Source: Clostridiisalibacter paucivorans DSM 22131 (GTDB lineage Bacteria; Bacillota; Clostridia; Tissierellales; Clostridiisalibacteraceae). Taken from it: a stretch of DNA of 43,519 nt. A program made the position numbers and the translations under genes. The stretch is taken from positions 1 to 43,519 of the forward strand of contig NZ_JHVL01000029.1 in NCBI RefSeq assembly GCF_000620125.1, written 5' to 3'. Positions 1 through 43,519 of this stretch are shown here, piece after piece. Each line of letters starts with the position of its first letter. Within the stretch, counting starts at the first letter, position 1. Under the pieces are notes generated by a model that was not told where the DNA came from, did no database searches, and saw only the letters and a list, made by a program, of their open reading frames with translations.

Positions 1-19
1 CTAAATATAACATAAAGAG

Positions 20-283
20 CACCTCGTAGAGAAATATTTTAGATTGTGAGCCCACTCTACTAATAAGCGTTACCACCTTGTTGTATATTCGGAGAGAAGC
101 TAAAAAGCAACCAACATCCAACTCATTCGTAAACTGCTTATTAGAGAGAGGTATCAGTCTTTCAAGTACGAGTTCAAAGACTCAAGGAGAGATCGATAAT
201 CCTCTCAATCTAATAATACAATTATCTCTGATTTTGAGAGATAAATAAAGAAGGTTTTATAGGTTTCCCTATTTGATAACCTA
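20..283 (+). ncRNA. Structured leader or ncRNA upstream of the GerQ-like gene (family not assigned)
   Basis: This gene-free stretch holds several nested helices. A 9-bp stem CTAATAAGC (60-68) / GCTTATTAG (136-144) continues past a bulged A59 with CTCT (55-58) / AGAG (145-148). Another helix, GTAGAG (26-31) / CTCTAC (55-60), competes for part of it. Further hairpins are AGTCTTT (156-162) / AAAGACT (176-182), GAGAG (187-191) / CTCTC (202-206), TTATCTCT (222-229) / AGAGATAA (237-244) and TAGGTT (260-265) / AACCTA (278-283). CCTTG near 76-80 could form a pseudoknot with CAAGG at 183-187. No ORF covers it. It resembles the large Firmicute ncRNAs (for example the raiA motif), but I could not confirm a family. 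It may be a separate RNA or a 5' leader, and its promoter may lie outside the window. Confidence 0.42.
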
Positions 284-307
284 AATATATTATACAAGGA
301 GATTGTT

Positions 308-682
308 ATGAGAAAGCAAAATAGAAATAATGAAGTTGTTAGACCAATAAGCCCTCCAATACCACCTAGACCAATGAGGCCTACTACACCAGTTCCTTAT
401 TATCCCTATGTACCAGATACTCCAATGGCACCGACTCCTGATCTTGAGGTAGAACCTGGTCCACCAGTGATGAAGGGCACAGAGTATCTACAAGGATATT
501 TAAATTCTATAAAAGGTAGATTTGTTAGAATAGACTTTCTTATAGGAACTAATACATTTGTAGATAAAGAAGGTACTTTAGTAGATGTAGGTATTGATCA
601 TGTGGTTTTAAGAGAAGCAGAAACCGATGATTTATTAGTTTGTGATTTATATTCTATAAAATTTGTCAAGGTATATTATTAG
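308..682 (+). CDS. GerQ-like spore coat protein with proline-rich N-terminus
   Basis: A 124-residue protein. Residues 10-57 are proline-rich and low in complexity, as in many coat proteins. The compact C-terminal domain (about 58-124) has the pattern YLQGYLNSIKGRFVRIDF...GTLVDVGIDHVVLRE...VCDLYSIKFVKVYY. This resembles the GerQ (YwdL) coat domain: a short beta-rich fold that follows a proline-rich region. In Bacillus, GerQ is a transglutaminase-crosslinked coat protein needed for normal function of the cortex-lytic enzyme CwlJ; a coat role here is inferred. The ATG follows AAGGAG at about 297-302. A perfect hairpin begins two bases after the stop, so the gene looks monocistronic. The structured region upstream may be its leader. 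Confidence 0.6.
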   Translation: MRKQNRNNEVVRPISPPIPPRPMRPTTPVPYYPYVPDTPMAPTPDLEVEPGPPVMKGTEYLQGYLNSIKGRFVRIDFLIGTNTFVDKEGTLVDVGIDHVVLREAETDDLLVCDLYSIKFVKVYY

Positions 683-683
683 A

Positions 684-719
684 AATTAGGGCAATTCTAA
701 CAAAAGAATTGCCCTAATT
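684..719 (+). terminator. Hairpin terminator after the GerQ-like gene
   Basis: A perfect 15-bp stem (684-698 / 705-719) with loop AACAAA sits two bases past the stop codon. The following T tract is weak. Confidence 0.7.
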
Positions 720-793
720 AACATTTTAGTATGATATACAATTGGAAGTGATATTATATACATATAAAATATTAAAAAAATTTAAAAACTAAC

Positions 794-823
794 TTGTTTG
801 AAATCATTTACATATGTTATGCT
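794..823 (+). promoter_or_regulatory. Possible sigma-A promoter for the aminotransferase-DUF1015 pair
   Basis: TTGTTT (794-799), an 18-nt spacer and TATGCT (818-823) form an acceptable but weak -35/-10 pair 55 bp before the start codon. I found no better pair in this gap. Confidence 0.3.
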
Positions 824-877
824 ATTTAGTAAGCAAAATAGAAAAATATTGAAGATTACATGTAGGAGGAAAATGGT

Positions 878-1948
878 ATGCATAAAAAACTATTTATTCC
901 GGGACCTGTGGAGGTAAAGGAAGATGTGCTAGCAAAGATGTCTAGACATATGATAGGTCATAGAACTAATGAGGCCTCTGAGCTTCAAAAGAATATAACA
1001 AAAAAGATGCAGAAGCTTTTTTATACAAATAATAGTATATTGTTATCCACTTCATCGGGCAGTGGTCTGATGGAAGGGGCTATTATGTCCTGTACGAAGA
1101 AGAGGGCAGCGGTGTTTTCTATAGGAGCTTTTGGAGAAAGATGGTATGAGATGGCTATTAATAATGGGGTAGAAGCAGATATCTTTAAATCCCAATGGGG
1201 AAAGCCTACTGACCCTGATGAAGTAGACAAAGTTTTATCTTCTGGAAAATATGACTTGATTACAATTACTCACAATGAGACATCTACTGGAGTTATGAAT
1301 CCTATTGAAGAGATAGGACATGTATTATCAAAATATCCTGAAGTTGTATTTTGTGTAGATACAGTCAGTTCGGCAGGAGGAGTAAAGATTGAAGTTGATA
1401 AATTAGGTATAGATATATGTATAACTTCATCTCAAAAGGCATTGGGACTACCCCCAGGCATGGCCATTTGTACATTTTCTGAAAAGGCCAGAAAAAGGGC
1501 TGAAGGGGTAAAAAACAGGGGATATTATTTTGATTTATTGAGGCTGTATAAATATATACAAAAAAAGGATCATCAATATCCGTCGACTCCATCAATATCC
1601 CATATGTATGCTTTAGACTATCAATTAGATAAAATACTTGAAGAGGGATTGGAAAATAGATTTGATAGACATAGTACTATGGCAAATAAAGTGAGAGAAT
1701 GGGCAAAGGATAGATTTCAATTATTTGCAGATGAAAAATATGCATCTAATACATTGACTACTGTAAAGAATACAAAGGATATAGATGTATCAGATTTGAA
1801 TAAGAAATTAGGAAAAAAGGGGTTTATGATTTCCAATGGATATGGAACGCTTAAAGAAAAGACATTCAGGATAGCCCATATGGCAGATACTAACTTAAAC
1901 GATATAGTAGAATTACTTGAAACAATGGAAGATATATTAAAACTATAA
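878..1948 (+). CDS. Class V PLP-dependent aminotransferase (serine-glyoxylate/phosphoserine type)
   Basis: A 356-residue fold-type I PLP enzyme of the alanine-glyoxylate/serine-pyruvate aminotransferase family. The N-terminal FIPGPVEV and GHR motifs are typical. The phosphate-binding STSSGSGLMEG follows, then D161 in VDTVSS, which contacts the pyridine nitrogen, and the Schiff-base lysine K187 in SSQKALGLPPG. The likely reaction is transamination among serine/phosphoserine and alanine or glyoxylate. The partner is a DUF1015 gene 19 nt downstream. This pairing recurs in Clostridia and Thermotogae, usually beside serA, which suggests an alternative serine-biosynthesis role; no serA is present in this window. 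The ATG follows AGGAGG at proper spacing. Exact substrate specificity cannot be read from the sequence. Confidence 0.85.
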   Translation: MHKKLFIPGPVEVKEDVLAKMSRHMIGHRTNEASELQKNITKKMQKLFYTNNSILLSTSSGSGLMEGAIMSCTKKRAAVFSIGAFGERWYEMAINNGVEADIFKSQWGKPTDPDEVDKVLSSGKYDLITITHNETSTGVMNPIEEIGHVLSKYPEVVFCVDTVSSAGGVKIEVDKLGIDICITSSQKALGLPPGMAICTFSEKARKRAEGVKNRGYYFDLLRLYKYIQKKDHQYPSTPSISHMYALDYQLDKILEEGLENRFDRHSTMANKVREWAKDRFQLFADEKYASNTLTTVKNTKDIDVSDLNKKLGKKGFMISNGYGTLKEKTFRIAHMADTNLNDIVELLETMEDILKL

Positions 1949-1967
1949 GACAATGGGGGTATATAAA

Positions 1968-3212
1968 TTGGCATTTATAAAAGCTTTTAAAGGTATAAGA
2001 CCAAATACTGAAGTAGTAGAAAAAGTATCTTGCTTGCCTTATGATGTAATGAATAGGGAAGAGGCTAAAGATATGGCTAAAGATAATCCATATTCTTTTC
2101 TCCATGTGGTGAGATCAGAAATAGATTTTAATGATGATGTAAGTCAATATGATGATAGGGTCTATAAACGAGCAAGGGAAAATTTAGATAAGATGATACA
2201 AAAAGGTATTTTGGAACAAGAAAGCACTGAAAGCATATACATATATAGACAGATAATGAAAGATAAAGTTCAAACTGGTATAGTGGGATGTACTTCTATA
2301 GATGATTATATGAACGATATCATAAGAAAGCATGAATTTACTAGACCAGAGAAAGAGGAAGATAGAATAAAAAATTTCGATTACTGTAATGCAAATACGG
2401 CACCTATATTTTTAACTTATAGAAAGAATGACCATATAAACAATATAGTAAATAATTGGATAGATGCCCATAATCCAATATTTGATTTTACTACAGAAGA
2501 TGGTATAACCCATATGGTATGGAATATTTATAGGGAAGAGGTTATAAAGGATATAATAGATATATTTAAAGGCATAAACTATTTGTATATAGCAGATGGA
2601 CATCATAGATCGGCTTCAGCAGTAAAAGTAGGATTAAAAAGAAGAGAACAAAATAAAGATTTTACAGGTGAAGAAGAGTTTAATTATTTTCTTTCAGTTT
2701 TATTTCCAGATGAGGATTTATATATTATGGATTATAATAGGGTAGTAAAAGATCTAAATGGAAATACAGAAAAAGAGTTTTTAAATAAGATAGCTAAAAA
2801 TTTTATAATAGAAGAAGTGAAAGGAAATGATCCCTATAAACCAACAGAGAAACATACATTTGGAATGTATTTGACAGGAAAATGGTATAAAATTATTGCA
2901 AAAGAAGGTATATTTGATAAAAATCATCCTGTAGAAAGATTAGATGTATCTATATTACAGAAAAACATATTAAATCCAATATTAGGCATAGATGACCCAA
3001 GAACTAATAAGAGGATAGATTTTATTGGAGGAATAAGAGGGATGGGAGAATTAGAAAAGAGAGTTAATACTGATATGAAGGTAGCATTTTCCGTCTATCC
3101 AACTACTGTTGAAGATCTAATAGACATTGCTGATGAAGGGATGATAATGCCACCAAAATCAACATGGTTTGAGCCTAAACTTAGAAGTGGTTTATTTGTT
3201 CATAGGTTGTAA
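1968..3212 (+). CDS. DUF1015 family protein
   Basis: A 414-residue soluble protein with the family hallmarks: an N-terminal FIKAFKGIRP, then LPYDVMNREEA, a central ADGHHRSASA and a C-terminal FEPKLRSGL. I take the TTG at 1968 as the start. It gives the usual family N-terminus (M-A-F-I-K-A-F-K-G-I-R-P) and lies 8 nt after GGGGG, whereas the in-frame ATG at 1953 sits inside that ribosome site. The function is not established. Its conserved company with class V aminotransferases suggests a role in serine or phosphoserine metabolism. It is almost certainly cotranscribed with the preceding aminotransferase. Confidence 0.85.
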   Translation: MAFIKAFKGIRPNTEVVEKVSCLPYDVMNREEAKDMAKDNPYSFLHVVRSEIDFNDDVSQYDDRVYKRARENLDKMIQKGILEQESTESIYIYRQIMKDKVQTGIVGCTSIDDYMNDIIRKHEFTRPEKEEDRIKNFDYCNANTAPIFLTYRKNDHINNIVNNWIDAHNPIFDFTTEDGITHMVWNIYREEVIKDIIDIFKGINYLYIADGHHRSASAVKVGLKRREQNKDFTGEEEFNYFLSVLFPDEDLYIMDYNRVVKDLNGNTEKEFLNKIAKNFIIEEVKGNDPYKPTEKHTFGMYLTGKWYKIIAKEGIFDKNHPVERLDVSILQKNILNPILGIDDPRTNKRIDFIGGIRGMGELEKRVNTDMKVAFSVYPTTVEDLIDIADEGMIMPPKSTWFEPKLRSGLFVHRL

Positions 3213-3287
3213 ATAAGTTATTAGCTGATGATACAAATATTCTTTTGATTTGTATCTTGGTTAAGACAATAGGTTTATCAATAATTT

Positions 3288-3314
3288 GAAGGAAATTTAC
3301 ATTTCCTTCTTTTT
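3288..3314 (+). terminator. Terminator after the DUF1015 gene
   Basis: A 9-bp stem GAAGGAAAT (3288-3296) / ATTTCCTTC (3301-3309) with a TTAC loop is followed by TTTTT. A second 9-bp inverted repeat, GATACAAAT (3230-3238) / ATTTGTATC (3248-3256), lies between it and the stop but has no T tract. Confidence 0.75.
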
Positions 3315-3386
3315 ATATTATGTTTTTTAGGGTATCATATTATAGTAGAGTTTTTTAGAGATAAAAGATATATTTGAAGGAAAAGA

Positions 3387-4115
3387 GTGATAAATATGAG
3401 TAATGTAGAGATATATTATGGTAAGATATTTAAAATGTTGCTTAGACTTATAAATCCATTTAAAAAGAAGATAATAAAGACAGAATGTAATGTCCATAGA
3501 TTTATTAATTACCAATCAATCAAGATATTGAATAAGTATCAATATGAAAGACCCTTTGAAATATTTAATTATTACATGGAAGATTTAAACAGAGGGGTGG
3601 TTTGGGCAGATCAAGACTTTAAGAGTATAGGACATTTTTATAATCCACAAAAGAATAAAGGGCTATATGGCCATTTAAATGCATTGGCATTATCTAAAGA
3701 TTATTATAAAAAGGCATTAGTAAATTGGGAAAAAGATAATATAGAAAATGCAATGTTTTATTTAGGAGCAGCCGTACATTTAATTCAAGATGTAACTATT
3801 CCTCAGCATGTAAATATAAGATTATTAGACAGTCATAGGCAATATGAAAATTTTGTAAAATTGACATATGATGTGGTTAAAGAGTTTAGGAGTGTACAGT
3901 CTCCTATATTGTTTAACAGTATTGATAAATATATAAACTTTAATGCAAAGGTGGCACTGAGAGTATATAAACAGTATAAGGATATAGATAAGACTATAGT
4001 TAAGTTCTACAAGATAACCCAATGTGCCTTGCCATTGGCTCAAAGAACCACAGCTGGTGTATTGCTAATGTTTTTAAGGGAAGTTGGGGTTATAGAAAAT
4101 AAGATAAAAAACTAA
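3387..4115 (+). CDS. Zinc-dependent phospholipase C-like protein without signal peptide
   Basis: A 242-residue helical protein with the ligand spacing of the zinc phospholipase C/alpha-toxin catalytic domain. H37 lies early, WADQD (73-77) and GHFYNP (H83) follow, then HLIQD..IPQH gives H131, D135 and H141. DSHRQYE gives H150 and E154. The HxxxD-x5-H and HxxxE spacings match Bacillus cereus PLC residues 118/122/128 and 142/146. Classical members are exported and begin with a catalytic tryptophan after signal cleavage. This one has no clear signal peptide and no C2-like C-terminal domain, so it may act inside the cell or be a divergent relative. The GTG at 3387 follows GAAGG by 6 nt; ATG 3396 is the alternative start. 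Confidence 0.65.
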   Translation: MINMSNVEIYYGKIFKMLLRLINPFKKKIIKTECNVHRFINYQSIKILNKYQYERPFEIFNYYMEDLNRGVVWADQDFKSIGHFYNPQKNKGLYGHLNALALSKDYYKKALVNWEKDNIENAMFYLGAAVHLIQDVTIPQHVNIRLLDSHRQYENFVKLTYDVVKEFRSVQSPILFNSIDKYINFNAKVALRVYKQYKDIDKTIVKFYKITQCALPLAQRTTAGVLLMFLREVGVIENKIKN

Positions 4116-4137
4116 AATTTTGAAAGGAAGTATATAT

Positions 4138-5925
4138 ATGGATCGTAAAGATATATCTGAAAAGTATAAATGGGATTTGAGTTTTTTATATAAAGATAAT
4201 CAACAGTGGGAAAGGGACTTTGAAAGGGTTAAATCATTGACCAATCAGATAAAACAATATAAAAATAAATTGGGAAATGATAGTGAAACTTTATTGGAAG
4301 TACTGAATTTACAATTTACTATTTTAAGAAATATAGGCAATTTATATTGTTTTGCAAAGATGAAAAAAGATGAAGACAATAATAATAGCATGTATCAGGG
4401 ACTAACCGATAGAGCTGAGATGCTTATGACGGAGGTAGATATGGCATTGTCTTTTATAGTACCAGAAATATTAAATATATCTAAGGATACTATGGAAGAC
4501 TATCTTAATTTAGATCAATTTAGTATATATAGACATTATTTAGAACAGGTTATGAAGAAAAAACCACATATACTAAGTGCTTCTGAGGAGTCATTATTGG
4601 CTAGAACAGGAGAGATAGCCAATGGTCCCCAGAATATATACACTATGCTAAACAATGCAGATATTAAATTTCCCAAAGTTATAGATGAAGAAGGCAATGA
4701 AGTTGAGATAACCCATGGAAGATTTATTCCCCTTATGGAAAGTAAAGACAGAAGAGTAAGAAAAGATACATTTAAAGGATTATATGATGTCTATTCTCAA
4801 TTTAAACATACTATAGCATCTACACTATCTACCGAGGTAAAGAAAAATGTATTTTATTCAAGGGCAAGAAAATATAATTCATCATTAGAGGCTGCACTTT
4901 TTCAAAATGATATTCCTGTGAAGGTTTATGAAAATCTAATAGAAACTATAAGCAGTAATTTAGATCCTATGCATAAGTATGTATCATTGAGAAAGGAGAT
5001 ATTGGGATATGAAGAACTGCATATGTATGATTTATATACACCAATAGTTGAAGGAATAGATTTAAAAATAGATTATGAGGAAGCTAAAGATACTGTGGTG
5101 GAAGCGTTGAAACCTCTAGGAGAGGATTATATAAATGTAGTGAAAAAGGCCTTTGATTCCAGATGGATAGATGTATATGAAAATAAAGGTAAAAGGAGTG
5201 GCGCATATTCATGGGGTACATATGATTCACCACCATATATACTTTTGAATTATCATAAGACCCTTGACAATATGTTCACTATAGCCCATGAAATGGGTCA
5301 TTCTATGCATAGTTATCTTTCAAATAAAAACCAACCTTATATATATTCTGGATATAGTATATTTGTAGCTGAAGTGGCCTCTACAGTAAATGAAACACTA
5401 TTAACTGACTATTTGTTAAAAAATACAGATGATATACAGATTAAAAAATATATATTAAATCATTATCTAGAACAATTTAGGGCTACTGTATATAGACAGA
5501 CTATGTTTGCTGAATTTGAGAAAATAATCCATGAGAAAGTAGAGCAAGGAGAACCTCTTACAGCAGATAATTTATCAAATATATATAAGGACTTAAATAT
5601 TAAATATTATGGTAAAGATATATTTATAGATGAAGAAATATCTGTAGAATGGGCAAGAATCCCTCATTTTTATTATAATTTTTATGTGTATCAATATGCT
5701 ACTGGTTTTTCTGCAGCTATAGCGTTATCCCAAGGAATAATTAATGGAGATAAAGAGTCTAGAGATGCCTATATAGAGTTTTTATCCAGTGGAAGCTCAG
5801 ATTACCCTATTAATGTTTTAAAAAAGGCTGGAGTAGACATGACTAAGAAGACTCCAATTGAAGAATGTGTTAGACTTTTTAATAATTCAGTAGATGAAAT
5901 GAAAAATATGATGTTAACAAAATAA
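4138..5925 (+). CDS. pepF: Oligoendopeptidase F
   Basis: A 595-residue cytoplasmic zinc metallopeptidase of family M3B that cleaves short peptides internally. The active-site HEMGH is at residues 384-388 (H384 and H388 bind zinc, E385 is catalytic). The third ligand should be the glutamate in EVASTVNE about 25 residues later. The N-terminus WDLSFLYKD is typical of PepF. Start ATG 4138 is chosen because AAAGGAAG lies just upstream; an in-frame TTG at 4120 falls before that site. It follows the PLC-like gene by 22 nt and may be cotranscribed. It fits peptide-based growth. Confidence 0.95.
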   Translation: MDRKDISEKYKWDLSFLYKDNQQWERDFERVKSLTNQIKQYKNKLGNDSETLLEVLNLQFTILRNIGNLYCFAKMKKDEDNNNSMYQGLTDRAEMLMTEVDMALSFIVPEILNISKDTMEDYLNLDQFSIYRHYLEQVMKKKPHILSASEESLLARTGEIANGPQNIYTMLNNADIKFPKVIDEEGNEVEITHGRFIPLMESKDRRVRKDTFKGLYDVYSQFKHTIASTLSTEVKKNVFYSRARKYNSSLEAALFQNDIPVKVYENLIETISSNLDPMHKYVSLRKEILGYEELHMYDLYTPIVEGIDLKIDYEEAKDTVVEALKPLGEDYINVVKKAFDSRWIDVYENKGKRSGAYSWGTYDSPPYILLNYHKTLDNMFTIAHEMGHSMHSYLSNKNQPYIYSGYSIFVAEVASTVNETLLTDYLLKNTDDIQIKKYILNHYLEQFRATVYRQTMFAEFEKIIHEKVEQGEPLTADNLSNIYKDLNIKYYGKDIFIDEEISVEWARIPHFYYNFYVYQYATGFSAAIALSQGIINGDKESRDAYIEFLSSGSSDYPINVLKKAGVDMTKKTPIEECVRLFNNSVDEMKNMMLTK

Positions 5926-5941
5926 TTTCTAATCTATATAT

Positions 5942-5961
5942 ATAAAAATGGGTATTTTTAT
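5942..5961 (+). terminator. Weak A/T hairpin after pepF
   Basis: ATAAAAAT (5942-5949) / ATTTTTAT (5954-5961) with loop GGGT, 16 nt after the pepF stop. It contains only A-T pairs and the T-rich tail is short, so termination is uncertain. Confidence 0.4.
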
Positions 5962-6051
5962 TTGTTGAATATTTATATAATAAAATATAAAATTAAGGGT
6001 AGGGATTCTGGAATAAAACTAGCTAACCAATAAATAGAACAGGGTGGTTGT

Positions 6052-6633
6052 ATGTGGCAAGAGATTAGAGAAATAAAAAAGATGGCATCAGACATTGAAC
6101 TTTATGGATATAGGAATGATACAGAAGAATTACTCAAATTATTAGATTCTATTATAGATATGTCTAAGAGATTAAAAAAAGAAATAAATATAGATATGGG
6201 AACCGTGGAAGAACGTGTAGAAGATATATGCTATAAAGGGGATTTTAACTATATAACTGAAATCCCTTTTATATATAAACCTATAACAAAACAGGATTAT
6301 TACGACGGAGACTATTTACATTTTTTTGGAAAGAATAGAACTGAAGAACTTAATAGGGCAGGGGTCTTAGATGTACATAATAGATTTTGGACAGCTAATA
6401 ACGTGGAAAATGGAAATATTTTTGGCTCTATTCCTGTTGAACTTATATCTAATGACAATAAAAAAATATTACTGGAATCAGGATGGAAAGAAGTTAATGT
6501 GCATATTTATGATGTGAATAATGATTTACCTATAGAAGAAATAAATGAAATGGCCTATAAGGAGTTCGACTATTATTTAGTAATAACAGAACAAAAGGAT
6601 GACCAGGCACTTATATTAGAGTATAAAATATAA
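6052..6633 (+). CDS. Hypothetical protein, 193 aa
   Basis: I do not recognise this family. The first 50 or so residues are charged and predicted helical, with a heptad-like run (LLKLLDSIIDMSKRLKKEI). The rest looks like a mixed alpha/beta domain rich in aromatic residues, for example YYDGDYLHFFGKNR and DVHNRFWTANNVENGN. There is no signal peptide, membrane segment or cysteine cluster. The ATG at 6052 follows AGGGTGG. Gene composition matches its neighbours. It is flanked by terminators on both sides, so it appears to be its own transcription unit. Solitary cytoplasmic function, unknown. Confidence 0.65.
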   Translation: MWQEIREIKKMASDIELYGYRNDTEELLKLLDSIIDMSKRLKKEINIDMGTVEERVEDICYKGDFNYITEIPFIYKPITKQDYYDGDYLHFFGKNRTEELNRAGVLDVHNRFWTANNVENGNIFGSIPVELISNDNKKILLESGWKEVNVHIYDVNNDLPIEEINEMAYKEFDYYLVITEQKDDQALILEYKI

Positions 6634-6641
6634 TATTTTTA

Positions 6642-6689
6642 ATCCACCTCAGACTTAAAGTCCGAGGTGGATATTTGATATCTTTTTTA
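6642..6689. terminator. Bidirectional terminator between the orphan gene and nadK
   Basis: ATCCACCTC (6642-6650) pairs with GAGGTGGAT (6664-6672), with an inner GACT/AGTC helix and loop TAA. TTTTTT follows at 6684-6689 on the plus strand. Its position between convergent genes suggests it serves both. Confidence 0.7.
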
Positions 6690-7493
6690 TAAAAATTTAT
6701 CTTTGATATCACTCCAGAAATTTCTTTTACCTATGGTCAAAAGGTTTATTCTCATATCAGATACCTTAAAGGACATTTCTACTATATTATCAAATCTATA
6801 TTGTTTACCATCTACTACTATTAAAATAGAGTTTTCATCCCTATATTCTGGATTAATCTTTATATACATATTTGCGGGAATAATAGCGCTGGACGTCAAT
6901 GATCTATAGACCTTGGAATTGATCGGTGCCAATGGCGTAAGTTGTAATACATTTAAATTGGGATAGACTACACTACCTCCAGCAGAGAGATTGTACCCTG
7001 TGCTTCCCATTGGTGTAGATATTATAATACCATCTCCACTAAATCTTTCGAGATAGGTATCATTTATAGATATGTTTAAATGAATAGTTTTTGATTCTAT
7101 GCCTTTGACCACTATTTCGTTAATACCTAAAAGTTCTATGCAACTGGTACGGGTACAAACTATACCCTCAACTAAATAAAGTTTTTCTATAGAGTATTTA
7201 CCTTCAGATAATTTATCTATAAAATTATCCAGATTATCTGGAGATATTTCTTGAAAAAAGCCTAAATGTCCAGTATTTATACCTATAAAAGGTACTTCAG
7301 AGAAGTTAAATCTATGTATTGCTCTTAAAAAAGCACCATCTCCTCCTATACATATATTTAAAAAGGCATCTTCATCAAAATAATCTGTTGTTTTAAACCC
7401 TTTATTTAAGAGTTTTTCTCTTAGTCGTTTAGCCGTTTTTCTAGAATCATCGTTTTGATTATGAATAATATTGATTGTATTAGATTTTTCCAT
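6687..7493 (-). CDS. nadK: NAD kinase
   Basis: A 268-residue ATP/polyphosphate-NAD kinase that makes NADP+ from NAD+. The signature GGDG is at residues 50-53 (the Asp is catalytic), followed by NTGHLGFF, the NE motif in LLGINEIVV, and GDGIIISTPMGSTGYNLSAGG, which forms the nucleotide and NAD site. Start ATG at 7493 (minus strand) is chosen because GGGGTGATAC lies just upstream; an in-frame start 18 codons earlier falls before that site. In many Clostridia nadK lies in a recN/argR cluster; here it stands alone and is divergent from the pseudouridine synthase gene. Confidence 0.95.
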   Translation of the reverse strand: MEKSNTINIIHNQNDDSRKTAKRLREKLLNKGFKTTDYFDEDAFLNICIGGDGAFLRAIHRFNFSEVPFIGINTGHLGFFQEISPDNLDNFIDKLSEGKYSIEKLYLVEGIVCTRTSCIELLGINEIVVKGIESKTIHLNISINDTYLERFSGDGIIISTPMGSTGYNLSAGGSVVYPNLNVLQLTPLAPINSKVYRSLTSSAIIPANMYIKINPEYRDENSILIVVDGKQYRFDNIVEMSFKVSDMRINLLTIGKRNFWSDIKDKFL

Positions 7494-7663
7494 ATTAAAA
7501 GTATCACCCCTGTGATGATAATAATTGTTTAAATGAAAGTATAACATTTTTTATTTTAAAAGACAAAATGTAAAACTCAAGTTTATTATAGCATATTAAC
7601 CAGCATTATAACATACTATTTACTAATATTATATACAAAACTTATATTATTGGGAGGATAAAG

Positions 7664-8560
7664 TTGAATAATTTAAAAGAAAACGAAAGTTTAATATTAT
7701 ACAAAGTTGAAAAAGAAGAGATTTTACTAAGGGAATTATTAAAGGATGAACTTGAATTTTCTGGGAGACTTTTTAAGAGATTATTAAAGAATAAATTAAT
7801 TTTAGTAAATAATAAATTTCCAAAAAGCAATGAAAAAATATTCAAAGGGGATTTAATAAAGATATTTCTTGAGGATGAAAAGGAAGATATAGTTCCACAA
7901 GATATAAAAATAGATATAATTTACGAGGATTATGATATATTAGTAATAAATAAAGTACCGGGCATAGTTGTACATCCTACTAAGAGCCATGACAATGGAA
8001 CTATAGCAAATGGTGTAGCCAACTATTTTAAGAAGAAAGGTATACAGAAAAAGGTTAGATTTGTAAATAGACTAGATATGGATACATCGGGTATATTAGT
8101 AATTGCCAAAAATTCCTTTGGACATCAGCAGATGGCTTATCAAATGTCAAATAATATAATTAGCAAAAAGTATATTACAATAGTGGAAGGGGTCATTGAA
8201 AATGATGAGGGAATTATAGATGCTAATATAGGGAAAGATGATAAGAATTCTATACTTAATATTGTAAGAAAAGATGGAAAAAAGGCCATAACAAAATATA
8301 AGGTTATAGATAGATTTAAAAATGCAACAGCTGTTGAGGTAGAGTTACTAACGGGAAAAACTCATCAAATCAGGGTGCATTTTAAACATATAGGACATCC
8401 CATAGTGGGAGATAGTTTATACAATAAAAAGAGTCCCCTCATAGGAAGGCAAGCACTTCATAGCTGGAAGCTGTCATTTGATATTCCTAGAAAGAAAGAA
8501 AAGGCTATGGTTATTGCCCAATTGCCAGAGGATATAAATAGATTAATAAACAAGTTATAA
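7664..8560 (+). CDS. RluA-family RNA pseudouridine synthase (RluD-like)
   Basis: A 298-residue enzyme that isomerises uridine to pseudouridine in rRNA or tRNA. An N-terminal S4 RNA-binding domain (about 20-75: LLRELLKDEL...SGRLFKRLLKN...LVNN) precedes the catalytic domain. The catalytic motif is VNRLDMDTSG with D138 as nucleophile, and ELLTGKTHQIRVHF and VGDSLY follow. The start is TTG at 7664, 7 nt after GGGAGGA. The S4 domain and general layout match the RluD/YlyB group, but target uridines cannot be read from sequence. It is divergent from nadK, with about 170 bp between them. Confidence 0.9.
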   Translation: MNNLKENESLILYKVEKEEILLRELLKDELEFSGRLFKRLLKNKLILVNNKFPKSNEKIFKGDLIKIFLEDEKEDIVPQDIKIDIIYEDYDILVINKVPGIVVHPTKSHDNGTIANGVANYFKKKGIQKKVRFVNRLDMDTSGILVIAKNSFGHQQMAYQMSNNIISKKYITIVEGVIENDEGIIDANIGKDDKNSILNIVRKDGKKAITKYKVIDRFKNATAVEVELLTGKTHQIRVHFKHIGHPIVGDSLYNKKSPLIGRQALHSWKLSFDIPRKKEKAMVIAQLPEDINRLINKL

Positions 8561-8653
8561 ATAAAGGAATGTCTAGTCTGATAGATGACTTTTTATTTTA
8601 ATATAACATATAAATTACATAATACTAGAGTTAAATGTAGAAAGGACATGGTT

Positions 8654-8753
8654 ATGAAAAAAATAACTGCTATTCTTTTTGATTTTTATAGCATTGTGTT
8701 CGCTAAAGAATACTAACATTACCTCTGAAGTTGAAATAGTTGAGAACTATTGA
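8654..8753 (+). pseudogene. Frameshifted remnant of a small exported protein
   Basis: A ribosome site (GAAAGGAC) precedes ATG 8654, which opens M-K-K-I-T-A-I-L-F and then stops early. Dropping one base in the run near 8680 restores a hydrophobic signal segment (I-F-I-A-L-C-S) and a short tail ending EIVENY at 8753. This looks like the N-terminus of a small lipoprotein or exported peptide that has been cut short and frameshifted. A chance match is possible given the length. Confidence 0.33.
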
Positions 8754-8810
8754 TAATATTTATGTAGAATAGATAAGGACTTGCTATAATCATATCAAGA
8801 GGTGGTAGAA

Positions 8811-9689
8811 TTGGAATGGAAAAAAGCACTAAAGGAATCGGTTGATTATATTGAAAAGCACCTGCTTTCAGATTGTACCATGGAGAAAGTAGCAGAACAC
8901 GTTCATATTTCTCCTTTTTACTTTCAGAAGGCATTTAAGATGATAACAGGTTATACCATAGGAGAATATGTAAGAAATCGGCGTCTGTATCTGGCGGCAC
9001 TTGATCTAATCAAAACAGAAAAAAAGGTAATTGAGTTAGCTTACCGCTATGGATATGATACTCCAGAAAGCTTTACTAAGGCATTTGGTCGCTTTCACGG
9101 ACTATCCCCAATGCAGATGAAGAAGCAACCCTATAAAATCAAACCATTTCTTCCTCTGAAAATAAGTATATCTGTAAAAGGCGGAAATCAGATGGAATAT
9201 AGAATTGAGTCAATGGAGGCTTTTGAGGTAACTGGAATTGGACGTATGTTTTCCTATGAGGAAGCCTTTGACAAGATTCCATTGTTTTGGAATACATGGA
9301 AAAGCCAATATAATTGTACGGAAGAAGTAGATCTATCTGGAGACAATATAGGGAAATATGGAATAAGCATTGATGAAGGATTTAATGGCAAGTATTTCTG
9401 CTATCTAATTGCAGGGGACTATAAAGGTAAAGGAAATCTAATTCAAGAAAGTCGCCTTAAGGTAGTTATGATTCCAGCCCTTACTTGGGCAAAATTTCGT
9501 TGTATAGGTCCAATACCAGAGGCTTTACAAGCACTAAATACCAGAATTTTTAATGAGTGGTTTCCAAAAAATGTGGATTATGAAATTGCTTCAGAATACA
9601 ACATAGAGCTTTATGAAGAAGGAAACATTAACAATTCAAACTACCGGAGTGAAATTTGGATTCCAGTAAAGAAGCGAGTTGAAAAGTAA
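8811..9689 (+). CDS. AraC-family regulator with GyrI-like effector-binding domain
   Basis: A 292-residue transcriptional regulator. Residues about 5-110 form a double HTH of AraC/XylS type, at the N-terminus: HISPFYFQKAFKMITG in the first HTH, and ELAYRYGYDTPESFTKAFGRFHGLSP, the family signature, in the second. Residues about 130-290 match the GyrI-like/SOUL small-molecule-binding fold (YRIESMEAFEVTGIGR...). This is the Rob/BmrR-type arrangement that senses hydrophobic or cationic ligands. TTG 8811 follows AGAGGTGG by about 6 nt and gives the typical ME-W-K-K start; GTG 8802 lies inside that site. The gene and the next one are visibly more G+C-rich than their surroundings, which suggests transfer. 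It may regulate the acyltransferase-like gene next door. Confidence 0.88.
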   Translation: MEWKKALKESVDYIEKHLLSDCTMEKVAEHVHISPFYFQKAFKMITGYTIGEYVRNRRLYLAALDLIKTEKKVIELAYRYGYDTPESFTKAFGRFHGLSPMQMKKQPYKIKPFLPLKISISVKGGNQMEYRIESMEAFEVTGIGRMFSYEEAFDKIPLFWNTWKSQYNCTEEVDLSGDNIGKYGISIDEGFNGKYFCYLIAGDYKGKGNLIQESRLKVVMIPALTWAKFRCIGPIPEALQALNTRIFNEWFPKNVDYEIASEYNIELYEEGNINNSNYRSEIWIPVKKRVEK

Positions 9690-9770
9690 GACAAATAAAA
9701 GCTGAAAATGACAGGATAAAATATGTTTTGTGCTATAGAATAAACCTACAAAAAAGAAAGGAATGATTCT

Positions 9771-10874
9771 ATGGAAACACAATATGTATCTTATCTTAAA
9801 TTAGAAGGAAGTTATGAAGAAATTGGAAGGCAGATGGCAAAAAAGACAAGAGAGCGAACTGCAGCCTTGCCGCCACCACAGTATTTTACCGAGCGTGAAT
9901 TAGGAGAAGCTATTGAGCTTTATAAAACCTATTGTCCGGGTCTTATGAAAGAACTGGAAGGGTATGCAAATGCATGTAATATGACATTAAGTGATATTGC
10001 TTACACTTGGATGACATACCTGACCCCCCACTGTTCTGGCCTAATTGTAGAAGGAAGTCTTATGAAGGATGGACATACCAGACTTATAAGAAATTATGAG
10101 TTTAGTATAGCAGATGAGGATCTTATGCTATGCGAGACAAGGCCAGAAGGAAAGTATGCACACATTGGAGGAAGCCTTGCACTCTTTGGAAGGACAGAAG
10201 GTATTAATGAGTGCGGTCTTGCCGTATCCATGTCTTCTTGTGGATTTCCAGTGAGCAATTTAGAAGGTATGCGTCCTCCGAAGATAAAAGGACTCCAGTT
10301 CTGGGCTGTAATAAGGAGCCTACTTGAAAATTGCAAGGACGTGGAGGAGGCCATGGAGCTAGTGCAAAAGATGCCCATTGCTTACAATATCAATCTCTAT
10401 ATAGCAGATTCTAAGGGGAATGGAAGTATTGTCGAGACTATGGATGGGGAGTTTTCCTTTCAACAGATTTCATCTAAGAGTGAGAAAAAGTATCTATGCG
10501 GAACTAACCATATTGTCATTCCGACCTTCCAGAAATTCGAACCCTTTGCAATGAGAAATTCTATGGTTCGTTTGCAGACACTAGAGCACTTTATGGAAGG
10601 CAGGAAAAATCTAGAGGAAGATGAAGTAAAAAAGCTTTTCTTGACTAAGTATCCGGAGGGCATGAGTGCATATTATTATGATGACTGGTTTGGAACTATT
10701 AAATCCGTGGTCATGGATACGGCCAATCGTTCATTCCAGATTTGCTGGTTTGGACAAAAGGAAAATGGATGGGAAGAATATCGGATAGGAACAACGTTTA
10801 AGGAGAAGACCCTTGAAAAGAGATGTGAAAGGGAACAGGGTGATGCAACATTTTTTGAAAAAGTCTATCTATAA
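9771..10874 (+). CDS. C45-family Ntn hydrolase / acyltransferase-like protein
   Basis: A 367-residue protein of the peptidase C45 family (acyl-CoA:6-aminopenicillanate acyltransferase-like). These proteins self-cleave before a cysteine that becomes the N-terminal nucleophile and act on amide bonds. The N-terminal alpha helices (GSYEEIGRQMA...) match the family opening. C88 in TPHCSGLIVEG is the expected nucleophile and IRNYEF (about 106-111) is the conserved RNY/D region after it. INECGLAVSMSS follows. The natural substrate in bacteria is mostly unknown. It has no signal peptide. It follows the AraC gene by 81 nt, shares its higher G+C content, and ends with its own terminator. Confidence 0.8.
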   Translation: METQYVSYLKLEGSYEEIGRQMAKKTRERTAALPPPQYFTERELGEAIELYKTYCPGLMKELEGYANACNMTLSDIAYTWMTYLTPHCSGLIVEGSLMKDGHTRLIRNYEFSIADEDLMLCETRPEGKYAHIGGSLALFGRTEGINECGLAVSMSSCGFPVSNLEGMRPPKIKGLQFWAVIRSLLENCKDVEEAMELVQKMPIAYNINLYIADSKGNGSIVETMDGEFSFQQISSKSEKKYLCGTNHIVIPTFQKFEPFAMRNSMVRLQTLEHFMEGRKNLEEDEVKKLFLTKYPEGMSAYYYDDWFGTIKSVVMDTANRSFQICWFGQKENGWEEYRIGTTFKEKTLEKRCEREQGDATFFEKVYL

Positions 10875-10949
10875 AGTAGTGGGATATAATAACCTATAAA
10901 CCTTTAATTTGAGCTATTTTGAAGACTAAAGAATATAGAGTAAAAGTTT

Positions 10950-10984
10950 ACCCAATGGATCCCTGTATCCCTTGGGTATTTTTT
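10950..10984 (+). terminator. Terminator after the C45 gene
   Basis: ACCCAA / TTGGGT (10950-10955 / 10972-10977) encloses GGAT / ATCC (10957-10960 / 10967-10970), and six T residues follow. Confidence 0.85.
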
Positions 10985-11173
10985 GTGTTTGTTTACAGCC
11001 TAATATTTGATTTTATTTGAAATTGGCGTTCCTCCTTTTCTTCATATATTTACGAAGTGACATAGATAAAGTGTGTCTTATTCCAAGGGGACTGTAATAC
11101 CCTCAAGAAATACAAATGACTATACAAAATATACTGCTTTTATCAATACAAATACATGTGAATACTGCAGATT

Positions 11174-11275
11174 GTAAAAGCAAGCTTATTTGATAATCCT
11201 AAATCGTTAGACCAACCTTTAAGTCTTGGTAAGCTAGCACATCCAATGTTTTTTGATGAGTTGACAGAACTATAA
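11174..11275 (+). pseudogene. Possible decayed ORF tail in a 300-bp gene-free gap
   Basis: The gap from 10985 to 11292 has no intact gene. In it, 33 codons ending at 11275 read like real protein (SLDQPLSLGKLAHPMF), without a start codon or ribosome site. In another frame just upstream, CEYCRL resembles the cysteine knuckle of HNH nucleases. Together they suggest the eroded 3' end of a lost gene. The evidence is weak. Confidence 0.22.
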
Positions 11276-11292
11276 CCAAGAGGATGATTCTA

Positions 11293-11946
11293 TCATTTTC
11301 TATTATTAACATTTTTCAAGATTTTCTCAAGCTTCTCCACATTTACAATTCTATCATTACATTTTTTACTATCTAAACATATATCAAAGCCTATTGATCT
11401 ATATCTACCTTTAGATGTCCTACATATAGATGAAACAAAGGCTACTTCATTGTTGCTACCTACATGATTGCAAAGGGAACATATATGAGTACTGGTAGAA
11501 GAACTATAATTTGGAATTTTACATGTCATACCTATAAGATTACCATTCATATTGTAAGCTATAAATAATTTTTTAATCGATTCATCAATCCAACCTAAAT
11601 ACACGTTCTTTGAATTTTGTGCATTTAGATTTGGTAGCTTTAATTTCTTTTCTTTTTTAAACAATTTATTAATTTGTGCATTTGTAATGATTGGCATACC
11701 ATATACATATTTATTTAGCTCAGCTAAATATTTATCAATGTAAAGTGGTTCATTTATTTTACTAATATCAAGTATATTTTTTTCTTCCTCAGATAAATTT
11801 GGAAAAATACGTAATATTTTATCCTGTATATACTCTTTATTTGCTTTAATAATATTAATATCTATGCAATTTCTAAAAGTATTATTTAAATCATATAAAC
11901 ATTTTTTTATATGATTATACTCCTGTTTTTTTATAAAAGTTTTCAT
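11293..11946 (-). CDS. FusB/FusC-family EF-G-binding protein
   Basis: A 217-residue two-domain protein like staphylococcal FusB/FusC. The N-terminal helical bundle runs from about 1 to 85 (MKTFIKKQEYNHIKK...). The C-terminal treble-clef zinc domain begins near LFKKEKKLKLPNLN and holds the cysteines CSLC and CLDSKKC, with VYLGWID as the family core motif. Family members bind EF-G, help it leave the post-translocation ribosome and can confer fusidic acid resistance. In Clostridia, chromosomal homologues may serve a housekeeping or stress role instead. Start ATG 11946 (minus strand) lies 9 nt after GAGGTG; GTG 11958 lies within that site. No terminator is obvious directly downstream. Confidence 0.8.
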   Translation of the reverse strand: MKTFIKKQEYNHIKKCLYDLNNTFRNCIDINIIKANKEYIQDKILRIFPNLSEEEKNILDISKINEPLYIDKYLAELNKYVYGMPIITNAQINKLFKKEKKLKLPNLNAQNSKNVYLGWIDESIKKLFIAYNMNGNLIGMTCKIPNYSSSTSTHICSLCNHVGSNNEVAFVSSICRTSKGRYRSIGFDICLDSKKCNDRIVNVEKLEKILKNVNNRK

Positions 11947-12043
11947 AAAGTTTAGCACCTCTTTTCTAATTTATATCATCTTTACTATTCATGTAAGTAA
12001 ATAAGGTCTTACTTTCAAATTTATTTTACTATTACCTTACTAA

Positions 12044-12089
12044 CAAAAAAATGATTATTATTACTCCAAATGAAAGTAACAATAATCAT
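12044..12089 (-). terminator. Minus-strand terminator downstream of the CD3324-like gene
   Basis: The stem 12051-12064 / 12076-12089 has one mismatch. Read on the minus strand it is followed by seven T residues (12044-12050). It lies about 155 nt past the stop of the HTH gene and just upstream of the FusB-like gene. Confidence 0.65.
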
Positions 12090-12134
12090 CCTAATTTAAA
12101 TCATACTATATATTCATAACTTTTAATTCCGAAA

Positions 12135-12205
12135 CTTGTTTTAAATTAGAAATGATGACCTTCACTTGATTGACACAATGAAATCATAACATGATTTAAA
12201 ACAAG
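12135..12205. repeat. 12-bp inverted repeat
   Basis: CTTGTTTTAAAT (12135-12146) and its exact complement ATTTAAAACAAG (12194-12205) are separated by 47 bp. They lie in the non-coding gap between the FusB-like and CD3324-like genes. The repeat could close a stem in the minus-strand transcript or mark a small element. Another 8-bp inverted repeat, CTGTAATA / TATTACAG (12227-12234 / 12243-12250), overlaps the next gene's stop. Confidence 0.5.
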
Positions 12206-12244
12206 CATTCAATCTAATAAATAATTCTGTAATAATTATGAGTA

Positions 12245-12517
12245 TTACAGACGTTTTTCTTGACTTATTATTCTTCTTATACTCTTTTCTGATAGGTAAT
12301 ACTCTTGAGCTAATTTATCAACAGTAGTACCTTCAATATATTTTATATAAATCTCATTATTTCTTATCTTGAGACTATTTTTTATACCACTATTTTCTCC
12401 CCACGCCTTATGGTTTTCTTTTTTTCTGGGTACATAAAGATATTTTCCATCTACATATTCCTGTATTATTTTAACAATTTTCTCTGGTAACACATCTTGT
12501 GCTTTTGCATATTTCAT
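12245..12517 (-). CDS. CD3324-like small HTH protein
   Basis: A 90-residue basic protein. It opens with MKYAKAQDVLPEKIVKIIQEYVDGKYLYVPRKKE, followed by WGENSGIK and a C-terminal HTH (KYIEGTTVDKLAQEYYLSEKSIRRII). This matches the small clostridial family named after Clostridioides difficile CD3324, related to Mor-type activators. It is a likely DNA-binding regulator with an unknown target. The ATG follows AGGAGT on the minus strand. The 114-nt palindrome begins 35 bp upstream of the start and could contain or affect its promoter. Confidence 0.75.
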   Translation of the reverse strand: MKYAKAQDVLPEKIVKIIQEYVDGKYLYVPRKKENHKAWGENSGIKNSLKIRNNEIYIKYIEGTTVDKLAQEYYLSEKSIRRIISQEKRL

Positions 12518-12551
12518 TTCCTTACTCCTCCACTTTTATCATAGTATTAAA

Positions 12552-12665
12552 GCAAAGAATACTAAAAAGCTATGTGTTACAGAGCCTAAAACTTGCACGC
12601 AATTTCAGCTAACTTAACAGCTTAGGCTCCAAACAAAGCATAGCTGGCTTTGTGGTAGTCTTTGC
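12552..12665. repeat. 114-nt imperfect palindrome (cruciform or MITE-like)
   Basis: The arms pair over most of the length. GCAAAGA (12552-12558) pairs with TCTTTGC (12659-12665), TAC (12560-12562) with GTA (12655-12657), and AGCTATG (12568-12574) with CATAGCT (12639-12645). GAGCCTAA (12582-12589) pairs with TTAGGCTC (12622-12629). Bulges separate these helices and a loop of about 32 nt caps them. There is no ORF inside and no T tract, so it is not a simple terminator. The gap around it (12518-12942) otherwise holds no convincing gene. Confidence 0.7.
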
Positions 12666-12879
12666 AAGGAGCAAGCTGATTTAGAATTGAATGTATCGAT
12701 GACCTTCATAAAAACACCCCCCATACATGATGATTATTATATCATAATTAACATTAAATATATGCATAAGTATATAATGTTACTAACTAGAAAGAAGTAT
12801 AGAGATAACTTTGACAAAGGTATACAGAAGAATAAAATAGAAAAACTTATTTTTGAAAAAACAAGATTCATATTAGAAA

Positions 12880-12921
12880 AGAGGACAGTTAAAGTTCTTA
12901 CATAAAACTTAACTGTCCTCT
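12880..12921. terminator. Strong bidirectional terminator after the CotF-like gene
   Basis: A 13-bp stem (12880-12892 / 12909-12921) extends with GTT/AAC past a bulged A. TTTT follows on the minus strand, where it terminates the CotF-like gene, and also on the plus strand. Confidence 0.8.
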
Positions 12922-12942
12922 TTTCATGGTTTCTTTAATTAA

Positions 12943-13404
12943 TTATTGTACATCATACATACCGTGACTTTGCATATAATTAAATATTTTTTCACCATGC
13001 TCTTGTTCTTCTTTTTGAATATGATTTAACACTTTTCTAATATTAGTATCTGTGAATTCAAATATTGCTGTATTATAGGTAGAAGAAATATATTTTTCTG
13101 TAGCAAGAAGATCGGTACATAAATCAGCATCACTTTGATCTTTCATTCCGCTTTGGCTCATGGACTGATTTTGTTGATTTTGCATACCTTGTTGCTGTTG
13201 TTGGTTGACATTTGGAATTTGACCATCCATAATTTGATTGATGGTATTAAGATGTTCTTGCTCTTGATTACCAAGTTGAGTAAAAATTTGTTTTAGTTGA
13301 GGATCTTTAGCTTGGTTTGCATAATTACTATACTTTTTTATACACAATTCTTCATGACTCTTTTGATCTTCCAATAAGTATCTTTCTTTTTGAGTTAAAT
13401 ACAT
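12943..13404 (-). CDS. CotF-like spore coat protein
   Basis: A 153-residue protein of the CotF family with a ferritin-like helical fold. Two helical pairs, about 1-65 (ERYLLEDQKSHEELCIKKYSNYA...GNQEQEHLNTI) and 90-150 (CTDLLATEKYISSTYNTAIFEF...IQKEEQEHGEKIFNYM), flank a glutamine/asparagine-rich linker (about 68-88). Such proteins are assembled into the spore coat in Bacillus and Clostridia. The start ATG follows GGAGGTG on the minus strand. The gene has its own terminator downstream. It is not in an operon with its neighbours. Confidence 0.8.
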   Translation of the reverse strand: MYLTQKERYLLEDQKSHEELCIKKYSNYANQAKDPQLKQIFTQLGNQEQEHLNTINQIMDGQIPNVNQQQQQGMQNQQNQSMSQSGMKDQSDADLCTDLLATEKYISSTYNTAIFEFTDTNIRKVLNHIQKEEQEHGEKIFNYMQSHGMYDVQ

Positions 13405-13561
13405 TTTGAAACACCTCCAATTTTAGAATGTGTAAAAAAAGTGGTATTATACTAAAAATCAACAAAAATATAACTAATTTGATTCTTTACTTATAACCCT
13501 GTCTCTTAGACGAGATGAAAAGAATATAAAATATGATGGATTATGCAAAGTATATGATGAT

Positions 13562-13597
13562 AAAAAAAGACATACCTTGAATCAAGGTATGTCTTTT
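13562..13597 (-). terminator. tRNA terminator
   Basis: A perfect 15-bp stem (13565-13579 / 13583-13597) has loop AAT. Read on the minus strand it ends in a run of T residues, 17 nt past the 3' end of the tRNA. Confidence 0.85.
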
Positions 13598-13613
13598 AAT
13601 CATACAGAACTTA

Positions 13614-13689
13614 TGGTGGAGATAAGGGGACTTGAACCCCTGACCTCCTGACTGCCAGTCAGGCGCGATCCCAACTTCGCCATATCCCC
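13614..13689 (-). tRNA. tRNA-Ala (anticodon GGC)
   Basis: Read on the minus strand, this 76-nt sequence folds as a full cloverleaf. The acceptor stem GGGGATA/TATCTCC includes the G3-U70 pair that marks alanine tRNAs. The anticodon stem CCTGA/TCAGG carries loop CTGGCAG with anticodon GGC, which reads GCC/GCT. The T arm contains GGTTCAAGTCC. Discriminator A and an encoded CCA end the gene. Confidence 0.95.
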
Positions 13690-13748
13690 ATTTTTATCAT
13701 AAGTATATTATACTTACAATTTATTGTTTTGTAAACCCCATTTATGTA

Positions 13749-14390
13749 TTATTCATCCTCATCATCTAATGCAGATAATACTTGAGCCATCTTAGCCATA
13801 TCTTTAATTTTGCTTATACTTTTGGTGTCTTCTCCAACAATAAGAGGCGCAAATTTTTCTATCATATCTTCTAGTGCTAACTCTTTTTTACCATCTTGTA
13901 AAGTTTTAATCCCTTCAATTAATCCTTTATATTTGTCTATATTAAATGCAATCTCTATTATTGGATATATACTCTTTATATTACTCTGTGGAAAATCTTC
14001 ATCAAGGATATCTATTATTTTTTCAATTCTTTTATTTTTAGATAAAGTAGTATTAATTTTTATGGGGTTATTATCTTTTTTTACTTTAACTATTTCCATT
14101 AGATTGATTGATTTGTCAATTGTATCATAGATAGGTATAAATACTTCCATCAAATTGACCATGGGTTCAGGAAGATAAGGTCCTATTCTTCTTACTGTAT
14201 GTAGTTTATGGTGTAAATCATTGATGCTATTTATGCCAAGTTTGCTTTGAATAGATTGAAAAGCTGGAAAAATATCTTTTTTAAGTAGAGGAATTGAGAT
14301 AATAACTAATGGTAATAGTGGGAAAGGAGGGGTCTTGGTTTTTAAATTTGAAACAGGTTTATTATTTTGTAAAGGTACTAATTCATTCAT
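13749..14390 (-). CDS. Hypothetical protein, 213 aa
   Basis: I do not recognise this family. A proline-containing hydrophobic stretch (PPFPLLPLVIISIPLL, residues 21-36) could be a membrane-associated segment near the N-terminus. The rest is mostly helical and charged, and it ends in an acidic tail (ALDDEDE). The start ATG follows a strong AGGAGG on the minus strand. It is divergent from a second unknown gene with about 220 bp between them. Its location among spore coat and SpmAB genes makes a sporulation role possible, but nothing in the sequence proves it. Confidence 0.7.
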   Translation of the reverse strand: MNELVPLQNNKPVSNLKTKTPPFPLLPLVIISIPLLKKDIFPAFQSIQSKLGINSINDLHHKLHTVRRIGPYLPEPMVNLMEVFIPIYDTIDKSINLMEIVKVKKDNNPIKINTTLSKNKRIEKIIDILDEDFPQSNIKSIYPIIEIAFNIDKYKGLIEGIKTLQDGKKELALEDMIEKFAPLIVGEDTKSISKIKDMAKMAQVLSALDDEDE

Positions 14391-14609
14391 TATACTACCT
14401 CCTTTTAAAGGCGATTTATATACAATGCTTACATTTCATATTATGCTAAAAGATAAAATGTGTTACATAAAATTTTTAATATACTAATTATGTTTTAATC
14501 AATATCACTACTTTAATAGCATTTATCCTAAAGAGTAATATACTTTAAATATGTAACATATGTATTAATAGTTAGTATATTAAACTAAAAAATAAGGGAG
14601 GAATTGTCT

Positions 14610-14966
14610 TTGAGAAGAAGGAGAAGAGATATGGATAAAAACGTAAATAATCACAAGAATGCAAATGTTGAAAATGATAAAAAGAACATACCTGATATGG
14701 AGAAGGTAATAGAAAAATTTAAAGAAACTGCAAATCCTAATGAAGAACAGATGGGAAAACTTAAAGATATGGCAGATAAATATTCTGGAAAATCAGAAGA
14801 TGAATTATTTATTGAGATAATAAATCTCAATAAAAAATTATCAGAAGGAGAAAATAAAGAAGAATTTATGAAGAAAATAAAAAAATTACAAAGAATAAGG
14901 CCTTTATTAAATGATGATCAGAAAAAAAAGCTAGATAAAATTTTAAAAGTTATAAAAGAATCATGA
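14610..14966 (+). CDS. Hypothetical charged helical protein, 118 aa
   Basis: A highly charged, predicted all-helical protein with an arginine-rich start (RRRRRDMDK) and a C-terminal half of helical repeats (MADKYSGKSEDELF, KIKKLQRIRPLLNDDQKKKL). Similar short proteins occur in clostridial genomes, but I know no function. TTG 14610 is the chosen start, 8 nt after GGGAGG; the in-frame TTG at 14604 is too close to the ribosome site. There is no signal peptide, cysteine or membrane segment. It may bind nucleic acid through the basic N-terminus, but that is only inference. The next gene, an enhancer-binding regulator, follows about 70 nt later. Confidence 0.7.
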   Translation: MRRRRRDMDKNVNNHKNANVENDKKNIPDMEKVIEKFKETANPNEEQMGKLKDMADKYSGKSEDELFIEIINLNKKLSEGENKEEFMKKIKKLQRIRPLLNDDQKKKLDKILKVIKES

Positions 14967-15037
14967 TTCTTTTGTAATTTATTATATTATGCTAAAATAG
15001 AGATTAAAGAAACTAAAGATGAGAGGAGTGTTCTGTC

Positions 15038-16888
15038 ATTTTTAAGGATAGGGACATAATAAATAAGTTTACAGATATTATGTCAGAAGGGATAATATTT
15101 ATAGATAGGGAAGGTAAGATACAATTATATAATCAAAAATCTAAGGAAATTTTTGGGATAATATATAATGAGGGTAGAGGTCATAAAAGGGGAAGGATAG
15201 AAGATGGAGATATAGTTATTATAGCAAATAATAACTTAGGTAAAGATGATGGAAAACTAACGACAGATGATTTGAAGATTATAGGAATAGACAATGAAGA
15301 TATAGATATAGGAGATGCTGTTATAGGGATAGGGGTTTATGGGAGCGGACATGTAGATTCTATGGTTAAATATATGAAGGGGCAAAAAAAGGGTAATAAT
15401 ATGTATTTAAACTATAGAATTTCAGACAAAAACATTGAAGTTGTAATAGATTTTAGAAATAAAATTATAGATATTATTTTAAATGGAGAACACTTTTTAA
15501 TGGAATATATAAATGCCATAGGACATATGTTATTGTTAGATAGTAAATGTGATAAAGTTAAATTTTACCAAGCCAAAGGATATACGATAAGAAAGGAAAG
15601 CATAAAGGATATATTGACTGGAAAGGAATATATGGCAAAGGGGAAAAACTCAGATATATTGGATGTGATAGGCAATGATATATTTGAAGTTCATGGATAT
15701 ATAGAAGCTATGAGAGAATTCTATGAAGTAGCTAGAGGTAAGGAATTATCCTATAAAGATAAATTTATAGAGATAAATGGTAGACCTACATTATGTTCAT
15801 TGGTACCTATAGATAGAGACAATATAAGGATTGGGGCATTATTAAAGGTCAAAGATATATCAGAGCTAAAAAGAATAACAAAGGAAAGAGATGAAGCATT
15901 GATAAAGCTTCAAAATATAGAAAAAAGGTTAGAAGAAAATGATTATAGCATGTTTTTTCCAAATGTAATCGGTGACAGCATCATAATGCAAAGATTAAAA
16001 GAATTAGCCTATAGAGCATCTAAGACTAACTCTACACTGCTGATTTTAGGAGAGAGTGGAACGGGAAAGAGTTTATTGGCTAAAGAAATTCATGATGCTA
16101 GTTACAATAAAGATATGCCATTTATCCATGTAAACTGTGGATCAATACCAGAAAATCTTATAGAAAGTGAGTTATTTGGATATGAAGGGGGGGCATTTAC
16201 TGGGGCAAAATCTACTGGTAAAATAGGATTTTTTGAAATGGCTCAGGGAGGAACTATATTTTTAGATGAAGTAGGCGAGTTGTCATTGGCTATGCAAGTA
16301 AAATTGTTACAGTTTTTACAAGATAAGAGTTTTTATAGAGTTGGTGGAAATAAAAAGGTAAATGTAGATGTTAGAATAATGGCAGCTACAAATAAAAATC
16401 TAGAAAATGAAGTTATTGAAGGAAAGTTTAGAGAAGATTTGTTTTATAGAGTGAATGTTTTTCCTATATATATTGCTCCATTGAGGGAACATAAACAGGA
16501 TATTTATCAATTAGTTTGTCATCTATTACCCAAGATATGTATAAAAATAGGCTGTGAAGAAAAAAGAATATCATCTGAAGCTATAAATAAGCTAGTTGAA
16601 TATGATTGGCCAGGAAATATAAGAGAGTTAGAAAATGTATTAGAGAGATCAGTTAACTTCTCTGAGTCAAATATAATATTGTCAGATCATATAAAAATAT
16701 TGAATAAAAGATATAATAAAAATATTGAAAAACATATATCCACAATGAAAGATATAGTTATGGATGCTGAAAAAAATGCATTAATAAATGCATTAAATGC
16801 AACTAATGGAAATAAGAAAAAGGCTATGAGAATGTTGGGGATGGGAAAAACGAGTTTCTATGATAAATTAAAAAAATACAAAATATGA
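15038..16888 (+). CDS. Sigma-54-dependent enhancer-binding regulator (PAS, AAA+, Fis HTH)
   Basis: A transcriptional activator of RNA polymerase containing sigma-54. A PAS-like sensory segment at the N-terminus (SEGIIFIDREGKIQLYN) leads into a long unusual sensor region. The AAA+ domain has Walker A GESGTGKS, the intact GAFTGA loop that contacts sigma-54, Walker B GGTIFLDEVGE and the R-finger region. A Fis-type HTH ends the protein (NGNKKKAMRMLGMGKTSFYDKL). The start is unclear. ATG 15080 has no ribosome site and cuts the PAS domain short, whereas AGGAG at 15024-15028 points to ATT 15038, which adds F-K-D-R-D-I-I-N-K-F. It probably controls the lysA operon downstream. From ATG 15080 it has 602 residues. 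Confidence 0.88.
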   Translation: MFKDRDIINKFTDIMSEGIIFIDREGKIQLYNQKSKEIFGIIYNEGRGHKRGRIEDGDIVIIANNNLGKDDGKLTTDDLKIIGIDNEDIDIGDAVIGIGVYGSGHVDSMVKYMKGQKKGNNMYLNYRISDKNIEVVIDFRNKIIDIILNGEHFLMEYINAIGHMLLLDSKCDKVKFYQAKGYTIRKESIKDILTGKEYMAKGKNSDILDVIGNDIFEVHGYIEAMREFYEVARGKELSYKDKFIEINGRPTLCSLVPIDRDNIRIGALLKVKDISELKRITKERDEALIKLQNIEKRLEENDYSMFFPNVIGDSIIMQRLKELAYRASKTNSTLLILGESGTGKSLLAKEIHDASYNKDMPFIHVNCGSIPENLIESELFGYEGGAFTGAKSTGKIGFFEMAQGGTIFLDEVGELSLAMQVKLLQFLQDKSFYRVGGNKKVNVDVRIMAATNKNLENEVIEGKFREDLFYRVNVFPIYIAPLREHKQDIYQLVCHLLPKICIKIGCEEKRISSEAINKLVEYDWPGNIRELENVLERSVNFSESNIILSDHIKILNKRYNKNIEKHISTMKDIVMDAEKNALINALNATNGNKKKAMRMLGMGKTSFYDKLKKYKI

Positions 16889-16890
16889 TA

Positions 16891-16908
16891 TCCGCATATA
16901 CGGAAAAA
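16891..16908 (+). promoter_or_regulatory. Putative enhancer (UAS) site 1
   Basis: TCCG-N6-CGGA with an A-rich flank, 230 bp upstream of the sigma-54 -24 element and 3 nt past the regulator's stop. It shares its pattern with site 2 exactly 100 bp away, as expected for paired enhancer-binding-protein sites. Confidence 0.5.
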
Positions 16909-16990
16909 TTCCTTTAAAAAGGAAAAATGCAAAAAGTCAGTTCAATAGTAGAGTATCAAGTATAATATTAAAATACAAACTATAAATAAG

Positions 16991-17008
16991 TTCGCTAAAA
17001 CGGAAAAT
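16991..17008 (+). promoter_or_regulatory. Putative enhancer (UAS) site 2
   Basis: TTCG-N6-CGGAA with an A-rich flank, 130 bp upstream of the -24 element. It matches site 1 at the conserved TYCG and CGGAAAA positions. Ten helical turns separate the two, which places both on the same DNA face. Confidence 0.5.
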
Positions 17009-17038
17009 ATTTAGTTTGTTATGAAAGTTTTAATATGG

Positions 17039-17076
17039 AAATACTGGCATGATAAAAATACATGTCAGTATTTTTA
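17039..17076 (+). terminator. Terminator of the regulator transcript
   Basis: AAATACTG-g-CATG (17039-17051) pairs with CATG-t-CAGTATTT (17061-17073), and a T-rich tail follows. It lies between the enhancer sites and the sigma-54 promoter, so the regulator and lysA are separate transcription units. Confidence 0.75.
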
Positions 17077-17120
17077 TGTAGTATAGATAAGATTGAATAA
17101 ATTTATAAAATTATTAATAT

Positions 17121-17136
17121 TGGCATGTGAATTGCA
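17121..17136 (+). promoter_or_regulatory. Sigma-54 (-24/-12) promoter for lysA-spmAB-carboxypeptidase
   Basis: TGGCAT (17121-17126), 5 nt, then TTGCA (17132-17136) matches the consensus TGGCAC-N5-TTGCW with one mismatch and exact spacing. The predicted transcript starts near 17147, about 30 nt before the lysA ATG. An intact enhancer-binding regulator lies immediately upstream. Confidence 0.8.
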
Positions 17137-17176
17137 CAATATAGTGATACAGAAAACTATTGAAAAGGGTGATTAC

Positions 17177-18460
17177 ATGTCATATATTAATAATGGAAAT
17201 AATCTAGTATTTGGAGGATGTGATACGGTAGCGTTAGCTAAAAAATATGGTACTCCACTATATGTGGTAGATGAAAATTACATAGTGGAGAGATGTGAGG
17301 AAATTAAAGAAAGTTTTTTATATAAATATAAAAATACTAATGCTGTTTTTGCCAGCAAGGCATTTTTGCCATTAGCTATGTGTAAATTGATAGCAAAACA
17401 GGGTATAGGATTAGATGTGGTGTCTGGTGGGGAGCTTTATACAGCTATAAAGGCAAATTTTCCATTGGAAAAAATAATATTTCATGGAAATAATAAGACT
17501 GAAGATGAGCTCTATATGGCAATAAAACATGATGTAGGTAGAATTATAGTAGATAATGAATATGAATTGGAATTAATAGATAGTATTTCTAAAAGGTTAG
17601 ATAAAAGAGTAAAGATACTGTTTAGGGTTACTCCTGGGGTAAATAGTCATACACATGAGTATATAACTACAGGGCAAAAGGATTCTAAATTTGGAATATC
17701 ATTGTCGGATGATATTATATTTGAGACTATTAGAAAGACTAAGGTATTAGAAAAAGTAGACTTGATGGGATTTCATTTTCATGTAGGTTCACAATTATTG
17801 GATAATGAATCTCATTTAAAGGCACTAGATATTGTAACAGAACTTATGTATCAGTCGCTAAAAAGACTTGATTTTGTTACTAGAGAGTTAAATTTAGGTG
17901 GAGGATTTGGTATCAAATATGCTTTTGGGGAAGACAGAAAACCTGTTAGTTATTTTGTAGATGCTATGATGGATAAATTATACGAGAATTGTAAGAAAAT
18001 GAATATAGAAGTACCAAGTACTGCAATAGAGCCAGGAAGATGGCTAGTTGGAGAGGCTGGAATAACTCTTTATAAGATAGGTGCAATAAAGAGTATACCA
18101 GAAATAAGGACTTATGCCTCTGTGGATGGAGGTATGACTGACAATTTAAGGCCTGCTTTGTATGGGGCGAAATATGAGGCTGTTATTGCCAATAAAGTCA
18201 ATGAAAAAAAAGTAAAGAAAGTGACTGTAGCTGGCAAATGTTGTGAATCGGGAGATATATTAATAAAAGATTTAGAAGTGCCAGAAATAGAATCAGGAGA
18301 TATATTGGCAGTATTTAGTACTGGGGCCTATAATTATTCTATGGCCAATAATTACAATAAAATAACAAAGCCAGCTGTAGTTATGGTAAATAAGGGGAGG
18401 GACAGGCTAATAGTTAAAAGGGAGACATATGAAGATTTGTTGAGAAATGAGCTATATTAA
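17177..18460 (+). CDS. lysA: Diaminopimelate decarboxylase
   Basis: A 427-residue PLP enzyme of the alanine-racemase-like fold type III. It converts meso-diaminopimelate to lysine and CO2. The PLP lysine is in VFASKAF near the N-terminus, and HFHVGSQ, GGGFG and EPGRWLV follow. The dimer-contributed cysteine is in GKCCESGD, with ALYGAKYE and FSTGAYNY nearby. Start ATG 17177 follows AAAAGGGTGAT and lies after the sigma-54 promoter; an in-frame TTG at 17093 lies upstream of that promoter and is not used. It heads an operon with spmA, spmB and an LD-carboxypeptidase. Related decarboxylases act on other substrates, but the motifs fit LysA. Confidence 0.9.
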   Translation: MSYINNGNNLVFGGCDTVALAKKYGTPLYVVDENYIVERCEEIKESFLYKYKNTNAVFASKAFLPLAMCKLIAKQGIGLDVVSGGELYTAIKANFPLEKIIFHGNNKTEDELYMAIKHDVGRIIVDNEYELELIDSISKRLDKRVKILFRVTPGVNSHTHEYITTGQKDSKFGISLSDDIIFETIRKTKVLEKVDLMGFHFHVGSQLLDNESHLKALDIVTELMYQSLKRLDFVTRELNLGGGFGIKYAFGEDRKPVSYFVDAMMDKLYENCKKMNIEVPSTAIEPGRWLVGEAGITLYKIGAIKSIPEIRTYASVDGGMTDNLRPALYGAKYEAVIANKVNEKKVKKVTVAGKCCESGDILIKDLEVPEIESGDILAVFSTGAYNYSMANNYNKITKPAVVMVNKGRDRLIVKRETYEDLLRNELY

Positions 18461-18513
18461 TAGGGGGTGATAAATATTATTTTCAAGAACAAAATAAAAG
18501 GAGGAATTAAACA

Positions 18514-19140
18514 ATGATTAATGTTATATGGTTATTGATGATTGTAGTTGGGGTCGTTGTTGGGGCTATAAATGGAAACCTTGAAGCCGTTACTCAAGCT
18601 GCAATGGATTCTGCAAATCTAGGTGTTGAGTTGTCTTTAGGATTAATAGGAATAATGGCATTATGGCTTGGAATAATGAAGATTGCAGAAGATAGTGGTA
18701 TGATCCAAGGATTAGCTAAATTATTAAAACCTATTATGGTTAGACTTTTTCCAGATGTACCCCCAGATCATCCTGCTATGGGAGCAATAATAATGAATAT
18801 GGCTGCCAATGTATTGGGATTGGGAAATGCAGCTACACCTTTAGGGCTTAAAGCTATGCAGGAGTTACAGGAATTAAATGATGAAAAAGATACGGCTACA
18901 AATGCTATGTGTACGTTTTTGGCTATAAATACTTCATCAGTTACATTAATACCCTCAGAGGCTATGGCACTGTTAGTAGCAGTTGGTGCAACTAGTAAAC
19001 AGGCTACAGCTATTATAGGGCCTTCAATTATAGCCACAGCAGTATCCACTATAGTTGCAGTGATTGCAGTAAAATCTTTACAGAGGCTAAAAGTTTTTAA
19101 AATGGATAAAAAGTCTACTAAAAAAGTTATAAATAATTAG
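18514..19140 (+). CDS. spmA: Spore maturation protein A (nucleoside-recognition domain)
   Basis: A 208-residue integral membrane protein with about five hydrophobic segments and a nucleoside-recognition (Gate) domain. SLGLIGIMALWLGIMKIAEDSGM, the conserved MNMAANVLGLGNAATPLGLKAM and NTSSVTLIPSEAM are hallmarks of SpmA. In Bacillus, SpmA and SpmB are needed for spore-core dehydration; their transport substrate is unknown. It starts after AGGAGG at 18500-18504, 53 nt behind lysA. It is coupled to spmB 12 nt downstream. Its placement under a sigma-54 promoter with lysA differs from the Bacillus dacB-spmAB arrangement. Confidence 0.9.
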   Translation: MINVIWLLMIVVGVVVGAINGNLEAVTQAAMDSANLGVELSLGLIGIMALWLGIMKIAEDSGMIQGLAKLLKPIMVRLFPDVPPDHPAMGAIIMNMAANVLGLGNAATPLGLKAMQELQELNDEKDTATNAMCTFLAINTSSVTLIPSEAMALLVAVGATSKQATAIIGPSIIATAVSTIVAVIAVKSLQRLKVFKMDKKSTKKVINN

Positions 19141-19152
19141 GGGGGGATACAT

Positions 19153-19689
19153 ATGTTTGTAAAGATAATAGGTGCTATATCTATGTATGCAGTACCAGTA
19201 ATGCTTTTGGGGATTCCATTATATGGATTTTTCAAAAAAGTTAAAGTATATGAAAGTTTTACTGAAGGTGCAAAAGAAGGATTTACAACAGCTGTAAGAA
19301 TAATCCCTTATTTAGTTGCGATGTTGGTTGCTATAGGTGTATTTAGAGCTTCAGGTGCTATGGAAGGTTTAACGACAATATTAAAACCTATAACTAGTTT
19401 GATAGGGATGCCAGCAGAGGTATTACCAATGGCCCTTATGAGACCTTTATCTGGTGGTGGAGCTCAAGGAATAATGAGTGATTTATTGAATACCTATGGA
19501 CCTGATTCTACTATTGGGCATATAGCATCGGTAATGATGGGTTCTACTGAGACTACTTTCTATGTAGTTGCAGTATATTTTGGCTCGGTAGCTATTAGAA
19601 AAACTAGACATGCCATACCTGCGGGACTTATTGCTGATGCAGCAGGTCTAATCGCAGCAGTTTTTGTGGCAAGGATATTTTTAGGTTAA
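19153..19689 (+). CDS. spmB: Spore maturation protein B (nucleoside-recognition domain)
   Basis: A 178-residue membrane partner of SpmA, with about four hydrophobic segments. It carries the family motifs EGFTTAVRIIPYLVAML, MRPLSGGGAQGIM and GSTETTFYVVAVYFG. The gene starts after GGGGGGA, 12 nt past the spmA stop, which suggests coupled expression. The protein is taken to form a complex or paired transporter with SpmA. A 38-bp palindrome follows before the carboxypeptidase gene and may reduce read-through. Confidence 0.92.
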   Translation: MFVKIIGAISMYAVPVMLLGIPLYGFFKKVKVYESFTEGAKEGFTTAVRIIPYLVAMLVAIGVFRASGAMEGLTTILKPITSLIGMPAEVLPMALMRPLSGGGAQGIMSDLLNTYGPDSTIGHIASVMMGSTETTFYVVAVYFGSVAIRKTRHAIPAGLIADAAGLIAAVFVARIFLG

Positions 19690-19700
19690 TATATATAATT

Positions 19701-19738
19701 AAAATTTAAAGATATATAATTATATATCTTTAAATTTT
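19701..19738. terminator. Perfect 38-bp A/T palindrome between spmB and the carboxypeptidase gene
   Basis: The sequence AAAATTTAAAGATATATAA (19701-19719) is followed directly by its complement (19720-19738). It folds into a long weak hairpin without a clear T tract. It may be an intra-operon attenuator, a 3' stabiliser of spmAB mRNA or a terminator. Confidence 0.55.
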
Positions 19739-19758
19739 GAATATTTGGAGGTATGTAA

Positions 19759-20688
19759 ATGTTAAAGCCAAAGGCGTTAGAATTTGGAGATACAATTGGT
19801 GTAATTGCACCTTCTAGTCCAGCATGGGATTTAGATATGGAGGAGGTAATAAATACTTTAAAAAATATAGGGTTTAATGCTGTCCTTGGAAAAAGCTGTT
19901 ATGAAACATATGGATATTTGGCAGGTAAGGATGATATCAGAGCAAATGATATAAATACTATGTTTGAAGATGATAATATTGATGGTATTATTTGTTTAAG
20001 GGGAGGTTATGGTACACCGAGGATATTAGATAAATTAAACTACGATATTATTAATAAAAACCCTAAAGTATTTGTAGGATATAGTGATATTACTGCTATA
20101 CATACTGTTTTAAATAATAAAAGCGGAATTGTAACTTTTCATGGTCCCATGGTTTCTAGTAATATGATAGATAAGTTTGACGAATTTTCTAAAAGATCTT
20201 TATTTAACACTATAATGAATACAGAGCCCATAGGAAGACTAAGTAATCCTAACGAGGAACAAATTAAGACATTGGTGTCAGGTAAGACTAAAGGCAATAT
20301 TGTAGGTGGAAATTTAGCACTTATAGCTTCAACTATTGGTACGCCATATGAAATAGATACAAAAAATAAGATATTATTTTTAGAGGATATTGGAGAAGAG
20401 CCATTTAGTATAGATAGAATGCTAACTCAACTTTATCATTCAGGAAAACTACAAGATGCCAATGGGATAGTTTTAGGAGATTGGGCAGATTGTACTCCTA
20501 TTGAGCATAAAGAAAATCTTACTCTATTACAGATATTTGATGACATAATAGGGACATTAAAGAAACCCACAATATATAATTTTAAATCTGGCCATTGTAG
20601 TCCTATGATTACCATTCCGTTTGGTGTGGAAGCCTATCTGGATGGAGAGCGTGGCTCCTTATATATTAGTGAGGGAGCAGTAATATAA
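19759..20688 (+). CDS. LD-carboxypeptidase, S66 family
   Basis: A 309-residue serine peptidase of family S66 (LdcA/MccF). LdcA removes the terminal D-Ala from murein tetrapeptides at the meso-diaminopimelate L,D bond. Visible motifs are GDTIGVIAPSSP, LRGGYG, the nucleophile serine in VGYSDITAIH, the glutamate of LFLEDIGEEP and the histidine of KSGHCSPM, the Ser-Glu-His triad. MccF-type relatives cleave peptide antibiotics instead, so the substrate is not certain. No signal peptide is seen, so it should be cytoplasmic. It ends the putative sigma-54 operon and has a strong terminator. Confidence 0.88.
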   Translation: MLKPKALEFGDTIGVIAPSSPAWDLDMEEVINTLKNIGFNAVLGKSCYETYGYLAGKDDIRANDINTMFEDDNIDGIICLRGGYGTPRILDKLNYDIINKNPKVFVGYSDITAIHTVLNNKSGIVTFHGPMVSSNMIDKFDEFSKRSLFNTIMNTEPIGRLSNPNEEQIKTLVSGKTKGNIVGGNLALIASTIGTPYEIDTKNKILFLEDIGEEPFSIDRMLTQLYHSGKLQDANGIVLGDWADCTPIEHKENLTLLQIFDDIIGTLKKPTIYNFKSGHCSPMITIPFGVEAYLDGERGSLYISEGAVI

Positions 20689-20711
20689 AAATAAATAATG
20701 TCAATGAAATT

Positions 20712-20749
20712 AACCCCGAACCTTTATTTATAAATAAAGGTTCGGGGTT
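20712..20749. terminator. Strong terminator after the LD-carboxypeptidase gene
   Basis: AACCCCGAACCTTTATTTA (20712-20730) and its exact complement (20731-20749) form a perfect 38-bp palindrome with a short T-rich tail. Confidence 0.85.
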
Positions 20750-20816
20750 TTATGGCAAGATAACATTATGTAAACAAATATGAAATAATTGTAATTAGAC
20801 TGCTATGCTTGTGATA

Positions 20817-20825
20817 TGATATAAT
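20817..20825 (+). promoter_or_regulatory. Extended -10 promoter of the ftsH-like gene
   Basis: TG-A-TATAAT (20817-20825) is a full extended -10 element, with a loose -35 such as TTAGAC near 20795. It lies 40 bp before the start codon. Confidence 0.5.
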
Positions 20826-20865
20826 AAATACAAACATTATGTAAACTTAGAAAAGGTGATTTTAG

Positions 20866-22617
20866 TTGAAATATTTATTACAGAAAAAGATATTAATAGT
20901 TATTGCAATGGTAACTATAATTATGACAACTGGGATTTTTCTATATGTTGAAAAGGGTAATGAGTATGAAAAAATGAATTATAAAAAGTTTACAGAATTA
21001 CTAGATGAGAATAAGGTCGAGAAAGTGACACTAAGTTCAAGCCCCTATATCAAAGTAATATTAGATAGTGGGAAGGAGTTTAAAACACAGAATCCAAGGA
21101 TTGAAAATTTTAAGGAAAAGTTACTTTTACATGAGGTAGAAGTAATTGAAGAAGAATTTAGTTTTAATTCTAAAAATATAATATCTATATTTATATTTTT
21201 AGGAGTATTAGTTTTTTTTGTATATTATGGGAAAAAGGGTGGAGGAGCTAAATCTGCACAAAAAGAAATAACAGATATGGCCAATATAGATATTAATAAT
21301 GATGAAAAAAGGACAAGATTTAAGAATATTGCAGGAAATGAAGAAGCCAAAGAAAGTTTAGTTGAAATAGTAGATTTCATAAAAAATCCCGATAAATATG
21401 AAAAATATGGAGCAAGAATACCTAGAGGAGTTTTATTGTATGGTAGTCCTGGAACTGGAAAAACACTCTTAGCTAAAGCTGTTTCAGGCGAAGCATCAGT
21501 TCCTTTTTTTCCTGTAAATGGTTCAGATTTTATACAGGTTTATGCAGGTGTAGGAGCAAGTAGGATAAGATCTTTATTTAAAAAGGCAAGAAAGTTAGGG
21601 AAGGCTGTTATTTTCATAGATGAAATTGATGCACTGGGAAAAAATCGTAAAAATAGTATAGGTGGAAATGACGAAAGTGATAGAACTTTAAATGCCTTGT
21701 TGACAGAAATGTCAGGATTTAATGAAAATCAGGGTATAGTAGTTATTGGGGCCACTAATAGGATAGATATATTGGATAAAGCACTACTTAGACCTGGTAG
21801 ATTTGATAGACAGATAGAAGTGGGACTCCCTGATAGAATGTCAAGATATAATATATTGAAACTTCATGGGCTTAATAAACCTTTGGATAAAAGTGTTAAT
21901 TTAATGGAATTAGCCGATAAAACAGTATATTTCAGTGGTGCTAAGCTGGAAAATTTAATGAATGAATCGGCTATAATTGCTGCAAGAAATAATGATGAAT
22001 TTATAAATATGAGTCATATAGACAAGGCCTTCTATAGTATGCTTATAGGAAGTGAAAAAAAGGACAAATCATCAATAAGTGTCGATGAAAAGAGTATTAC
22101 AGCATATCATGAAGCGGGACATGCATTAATTAGTAAATTAATATGCCCTGAAAATAGGGTGACTAAGGTTAGTATTATCCCTAGTACTAAAGGTGCTGGA
22201 GGATTTACTATGAATATATATAAAGATAAGATGTATCAGACTAAAAGAGATATAGAAAAGAATATCATGGTATCTCTAGCTGGAAGGGCTGCTGAGGAAT
22301 TAGTGTTTGGAGAAGAAGATATTACAACGGGCGCTTCAAATGATTTGGAAAGAGCTACTATGTTAAGTCTAAAGCTGGTATCAAAATTTGGAATGGATAA
22401 AAATATGGGTCTTTTAAGCTATGAACGTTTATATGGAAACAATATAGTATCAAATGAGAAGATTATAGGTAGAGTCAAAGAAAAAGTTGAAGAGTTATAT
22501 GAAGAGACGAAGAGTATTATAAAAGATAATTTGGATATCCTTAAGGATATAGCAAAAGGGCTGATGGAATATGAAATGTTAGACGAATCACAGTTGGAAA
22601 GTATAATAAACACTTAA
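20866..22617 (+). CDS. ftsH: FtsH-family ATP-dependent zinc metalloprotease
   Basis: A 583-residue membrane-anchored AAA+ protease. There are two transmembrane segments (about 7-26 and 108-124) around a small extracytoplasmic domain. Walker A GSPGTGKT begins at residue 193, Walker B is [11 protein letters not shown], and the second region of homology ends RPGRFDR. HEAGH at 415-419 holds the zinc ligands and catalytic Glu. Family members degrade misfolded membrane and regulatory proteins. At 583 residues it is shorter than usual and lacks the longer acidic C-terminus; it may be a second FtsH copy. It starts at TTG 20866 after AAAGGTGA. Confidence 0.92.
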
Positions 22618-22740
22618 AATGCAAATTGTCAACAAAGAAATAGATGTCTAAGAATATATATATGGAACTATATGAGCTAAAATAGCTTCTAATCCAATGT
22701 AATTGCAAAATAAATATTTTAAAAAATTCAAATTTTATAG

Positions 22741-22746
22741 TATAAT
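22741..22746 (+). promoter_or_regulatory. -10 element of the 6S RNA gene
   Basis: A perfect TATAAT, 7 nt before the expected RNA start at 22754. The -35 region is weak (TTTAAA, 17 nt upstream). There is no ribosome site or start codon downstream. Confidence 0.6.
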
Positions 22747-22753
22747 AGCATTA

Positions 22754-22928
22754 AAGCTACCTGAGATGTGCGTTAATCTTTGATAATTCAACCGACATCA
22801 AGAATACGGGAGTTCGGGTTCGGCGATGTATGACATGCCTTTAAAGGAAGTCAAAAGTCGTTGGCAGAGCACCCACCTGCAGGAGTTGCGGGCGTGAATT
22901 ATGAGGATGACGGCATCACGGGTAACAC
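22754..22928 (+). ncRNA. ssrS: 6S RNA
   Basis: A non-coding RNA of about 175 nt with the 6S signature. The 5' CCTGAGATGTGCG resembles the E. coli 6S opening CUGAGAUGU and the 3' ACGGCATCACGGG resembles its ending GCGGCAUCUCGG. CCTGAGATG (22760-22768) pairs with CATCACGGG (22914-22922) with one mismatch, and AT pairs extend it, closing the molecule as expected. 6S RNA mimics an open promoter and binds the sigma-A holoenzyme in stationary phase. Terminator and -10 box fit an independent gene. Exact ends are estimates. Confidence 0.85.
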
Positions 22929-22958
22929 CTTAAGTCAATTTTGACTTAAGGCTTTTTT
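22928..22958. terminator. Terminator after 6S RNA
   Basis: CCTTAAGTCAA (22928-22938) / TTGACTTAAGG (22941-22951) is followed by CTTTTTTA. It lies against the stop codon of the convergent spoVB gene and may serve both. Confidence 0.8.
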
Positions 22959-24474
22959 ATTTTCTTAAATTTTCAATTGATTTTAATGGTATAGCTTTGG
23001 TTATCAGCAATAAAATAGCATATATTATCCCTCCAAATACAAATGTTATGGGAATGAAGAGGTTATTAAATACATAGTTTAAAATATAAATTGAAACAAC
23101 CATCACAACAGATGATAAAACAGGCTTTATTATAGAATGGAAAGGACATATATTGAATTTAATTATCTTTACTAAGGATATGAGATGTAATAGAAAGATG
23201 GTAATAGAACTTAATAAAAAACCTATAAAAAAACCTTTGATACCAAAATTAGGATTAGCAACAAGTTGGTAAGTTAAAAATAATTGTAGTGACATTCCCA
23301 GTATATAATTAATAGTGGTCTGTACTTGTTTACCTAAACCATGGAGTATACCAGAAAGGGTATGATGTAGAGAAAGAAAGATTGTGCCACATCCCATGAT
23401 TTTCATATATCTTCCAACCTCTATATCATTGTAAAAGAACAATGATATATGCTCAGAAAAGAAAATGTATATAAATGTTAAAGGTATTGATATAAGCAAA
23501 GTAGTATGGATACTTAAAGATATATCCTTCTTTATAGATGAGTATTGAGATATATGTTTTTTGTTAGATATATCAGGTATTATGTTGACAACTAATGCAG
23601 AAGTAAATATAAATGGCAACATTACAAAAGGCATGGTCATGCCCATAACTTTACCTAATGTAGATATTGCAGTATCCATTGAATAACCTGCTAAAACTAA
23701 TCGTTTAGGAATTAATACAGTATTTCCCATTTGCATAAGTACATTTATAAACCTGGAAAGGGTAATCGGTATAGATATAGTCATCAATTCTATAAATATG
23801 TCTTTAAATTTTAACTTAGTCATATTGTTGGATTTAAGACTTAAATTTGTTATTTTATAATTTATTATGAGAGTTATAAGTCCTACCAATTCTCCTATTG
23901 ATATTCCCCAAACAGCTATTAATGCACCTAATTTGGAAGACTTTATATTGAGATAGTATAAAATGCCCAGTACAAAGGATATCCTTACAATTTGTTCTAT
24001 TATTTGAGAAGCTCCAGGAATTGCAACCTTTTGTAATCCATAAAAGTATCCTCTTATCAATGACGATAACGATATAATTATTATTGCAGGACATATACTG
24101 CGAATAAGTATTACGAGACCAGAATCTGACCAGAATATATCTGTAAAATTTTGAGCAAATAGTAGAAGAGTCAATGATAATATTAATGAAAGAGTCAATG
24201 TGAATATAAAGGAAATGGTAAATATTTTTTTTATGCCTGTGTGATTATTTATGGAATTTTCCCTTGAAACCATTTTTGAAACTGCTATGGGCATACCTGC
24301 TGTAGTTAGAGTGATGAATACCATGAGTATAGGAAAAACCATTTGAAATAGACCTATACCTTGAGGTCCAATAAGTTTTGATAAAACTATTTTATAACCA
24401 AAACCAAATACTCTTACTATGCCATTTATAATAGCTAATATTATTGAACCATATATAAATTTAGAAGTGCTCAA
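22957..24474 (-). CDS. spoVB: Stage V sporulation protein B (MOP-superfamily flippase)
   Basis: A 505-residue polytopic membrane protein with about 14 hydrophobic segments, of the MurJ/SpoVB polysaccharide exporter family. In Bacillus, SpoVB is needed for spore cortex synthesis, probably moving a lipid-linked peptidoglycan precursor. The N-terminal segment FIYGSIILAIINGIVRVFGF followed by YKIVLSKLIGPQGIGLFQM is typical. TTG 24474 on the minus strand is chosen: GGAGGGA lies just upstream and gives the common M-S-T-S-K-F-I-Y-G start, while the in-frame ATG at 24489 lies inside the ribosome site. MurJ paralogues are possible, but the SpoVB subgroup fits best. Confidence 0.85.
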   Translation of the reverse strand: MSTSKFIYGSIILAIINGIVRVFGFGYKIVLSKLIGPQGIGLFQMVFPILMVFITLTTAGMPIAVSKMVSRENSINNHTGIKKIFTISFIFTLTLSLILSLTLLLFAQNFTDIFWSDSGLVILIRSICPAIIIISLSSLIRGYFYGLQKVAIPGASQIIEQIVRISFVLGILYYLNIKSSKLGALIAVWGISIGELVGLITLIINYKITNLSLKSNNMTKLKFKDIFIELMTISIPITLSRFINVLMQMGNTVLIPKRLVLAGYSMDTAISTLGKVMGMTMPFVMLPFIFTSALVVNIIPDISNKKHISQYSSIKKDISLSIHTTLLISIPLTFIYIFFSEHISLFFYNDIEVGRYMKIMGCGTIFLSLHHTLSGILHGLGKQVQTTINYILGMSLQLFLTYQLVANPNFGIKGFFIGFLLSSITIFLLHLISLVKIIKFNICPFHSIIKPVLSSVVMVVSIYILNYVFNNLFIPITFVFGGIIYAILLLITKAIPLKSIENLRK

Positions 24475-24614
24475 TATTATTCCCTCCATTGTCTATTGAT
24501 GTACTTTATATAGATATTCTACTGAGATAACAATATTACACCTTAGGTATAATAAAATTTAAAATTATGATAAAATCATTAACAGAAATATAATAAAACT
24601 ATAAGGAGATTATT

Positions 24615-25436
24615 ATGAGAATAGTAAATAAATCTAAATATAAGATTATTATTATAACTGCACTTATAATGCTTTTGATTCATTCATTGGTTGGAAGTAT
24701 ATCTGTGAAACAACTACTAAACTTCAGGGCTATTGAGATAATAATTGCAGGGGTACTCTTTACTGTAATAATTGCATTTTCATTTGATACATTAATATTT
24801 ACATACCATATTATAAAAAGATCATTTGGATATGAGGAAGATTATGAAGGAGAAATATATAAAATTTATAATTATGCCATAAGGGTAAAAAAATATGGTG
24901 CATTAAAACTCCAATCCAGTATAGACACTGAAGAGAATAAATTTGTTAAGGATGGAATCCAATTAATATGTGATTATGTAAAGCCTGAAGATATACAAGA
25001 TGTATTGACTAAAGATATACAGGCAAAAAAAGAAAATTTATATAGGCCATATAATCTACTCAAAATGGTAGCACAAGTGTCGCCAGCATTTGGTTTGGTA
25101 GGGACACTTATTGGAATGGTGGGGGTGCTTTCAAATATAGACAATCCACAGATGATAGCTATAAATATGTCTTCTGCTTTAGTTAGTACTTTATATGGGG
25201 CATTAATTTCAAATTTTATAGCTATACCGTTAATGGGAAGGGTAAAAGAAATGATTGATAAAGATATTTTAAAATATAGAATAATAAAAGAGGGCATCTA
25301 TTTAATAGGAAAAAATGATACAACAAGAAATGTTTTTGATAAAATGAATGCTATGTTACCTGATGAAAAAAGAGTTGAAAGTCCAGTAAGAAGAATAACT
25401 AATGAGGGGAATAATATATATGAATCCAATAATTAA
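24615..25436 (+). CDS. MotA/TolQ/ExbB-family proton channel subunit
   Basis: A 273-residue inner-membrane protein. Two hydrophobic segments lie near the N-terminus (about 12-30 and 40-63) and two more follow a cytoplasmic loop. The third carries the MotA signature QVSPAFGLVGTLIGMVGVL with its conserved proline. The fourth includes ALVSTLYGALISNFIAIPLMGR, also with a conserved proline. Five such subunits surround a MotB dimer to form a proton-driven rotary motor. It is translationally coupled with the MotB-like gene, with 17 nt of overlap. No flagellar genes occur in this window, so whether it drives a flagellum or another machine is unknown. Confidence 0.85.
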   Translation: MRIVNKSKYKIIIITALIMLLIHSLVGSISVKQLLNFRAIEIIIAGVLFTVIIAFSFDTLIFTYHIIKRSFGYEEDYEGEIYKIYNYAIRVKKYGALKLQSSIDTEENKFVKDGIQLICDYVKPEDIQDVLTKDIQAKKENLYRPYNLLKMVAQVSPAFGLVGTLIGMVGVLSNIDNPQMIAINMSSALVSTLYGALISNFIAIPLMGRVKEMIDKDILKYRIIKEGIYLIGKNDTTRNVFDKMNAMLPDEKRVESPVRRITNEGNNIYESNN

Positions 25437-26154
25437 TGATGAATATGATAATAAAGATTCCTTGGATATACCATCGTATTGGATGATAACATATAGTGAT
25501 ATGATAACTATTATATTATGTTTTTTTATAGTATTTTTTGTGCTTTCTGCCAACGAAAATAGTTTGTTATATGAGGTGAAAAAGTCTTTAACTAATAAAA
25601 TAGGATCATTGGAAACTAAGAATGAAAAGCTTGTTAACGAGAATAAAAAGTTACTAGAAGATAAAGTCGAATTGGCTAATAAACTATTTAATTTGAAAAA
25701 TATTGAAGAAGATATGGGAGAATTTCAAGAAGGCTTTATAAAATATTTAAGGGATCATGATATGCTTAAAGATGTATATTTAGTAGAAAATAGTGAGGGG
25801 TTATTGATAAGATTTAAAGACTCTGTAATTTTTTATAGTGGTCATGCCAGTATAACTAAAGAAGGATATGAAATTTTAGATAAGATATCAGATAAATTAT
25901 ATACTGTAGAGAATAAAATAAGAGTTGAAGGATTTACGGACAATATACCTATAAATACAGAAAAGTATCCATCAAATTGGGAACTGTCAGTTGCTCGGTC
26001 AATAAATGTAGTAAAATATTTTATTGAAAAAAAAGGTATAGATGAAAATAGATTTTTGGTTATGGGATGGGGAGAACATAAACCCATAGCGTCCAATGAT
26101 ATTCCAGAAGGTAGAGCAAAAAATAGAAGGATAGAGATTACTATATTAAACTAA
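25420..26154 (+). CDS. MotB-family / OmpA-domain stator protein
   Basis: A 244-residue protein. It has a short cytoplasmic N-terminus, one membrane helix (about 23-43, YSDMITIILCFFIVFFVL) with the proton-carrying D27, a coiled-coil plug or linker (about 55-100) and a C-terminal OmpA-like peptidoglycan-binding domain (about 130-244; GFTDNIPIN...NWELSVARSINVVKYF...GEHKPIASN...AKNRRIEI). It pairs with the MotA-like protein encoded by the overlapping gene upstream. ATG 25420 has GAGGGG upstream; the in-frame ATG at 25402 precedes it. A compact terminator follows. Confidence 0.88.
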   Translation: MNPIINDEYDNKDSLDIPSYWMITYSDMITIILCFFIVFFVLSANENSLLYEVKKSLTNKIGSLETKNEKLVNENKKLLEDKVELANKLFNLKNIEEDMGEFQEGFIKYLRDHDMLKDVYLVENSEGLLIRFKDSVIFYSGHASITKEGYEILDKISDKLYTVENKIRVEGFTDNIPINTEKYPSNWELSVARSINVVKYFIEKKGIDENRFLVMGWGEHKPIASNDIPEGRAKNRRIEITILN

Positions 26155-26172
26155 GCCCATTGGGCTTTTTTT
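26153..26172 (+). terminator. Terminator after the MotB-like gene
   Basis: AAGCCC / GGGCTT (26153-26158 / 26162-26167) with a three-base loop and a run of T residues. The stem starts within the stop codon. Confidence 0.8.
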
Positions 26173-26240
26173 TACATAAAAAATAATTTTAAGGAAAAAA
26201 TATATTTGAGACTATAATATTAGATTTGGAGGAAGTGTAT

Positions 26241-26483
26241 ATGGAAAAGGTATGTCCATTATGCAATAAAATAAAAGATATAGAGGAAATGTGTCCTAAT
26301 TGCAGAACTAAAATGGAAGATAAAGGAAGAATAGTAGATTATCTTGATGCATATAGCCCCTATTTATCCAATGAAGTTACTGAAAAAGTTGATGGTGCGC
26401 CTAATGATAAATGTGTACATTTATTTCAATGTCCCCAGTGTGCTGAAGAAAAAAGAGTGGAAATAGATAAAGTAGAATTTTAG
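26241..26483 (+). CDS. Small zinc-ribbon-like protein
   Basis: An 80-residue protein with three CxxC pairs: CPLC and CPNC near the N-terminus, which form one likely zinc site, and CPQC in the C-terminal third (QCPQCAEEKRVEI), with another C nearby. The middle (IVDYLDAYSPYLSNEVTEKVD) is conserved-looking but unfamiliar. I know no function; small zinc ribbons often bind nucleic acids or act as regulatory partners. ATG 26241 follows GGAGGAAG; the TTG at 26226 lies at that site. The gene stands between the MotB-like terminator and a second small gene. Confidence 0.7.
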   Translation: MEKVCPLCNKIKDIEEMCPNCRTKMEDKGRIVDYLDAYSPYLSNEVTEKVDGAPNDKCVHLFQCPQCAEEKRVEIDKVEF

Positions 26484-26586
26484 AATATTAGTATCTCTAA
26501 AGGGAAATAATTTTAATATAAATGAAATTTCAAAAAACTTTCTTAAAAAAGCTTATATTAAATTTGGTAGAGGGAGGTGCAAGTAT

Positions 26587-26799
26587 ATGAACATGAATGA
26601 AAGGGATTCTGTAAAGAAAAAGATTTTGGACAGTCAAGAGATGGTTAGAGACTATGAAATGTTGGCTAAACAAACTACAGATACAGAGTTAGCAGAGACA
26701 TTTAAGATATTTGCTGAAGAATCAGGGATGCAAGCTAGAAGACTTCAGGCAATAATGGATAAGATGGAAGGAAAATCTAAAAAGTTTAAAAGGAAATAG
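26587..26799 (+). CDS. Small helical hypothetical protein, 70 aa
   Basis: A 70-residue protein predicted to form two helices (about 6-27 and 31-60) with a basic tail (GKSKKFKRK). The pattern of ERD...DYEMLAKQTTD.ELAETFKIFAEESGMQARRLQAI resembles one helical hairpin of ferritin-like or CotF-type small proteins, but the metal ligands are not convincing. Unknown function. ATG 26587 follows GGGAGG by 9 nt, and a strong terminator follows directly. Confidence 0.65.
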   Translation: MNMNERDSVKKKILDSQEMVRDYEMLAKQTTDTELAETFKIFAEESGMQARRLQAIMDKMEGKSKKFKRK

Positions 26800-26825
26800 G
26801 CCTCTTTATTAAGAGGTCTTTTTTT
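26799..26825 (+). terminator. Terminator after the 70-aa gene
   Basis: GGCCTCTT / AAGAGGTC (26799-26806 / 26811-26818), with one G-U pair, is followed by seven T residues. Confidence 0.85.
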
Positions 26826-26921
26826 ACATTTTGTGAAAGGGCTTTACAGTTTCTTGTAATTAGTTTAAAATGTGTTTGAGCATATGTTGTTATTTGATAA
26901 TATATTTTGGAGGACAAACAC

Positions 26922-27812
26922 ATGAAAAAAGTAAGGATTATATATAATCCATCGTCAGGTAGACAGATTATGGAGAAAAGAATAGATATGATTTGTAAGA
27001 TATTAATAAATAAGGGTTATATTATTGGGAAGTTTGCTACAAAGAAAAAAAATGATGCCATGAATGAGACTATAAAATGTTGTAAAGAAGATTGGGATAT
27101 TATTATTGCCTGCGGAGGAGATGGTACTGTAAATGAAATAGCTACTGGAATACTTTTGGGAGGGAGAAAGATACCAGTGGCAATATTAGCAGGGGGTACT
27201 GTGAATGATTTTTCAAACGACATGGGATTGCCACGAAGTCCTAAAAAATTTTGCAATATGATAGATGAAGGAAAAACCGAGGATGTGGATGTAGGAGAAG
27301 TTAATGGAAAATACTTTGTAAATGTGGCAGCAGGAGGATTGTTAACCAATGTAGCTCATCAAGTACCTATAGAATTAAAAACAATTTTGGGTCGAATGGC
27401 ATATTATATAGAGGGTTTAAAAGAGATACCTAAACAAAAATTTAAACCTATAAGAATAAGGGTTGAAAGTGAAGAATATAGTGGTGAAGAGGATATATTA
27501 TTATTTTTGATATCGAATGGTAAATCCATAGGAGGATTTAAAAAATTAGCTCCTAAAGCCGAGGTAAAAGATGGATATCTTGATTGTATTATAATTAAGA
27601 AATCTGAGATACAAGATATAATTTCTATATTTATGAAATTATTCATGGGTGAACATATAAATCACCCCAATGTTATTTATTTTAAGACTAGAAAAATATA
27701 TATAGAATCTAATGATAAAATAGATATAGACATTGACGGAGAACATGGTGGAATATTACCAGCAACATTTAATGTAATTCCCAATGCATTTAGGATATTG
27801 GTAAATAAGTAG
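26922..27812 (+). CDS. Diacylglycerol/lipid kinase family protein (YegS/DgkB-like)
   Basis: A 296-residue lipid kinase of the DAGK_cat superfamily, which uses ATP to phosphorylate diacylglycerol or related lipids. The N-terminal catalytic domain has IYNPSSGR, IIACGGDGTVNEIATG (the nucleotide-binding GGDGT), LAGGTVNDFSND and MGLP. The C-terminal beta-domain carries VNVAAGGLLTNV, the KDGYLD motif and IDIDGEHGG. ATG 26922 follows TTGGAGGAC; the TTG at 26907 lies in that site. The exact lipid is not clear; DgkB recycles diacylglycerol from lipoteichoic acid synthesis in Bacillus. It converges on the bactofilin gene. Confidence 0.9.
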   Translation: MKKVRIIYNPSSGRQIMEKRIDMICKILINKGYIIGKFATKKKNDAMNETIKCCKEDWDIIIACGGDGTVNEIATGILLGGRKIPVAILAGGTVNDFSNDMGLPRSPKKFCNMIDEGKTEDVDVGEVNGKYFVNVAAGGLLTNVAHQVPIELKTILGRMAYYIEGLKEIPKQKFKPIRIRVESEEYSGEEDILLFLISNGKSIGGFKKLAPKAEVKDGYLDCIIIKKSEIQDIISIFMKLFMGEHINHPNVIYFKTRKIYIESNDKIDIDIDGEHGGILPATFNVIPNAFRILVNK

Positions 27813-27831
27813 ACAGCCTATTTGGCTGTCT
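27811..27831. terminator. Terminator shared by the lipid kinase and bactofilin genes
   Basis: AGACAGCC / GGCTGTCT (27811-27818 / 27824-27831) with a five-base loop, followed by TTTCTTCC. It overlaps the 3' end of the bactofilin coding region on the other strand. Confidence 0.6.
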
Positions 27832-28234
27832 TTTCTTCCGTTCTATTCTCATTTTTCACCATAGGCTTAACTTTATTATCATCTAAAGTTTTTTTCATTT
27901 TACATGAACCTTCAAATATTGCTTCTTCATCAACTACAAAACTTGTAACTTCTATATCACCATATAATTCTCCTGTATTTGTAATTCGAAGTTGTTCTTC
28001 AGTATTTATATTGCCTATTATAGTACCAGATATTAATATATTATTGCAAAATATATTTCCTTCAACTTTACCATCATTGCCTATAATGGCGTCTCCATCT
28101 ACATGAAGATCTCCAATAAGATGACCATCTAATCTTATAGTGCCTGAACCGTGAACCTTTCCTTCAACTTTTGTATTACTTCCAACCAATGTATCAAAGG
28201 CATTGGAACTAGTTTCTACTTTCTTTTTAAACAA
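27818..28234 (-). CDS. Bactofilin (polymer-forming cytoskeletal protein)
   Basis: A 138-residue bactofilin (DUF583). The central right-handed beta-helix (about 18-110) shows the repeat of short G-x-h-x-G/D turns: VEGKVHGSGTIRLDGHLIGD, HVDGDAIIGN, EGNIFCNNILISGTIIGNI, RITNTGELYGDIEV. Flexible charged tails flank it. These proteins polymerise without nucleotide and act as scaffolds for cell-wall enzymes. It lies 20 nt downstream of a membrane-anchored M23 peptidase on the same strand, a conserved pairing that suggests the peptidase is localised by the polymer. The gene is likely cotranscribed with it. Confidence 0.92.
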   Translation of the reverse strand: MFKKKVETSSNAFDTLVGSNTKVEGKVHGSGTIRLDGHLIGDLHVDGDAIIGNDGKVEGNIFCNNILISGTIIGNINTEEQLRITNTGELYGDIEVTSFVVDEEAIFEGSCKMKKTLDDNKVKPMVKNENRTEEKTAK

Positions 28235-28254
28235 ACTGATTACCTCCTATGTAT

Positions 28255-29205
28255 TTATTTTTTGTTTTTCCCTAAAATATTATTGGGATTGATTGGTTTT
28301 CCTTTATATCTAACTTCAAAATGCAGATGATTACCTGTAGATTTTCCCGTATTTCCCATTTCAGCTATAACTTGTCCTTTTTTAATGTTTTCTCCTACTT
28401 TAACATGAACTTTGTTGTTATGCCCGTACATGGATTGGTAATTATAACCATGATTTATAACAATTAATTTACCATATCCACTTCTGTATCCACAATATGT
28501 AACTACTCCAGAACCAGCCGATTTTATATTAGTGCCTTTTTTATTAGCTATGTCTATACCATAATGAAATTCTCTTCCCCTTCCAATGGGATTGGCTCTG
28601 TATCCAAATCCTGATGTAATTTTACCAGTTGTAGGCATTAAATTTGGCTCTGCATCAAGGAATTTAAGTTTTTCATCAACATCTACTATTAAATTGTCCA
28701 TTTGGGTTTTACTTTTGTCAAGCATCAAAGATAGATTGTCTATTCTCTGTTCAAAATTAACAATATTATTTCTATTTACACTTGAGGAGCCTCTATTAGA
28801 CGACAGTAGCAAATCATTTTTATCGTTTTTAGGATATTCCTTTATACCTACCATATCTTTTACAGTATCTTGAAGAATTAATAAAGAGGCTAATTTTTTT
28901 TCTGCTTCCTCTGTTTTAGATTTTAATGTAATCAATTCTTCTTTTTGCTCATTGTTTATTAATTCTAATTTTTCTATAGTATCTTTTTGAGTATTATGAC
29001 TAATATACATTTGTTTATAAGATCTAATGAGACTTATGGTAATAATTAGAGAGCTTATTAGAAAAACTATAGAAAAAATAGTTATAAACTTTGGAAACCA
29101 AGAAGGCAATTTTATTTCTTTTACTCGATCAGATTTCGGTATTATTAATATAGAGAATGTTTGTTCTCTGTTTGATTTTAGATGCTGAAACTTCAAAAAA
29201 CTCAT
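28255..29205 (-). CDS. Membrane-anchored M23 peptidase
   Basis: A 316-residue zinc endopeptidase of the LytM/M23 family. A cytoplasmic N-terminus precedes one transmembrane helix (about 40-62, FITIFSIVFLISSLIITISL). A coiled coil follows (about 75-125), then the C-terminal domain (about 200-316). Its HYGID motif (H-x3-D) and NHLHFEV motif (HxH) supply the zinc ligands. It should cut peptidoglycan cross-bridges outside the cell. The bactofilin gene follows 20 nt downstream, and the two probably work together in cell shape or spore morphogenesis. No separate signal peptidase site is visible, as expected for an anchored protein. Confidence 0.9.
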   Translation of the reverse strand: MSFLKFQHLKSNREQTFSILIIPKSDRVKEIKLPSWFPKFITIFSIVFLISSLIITISLIRSYKQMYISHNTQKDTIEKLELINNEQKEELITLKSKTEEAEKKLASLLILQDTVKDMVGIKEYPKNDKNDLLLSSNRGSSSVNRNNIVNFEQRIDNLSLMLDKSKTQMDNLIVDVDEKLKFLDAEPNLMPTTGKITSGFGYRANPIGRGREFHYGIDIANKKGTNIKSAGSGVVTYCGYRSGYGKLIVINHGYNYQSMYGHNNKVHVKVGENIKKGQVIAEMGNTGKSTGNHLHFEVRYKGKPINPNNILGKNKK

Positions 29206-29355
29206 CCTTTCACCAATATTTTTATTTCATAAATTAACTAATTCTATAAAATAGTTTGAAAACCCTTTTTAAATTTAAGAATGTGAAAAAATAAAGGAAT
29301 TTTTATATTATTTATAGAAAATAAGAACTAAAGTGAAAGTTTGGAGGTAAAAACA

Positions 29356-29811
29356 ATGTATGATGCAATGAATGAAAGTTTTTCTGAAAATGTAATAGAT
29401 ATAGAAAAATATTTAAGAAAAATAGATTATATAATTAGGTTAAAGGGAAGGGAGATATTAAAGGATTTTAATATTACAGGACCCCAATTTATAGCACTTC
29501 AAAAGTTGATAAATAAAGAGAATATGACAATAGGAGGTCTTAGTAGAGAAATGTCTTTGGCTTGTAGTACAGTTACAGATTTAGTAGATAGAATGGAAAA
29601 AAATAAGCTTGTAACTAGAATAAAAGATTCTAATGATAAGAGAGTAGTAAGGATTAGGGTAAATAAAAATGGTCATAGATTAGTAGAAGAAGTTTTAAAG
29701 AGAAGAATACTCTATGTTAATGAAAAATTAAAAGATTTTGAAGAAAAAGACAAAGAATTTCTTAAAAAAAACTTAGAATCTCTATATGAAGCTATGAAAA
29801 TGGGAAAATAA
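29356..29811 (+). CDS. MarR-family transcriptional regulator
   Basis: A 151-residue winged-helix regulator that should bind DNA as a dimer. The helices around ITGPQFIALQKLINKENMTIGGLSREMSLACSTVTDLVDRMEKNKLVTR form the recognition unit, and the wing is NDKRVVRIRVNKNGHRLV. N- and C-terminal helices form the dimer interface. ATG 29356 follows TTGGAGGTAAAAACA. The TTG at 29341 lies within the ribosome site. Its targets are unknown. It lies 53 nt upstream of a LacI-type gene that has its own promoter. Confidence 0.92.
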   Translation: MYDAMNESFSENVIDIEKYLRKIDYIIRLKGREILKDFNITGPQFIALQKLINKENMTIGGLSREMSLACSTVTDLVDRMEKNKLVTRIKDSNDKRVVRIRVNKNGHRLVEEVLKRRILYVNEKLKDFEEKDKEFLKKNLESLYEAMKMGK

Positions 29812-29833
29812 ATGATAATCAGTGAATTAGATA

Positions 29834-29842
29834 TGGTATAAT
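29834..29842 (+). promoter_or_regulatory. Extended -10 promoter of the LacI-family gene
   Basis: TG-G-TATAAT (29834-29842) is a full extended -10 element, about 22 bp before the start codon. No clear -35 lies at the usual distance, which extended -10 promoters tolerate. Confidence 0.5.
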
Positions 29843-29864
29843 TATAAAAAATGGAGGTGGAACT

Positions 29865-30872
29865 ATGTCTGTTACTATAAAGGATGTTGCTAAATTAGCT
29901 GGTGTTTCTATTTCTACTGTATCTAGAGTAATAAATAGTTCTAAGCCAGTTAGCCCAGAAGTGAAGAAGAAGGTCTTAGAGGTTATAGAAGAGATAGGAT
30001 ATAAACCCAATGAAATTGCTCGAACTTTGGTTACAAAAAAATCATTTTTAATAGGTGTTATAGTTACGAATCTAAGTAATTCATTTGTGACTGAGATGGT
30101 AAGAGGTATAGAAGAGATAGGAAAAATGTATAATTATGATATATTGCTTTGTAGCACATATGGTGATAAAGAAGCAGAGTATAAATATATGCAGTTATTA
30201 AATAGAAAACAGGTAGAGGGTATTATATTAATATCTGAAGTTCTAAATGAAGGCGTAAAGAGACAAATTAAACAGTATGACATACCCTTTGTGTTTTTGA
30301 GTCGTGATTCTTACGAAAGTGAATATTCTACAGTTTCAATAGATAATTACGATGCTTCCTATGAGATGACAAATTATTTAATAAGTCTTGGACATAGAAA
30401 TATTGCATATGTAACAAATGAAAAGGAAACAAAGTCTATGGAGAAATTTAGGCTTGAGGGCTATAAGAAGGCAATAAGCGAAAATGAAAATATGAAAGAA
30501 CTTGTATTTTATTCTGAGGGGAAAAAAGTAGAACAGGGATATGAAGTAGCTAGAGATGTTTTAAGCTGTGATGAAAAGATAACGTCTGTATTTTGTAGCA
30601 GAGATGAGTTAGCTATAGGGGTTATCAATTATTTCTACGATAATGGAGTAAATGTACCAGAAAATATATCTGTGGCAGGATTTGGTGATATACCTATGGC
30701 ATCTATTTTCAGACCAAAACTTACTACTATAAGGGAACCTTTTTATGACATAGGTGCTGTTGCTATACGAAAGATAATTAAAGAATTAAAAGGTGAGAAG
30801 ACTAATGAAGAACATATAATATTACCTTTTCAAATACAAAAAAGGAAAAGTTGTATAAAGAATAAATCTTAA
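29865..30872 (+). CDS. LacI-family transcriptional regulator
   Basis: A 335-residue regulator of the LacI/GalR family. The N-terminal HTH and hinge are TIKDVAKLAGVSISTVSRVINSSKPVSPEVKKKVLEVIEEIGYKPNEIAR. The rest is a periplasmic-binding-protein-like effector domain (SFLIGVIVTNLSNSFVTEMVRGIEEI...) with the C-terminal VAGFGDIPMASIFRPKLTTI. It may bind a sugar or nucleoside. It lies just upstream of the hut operon, separated by a terminator, so regulation of hut is possible but unproven. I did not find a clear LacI-type palindrome in the hutH leader. Confidence 0.92.
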   Translation: MSVTIKDVAKLAGVSISTVSRVINSSKPVSPEVKKKVLEVIEEIGYKPNEIARTLVTKKSFLIGVIVTNLSNSFVTEMVRGIEEIGKMYNYDILLCSTYGDKEAEYKYMQLLNRKQVEGIILISEVLNEGVKRQIKQYDIPFVFLSRDSYESEYSTVSIDNYDASYEMTNYLISLGHRNIAYVTNEKETKSMEKFRLEGYKKAISENENMKELVFYSEGKKVEQGYEVARDVLSCDEKITSVFCSRDELAIGVINYFYDNGVNVPENISVAGFGDIPMASIFRPKLTTIREPFYDIGAVAIRKIIKELKGEKTNEEHIILPFQIQKRKSCIKNKS

Positions 30873-30902
30873 AGAGCCAAAATTTAATTAGGCTCTTTTT
30901 TA
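30871..30902 (+). terminator. Terminator after the LacI-family gene
   Basis: AAAGAGCC / GGCTCTTT (30871-30878 / 30891-30898) with a T-rich tail. Confidence 0.85.
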
Positions 30903-31046
30903 CTTTATCAAATTAGAGTTATAATTTGCTAAATTTTTCAAGTGGTATAAAAAAATGTAAAAAAATAAAGGATATGTGACAGTGAGATAGAATAAATAAG
31001 TAATAGACGATAAAAATTAATTATATAAGGAGTTGATTATATAGTA

Positions 31047-32573
31047 ATGAAAAAGATTATAATAGATGGAGAAAATTTATCTATAGACCAAGTTGTAGAT
31101 GTGGCAAGGGATTTTTGTAAAATAGAGCTTTCTGATCTTGCTATAAAAAAAATAAATAAGGCCAGAAAGCTGGTAGACAAATATGTTGAAGAAGAAAAAG
31201 TAGTTTATGGTATAACAACAGGATTTGGGAAGTTTAGTGATATATATATATCTAAATCTGAAACTAAAAAATTGCAAAAGAATCTTATCATGAGTCACGC
31301 CTGTGGAGTGGGAAATCCTTTATCCGAAGAAATATCTAGGGCTATAATGACTTTAAGAGTAAATGCCTTGGCTAAGGGAAACTCAGGGATAAGATTATCT
31401 ACTATAAATACATTGATAGATATGATAAACGGAGGTGTAACTCCTATAATACCAGAAAAGGGCTCTTTGGGGGCCAGTGGTGATCTTGCTCCTTTGGCCC
31501 ATATGGTCTTAGTAATGATGGGGAAAGGAGAAGCTATATATAATGGAGTTAGGATGTCAGGGGCTGAAGCTATGGAAAAGGCAGATATTCAAACAGTGGA
31601 GTTGACATCTAAAGAAGGATTAGCCCTTATTAATGGAACTCAGGTTATGACTGCAGTGGCTACACTTACAATATATGATGCATTGAATTTGATGAAATCT
31701 GCGGACATAATAGCTTCTATGACTATAGAAGCGTTAAATGGAATAATAGATGCATTTGACGAGAGGATACATAATGTTAGACCTCATAATGGTCAGATAG
31801 AAACTGCAAAAAATATTTCAAGAATTTTAAAAAATAGTAATATGGTTACAAGACAGGGAGAAATTAGAGTTCAGGATGCTTATACATTGAGATGTTTGCC
31901 GCAAATTCATGGTGCAACAAGGGATGCTATATATTATGTTTTAGATAAAATAAATATAGAAATAAATTCAGCAACAGATAATCCACTGATATTTTCTGAC
32001 GAAGGAGATGTAATTTCTGGAGGAAATTTTCACGGACAGCCTATGGCTTTAGCATTAGATTTTTTAGGAATAGCGTTATCGGAACTTGCAAATGCATCGG
32101 AAAGAAGGATAGAACGCCTTGTTAATCCTTCGTTAAGTGGGCTACCTGCTTTCTTAACTGAAAAAGGGGGACTAAATTCGGGATTTATGATACTTCAATA
32201 TTCGGCAGCTTCTTTGGTATCAGAGAATAAGGTTTTGGCCCATCCTGCAAGTGTAGATTCAATACCATCATCTGCAAATCAAGAAGATCATGTATCTATG
32301 GGCACTATAGCTGCACGCAAGGCAATGGAAATATTGAAAAATACTAGGAATGTATTGGCCATGGAGATGTTGGCATCAGCTCAAGCCATAGATTTAAGGG
32401 GAAATATAGGATTAGGTATGGGAACTAAAATATCATATGAAATAATAAGAAATCATATTAAATCACTTAATGAAGATAGGGTCATGTATTGTGACATCAA
32501 TAAGTGTGAAGAAATTTTGATGTCAAATATGATTGTATCAAGTGTTGAAAAAGAGATTGGTATATTAAATTAG
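31047..32573 (+). CDS. hutH: Histidine ammonia-lyase
   Basis: A 508-residue enzyme that removes ammonia from L-histidine to give urocanate, the first step of histidine breakdown. The catalytic MIO cofactor forms from A143-S144-G145 in GSLGASGDLAPLAH. YGITTGFG, QDAYTLRCLPQ and ATDNPLIF are also conserved. It heads hutH-hutU-ftcD-hutI. AAGGAG lies 15 nt upstream of ATG 31047, a longer gap than usual, and the leader between holds several AG-rich repeats. Whether these relate to HutP-type control is only a guess. No hutP gene is present nearby. Confidence 0.97.
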   Translation: MKKIIIDGENLSIDQVVDVARDFCKIELSDLAIKKINKARKLVDKYVEEEKVVYGITTGFGKFSDIYISKSETKKLQKNLIMSHACGVGNPLSEEISRAIMTLRVNALAKGNSGIRLSTINTLIDMINGGVTPIIPEKGSLGASGDLAPLAHMVLVMMGKGEAIYNGVRMSGAEAMEKADIQTVELTSKEGLALINGTQVMTAVATLTIYDALNLMKSADIIASMTIEALNGIIDAFDERIHNVRPHNGQIETAKNISRILKNSNMVTRQGEIRVQDAYTLRCLPQIHGATRDAIYYVLDKINIEINSATDNPLIFSDEGDVISGGNFHGQPMALALDFLGIALSELANASERRIERLVNPSLSGLPAFLTEKGGLNSGFMILQYSAASLVSENKVLAHPASVDSIPSSANQEDHVSMGTIAARKAMEILKNTRNVLAMEMLASAQAIDLRGNIGLGMGTKISYEIIRNHIKSLNEDRVMYCDINKCEEILMSNMIVSSVEKEIGILN

Positions 32574-32591
32574 TGTTAAAGGAGGATGGAT

Positions 32592-34622
32592 ATGTTAAAT
32601 AATTTTGACATTTCAAAGGGGATGACTATAAAATTAGAGGATAAATCACCAGATTATCCTCAATTTGTCCAAGGTATAAGAAGGGCACCAAAAAGAGAGT
32701 TTAATCTTACTAAAGAAGAGACAAAACTAGCATTAAAAAATGCATTGAGATATGTTCCAGAATCATTACATGAACAATTGGCACCGGAATTTTTAGAAGA
32801 ATTAATTTCAAAGGGGAGGATTTATGGATATAGGTTTAGACCTGAAGGATGTATAAAAGGTAGGCCAATAGACGAATATAAAGGAAATTGTATAGAAGGA
32901 AAGGCATTCCAGGTAATGATAGACAATAATCTAGATTTTGATGTTGCATTATATCCTTATGAACTAGTGACATATGGTGAGACAGGTCAAGTGTGTCAGA
33001 ATTGGATGCAATATAGATTGATAAAGAAATATTTAGAAAGATTGACTATAAATCAAACTTTGGTTATAGCATCAGGACACCCATTGGGGCTATTTGAGTC
33101 GAGACCTGAAGCCCCTAGAGTAATTATAACTAATGCACTTATGGTGGGCATGTTTGACAATCAAAAAGAGTGGCAAAAGGCACAGGCTTTAGGTGTTGCA
33201 AATTATGGACAGATGACCGCTGGGGGATGGATGTATATAGGACCTCAGGGTATAGTTCATGGAACATATAATACGATTTTAAATGCGGGAAGACTTAAAT
33301 TAGGTATCGGTCAAGAAGAGGACTTGAGAGGATATTTATATGTAACTTCTGGATTGGGAGGTATGAGTGGAGCACAAGGGAAATCTATAGAAATAGCCAA
33401 TGGAGTAGGTATAATTGCAGAAGTTGACGATTCAAGAATACAGACTAGGTTAGATCAGGGTTGGATAACAAGGGCTTCAAATAATCTAAAAGAGATATTT
33501 GATATAGCATTAGAATATAAAAATAATAAAAAAAGCATATCTTTAGCTTATCATGGCAATGTAGTAGATTTATTAGAATATGCTGTAAAAAATGATATTC
33601 ATATAGACCTTTTATCTGATCAAACATCATGTCATGCCCCTTATGATGGAGGTTATTGTCCCCAAGGAATTTCTTTTGATGAAAGAACAGAATTGTTAAA
33701 TACAGACAAAAGAAAGTTTGGAAAACTGGTAGATGAATCATTAAAAGCACATTTTAATTATATAAAGGAGCTTGTGAATAGAGGAACATATTTCTTTGAT
33801 TATGGCAATAGTTTTATGAAGGCTGTATATGATGCAGGTGTAAAAGAAATATGTAAGAATGGTATCAATGAAAGGAATGGATTTATATTCCCATCTTATG
33901 TGGAAGATATTATGGGACCTATGCTTTTCGATTATGGATATGGTCCTTTTAGATGGGTGTGTTTAAGTAGAAAGCATGAAGATTTGATGAAGACTGATAG
34001 GGCTGCTATGGATTGTATAGATCCTAATAGAAGGGGACAGGATAGAGACAATTATGTATGGATTAAAGATGCAGAGAGCAATAAGCTAGTAGTTGGAACT
34101 GAGGCTAGAATTCTTTATCAAGATGCTATGGGCAGAGCCAAAATTGCACTTAGATTCAATAAAATGGTGAGGAATGGAGAAGTTGGACCAATAATGTTAG
34201 GCAGAGATCACCATGATACTGGAGGAACTGATTCACCCTTTAGGGAGACAGCCAATATTAAAGATGGTAGTAATGTGATGGCAGATATGGCAACCCATTG
34301 TTTTGCAGGTAATGTAGCTAGGGGCATGAGTTTAGTTGCATTGCATAATGGTGGAGGAGTAGGTATTGGTAAGGCTATAAATGGAGGATTTGGGTTAGTA
34401 TTAGATGGTAGTGACAGGGTGGATGATATAATAAAATCTTCTATTCCATGGGATGTTATGATAGGTGTATCACGAAGATCTTGGGCAAGAAATGAAAACT
34501 CTATAGAAACTTGTGCTGAATACAATAGAACTTATGGAGAACATAATCATATAACATTACCTTTTATAGCTAATGATAATTTAATTGATGATTTAGTTAG
34601 TGATATCTTTAAAAAACAGTAA
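32592..34622 (+). CDS. hutU: Urocanate hydratase, long form
   Basis: A 676-residue urocanase that adds water to urocanate to give imidazolonepropionate, using a tightly bound NAD+. Conserved blocks include YGQMTAGGWMYIGPQGIVHGT, SGLGGMSGAQGKS, DQTSCHAPYDGGYCPQG and, near the C-terminus, GRDHHDTGGTDSP and LHNGGGVGIG. Bacillus and Pseudomonas enzymes are near 555 residues; this long form resembles the type found in Clostridia, Bacteroides and animals. ATG 32592 is chosen, 6 nt after GGAGG; the in-frame ATG at 32586 touches that site. It follows hutH by 18 nt. Confidence 0.96.
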   Translation: MLNNFDISKGMTIKLEDKSPDYPQFVQGIRRAPKREFNLTKEETKLALKNALRYVPESLHEQLAPEFLEELISKGRIYGYRFRPEGCIKGRPIDEYKGNCIEGKAFQVMIDNNLDFDVALYPYELVTYGETGQVCQNWMQYRLIKKYLERLTINQTLVIASGHPLGLFESRPEAPRVIITNALMVGMFDNQKEWQKAQALGVANYGQMTAGGWMYIGPQGIVHGTYNTILNAGRLKLGIGQEEDLRGYLYVTSGLGGMSGAQGKSIEIANGVGIIAEVDDSRIQTRLDQGWITRASNNLKEIFDIALEYKNNKKSISLAYHGNVVDLLEYAVKNDIHIDLLSDQTSCHAPYDGGYCPQGISFDERTELLNTDKRKFGKLVDESLKAHFNYIKELVNRGTYFFDYGNSFMKAVYDAGVKEICKNGINERNGFIFPSYVEDIMGPMLFDYGYGPFRWVCLSRKHEDLMKTDRAAMDCIDPNRRGQDRDNYVWIKDAESNKLVVGTEARILYQDAMGRAKIALRFNKMVRNGEVGPIMLGRDHHDTGGTDSPFRETANIKDGSNVMADMATHCFAGNVARGMSLVALHNGGGVGIGKAINGGFGLVLDGSDRVDDIIKSSIPWDVMIGVSRRSWARNENSIETCAEYNRTYGEHNHITLPFIANDNLIDDLVSDIFKKQ

Positions 34623-34643
34623 ATATAGAAGGGGGAAGAGAAA

Positions 34644-35540
34644 GTGGCAAGTATAATTCAATGCGTACCTAATTTTAGTGAAGGAAGAAATAAAGATATT
34701 ATAGAAAAAATAGTTTCTGAGATAAAAAAGGTAGATGATGTTAAGCTTTTAGATTATTCTTTAGATTCAGATCATAATAGGTCAGTGGTGACTTTTGTTG
34801 GTACACTAAAGGGAGTAGAGGAAGCGGCATTTAATGCATGTAAAATGGCGTCGGAGCTTATTGATATGACTAATCATAAAGGAGAACATCCTAGGATGGG
34901 AGCTACAGATGTAATCCCTCTTATTCCTATAAAAGATGTGACAATGGATGATTGTATTGAATTATCCAAAAGATTAGCAAAAAGAATAGGAGAGGAGTTA
35001 AATATATCTGTATTTTTATATGAAAAGTCAGCTATTTCTAAAGATAGAGAAAATCTAGCACATATTAGAAGAGGACAGTATGAAGGAATGGAAGATAAAA
35101 TCAAGGAAGAAGAATGGAAACCAGATTTTGGACCTGTAAAATTAAATAAAAAATCAGGAGTTACTGCTATAGGTGCAAGGATGCCTCTAATTGCTTATAA
35201 TGTAAATTTGAATACCAATGATATAAATATAGCAAATAAGATAGCAAAAGCTGTAAGGGGAAGCAGTGGTGGATTGAGATATTGTAAAGCTATGGGAGTA
35301 GAAATCAAAGAAAAAGATATAGTTCAGGTTTCTATGAATATGGTTAATTACGAAAAAACGCCTTTATATAGGGTTTTTGATATGATAGAGAGGGAAGCTA
35401 AAAGATTTGGAGTAAATGTATTAGAGAGCGAAATTATAGGGTTAGTCCCTTCTTATGCATTAATAGATTGTGCTAGATATTATTTGAAAATTGATGGATT
35501 TAAAAAAGATCAGATATTAGAAAATAGATTAGGAGAATAG
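34644..35540 (+). CDS. ftcD: Glutamate formimidoyltransferase
   Basis: A 298-residue enzyme that moves the formimino group of formiminoglutamate to tetrahydrofolate, releasing glutamate. The opening IIQCVPNFSEGRN is the family signature. HPRMGATDVIPLIPI and RMPLIAYNVNL are also typical. It lacks the cyclodeaminase domain that is fused to it in animals. Starts at GTG 34644 after GGGGGAAGAG. Its place between hutU and hutI means this organism uses the folate-linked route rather than HutG or HutF. The separate cyclodeaminase gene (fchA) needed next is not in this window. Confidence 0.95.
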   Translation: MASIIQCVPNFSEGRNKDIIEKIVSEIKKVDDVKLLDYSLDSDHNRSVVTFVGTLKGVEEAAFNACKMASELIDMTNHKGEHPRMGATDVIPLIPIKDVTMDDCIELSKRLAKRIGEELNISVFLYEKSAISKDRENLAHIRRGQYEGMEDKIKEEEWKPDFGPVKLNKKSGVTAIGARMPLIAYNVNLNTNDINIANKIAKAVRGSSGGLRYCKAMGVEIKEKDIVQVSMNMVNYEKTPLYRVFDMIEREAKRFGVNVLESEIIGLVPSYALIDCARYYLKIDGFKKDQILENRLGE

Positions 35541-35549
35541 GTGGTATTT

Positions 35550-36824
35550 ATGAAGGCTAATATAGTTATAAATAAAATAACTCAATTGATACCTGTGGAC
35601 GAAATAAAAGGGCCTAGAAGAGGCATAGAAATGAAAAATATAAGAAAAATAGAAGATGGGATAATAGCTATATATAATAATAAGATAATTTATGTAGGCA
35701 GTGGTGAATTACCTGATCATATACAGACTGATAATGATACCATATTTATAGATGGAAGTGGAAAGACTGTTCTACCTGGTTTTGTAGATGCTCATACCCA
35801 TTTAGTACATGGAGGTTCTAGGGAAAATGAACTAAAAATGAAATTAGAAGGTATGTCATATATGGAAATATTGAAGTCTGGTGGGGGCATATTGAGTTCT
35901 GTAAAGGCAACTAAAAAAGCGACAGAAGAAGAATTGGCAGAAAAAGCCATGAAGGTTTTAGACAGGATGTTAAAGATGGGTACTACTACAGTAGAGGCTA
36001 AAAGTGGATATGGTCTTGATGTAGAATCTGAAATTAAACAGTTAAAAGTAGCGAATAAACTTAATGATGTACATCCAGTTGATATAGTATCTACTTTTTT
36101 AGGTGCCCATGCTGTACCAAATGAATATAAAGACGATGTTGATGGTTTTGTAGAGGTTGTAATAAATGATATGATCCCAAAAGTTTCTGAACAAAAACTA
36201 GCAACATTTTGTGATGTGTTTTGTGAAGAGGGAGTTTTTAATATTGAACAGTCTAAAAAGATATTAGAAGCGGGAAAAGAACATGGACTGACACCTAAAA
36301 TTCATGCAGATGAGCTTTATCCAATGGGAGGTGCTCAATTATCTGCCCAGGTTGGTGCTTTGACAGCAGACCATCTTGCAGCTGCAGAAGAAGAAGGTCT
36401 ATTAGCAATGCAACGAGAGGGAGTAATAGCAAATTTATTGCCCGGCACATCATTTAATTTAAATGTAGGAAAATATGCATGTGGTAGACAAATGATAGAT
36501 ATGGGATTACCTGTGGCGCTTTCTACAGACTATAATCCAGGAAGTTGCCCCACAGAAAATATACAGTTAATAATGTATTTGGCTTCTTTAAAGTATAAGA
36601 TGACTGCTGAAGAGGTGATTTCAGCGGTAACTATAAATGGAGCAAGTGCATTAGGATTACAAGAAAAGATAGGGAGCTTAGAGACTGATAAAAACGCGGA
36701 TATAGTAATTTTAGATGTCCCAAATATTGATTATATATTATATCATTTTGGCATAAATCATGTTGATACTGTAATCAAAAATGGTAAAATAGTAGTTAGT
36801 GATAGAAAACTAATAAAGGAATAA
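35550..36824 (+). CDS. hutI: Imidazolonepropionase
   Basis: A 424-residue amidohydrolase that opens imidazolone-5-propionate to N-formimino-L-glutamate. The metal-binding HTH is in VDAHTHLVHGG. A histidine in GAHAVP, another in KIHADEL and the TADHL region follow, with the catalytic aspartate in ALSTDYNPGS. The enzyme bridges HutU and FtcD in the pathway. ATG 35550 follows AGGTGG by 6 nt; an in-frame GTG at 35541 falls inside it. It starts 9 nt after the ftcD stop, so translation is probably coupled. Confidence 0.96.
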   Translation: MKANIVINKITQLIPVDEIKGPRRGIEMKNIRKIEDGIIAIYNNKIIYVGSGELPDHIQTDNDTIFIDGSGKTVLPGFVDAHTHLVHGGSRENELKMKLEGMSYMEILKSGGGILSSVKATKKATEEELAEKAMKVLDRMLKMGTTTVEAKSGYGLDVESEIKQLKVANKLNDVHPVDIVSTFLGAHAVPNEYKDDVDGFVEVVINDMIPKVSEQKLATFCDVFCEEGVFNIEQSKKILEAGKEHGLTPKIHADELYPMGGAQLSAQVGALTADHLAAAEEEGLLAMQREGVIANLLPGTSFNLNVGKYACGRQMIDMGLPVALSTDYNPGSCPTENIQLIMYLASLKYKMTAEEVISAVTINGASALGLQEKIGSLETDKNADIVILDVPNIDYILYHFGINHVDTVIKNGKIVVSDRKLIKE

Positions 36825-36836
36825 GGAGTTGGATTT

Positions 36837-37007
36837 ATGCTATCTAAGGAAAAATTAGACAGAATAAATGAATTGGCAAAGAAAAAAAAGGATGTAGGTT
36901 TAACTGAAGAGGAATTAGTAGAACAGAAGAAGCTTAGGGAAGAATATATTAAGGAGTTTAGAAAAAATTTTAAGAAACAGTTGGATAATATAGAATTTGT
37001 AGATTAA
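36837..37007 (+). CDS. DUF896 family small protein
   Basis: A 56-residue, very short gene (MLSKEKLDRINELAKKKKDV...LTEEELVEQKKLREEYIKEFRKNFKKQLDNIEFVD). This matches the DUF896 family (YnzC/YnzC-like), small helical proteins of unknown role in Firmicutes, some induced in the SOS response. The helical hairpin KLDRINELAKK / LTEEELVEQKKLREEYI is diagnostic. ATG 36837 follows AAGGAG at 36827-36832. It starts 12 nt after the hutI stop and is probably read from the hut transcript. A hairpin overlaps its stop codon. Confidence 0.85.
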   Translation: MLSKEKLDRINELAKKKKDVGLTEEELVEQKKLREEYIKEFRKNFKKQLDNIEFVD

Positions 37008-37032
37008 AGCTACTATTTTAGTAGCTTTAATC
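37002..37032. terminator. Terminator of the hut/DUF896 unit
   Basis: GATTAAAGCTACT (37002-37014) / AGTAGCTTTAATC (37020-37032), a 13-bp perfect stem overlapping the stop codon, with a short T-rich tail. Confidence 0.75.
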
Positions 37033-37144
37033 TTTGTATAAATAAAATATAATTAAATAAATTTATCAAATATAGAAGGATAATATAGAAATTTGTAGAA
37101 ATATAACTTAATTAAGAATATTATTTGAGAAAGGAAGGGTGGCT

Positions 37145-37600
37145 ATGGCTGAGAGACAATTTGTAGTTTTTAAGTTAGGAAAAGAAGAGTATGGCATAGA
37201 TATAATGAATGTAAAAGAAATAGGCCCTTATAAGGAGAGTACAAAAATACCAAATTCCCCCAGTTTTATTGAAGGAATAATAAATTATAGGGGAGAAGTT
37301 ATACCTATTATAAATCTTAAAAAAAGATTTAAATTAAAAGAAAAAGAAATCGATGGCAATACGCGAATCATAGTGATAAATCTTGGAGAAAAACAAATAG
37401 GGTTTATAGTAGATGAAGCATCTCAAACTGCTAGACTAAGTGACGAGGATATAGATCCTACACCAGATATAGTTGCAGGAATAGATAGAAGATATATAAC
37501 AGGAGTGGGAAAATTAGATGAAAGGCTAATAATTTTGATTGATCTTGAAAAGGTTCTGACTGAGTCTGAAAGAAAAGAGATTGAAAATATGGATATTTAA
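37145..37600 (+). CDS. CheW-like chemotaxis coupling protein
   Basis: A 151-residue CheW domain: FVVFKLGKEEYGIDIMNVKEI, the conserved glycine/arginine in EGIINYRGEVIPIINL, IGFIVDEA and a final LIILIDLEKVL. CheW couples chemoreceptors to the kinase CheA. No receptor, CheA or other che gene is present here, so this may be a second CheW or a regulator coupling another signal. ATG 37145 follows AGGAAGGG; the GTG at 37139 lies within that site. A perfect 31-bp hairpin begins at its stop codon. Confidence 0.88.
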   Translation: MAERQFVVFKLGKEEYGIDIMNVKEIGPYKESTKIPNSPSFIEGIINYRGEVIPIINLKKRFKLKEKEIDGNTRIIVINLGEKQIGFIVDEASQTARLSDEDIDPTPDIVAGIDRRYITGVGKLDERLIILIDLEKVLTESERKEIENMDI

Positions 37601-37662
37601 ATCAACCCAATTATCAAAACAGCCAGATAAAATCTGGCTGTTTTGATAATTGGGTTGATTTA
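37598..37662. repeat. Perfect 31-bp hairpin after the CheW-like gene
   Basis: The arms 37598-37628 and 37632-37662 are exact complements around a three-base loop AAA. No T tract follows, so it is not a standard terminator. Such long perfect stems can be RNase III targets or act as bidirectional barriers. Confidence 0.75.
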
Positions 37663-37757
37663 GTTAATTAAATAGTATTATAAAACTAATATTTAATAAC
37701 CGCAAATTTTGATATAATAATAACATATGTTATTTACAGATGATTAGAGGTGTTACT

Positions 37758-38921
37758 ATGGAAGATATATCTTCTACTGGAAAAAAGATAAATGAAGTAT
37801 TACAGAAAACCTTATCTGCAATTGAAAATGGGAAAAATGAAATATTTGATATTGCAGAAAACTTGAGAAAAGAATGCGAGGCATTAAGGGTTCAAATTAA
37901 GAATGTCCAAAACAAAATTGATCAATGTATAAGAGATGTAACTAAATTAGAAACTCAAGAGAAAAACGGTAGAAAAAAATTATTGGTGGTGAGTAAAAAT
38001 TTTAACAAATATAATGAATATGATATAAGGAAAGCTTATGAATATGCAAATAATATGAGAATAAGGCTCATGTTAAAGCAGCAAGAAGAAAAGGACTTAG
38101 TTAAAAGAAGAAATGATTTAGAAATAAGACTTAAAAATGTAGAAACCACTTTAAAAAAGGCAGAAGGATTGATGACTCAAGTTGGACTGGCTTTAGAATA
38201 TCTTGGCGGTGATTTAGATGATATAATAGAAACTGTTGAAGATATGAGCAAAAAACAGCTATTGGGAATCAAGATTATTGAGGCTCAAGAAGAGGAAAGA
38301 CAAAGAGTAGCTAGAGATATCCATGATGGACCAGCACAATCTATGGCAAATGTAGTCTTAAAGGCAGATCTATGTGAAAAACTTATACATATAGATAAAG
38401 ATAGAGTGAAAGGTGAACTTAATGACTTAAAAAAAATAGTGAGAAAAAGTTTAAAGGATATAAGGAGAATAATATATGATTTGAGACCAATGTCATTAGA
38501 TGATTTAGGACTTGTGCCTACAGTTGAAAGATATAGCGAAATTTTCAGTGAAGAGACTTATATAGATGTGAGAGTCAATGCCATAGGAGAGGTAAAGAGG
38601 ATAAAATCTGTTATACAGATAGCTTTATTTAGAATAATACAAGAATCATTAAATAATGTGCGAAAACATTCCAATGCAACACAAGTAAAAATAAATATGG
38701 AGAATACATATAATAGTTTCAATTTGATTGTAAGTGATAATGGAGAAGGTTTTGATAAGAAAAAAATAAAATGCTATGATAATCCTGAAAAAGGCTTAGG
38801 CATAGAAGGCATGAAGCAAAGGGTAGAGTTGTTAAATGGTAAATTTGATATTCAAACAGCCCTTGGCAAAGGAACGAAAATATATATAAATATACCCATT
38901 AATGAAAGGATTGATAGTTAG
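37758..38921 (+). CDS. degS: DegS-like soluble sensor histidine kinase
   Basis: A 387-residue cytoplasmic histidine kinase of the HisKA_3 type. It has no transmembrane segment. An N-terminal sensor region of about 180 residues is mostly coiled coil. The dimerisation domain carries [10 protein letters not shown] with phospho-acceptor H189. The ATPase domain has the N-box ([13 protein letters not shown]), G1 (SDNGEGFD) and G2 ([16 protein letters not shown]). ATG 37758 follows AGAGGTG; the in-frame ATG at 37740 precedes it. The response regulator gene begins one base after the stop. The DegS-like architecture supports the name, though the input signal is unknown. Confidence 0.85.
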
Positions 38922-38922
38922 T

Positions 38923-39579
38923 ATGAGTGATAAAATAAAAGTATTGATAGCTGATGATCATTCTCTTATGAGACAGGGGCTGACTCAGCTGTTACAATTA
39001 GATAAGGCAATAGAGGTTATAGGAGAAGCATCTGATGGGGAGGAAGCGGTTAAGAAGTCCATAGATCTGAAACCAGATGTTATTTTGTTAGATATAAATA
39101 TGCCAAATATGAATGGTATAGATGCATTGAGAAGGCTAAAGGATATGGGGATTGATTCTAAAATAATAATGCTTACTATTCATGATGACAGGGAATATTT
39201 AAATGAAACAATAAATATAGGTGCTGATGGATATGTATTAAAGGATGCAGATTCTGATACATTAATCCAAGCCATAAAAGAAGTTATAAGGGGAAAAAGT
39301 TATATACAGCCTTGTTTAGCTGCTCTATTAGTAAAAAAATATAGAAAGAGTAGTGGAAAATCAATACAGGGATCGAAGAAGGATCTATTGACCAGAAGGG
39401 AATATGAAGTCATTTCACTTATAGCTGAGGGATTAAATAATAGGGAGATAGCAGATAGATTGTTTATAAGTGAAAAGACTGTGAAGAATCATGTATCTAA
39501 TATATTTAAAAAAATAGACGTGAATGATAGAATACAAGCAGCAATATTTGCATATAAAAATAATATTAAAAAAATATAA
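38923..39579 (+). CDS. degU: DegU-like response regulator (REC + LuxR HTH)
   Basis: A 218-residue NarL/FixJ-type regulator. The receiver domain has the acidic pair D11-D12, phospho-acceptor D57 (VILLDINMP) and the conserved lysine of VLKDADS. A LuxR-type HTH near the C-terminus ([43 protein letters not shown]) binds DNA. It should be activated by the kinase encoded just upstream, one base away. In Bacillus DegU controls exoenzymes, biofilm and motility. ATG 38923 is chosen; the ATG at 38902 overlaps the end of degS. Confidence 0.88.
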
Positions 39580-39656
39580 TAAAATATTATTTTAGAATTT
39601 TGGTAGAATATAGTATAAGATAATATAAAGTTTTAAATAATTTGGAGGGATAATAT

Positions 39657-41084
39657 ATGAATAAAAAAGATAGCCATAGTAATATTGAAAAAAAATTGAC
39701 CCATGATTGGAAATTAGTATGGGATGAGATTGATGATGTTGAAGAAAAGAATGTACTAGATTTTAATGAAGACTATAAAAGATTTTTAGATGGGAGTAAG
39801 ACCGAGAGAGAGTCTGCAAATGCAATTATAGAATTGGCAAAACAAAATGGGTATTCAGATATAGAAGAATACATACGAAATAAAAAGTCGATTTCTCCAG
39901 GCACTAAAATTTATGCTAATATAAAAGGAAAAGCTGTAGTTATGTTTGTCATAGGGAAAGATGATATTACAAAGGGAATGAATATAGTAGGAGCCCATAT
40001 AGATGCTCCGAGAATAGATTTAAAACAATTCCCTTTGTATGAAGACTCAGGATTGGGGATGTTTAAAACTCATTATTATGGTGGAATAAAAAAATATCAA
40101 TGGGTATCATTGCCTCTATCACTTCATGGAGTAGTAATAAAATCTAATGGGGAAAAAGTTAATGTGAAAATAGGTGAAGATATTAATGAACCGGTGTTTA
40201 TGATAACAGACCTTTTGCCTCATCTAGCAAAAGACCAAGTAAGCAAAAAATTATCTGAAGGTATAACGGGAGAGGGATTAAATATATTAGTAGGAAGCAT
40301 ACCTTACACAGATAAAGATATAAAAAATAGAATAAAAATAAATATATTAAATATACTTAATGAAAAATATGGAATTACAGAAGAAGATTTTACTACGGCT
40401 GAATTACAAGCTGTACCTGCAGGAAAAGCTAGAGATGTGGGATTTGATAGAAGTATGATTTCATCCTATGGACATGATGATAGAGTTTGTTCATATACTG
40501 CTTTGAGGGCTATACTAGATATAGATAATCCGAAAAGAACATCAGTAGCATTATTTGCAGACAAAGAAGAGATAGGGAGTTATGGTAATACGGGGATGCA
40601 ATCAAAATTATTAGAGAATATAGTATCGGAAGTTACAGCATTAATCAAAGGTGATTACAATGAACTTCTTACTAAAAGAGTATTATATAATTCTAGAGTA
40701 TTATCTGCAGATGTTTGTGCAGGCTTTGATCCTAATTATCCAGAAGTATTAGACAAAAAAAATGCACCATTTTTAGGAAAAGGTGTTACTATGGTTAAAT
40801 ATACAGGTTCAAGAGGAAAAAGTGGCAGCAATGATGCGAATGCAGAGTATATAAGTGATATTAGAAGAATATTTAACGAAAACAATATAATTTGGCAAAT
40901 GGGAGAGTTAGGAAAAGTAGATCAAGGGGGAGGAGGAACTATAGCATACATGCTTTCGAATTATGGTATGGAAGTTGTAGATTGTGGTGTACCTGTACTT
41001 AGTATGCATGCCCCTTATGAGATAGTAAGTAAAGCTGATGTATATATGACATACAAAGCCTATAATGCATTTTATAAAAACTAA
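39657..41084 (+). CDS. M18-family aminopeptidase
   Basis: A 475-residue metallo-aminopeptidase of family M18, which removes N-terminal residues (acidic ones in the best-known members). Zinc-site motifs are GAHIDAPRIDLK, the DKEEIGSYG catalytic and metal-binding glutamates, the central HDDRVCSYTAL and the C-terminal LSMHAPYE. The first 60 residues are charged and helical. The ATG follows a GGAGGG site by 8 nt. Its nearest kin are the clostridial M18 aminopeptidases rather than M42. Together with pepF it supports peptide use. Confidence 0.93.
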   Translation: MNKKDSHSNIEKKLTHDWKLVWDEIDDVEEKNVLDFNEDYKRFLDGSKTERESANAIIELAKQNGYSDIEEYIRNKKSISPGTKIYANIKGKAVVMFVIGKDDITKGMNIVGAHIDAPRIDLKQFPLYEDSGLGMFKTHYYGGIKKYQWVSLPLSLHGVVIKSNGEKVNVKIGEDINEPVFMITDLLPHLAKDQVSKKLSEGITGEGLNILVGSIPYTDKDIKNRIKINILNILNEKYGITEEDFTTAELQAVPAGKARDVGFDRSMISSYGHDDRVCSYTALRAILDIDNPKRTSVALFADKEEIGSYGNTGMQSKLLENIVSEVTALIKGDYNELLTKRVLYNSRVLSADVCAGFDPNYPEVLDKKNAPFLGKGVTMVKYTGSRGKSGSNDANAEYISDIRRIFNENNIIWQMGELGKVDQGGGGTIAYMLSNYGMEVVDCGVPVLSMHAPYEIVSKADVYMTYKAYNAFYKN

Positions 41085-41088
41085 AAGT

Positions 41089-41126
41089 AAAAAGGACTAA
41101 GTTCAAAGACGGACTTAGTTCTTTTT
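41089..41126. terminator. Bidirectional terminator between the M18 and LysR genes
   Basis: AAAAAGGACTAAGT (41089-41102) pairs with ACTTAGTTCTTTTT (41113-41126), with one G-U pair. The stem carries A runs on one side and T runs on the other, so it can work in both directions. It overlaps the LysR stop. Confidence 0.8.
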
Positions 41127-42054
41127 AATGGGTAACAAATAAGGGATTTTTTATTAAAGGTATGTTATCAATGATAAAATTTTTAAAGGTATTAGCTAAA
41201 GGAGACAGGTACTTATTTTTGTTATAGACAAAATAAAAGGATCTATGTAGATTTAAACCTTCTATATTAAAGGCTTTAAATATCCCAGAATTTACTTCAT
41301 TGGCTATAGCATAACTGGACATAAAGCTAACACCCATATTCAGCTTTATATAAGCTTTAATGCTTTCGTTATCATCAAGATAACTTACTATATTAAGGCT
41401 TGATATATTAAGATTTGACTCTTCAAGTTTTTTTTCTATAAGTAATCTAGAACCAGAGCCTTTTGTTCTGAATAAAAACTTTTCTTTTAAAATGAATTCT
41501 TTATTTAACGTTTTAAAATTTTCATAATTATATTTGTCCAAGTTAGGGGTGACAAGAAAAAGTGTATCTTCTAATAGGTCTATATATTTTAAAGAATTAT
41601 TTTTATGCTTAGTTCCAACTATTCCAAAGTCTATATATCCATCCAATATGTCCTGGATTACACTTTGAGAGTTGTTATGATTTATAGTAAAGGTAACATC
41701 TTGGTATTTATCAGTAAAGGATTTGAGAATAGAAGGAAGAATATATTGTTTAGGTACTGAACTAGAACTAATAGTTAAATGTCCATTTACTTTATTTTTA
41801 TATGTTTTTAGTTGAAATTGAGCCATTTCTTTAAGGCTTAATATGTTTATAGCATATTTATAGAAAATCATTCCAGAATTTGTAGGAGAAATTTTTTTCC
41901 CATTTCTATTTAATAAAAATGTTTTTAGTTCTGATTCTAGGTTTTGGATATGACTAGTTATAGTAGGTTGGCTTAAATACAATTTATTTGCTGCTTTAGA
42001 AAAGCTTTTTAGATTTACAACTTCGATAAAGGATTCTAATTGTTTGAAGTCCAC
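41125..42054 (-). CDS. LysR-family transcriptional regulator
   Basis: A 309-residue LysR-type regulator. The N-terminal winged HTH is FKQLESFIEVVNLKSFSKAANKLYLSQPTITSHIQNLESEL. The C-terminal domain forms the substrate-binding fold (GHLTISSSSVPKQYILPSIL...). The sequence resembles the CysL/selenium-metabolism-associated subgroup, but no sulfur or selenium genes are nearby, so I leave the role open. GTG 42054 (minus strand) is chosen, 7 nt after AAGAAGG, to give the usual M-D-F-K-Q-L start; ATG 42060 lies too close to the site. It is convergent with the M18 gene and divergent from the PAP2-type gene. Confidence 0.88.
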   Translation of the reverse strand: MDFKQLESFIEVVNLKSFSKAANKLYLSQPTITSHIQNLESELKTFLLNRNGKKISPTNSGMIFYKYAINILSLKEMAQFQLKTYKNKVNGHLTISSSSVPKQYILPSILKSFTDKYQDVTFTINHNNSQSVIQDILDGYIDFGIVGTKHKNNSLKYIDLLEDTLFLVTPNLDKYNYENFKTLNKEFILKEKFLFRTKGSGSRLLIEKKLEESNLNISSLNIVSYLDDNESIKAYIKLNMGVSFMSSYAIANEVNSGIFKAFNIEGLNLHRSFYFVYNKNKYLSPLANTFKNFIIDNIPLIKNPLFVTH

Positions 42055-42288
42055 AAGCATACCTTCTTTCCATATGATAATAAAAATATTTTTATAAACT
42101 TTAGTTGTTAAAATGGAAATTTATAAGATAAATTAATATTAATGAAAAAAATATTTTTTGTCAAATATCAAGGTTTTCTAACTATATACGACTATAAATT
42201 TTAAATTTTTATATAGATTTTATTGAAATATACTTGAAAATATAAGTCAAGTAAAATAAAATATACTTCATAAATGGAGGAAGTATAT

Positions 42289-42936
42289 ATGAGCAAAATA
42301 AAAAATAATAAAAATAAAATAATTGTCTTTTTGGCACTAGTAATTTTGAATATGCTTTATTTATGGACTAATAGATTGAATATGCAGATACATTTAACAG
42401 AGTTATTTATAGACAAGCATATACCTTTAGTAAAATATATGATAATACCTTACTTTTTTTGGTATATATATGTGTGGATGGTATTTTTCTATTTGGCAGT
42501 CAAGGATGAGAAGTTGTTTTTTACTCACAGTAAAGCTACAATAATAAGTAAAAGTATATGTATTATATTGTTTTTAGTATATCCAACATTTGTAATTAGA
42601 CCAGAAATAACAGGGCAAGATATCTTTAGTAAGGCGTTAATTCATTTATATGCTAGTGATAACCCAGTAAATGCATTGCCTAGTATACATGTTTTGCAGA
42701 CTATATTAACCCATATAGCAATAATTAACATAAGAAATGCTACTAAAAAATTAAAGATAAGTTCTAGCATAATATCTATGTTAATTATTTTATCTACGGT
42801 TATGACGAAGCAACATAATATTATTGATGTATTTGCAGCCTATATACTGGCTATTATAGTGATTAAGATTGTATATTTGTTGGACTATAAAAAATGTAAG
42901 CTCAGTATAGTAGAAGACGTAGTTATTAATAGATAA
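42289..42936 (+). CDS. PAP2-superfamily membrane protein
   Basis: A 215-residue integral membrane protein with about six hydrophobic segments. The C2 motif ALPSIHV and the C3 region TKQHNIIDVFAA, with its histidine and aspartate, are the catalytic elements of the PAP2 phosphatase/haloperoxidase fold, in the inositolphosphorylceramide-synthase-like subgroup. Family members remove phosphate from or transfer groups onto lipids at the membrane. The usual KxxxxxxRP motif 1 is not clear; RPEITG near 109-114 may be its remainder. ATG 42289 follows GGAGGAAG; an in-frame ATG at 42274 lies in that site. A terminator follows. Confidence 0.78.
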   Translation: MSKIKNNKNKIIVFLALVILNMLYLWTNRLNMQIHLTELFIDKHIPLVKYMIIPYFFWYIYVWMVFFYLAVKDEKLFFTHSKATIISKSICIILFLVYPTFVIRPEITGQDIFSKALIHLYASDNPVNALPSIHVLQTILTHIAIINIRNATKKLKISSSIISMLIILSTVMTKQHNIIDVFAAYILAIIVIKIVYLLDYKKCKLSIVEDVVINR

Positions 42937-42993
42937 TATATAGTTATATTTGATATTGTTTTATATTAGTAATTACAATGTTGAATAATTATA

Positions 42994-43018
42994 AAAAACT
43001 CCTTTTAAGGAGTTTTTT
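42994..43018. terminator. Terminator between the PAP2-type and Spo0E-like genes
   Basis: AACTCCTT (42997-43004) / AAGGAGTT (43007-43014) has A runs before it and T runs after it, so it can serve both convergent genes. Confidence 0.75.
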
Positions 43019-43187
43019 ATAATTTGTTTTTAATTATTTCGTTGTATTTTGTAATAGCACTGTTAAGGATTTGACTAGCTGCAATAACATCTGGATCTTG
43101 TAAATTCCAATCCTTTTTTTCAATCATCTTATTTAAATTATTTCTCAATTCTTCAATATCATTGAGCAAATCCTGAAGTTCAGACAT
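43017..43187 (-). CDS. Spo0E-family aspartyl-phosphate phosphatase
   Basis: A 56-residue protein (MSELQDLLNDIEELRNNLNK... DVIAASQILNSAITKYNEIIKNKL) with the helical hairpin and the S-Q-x-L-x2 signature of Spo0E. In Bacillus these small proteins remove phosphate from Spo0A-P and restrain sporulation. The usual motif is SQELD; here it reads SQILN, with the catalytically important aspartate replaced by asparagine, so activity may be altered. ATG 43187 (minus strand) follows GGAGG. It lies about 40 nt downstream of the KTSC gene on the same strand and may share its transcript. Confidence 0.82.
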   Translation of the reverse strand: MSELQDLLNDIEELRNNLNKMIEKKDWNLQDPDVIAASQILNSAITKYNEIIKNKL

Positions 43188-43228
43188 GTTTATAACCTCC
43201 TAAATATAAATTATAAGACTTAAATAAA

Positions 43229-43417
43229 TTAATTAGAAGAATAGAAGTTTTCTAATAAAGAATTTCTATAATACTCCTTGCTAGTTGAGTTTAAGAGACC
43301 TTGGTAAACTAATTGGGGAACGTTATTATATGAAAACTTTGCTCCAGATTCATATAGAATTATTAAATTTTCATTTTCTGGAGTATATAGTATATCTAAT
43401 ATTTTGTCATCATTCAA
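43229..43417 (-). CDS. KTSC-domain-like small protein
   Basis: A 62-residue protein with the KTSC pattern: a short beta-strand-rich opening (ILDILYTPENENLIILYESGAKFSYNNVP) followed by VYQGLLNSTSKEYYRNSLLENF. KTSC domains are small and found in phage and bacterial proteins, often linked to lysyl-tRNA synthetases; the biological role is unknown. TTG 43417 (minus strand) is chosen, 7 nt after GGAGG; the in-frame ATG at 43459 begins upstream of the ribosome site. It lies at the right edge of the window, just before the Spo0E-like gene. Confidence 0.72.
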   Translation of the reverse strand: MNDDKILDILYTPENENLIILYESGAKFSYNNVPQLVYQGLLNSTSKEYYRNSLLENFYSSN

Positions 43418-43519
43418 AGGTTTAACCTCCTCATATATAAATACATATATTATTTGCACTGTTTTTATTTTATTATATCCTTAATCTAAAGTTTTATAAG
43501 GTATAAAAATAAAAGGACT

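Follow-up and report, generated by a model that had tools for sequence, protein, structure and literature searches.

A lysA-spmA-spmB-S66 operon behind a putative sigma-54 activator gene in Clostridiisalibacter paucivorans: a candidate regulon for the salvage of diaminopimelate-containing wall peptides

Why should diaminopimelate (DAP) decarboxylase, two proteins named after spore maturation and an LD-carboxypeptidase be encoded together, behind the gene of a putative sigma-54 activator? The question is raised by a locus of the anaerobic bacterium Clostridiisalibacter paucivorans DSM 22131, which lies in the 43,519-nucleotide stretch of DNA that was analysed as a whole and is referred to here as the window. 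The initial annotation had described a sigma-54 enhancer-binding protein (EBP), two enhancer-like sites, a -24/-12 element and the four-gene unit lysA-spmA-spmB-S66, and the positions given for both sites, the promoter element and the five genes proved correct. In profile searches, the products of the four-gene unit match LysA, the Gate domain (two proteins) and S66, which bears out the unit.

The EBP gene (15080-16888, forward strand) encodes a PAS-like sensor region (roughly residues 1-290), an AAA+ domain with the GAFTGA loop and a C-terminal Fis-type HTH, whose recognition helix is GKTSFYDK. The loop is intact, as had been noted earlier, and with 225 bits for Sigma54_activat and 40 bits for HTH_8, the protein has the features of a sigma-54 EBP. 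Its closest NCBIfam model is PrdR, which is matched by the C-terminal part alone and with 384.5 bits compared to a curated cut-off of 795. The true start codon is probably the ATT at 15038, 14 codons 5' of the listed ATG, because orthologues carry similar extra residues: the frame 15038-15079 encodes FKDRDIINKFTDI, which resembles the N-termini of the orthologues, and it is preceded by GAGGAG. ATT start codons are rare. The predicted structure of the sensor region (pLDDT 86) gave weak PAS matches in a structure search, and reading the ligand from the fold was therefore dropped. The host genome contains one copy of rpoN. PAS domains are present in almost all clostridial one-component EBPs, according to the main text of a survey of these regulators (PMC6615313).

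Downstream of the EBP gene, the -24/-12 element was recovered as the initial annotation had described it: the predicted promoter TGGCATGTGAATTGCA (17121-17136, forward strand) is one base off TGGCACG-N4-TTGCW and precedes the four genes, and transcription is expected to start near 17147. The genome contains seven matches to the pattern and the reversed control contains none; at least three of the other genomic matches also directly follow an EBP gene. With one mismatch allowed, the pattern is matched in 26 of 100 shuffles of the window, and the case for the promoter thus rests on its conservation: the 420 bp that follow the EBP stop codon contain a -24/-12 element in 42 of 80 other EBP loci, compared to 0.11 expected. 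A recognisable promoter or enhancer site after the EBP gene is absent in about half of the 80 loci. One relative (L033) has three separate -24/-12 elements, which precede lysA-M55, spmAB-S66 and opp. A hairpin with a U-rich tract (17033-17079, forward strand; -21.4 kcal/mol, z -7.1) is probably the terminator of the EBP transcript, which parts this transcript from the promoter of lysA; a strong 17-bp hairpin after the S66 gene (20712-20749) probably closes the operon. In addition, a long AT-only hairpin (19699-19740, z -4.9) is located between spmB and the S66 gene.

Two putative enhancer sites (UAS) of the form TYCG-N6-CGGA lie upstream of the promoter. UAS 1, TCCGCATATACGGA (16891-16904), is a perfect palindrome directly 3' of the EBP stop codon, 230 bp upstream of the -24 element, and UAS 2, TTCGCTAAAACGGA (16991-17004), lies 130 bp upstream of it. 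The starts at 16891 and 16991 that had been reported for the pair stand, but their exact 100-bp spacing is nothing special and was rejected as a signal, since the paired sites of relatives are about 19 to 171 bp apart. The window contains three strand-hits of the pattern compared to 0.08 expected, and none of 100 shuffles reaches three; the whole genome (3.25 Mb) has seven matching places, two of which are at the EBP-lysA locus. In relatives, the distance from a UAS to the downstream -24 element is 54-230 bp, and the first UAS often overlaps or closely follows the EBP stop codon. In the 420-bp stretch behind the EBP stop codon, 60 TYCG-N6-CGRA sites occur in 35 of the 80 loci, compared to 0.8 expected from first-order Markov shuffles, which also served for the promoter; the pattern had been broadened from CGGA to CGRA after viewing an initial set of relatives, part of which recurs in the 80 loci, and the loci are mutually related and in part repeat the exploratory set, so that these counts are not independent trials. 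Enrichment is confined to a spacer of 6, spacers of 3-5 and 7-10 in TYCG-Nx-CGRA yielding 0 to 2 across the 80 loci. TYCG sites accompany none of the 23 EBPs with a KTT recognition helix compared to 34 of 54 others (phylogeny not controlled); the helix of the EBP in the window reads KTS, and TYCG sites are present. TCCT-N6-AGGA was considered as the site of the KTT-helix EBPs and dropped, as it has no significant linkage to these proteins. The locus shares with its orthologues a palindromic UAS that precedes a -24/-12 promoter, the layout known for targets of sigma-54 EBPs.

Orthologues of the EBP with 55-61% identity were found in 13 of 60 same-order relatives at first, and more distant ones in others. 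The 80 other loci were fetched from named genomes with a profile of the EBP N-terminal region and belong mainly to Tissierellia and other Clostridia, including Alkaliphilus, Natronincola, Tissierella, Sedimentibacter, Lutispora, Anaeromonas, Geosporobacter, Caloramator and many uncultured Clostridia; their neighbours were annotated by clustering and by profile scans of representatives. The comparison that the initial annotation had proposed thus finds the EBP orthologue adjoining lysA or spmAB in other families as well, in addition to the conserved upstream elements given above. Among the 80 loci, lysA is a neighbour in 44, S66 in 29, an M20 amidohydrolase and an Opp/Dpp transporter in 26 each, SpmB in 22, SpmA in 21, an L-Ala-D/L-Glu epimerase type in 20 (below the NCBIfam cut-off), DapF (DAP epimerase) in 16, an M55 D-aminopeptidase in 14, NlpC/P60 with SH3 in 13, alanine racemase in 12, and a NagZ-type hexosaminidase and DAP dehydrogenase in six each; the last two, DapF and alanine racemase score above the NCBIfam cut-offs. 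A murein or DAP gene is found in 72 loci and none beside the EBP in eight, and LysA, DapF or DAP dehydrogenase is encoded in 54. By chance, lysA would be expected in an estimated fewer than one of the 80 loci, since it is single-copy in almost all genomes checked. Judged by this sequence comparison, the EBP-lysA-SpmAB-S66 arrangement is a conserved regulon and not a product of chance.

Our main reading, to which we assign a probability of about three in four, is that DAP or a DAP peptide is the signal for the one-component sigma-54 activator, which in response switches on the genes for peptide uptake, trimming and decarboxylation to lysine. That the unit may recycle DAP-containing wall peptides into lysine had already been suggested in the initial annotation, and this idea gains support from the degradative neighbours and the lack of DAP-synthesis genes: dapA, dapB, dapH and asd occur in none of the 80 EBP loci, which argues for salvage and not for lysine biosynthesis, and aspartokinase occurs in two. 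In the proposed sequence of events, the N-terminal sensor region would detect DAP or a DAP-containing wall peptide, and the EBP would bind both TYCG-N6-CGGA sites and, upon activation, loop to the sigma-54 polymerase at 17121-17136, thereby switching on lysA-spmA-spmB-S66. SpmAB would import the DAP peptide, S66 would cut the D-amino acid off DAP, and LysA would decarboxylate DAP to lysine, which could be used for protein or fermentation. The minimal substrate would be meso-DAP-D-Ala, which we infer to be the expected product of a wall endopeptidase; because the operon contains neither a gamma-D-Glu-DAP peptidase nor an epimerase, it would be the sole substrate processed by the operon itself, and the breakdown of larger wall peptides would depend on enzymes from other loci. 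An orthologue (68%) of the epimerase found at EBP loci is present on a short contig of the host genome.

The putative trimming enzyme, the S66 LD-carboxypeptidase (19759-20688, forward strand), matches both Pfam S66 domains with 137 and 126 bits as well as muramoyltetrapeptide carboxypeptidases in the PDB, and in the alignment the Ser (GYSD), Glu and His (GHC) residues are in place; we take their role to be the one known from the family. As no leader sequence was seen by eye, the protein is probably cytoplasmic.

The genes of the putative importer, an spmA paralogue (18514-19140) and an spmB paralogue (19153-19689), both on the forward strand, lie side by side and encode Gate-domain proteins about 200 and 178 amino acids long, as is typical of the SpmA/SpmB family, for which a survey from 2012 found no activity or structure data (PMC3533761). 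The SpmA protein is predicted to be all-helical. Small Gate-type genes occur as three pairs in the host genome, and in an SpmB tree calculated without Bacillus sequences, the operon protein belongs to an EBP-linked clade apart from the genome's other SpmB-type protein (support 100/100, long branch), whose pair is presumed to be the sporulation pair. The initial annotation had left the choice between a transporter and a linked spore step; the separate clade argues against the latter, and transport is the better, albeit unproved, guess. At EBP loci, 19 of 22 spmB genes have S66 as the next gene, and S66 also follows SpmAB of the EBP-linked clade away from the EBP in relatives (L174, L175). Of 19 loci with SpmAB, two also have Opp (Fisher 0.019 without control for phylogeny). 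A similar constellation is known from E. coli yjiH-yjiG-iadA, in which a small membrane-type pair (YjiG is annotated as Gate) lies beside a dipeptidase for an unusual isopeptide; unlike the S66 protein of the operon, however, IadA is isoaspartyl-specific, and the function of YjiGH is putative. Together, the clade split, the S66 linkage, the alternation with Opp and the position of YjiHG beside an isoaspartyl dipeptidase suggest that SpmAB takes up an unusual peptide.

It is quite conceivable, though not what we would bet on, that SpmAB is an exporter or a membrane partner of S66 and that import proceeds via another transporter, with the operon otherwise acting as proposed. Some EBP loci indeed have both SpmAB and Opp (L092, L102), and the SpmA model (pLDDT 75) matched no solved transporter or any solved fold in a structure search, which is also the reason why deriving a transport mechanism from it was dropped; on the other hand, SpmAB and Opp are nearly alternative to each other and the Gate pair YjiHG adjoins iadA. 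Conversely, it is tempting to speculate that the Gate pair is a DAP-(iso)peptide transporter, that the EBP directly senses DAP or a DAP peptide and that the sporulation SpmAB, which resemble this pair as members of one family, may carry a similar wall peptide during spore formation, a combined proposal that we regard as rather doubtful. A third Gate-type pair of the genome (L139, contig C4:121000-129000) is found, as judged by eye, beside an (R)-2-hydroxyacyl-CoA dehydratase activase-like gene, and E. coli yjiHG is likewise near genes of this kind (yjiL, yjiM).

A different role could be derived from lysA (17177-18460, forward strand; start taken as ATG 17177). Its product scores 466 bits against TIGR01048 (cut-off 297.9) and aligns full-length with solved DAP decarboxylases (E 5e-93), and it is the sole copy found in the genome; lysC-asd-dapA-dapB-dapH-aminotransferase are located together on another contig, without lysA. 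Lysine biosynthesis must therefore also use the promoter of the lysA operon or read-through. The EBP might thus sense lysine shortage and turn on the last biosynthetic step, with SpmAB and S66 being incidental, and it fits this explanation that a single full-length lysA is also present in 13 of the 14 relatives with the EBP that were checked. However, dapA, dapB, dapH and asd are missing from the 80 EBP loci, the EBP neighbours are degradative, and several relatives have lysA elsewhere and the EBP beside Opp, epimerase or NagZ genes; we consider such a switch unlikely and set lysine biosynthesis aside as the role of the operon. An assignment to sporulation, with SpmAB acting in cortex or core maturation and LysA and S66 adjusting DAP during cortex building, is highly improbable, as it has in its favour the SpmAB name and a family called essential for Bacillus sporulation (PMC3533761), whereas the genome's other SpmAB pair falls in a different clade (in the tree without Bacillus proteins), the operon pair goes together with S66 and DAP genes and the promoter is of the -24/-12 type.

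For the salvage of DAP peptides, the fate of lysine is of interest. The genome encodes the lysine fermentation genes kdd-kamA-kamB-kamC-kamD-kamE, all of which score above the NCBIfam cut-offs; they are directly preceded by another PAS-EBP gene and the -24/-12 element TGGCATATTGGTTGCA (L181, contig C1:75500-92500). The conversion of DAP to lysine and of lysine to fermentation products thus both appear to be under sigma-54.

A close known system is B. subtilis dpp-ykfABCD, in which ykfABC, located next to dpp, handles murein peptides (PMC2954226). As in this system, EBP loci contain an LD-carboxypeptidase, an L-Ala-D/L-Glu epimerase type, NlpC/P60, a peptide ABC transporter and M55 relatives of DppA; in contrast, the EBP clusters have predicted sigma-54 control with a dedicated EBP and DAP enzymes (lysA, dapF, ddh), and the SpmAB pair replaces or accompanies the ABC transporter. 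The operon in the window consists of lysA, spmAB and S66 alone and lacks the YkfB and YkfC types, and hence differs from the set of YkfA, YkfB, YkfC and a dipeptide transporter. The adjacency of EBP and operon is shared with the clostridial regulons of PrdR, OrdR, CdsR and others, as described in the main text of Nie et al. 2019 (PMC6615313), which deals with one-component sigma-54 EBPs of amino-acid catabolism and in which most UAS precede a TTGGCAT-N5-TTGCT promoter by 100-250 bp, likewise a shared trait; however, none of the 39 groups in its main-text Table 1 contains lysA, spmAB or S66. In marine Pseudomonadota, LysA is described as the key enzyme of DAP use, and lysA is DAP-induced and needed for growth on DAP as nitrogen source; in contrast to the regulon proposed here, a word search of that text finds no regulator and its model has neither sigma-54 nor SpmAB (PMC9602339). 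Literature searches, mainly of open-access main texts, found no previously described sigma-54 regulon that deals with DAP or murein peptides. If the main reading is true, a nutrient-sensing route would be added to wall turnover in anaerobic Clostridia, in which DAP of the wall would be turned into lysine and possibly into fermentation fuel under sigma-54. Furthermore, transport by SpmA and SpmB would become a hypothesis open to testing, and the EBP would be a candidate sensor of DAP whose putative operator is defined.

The surroundings of the operon show some further conservation. Two short genes upstream of the EBP gene (13749-14390 and 14604-14966) have no Pfam, NCBIfam or PHROG match, and a gene for an FtsH-like protease of 583 amino acids (20866-22617) follows the operon. 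In two MAGs (L022, L023), which lack spmAB at this position, the two short genes are kept 5' of the EBP gene, and the order is up213-up120-EBP-lysA-S66-FtsH.
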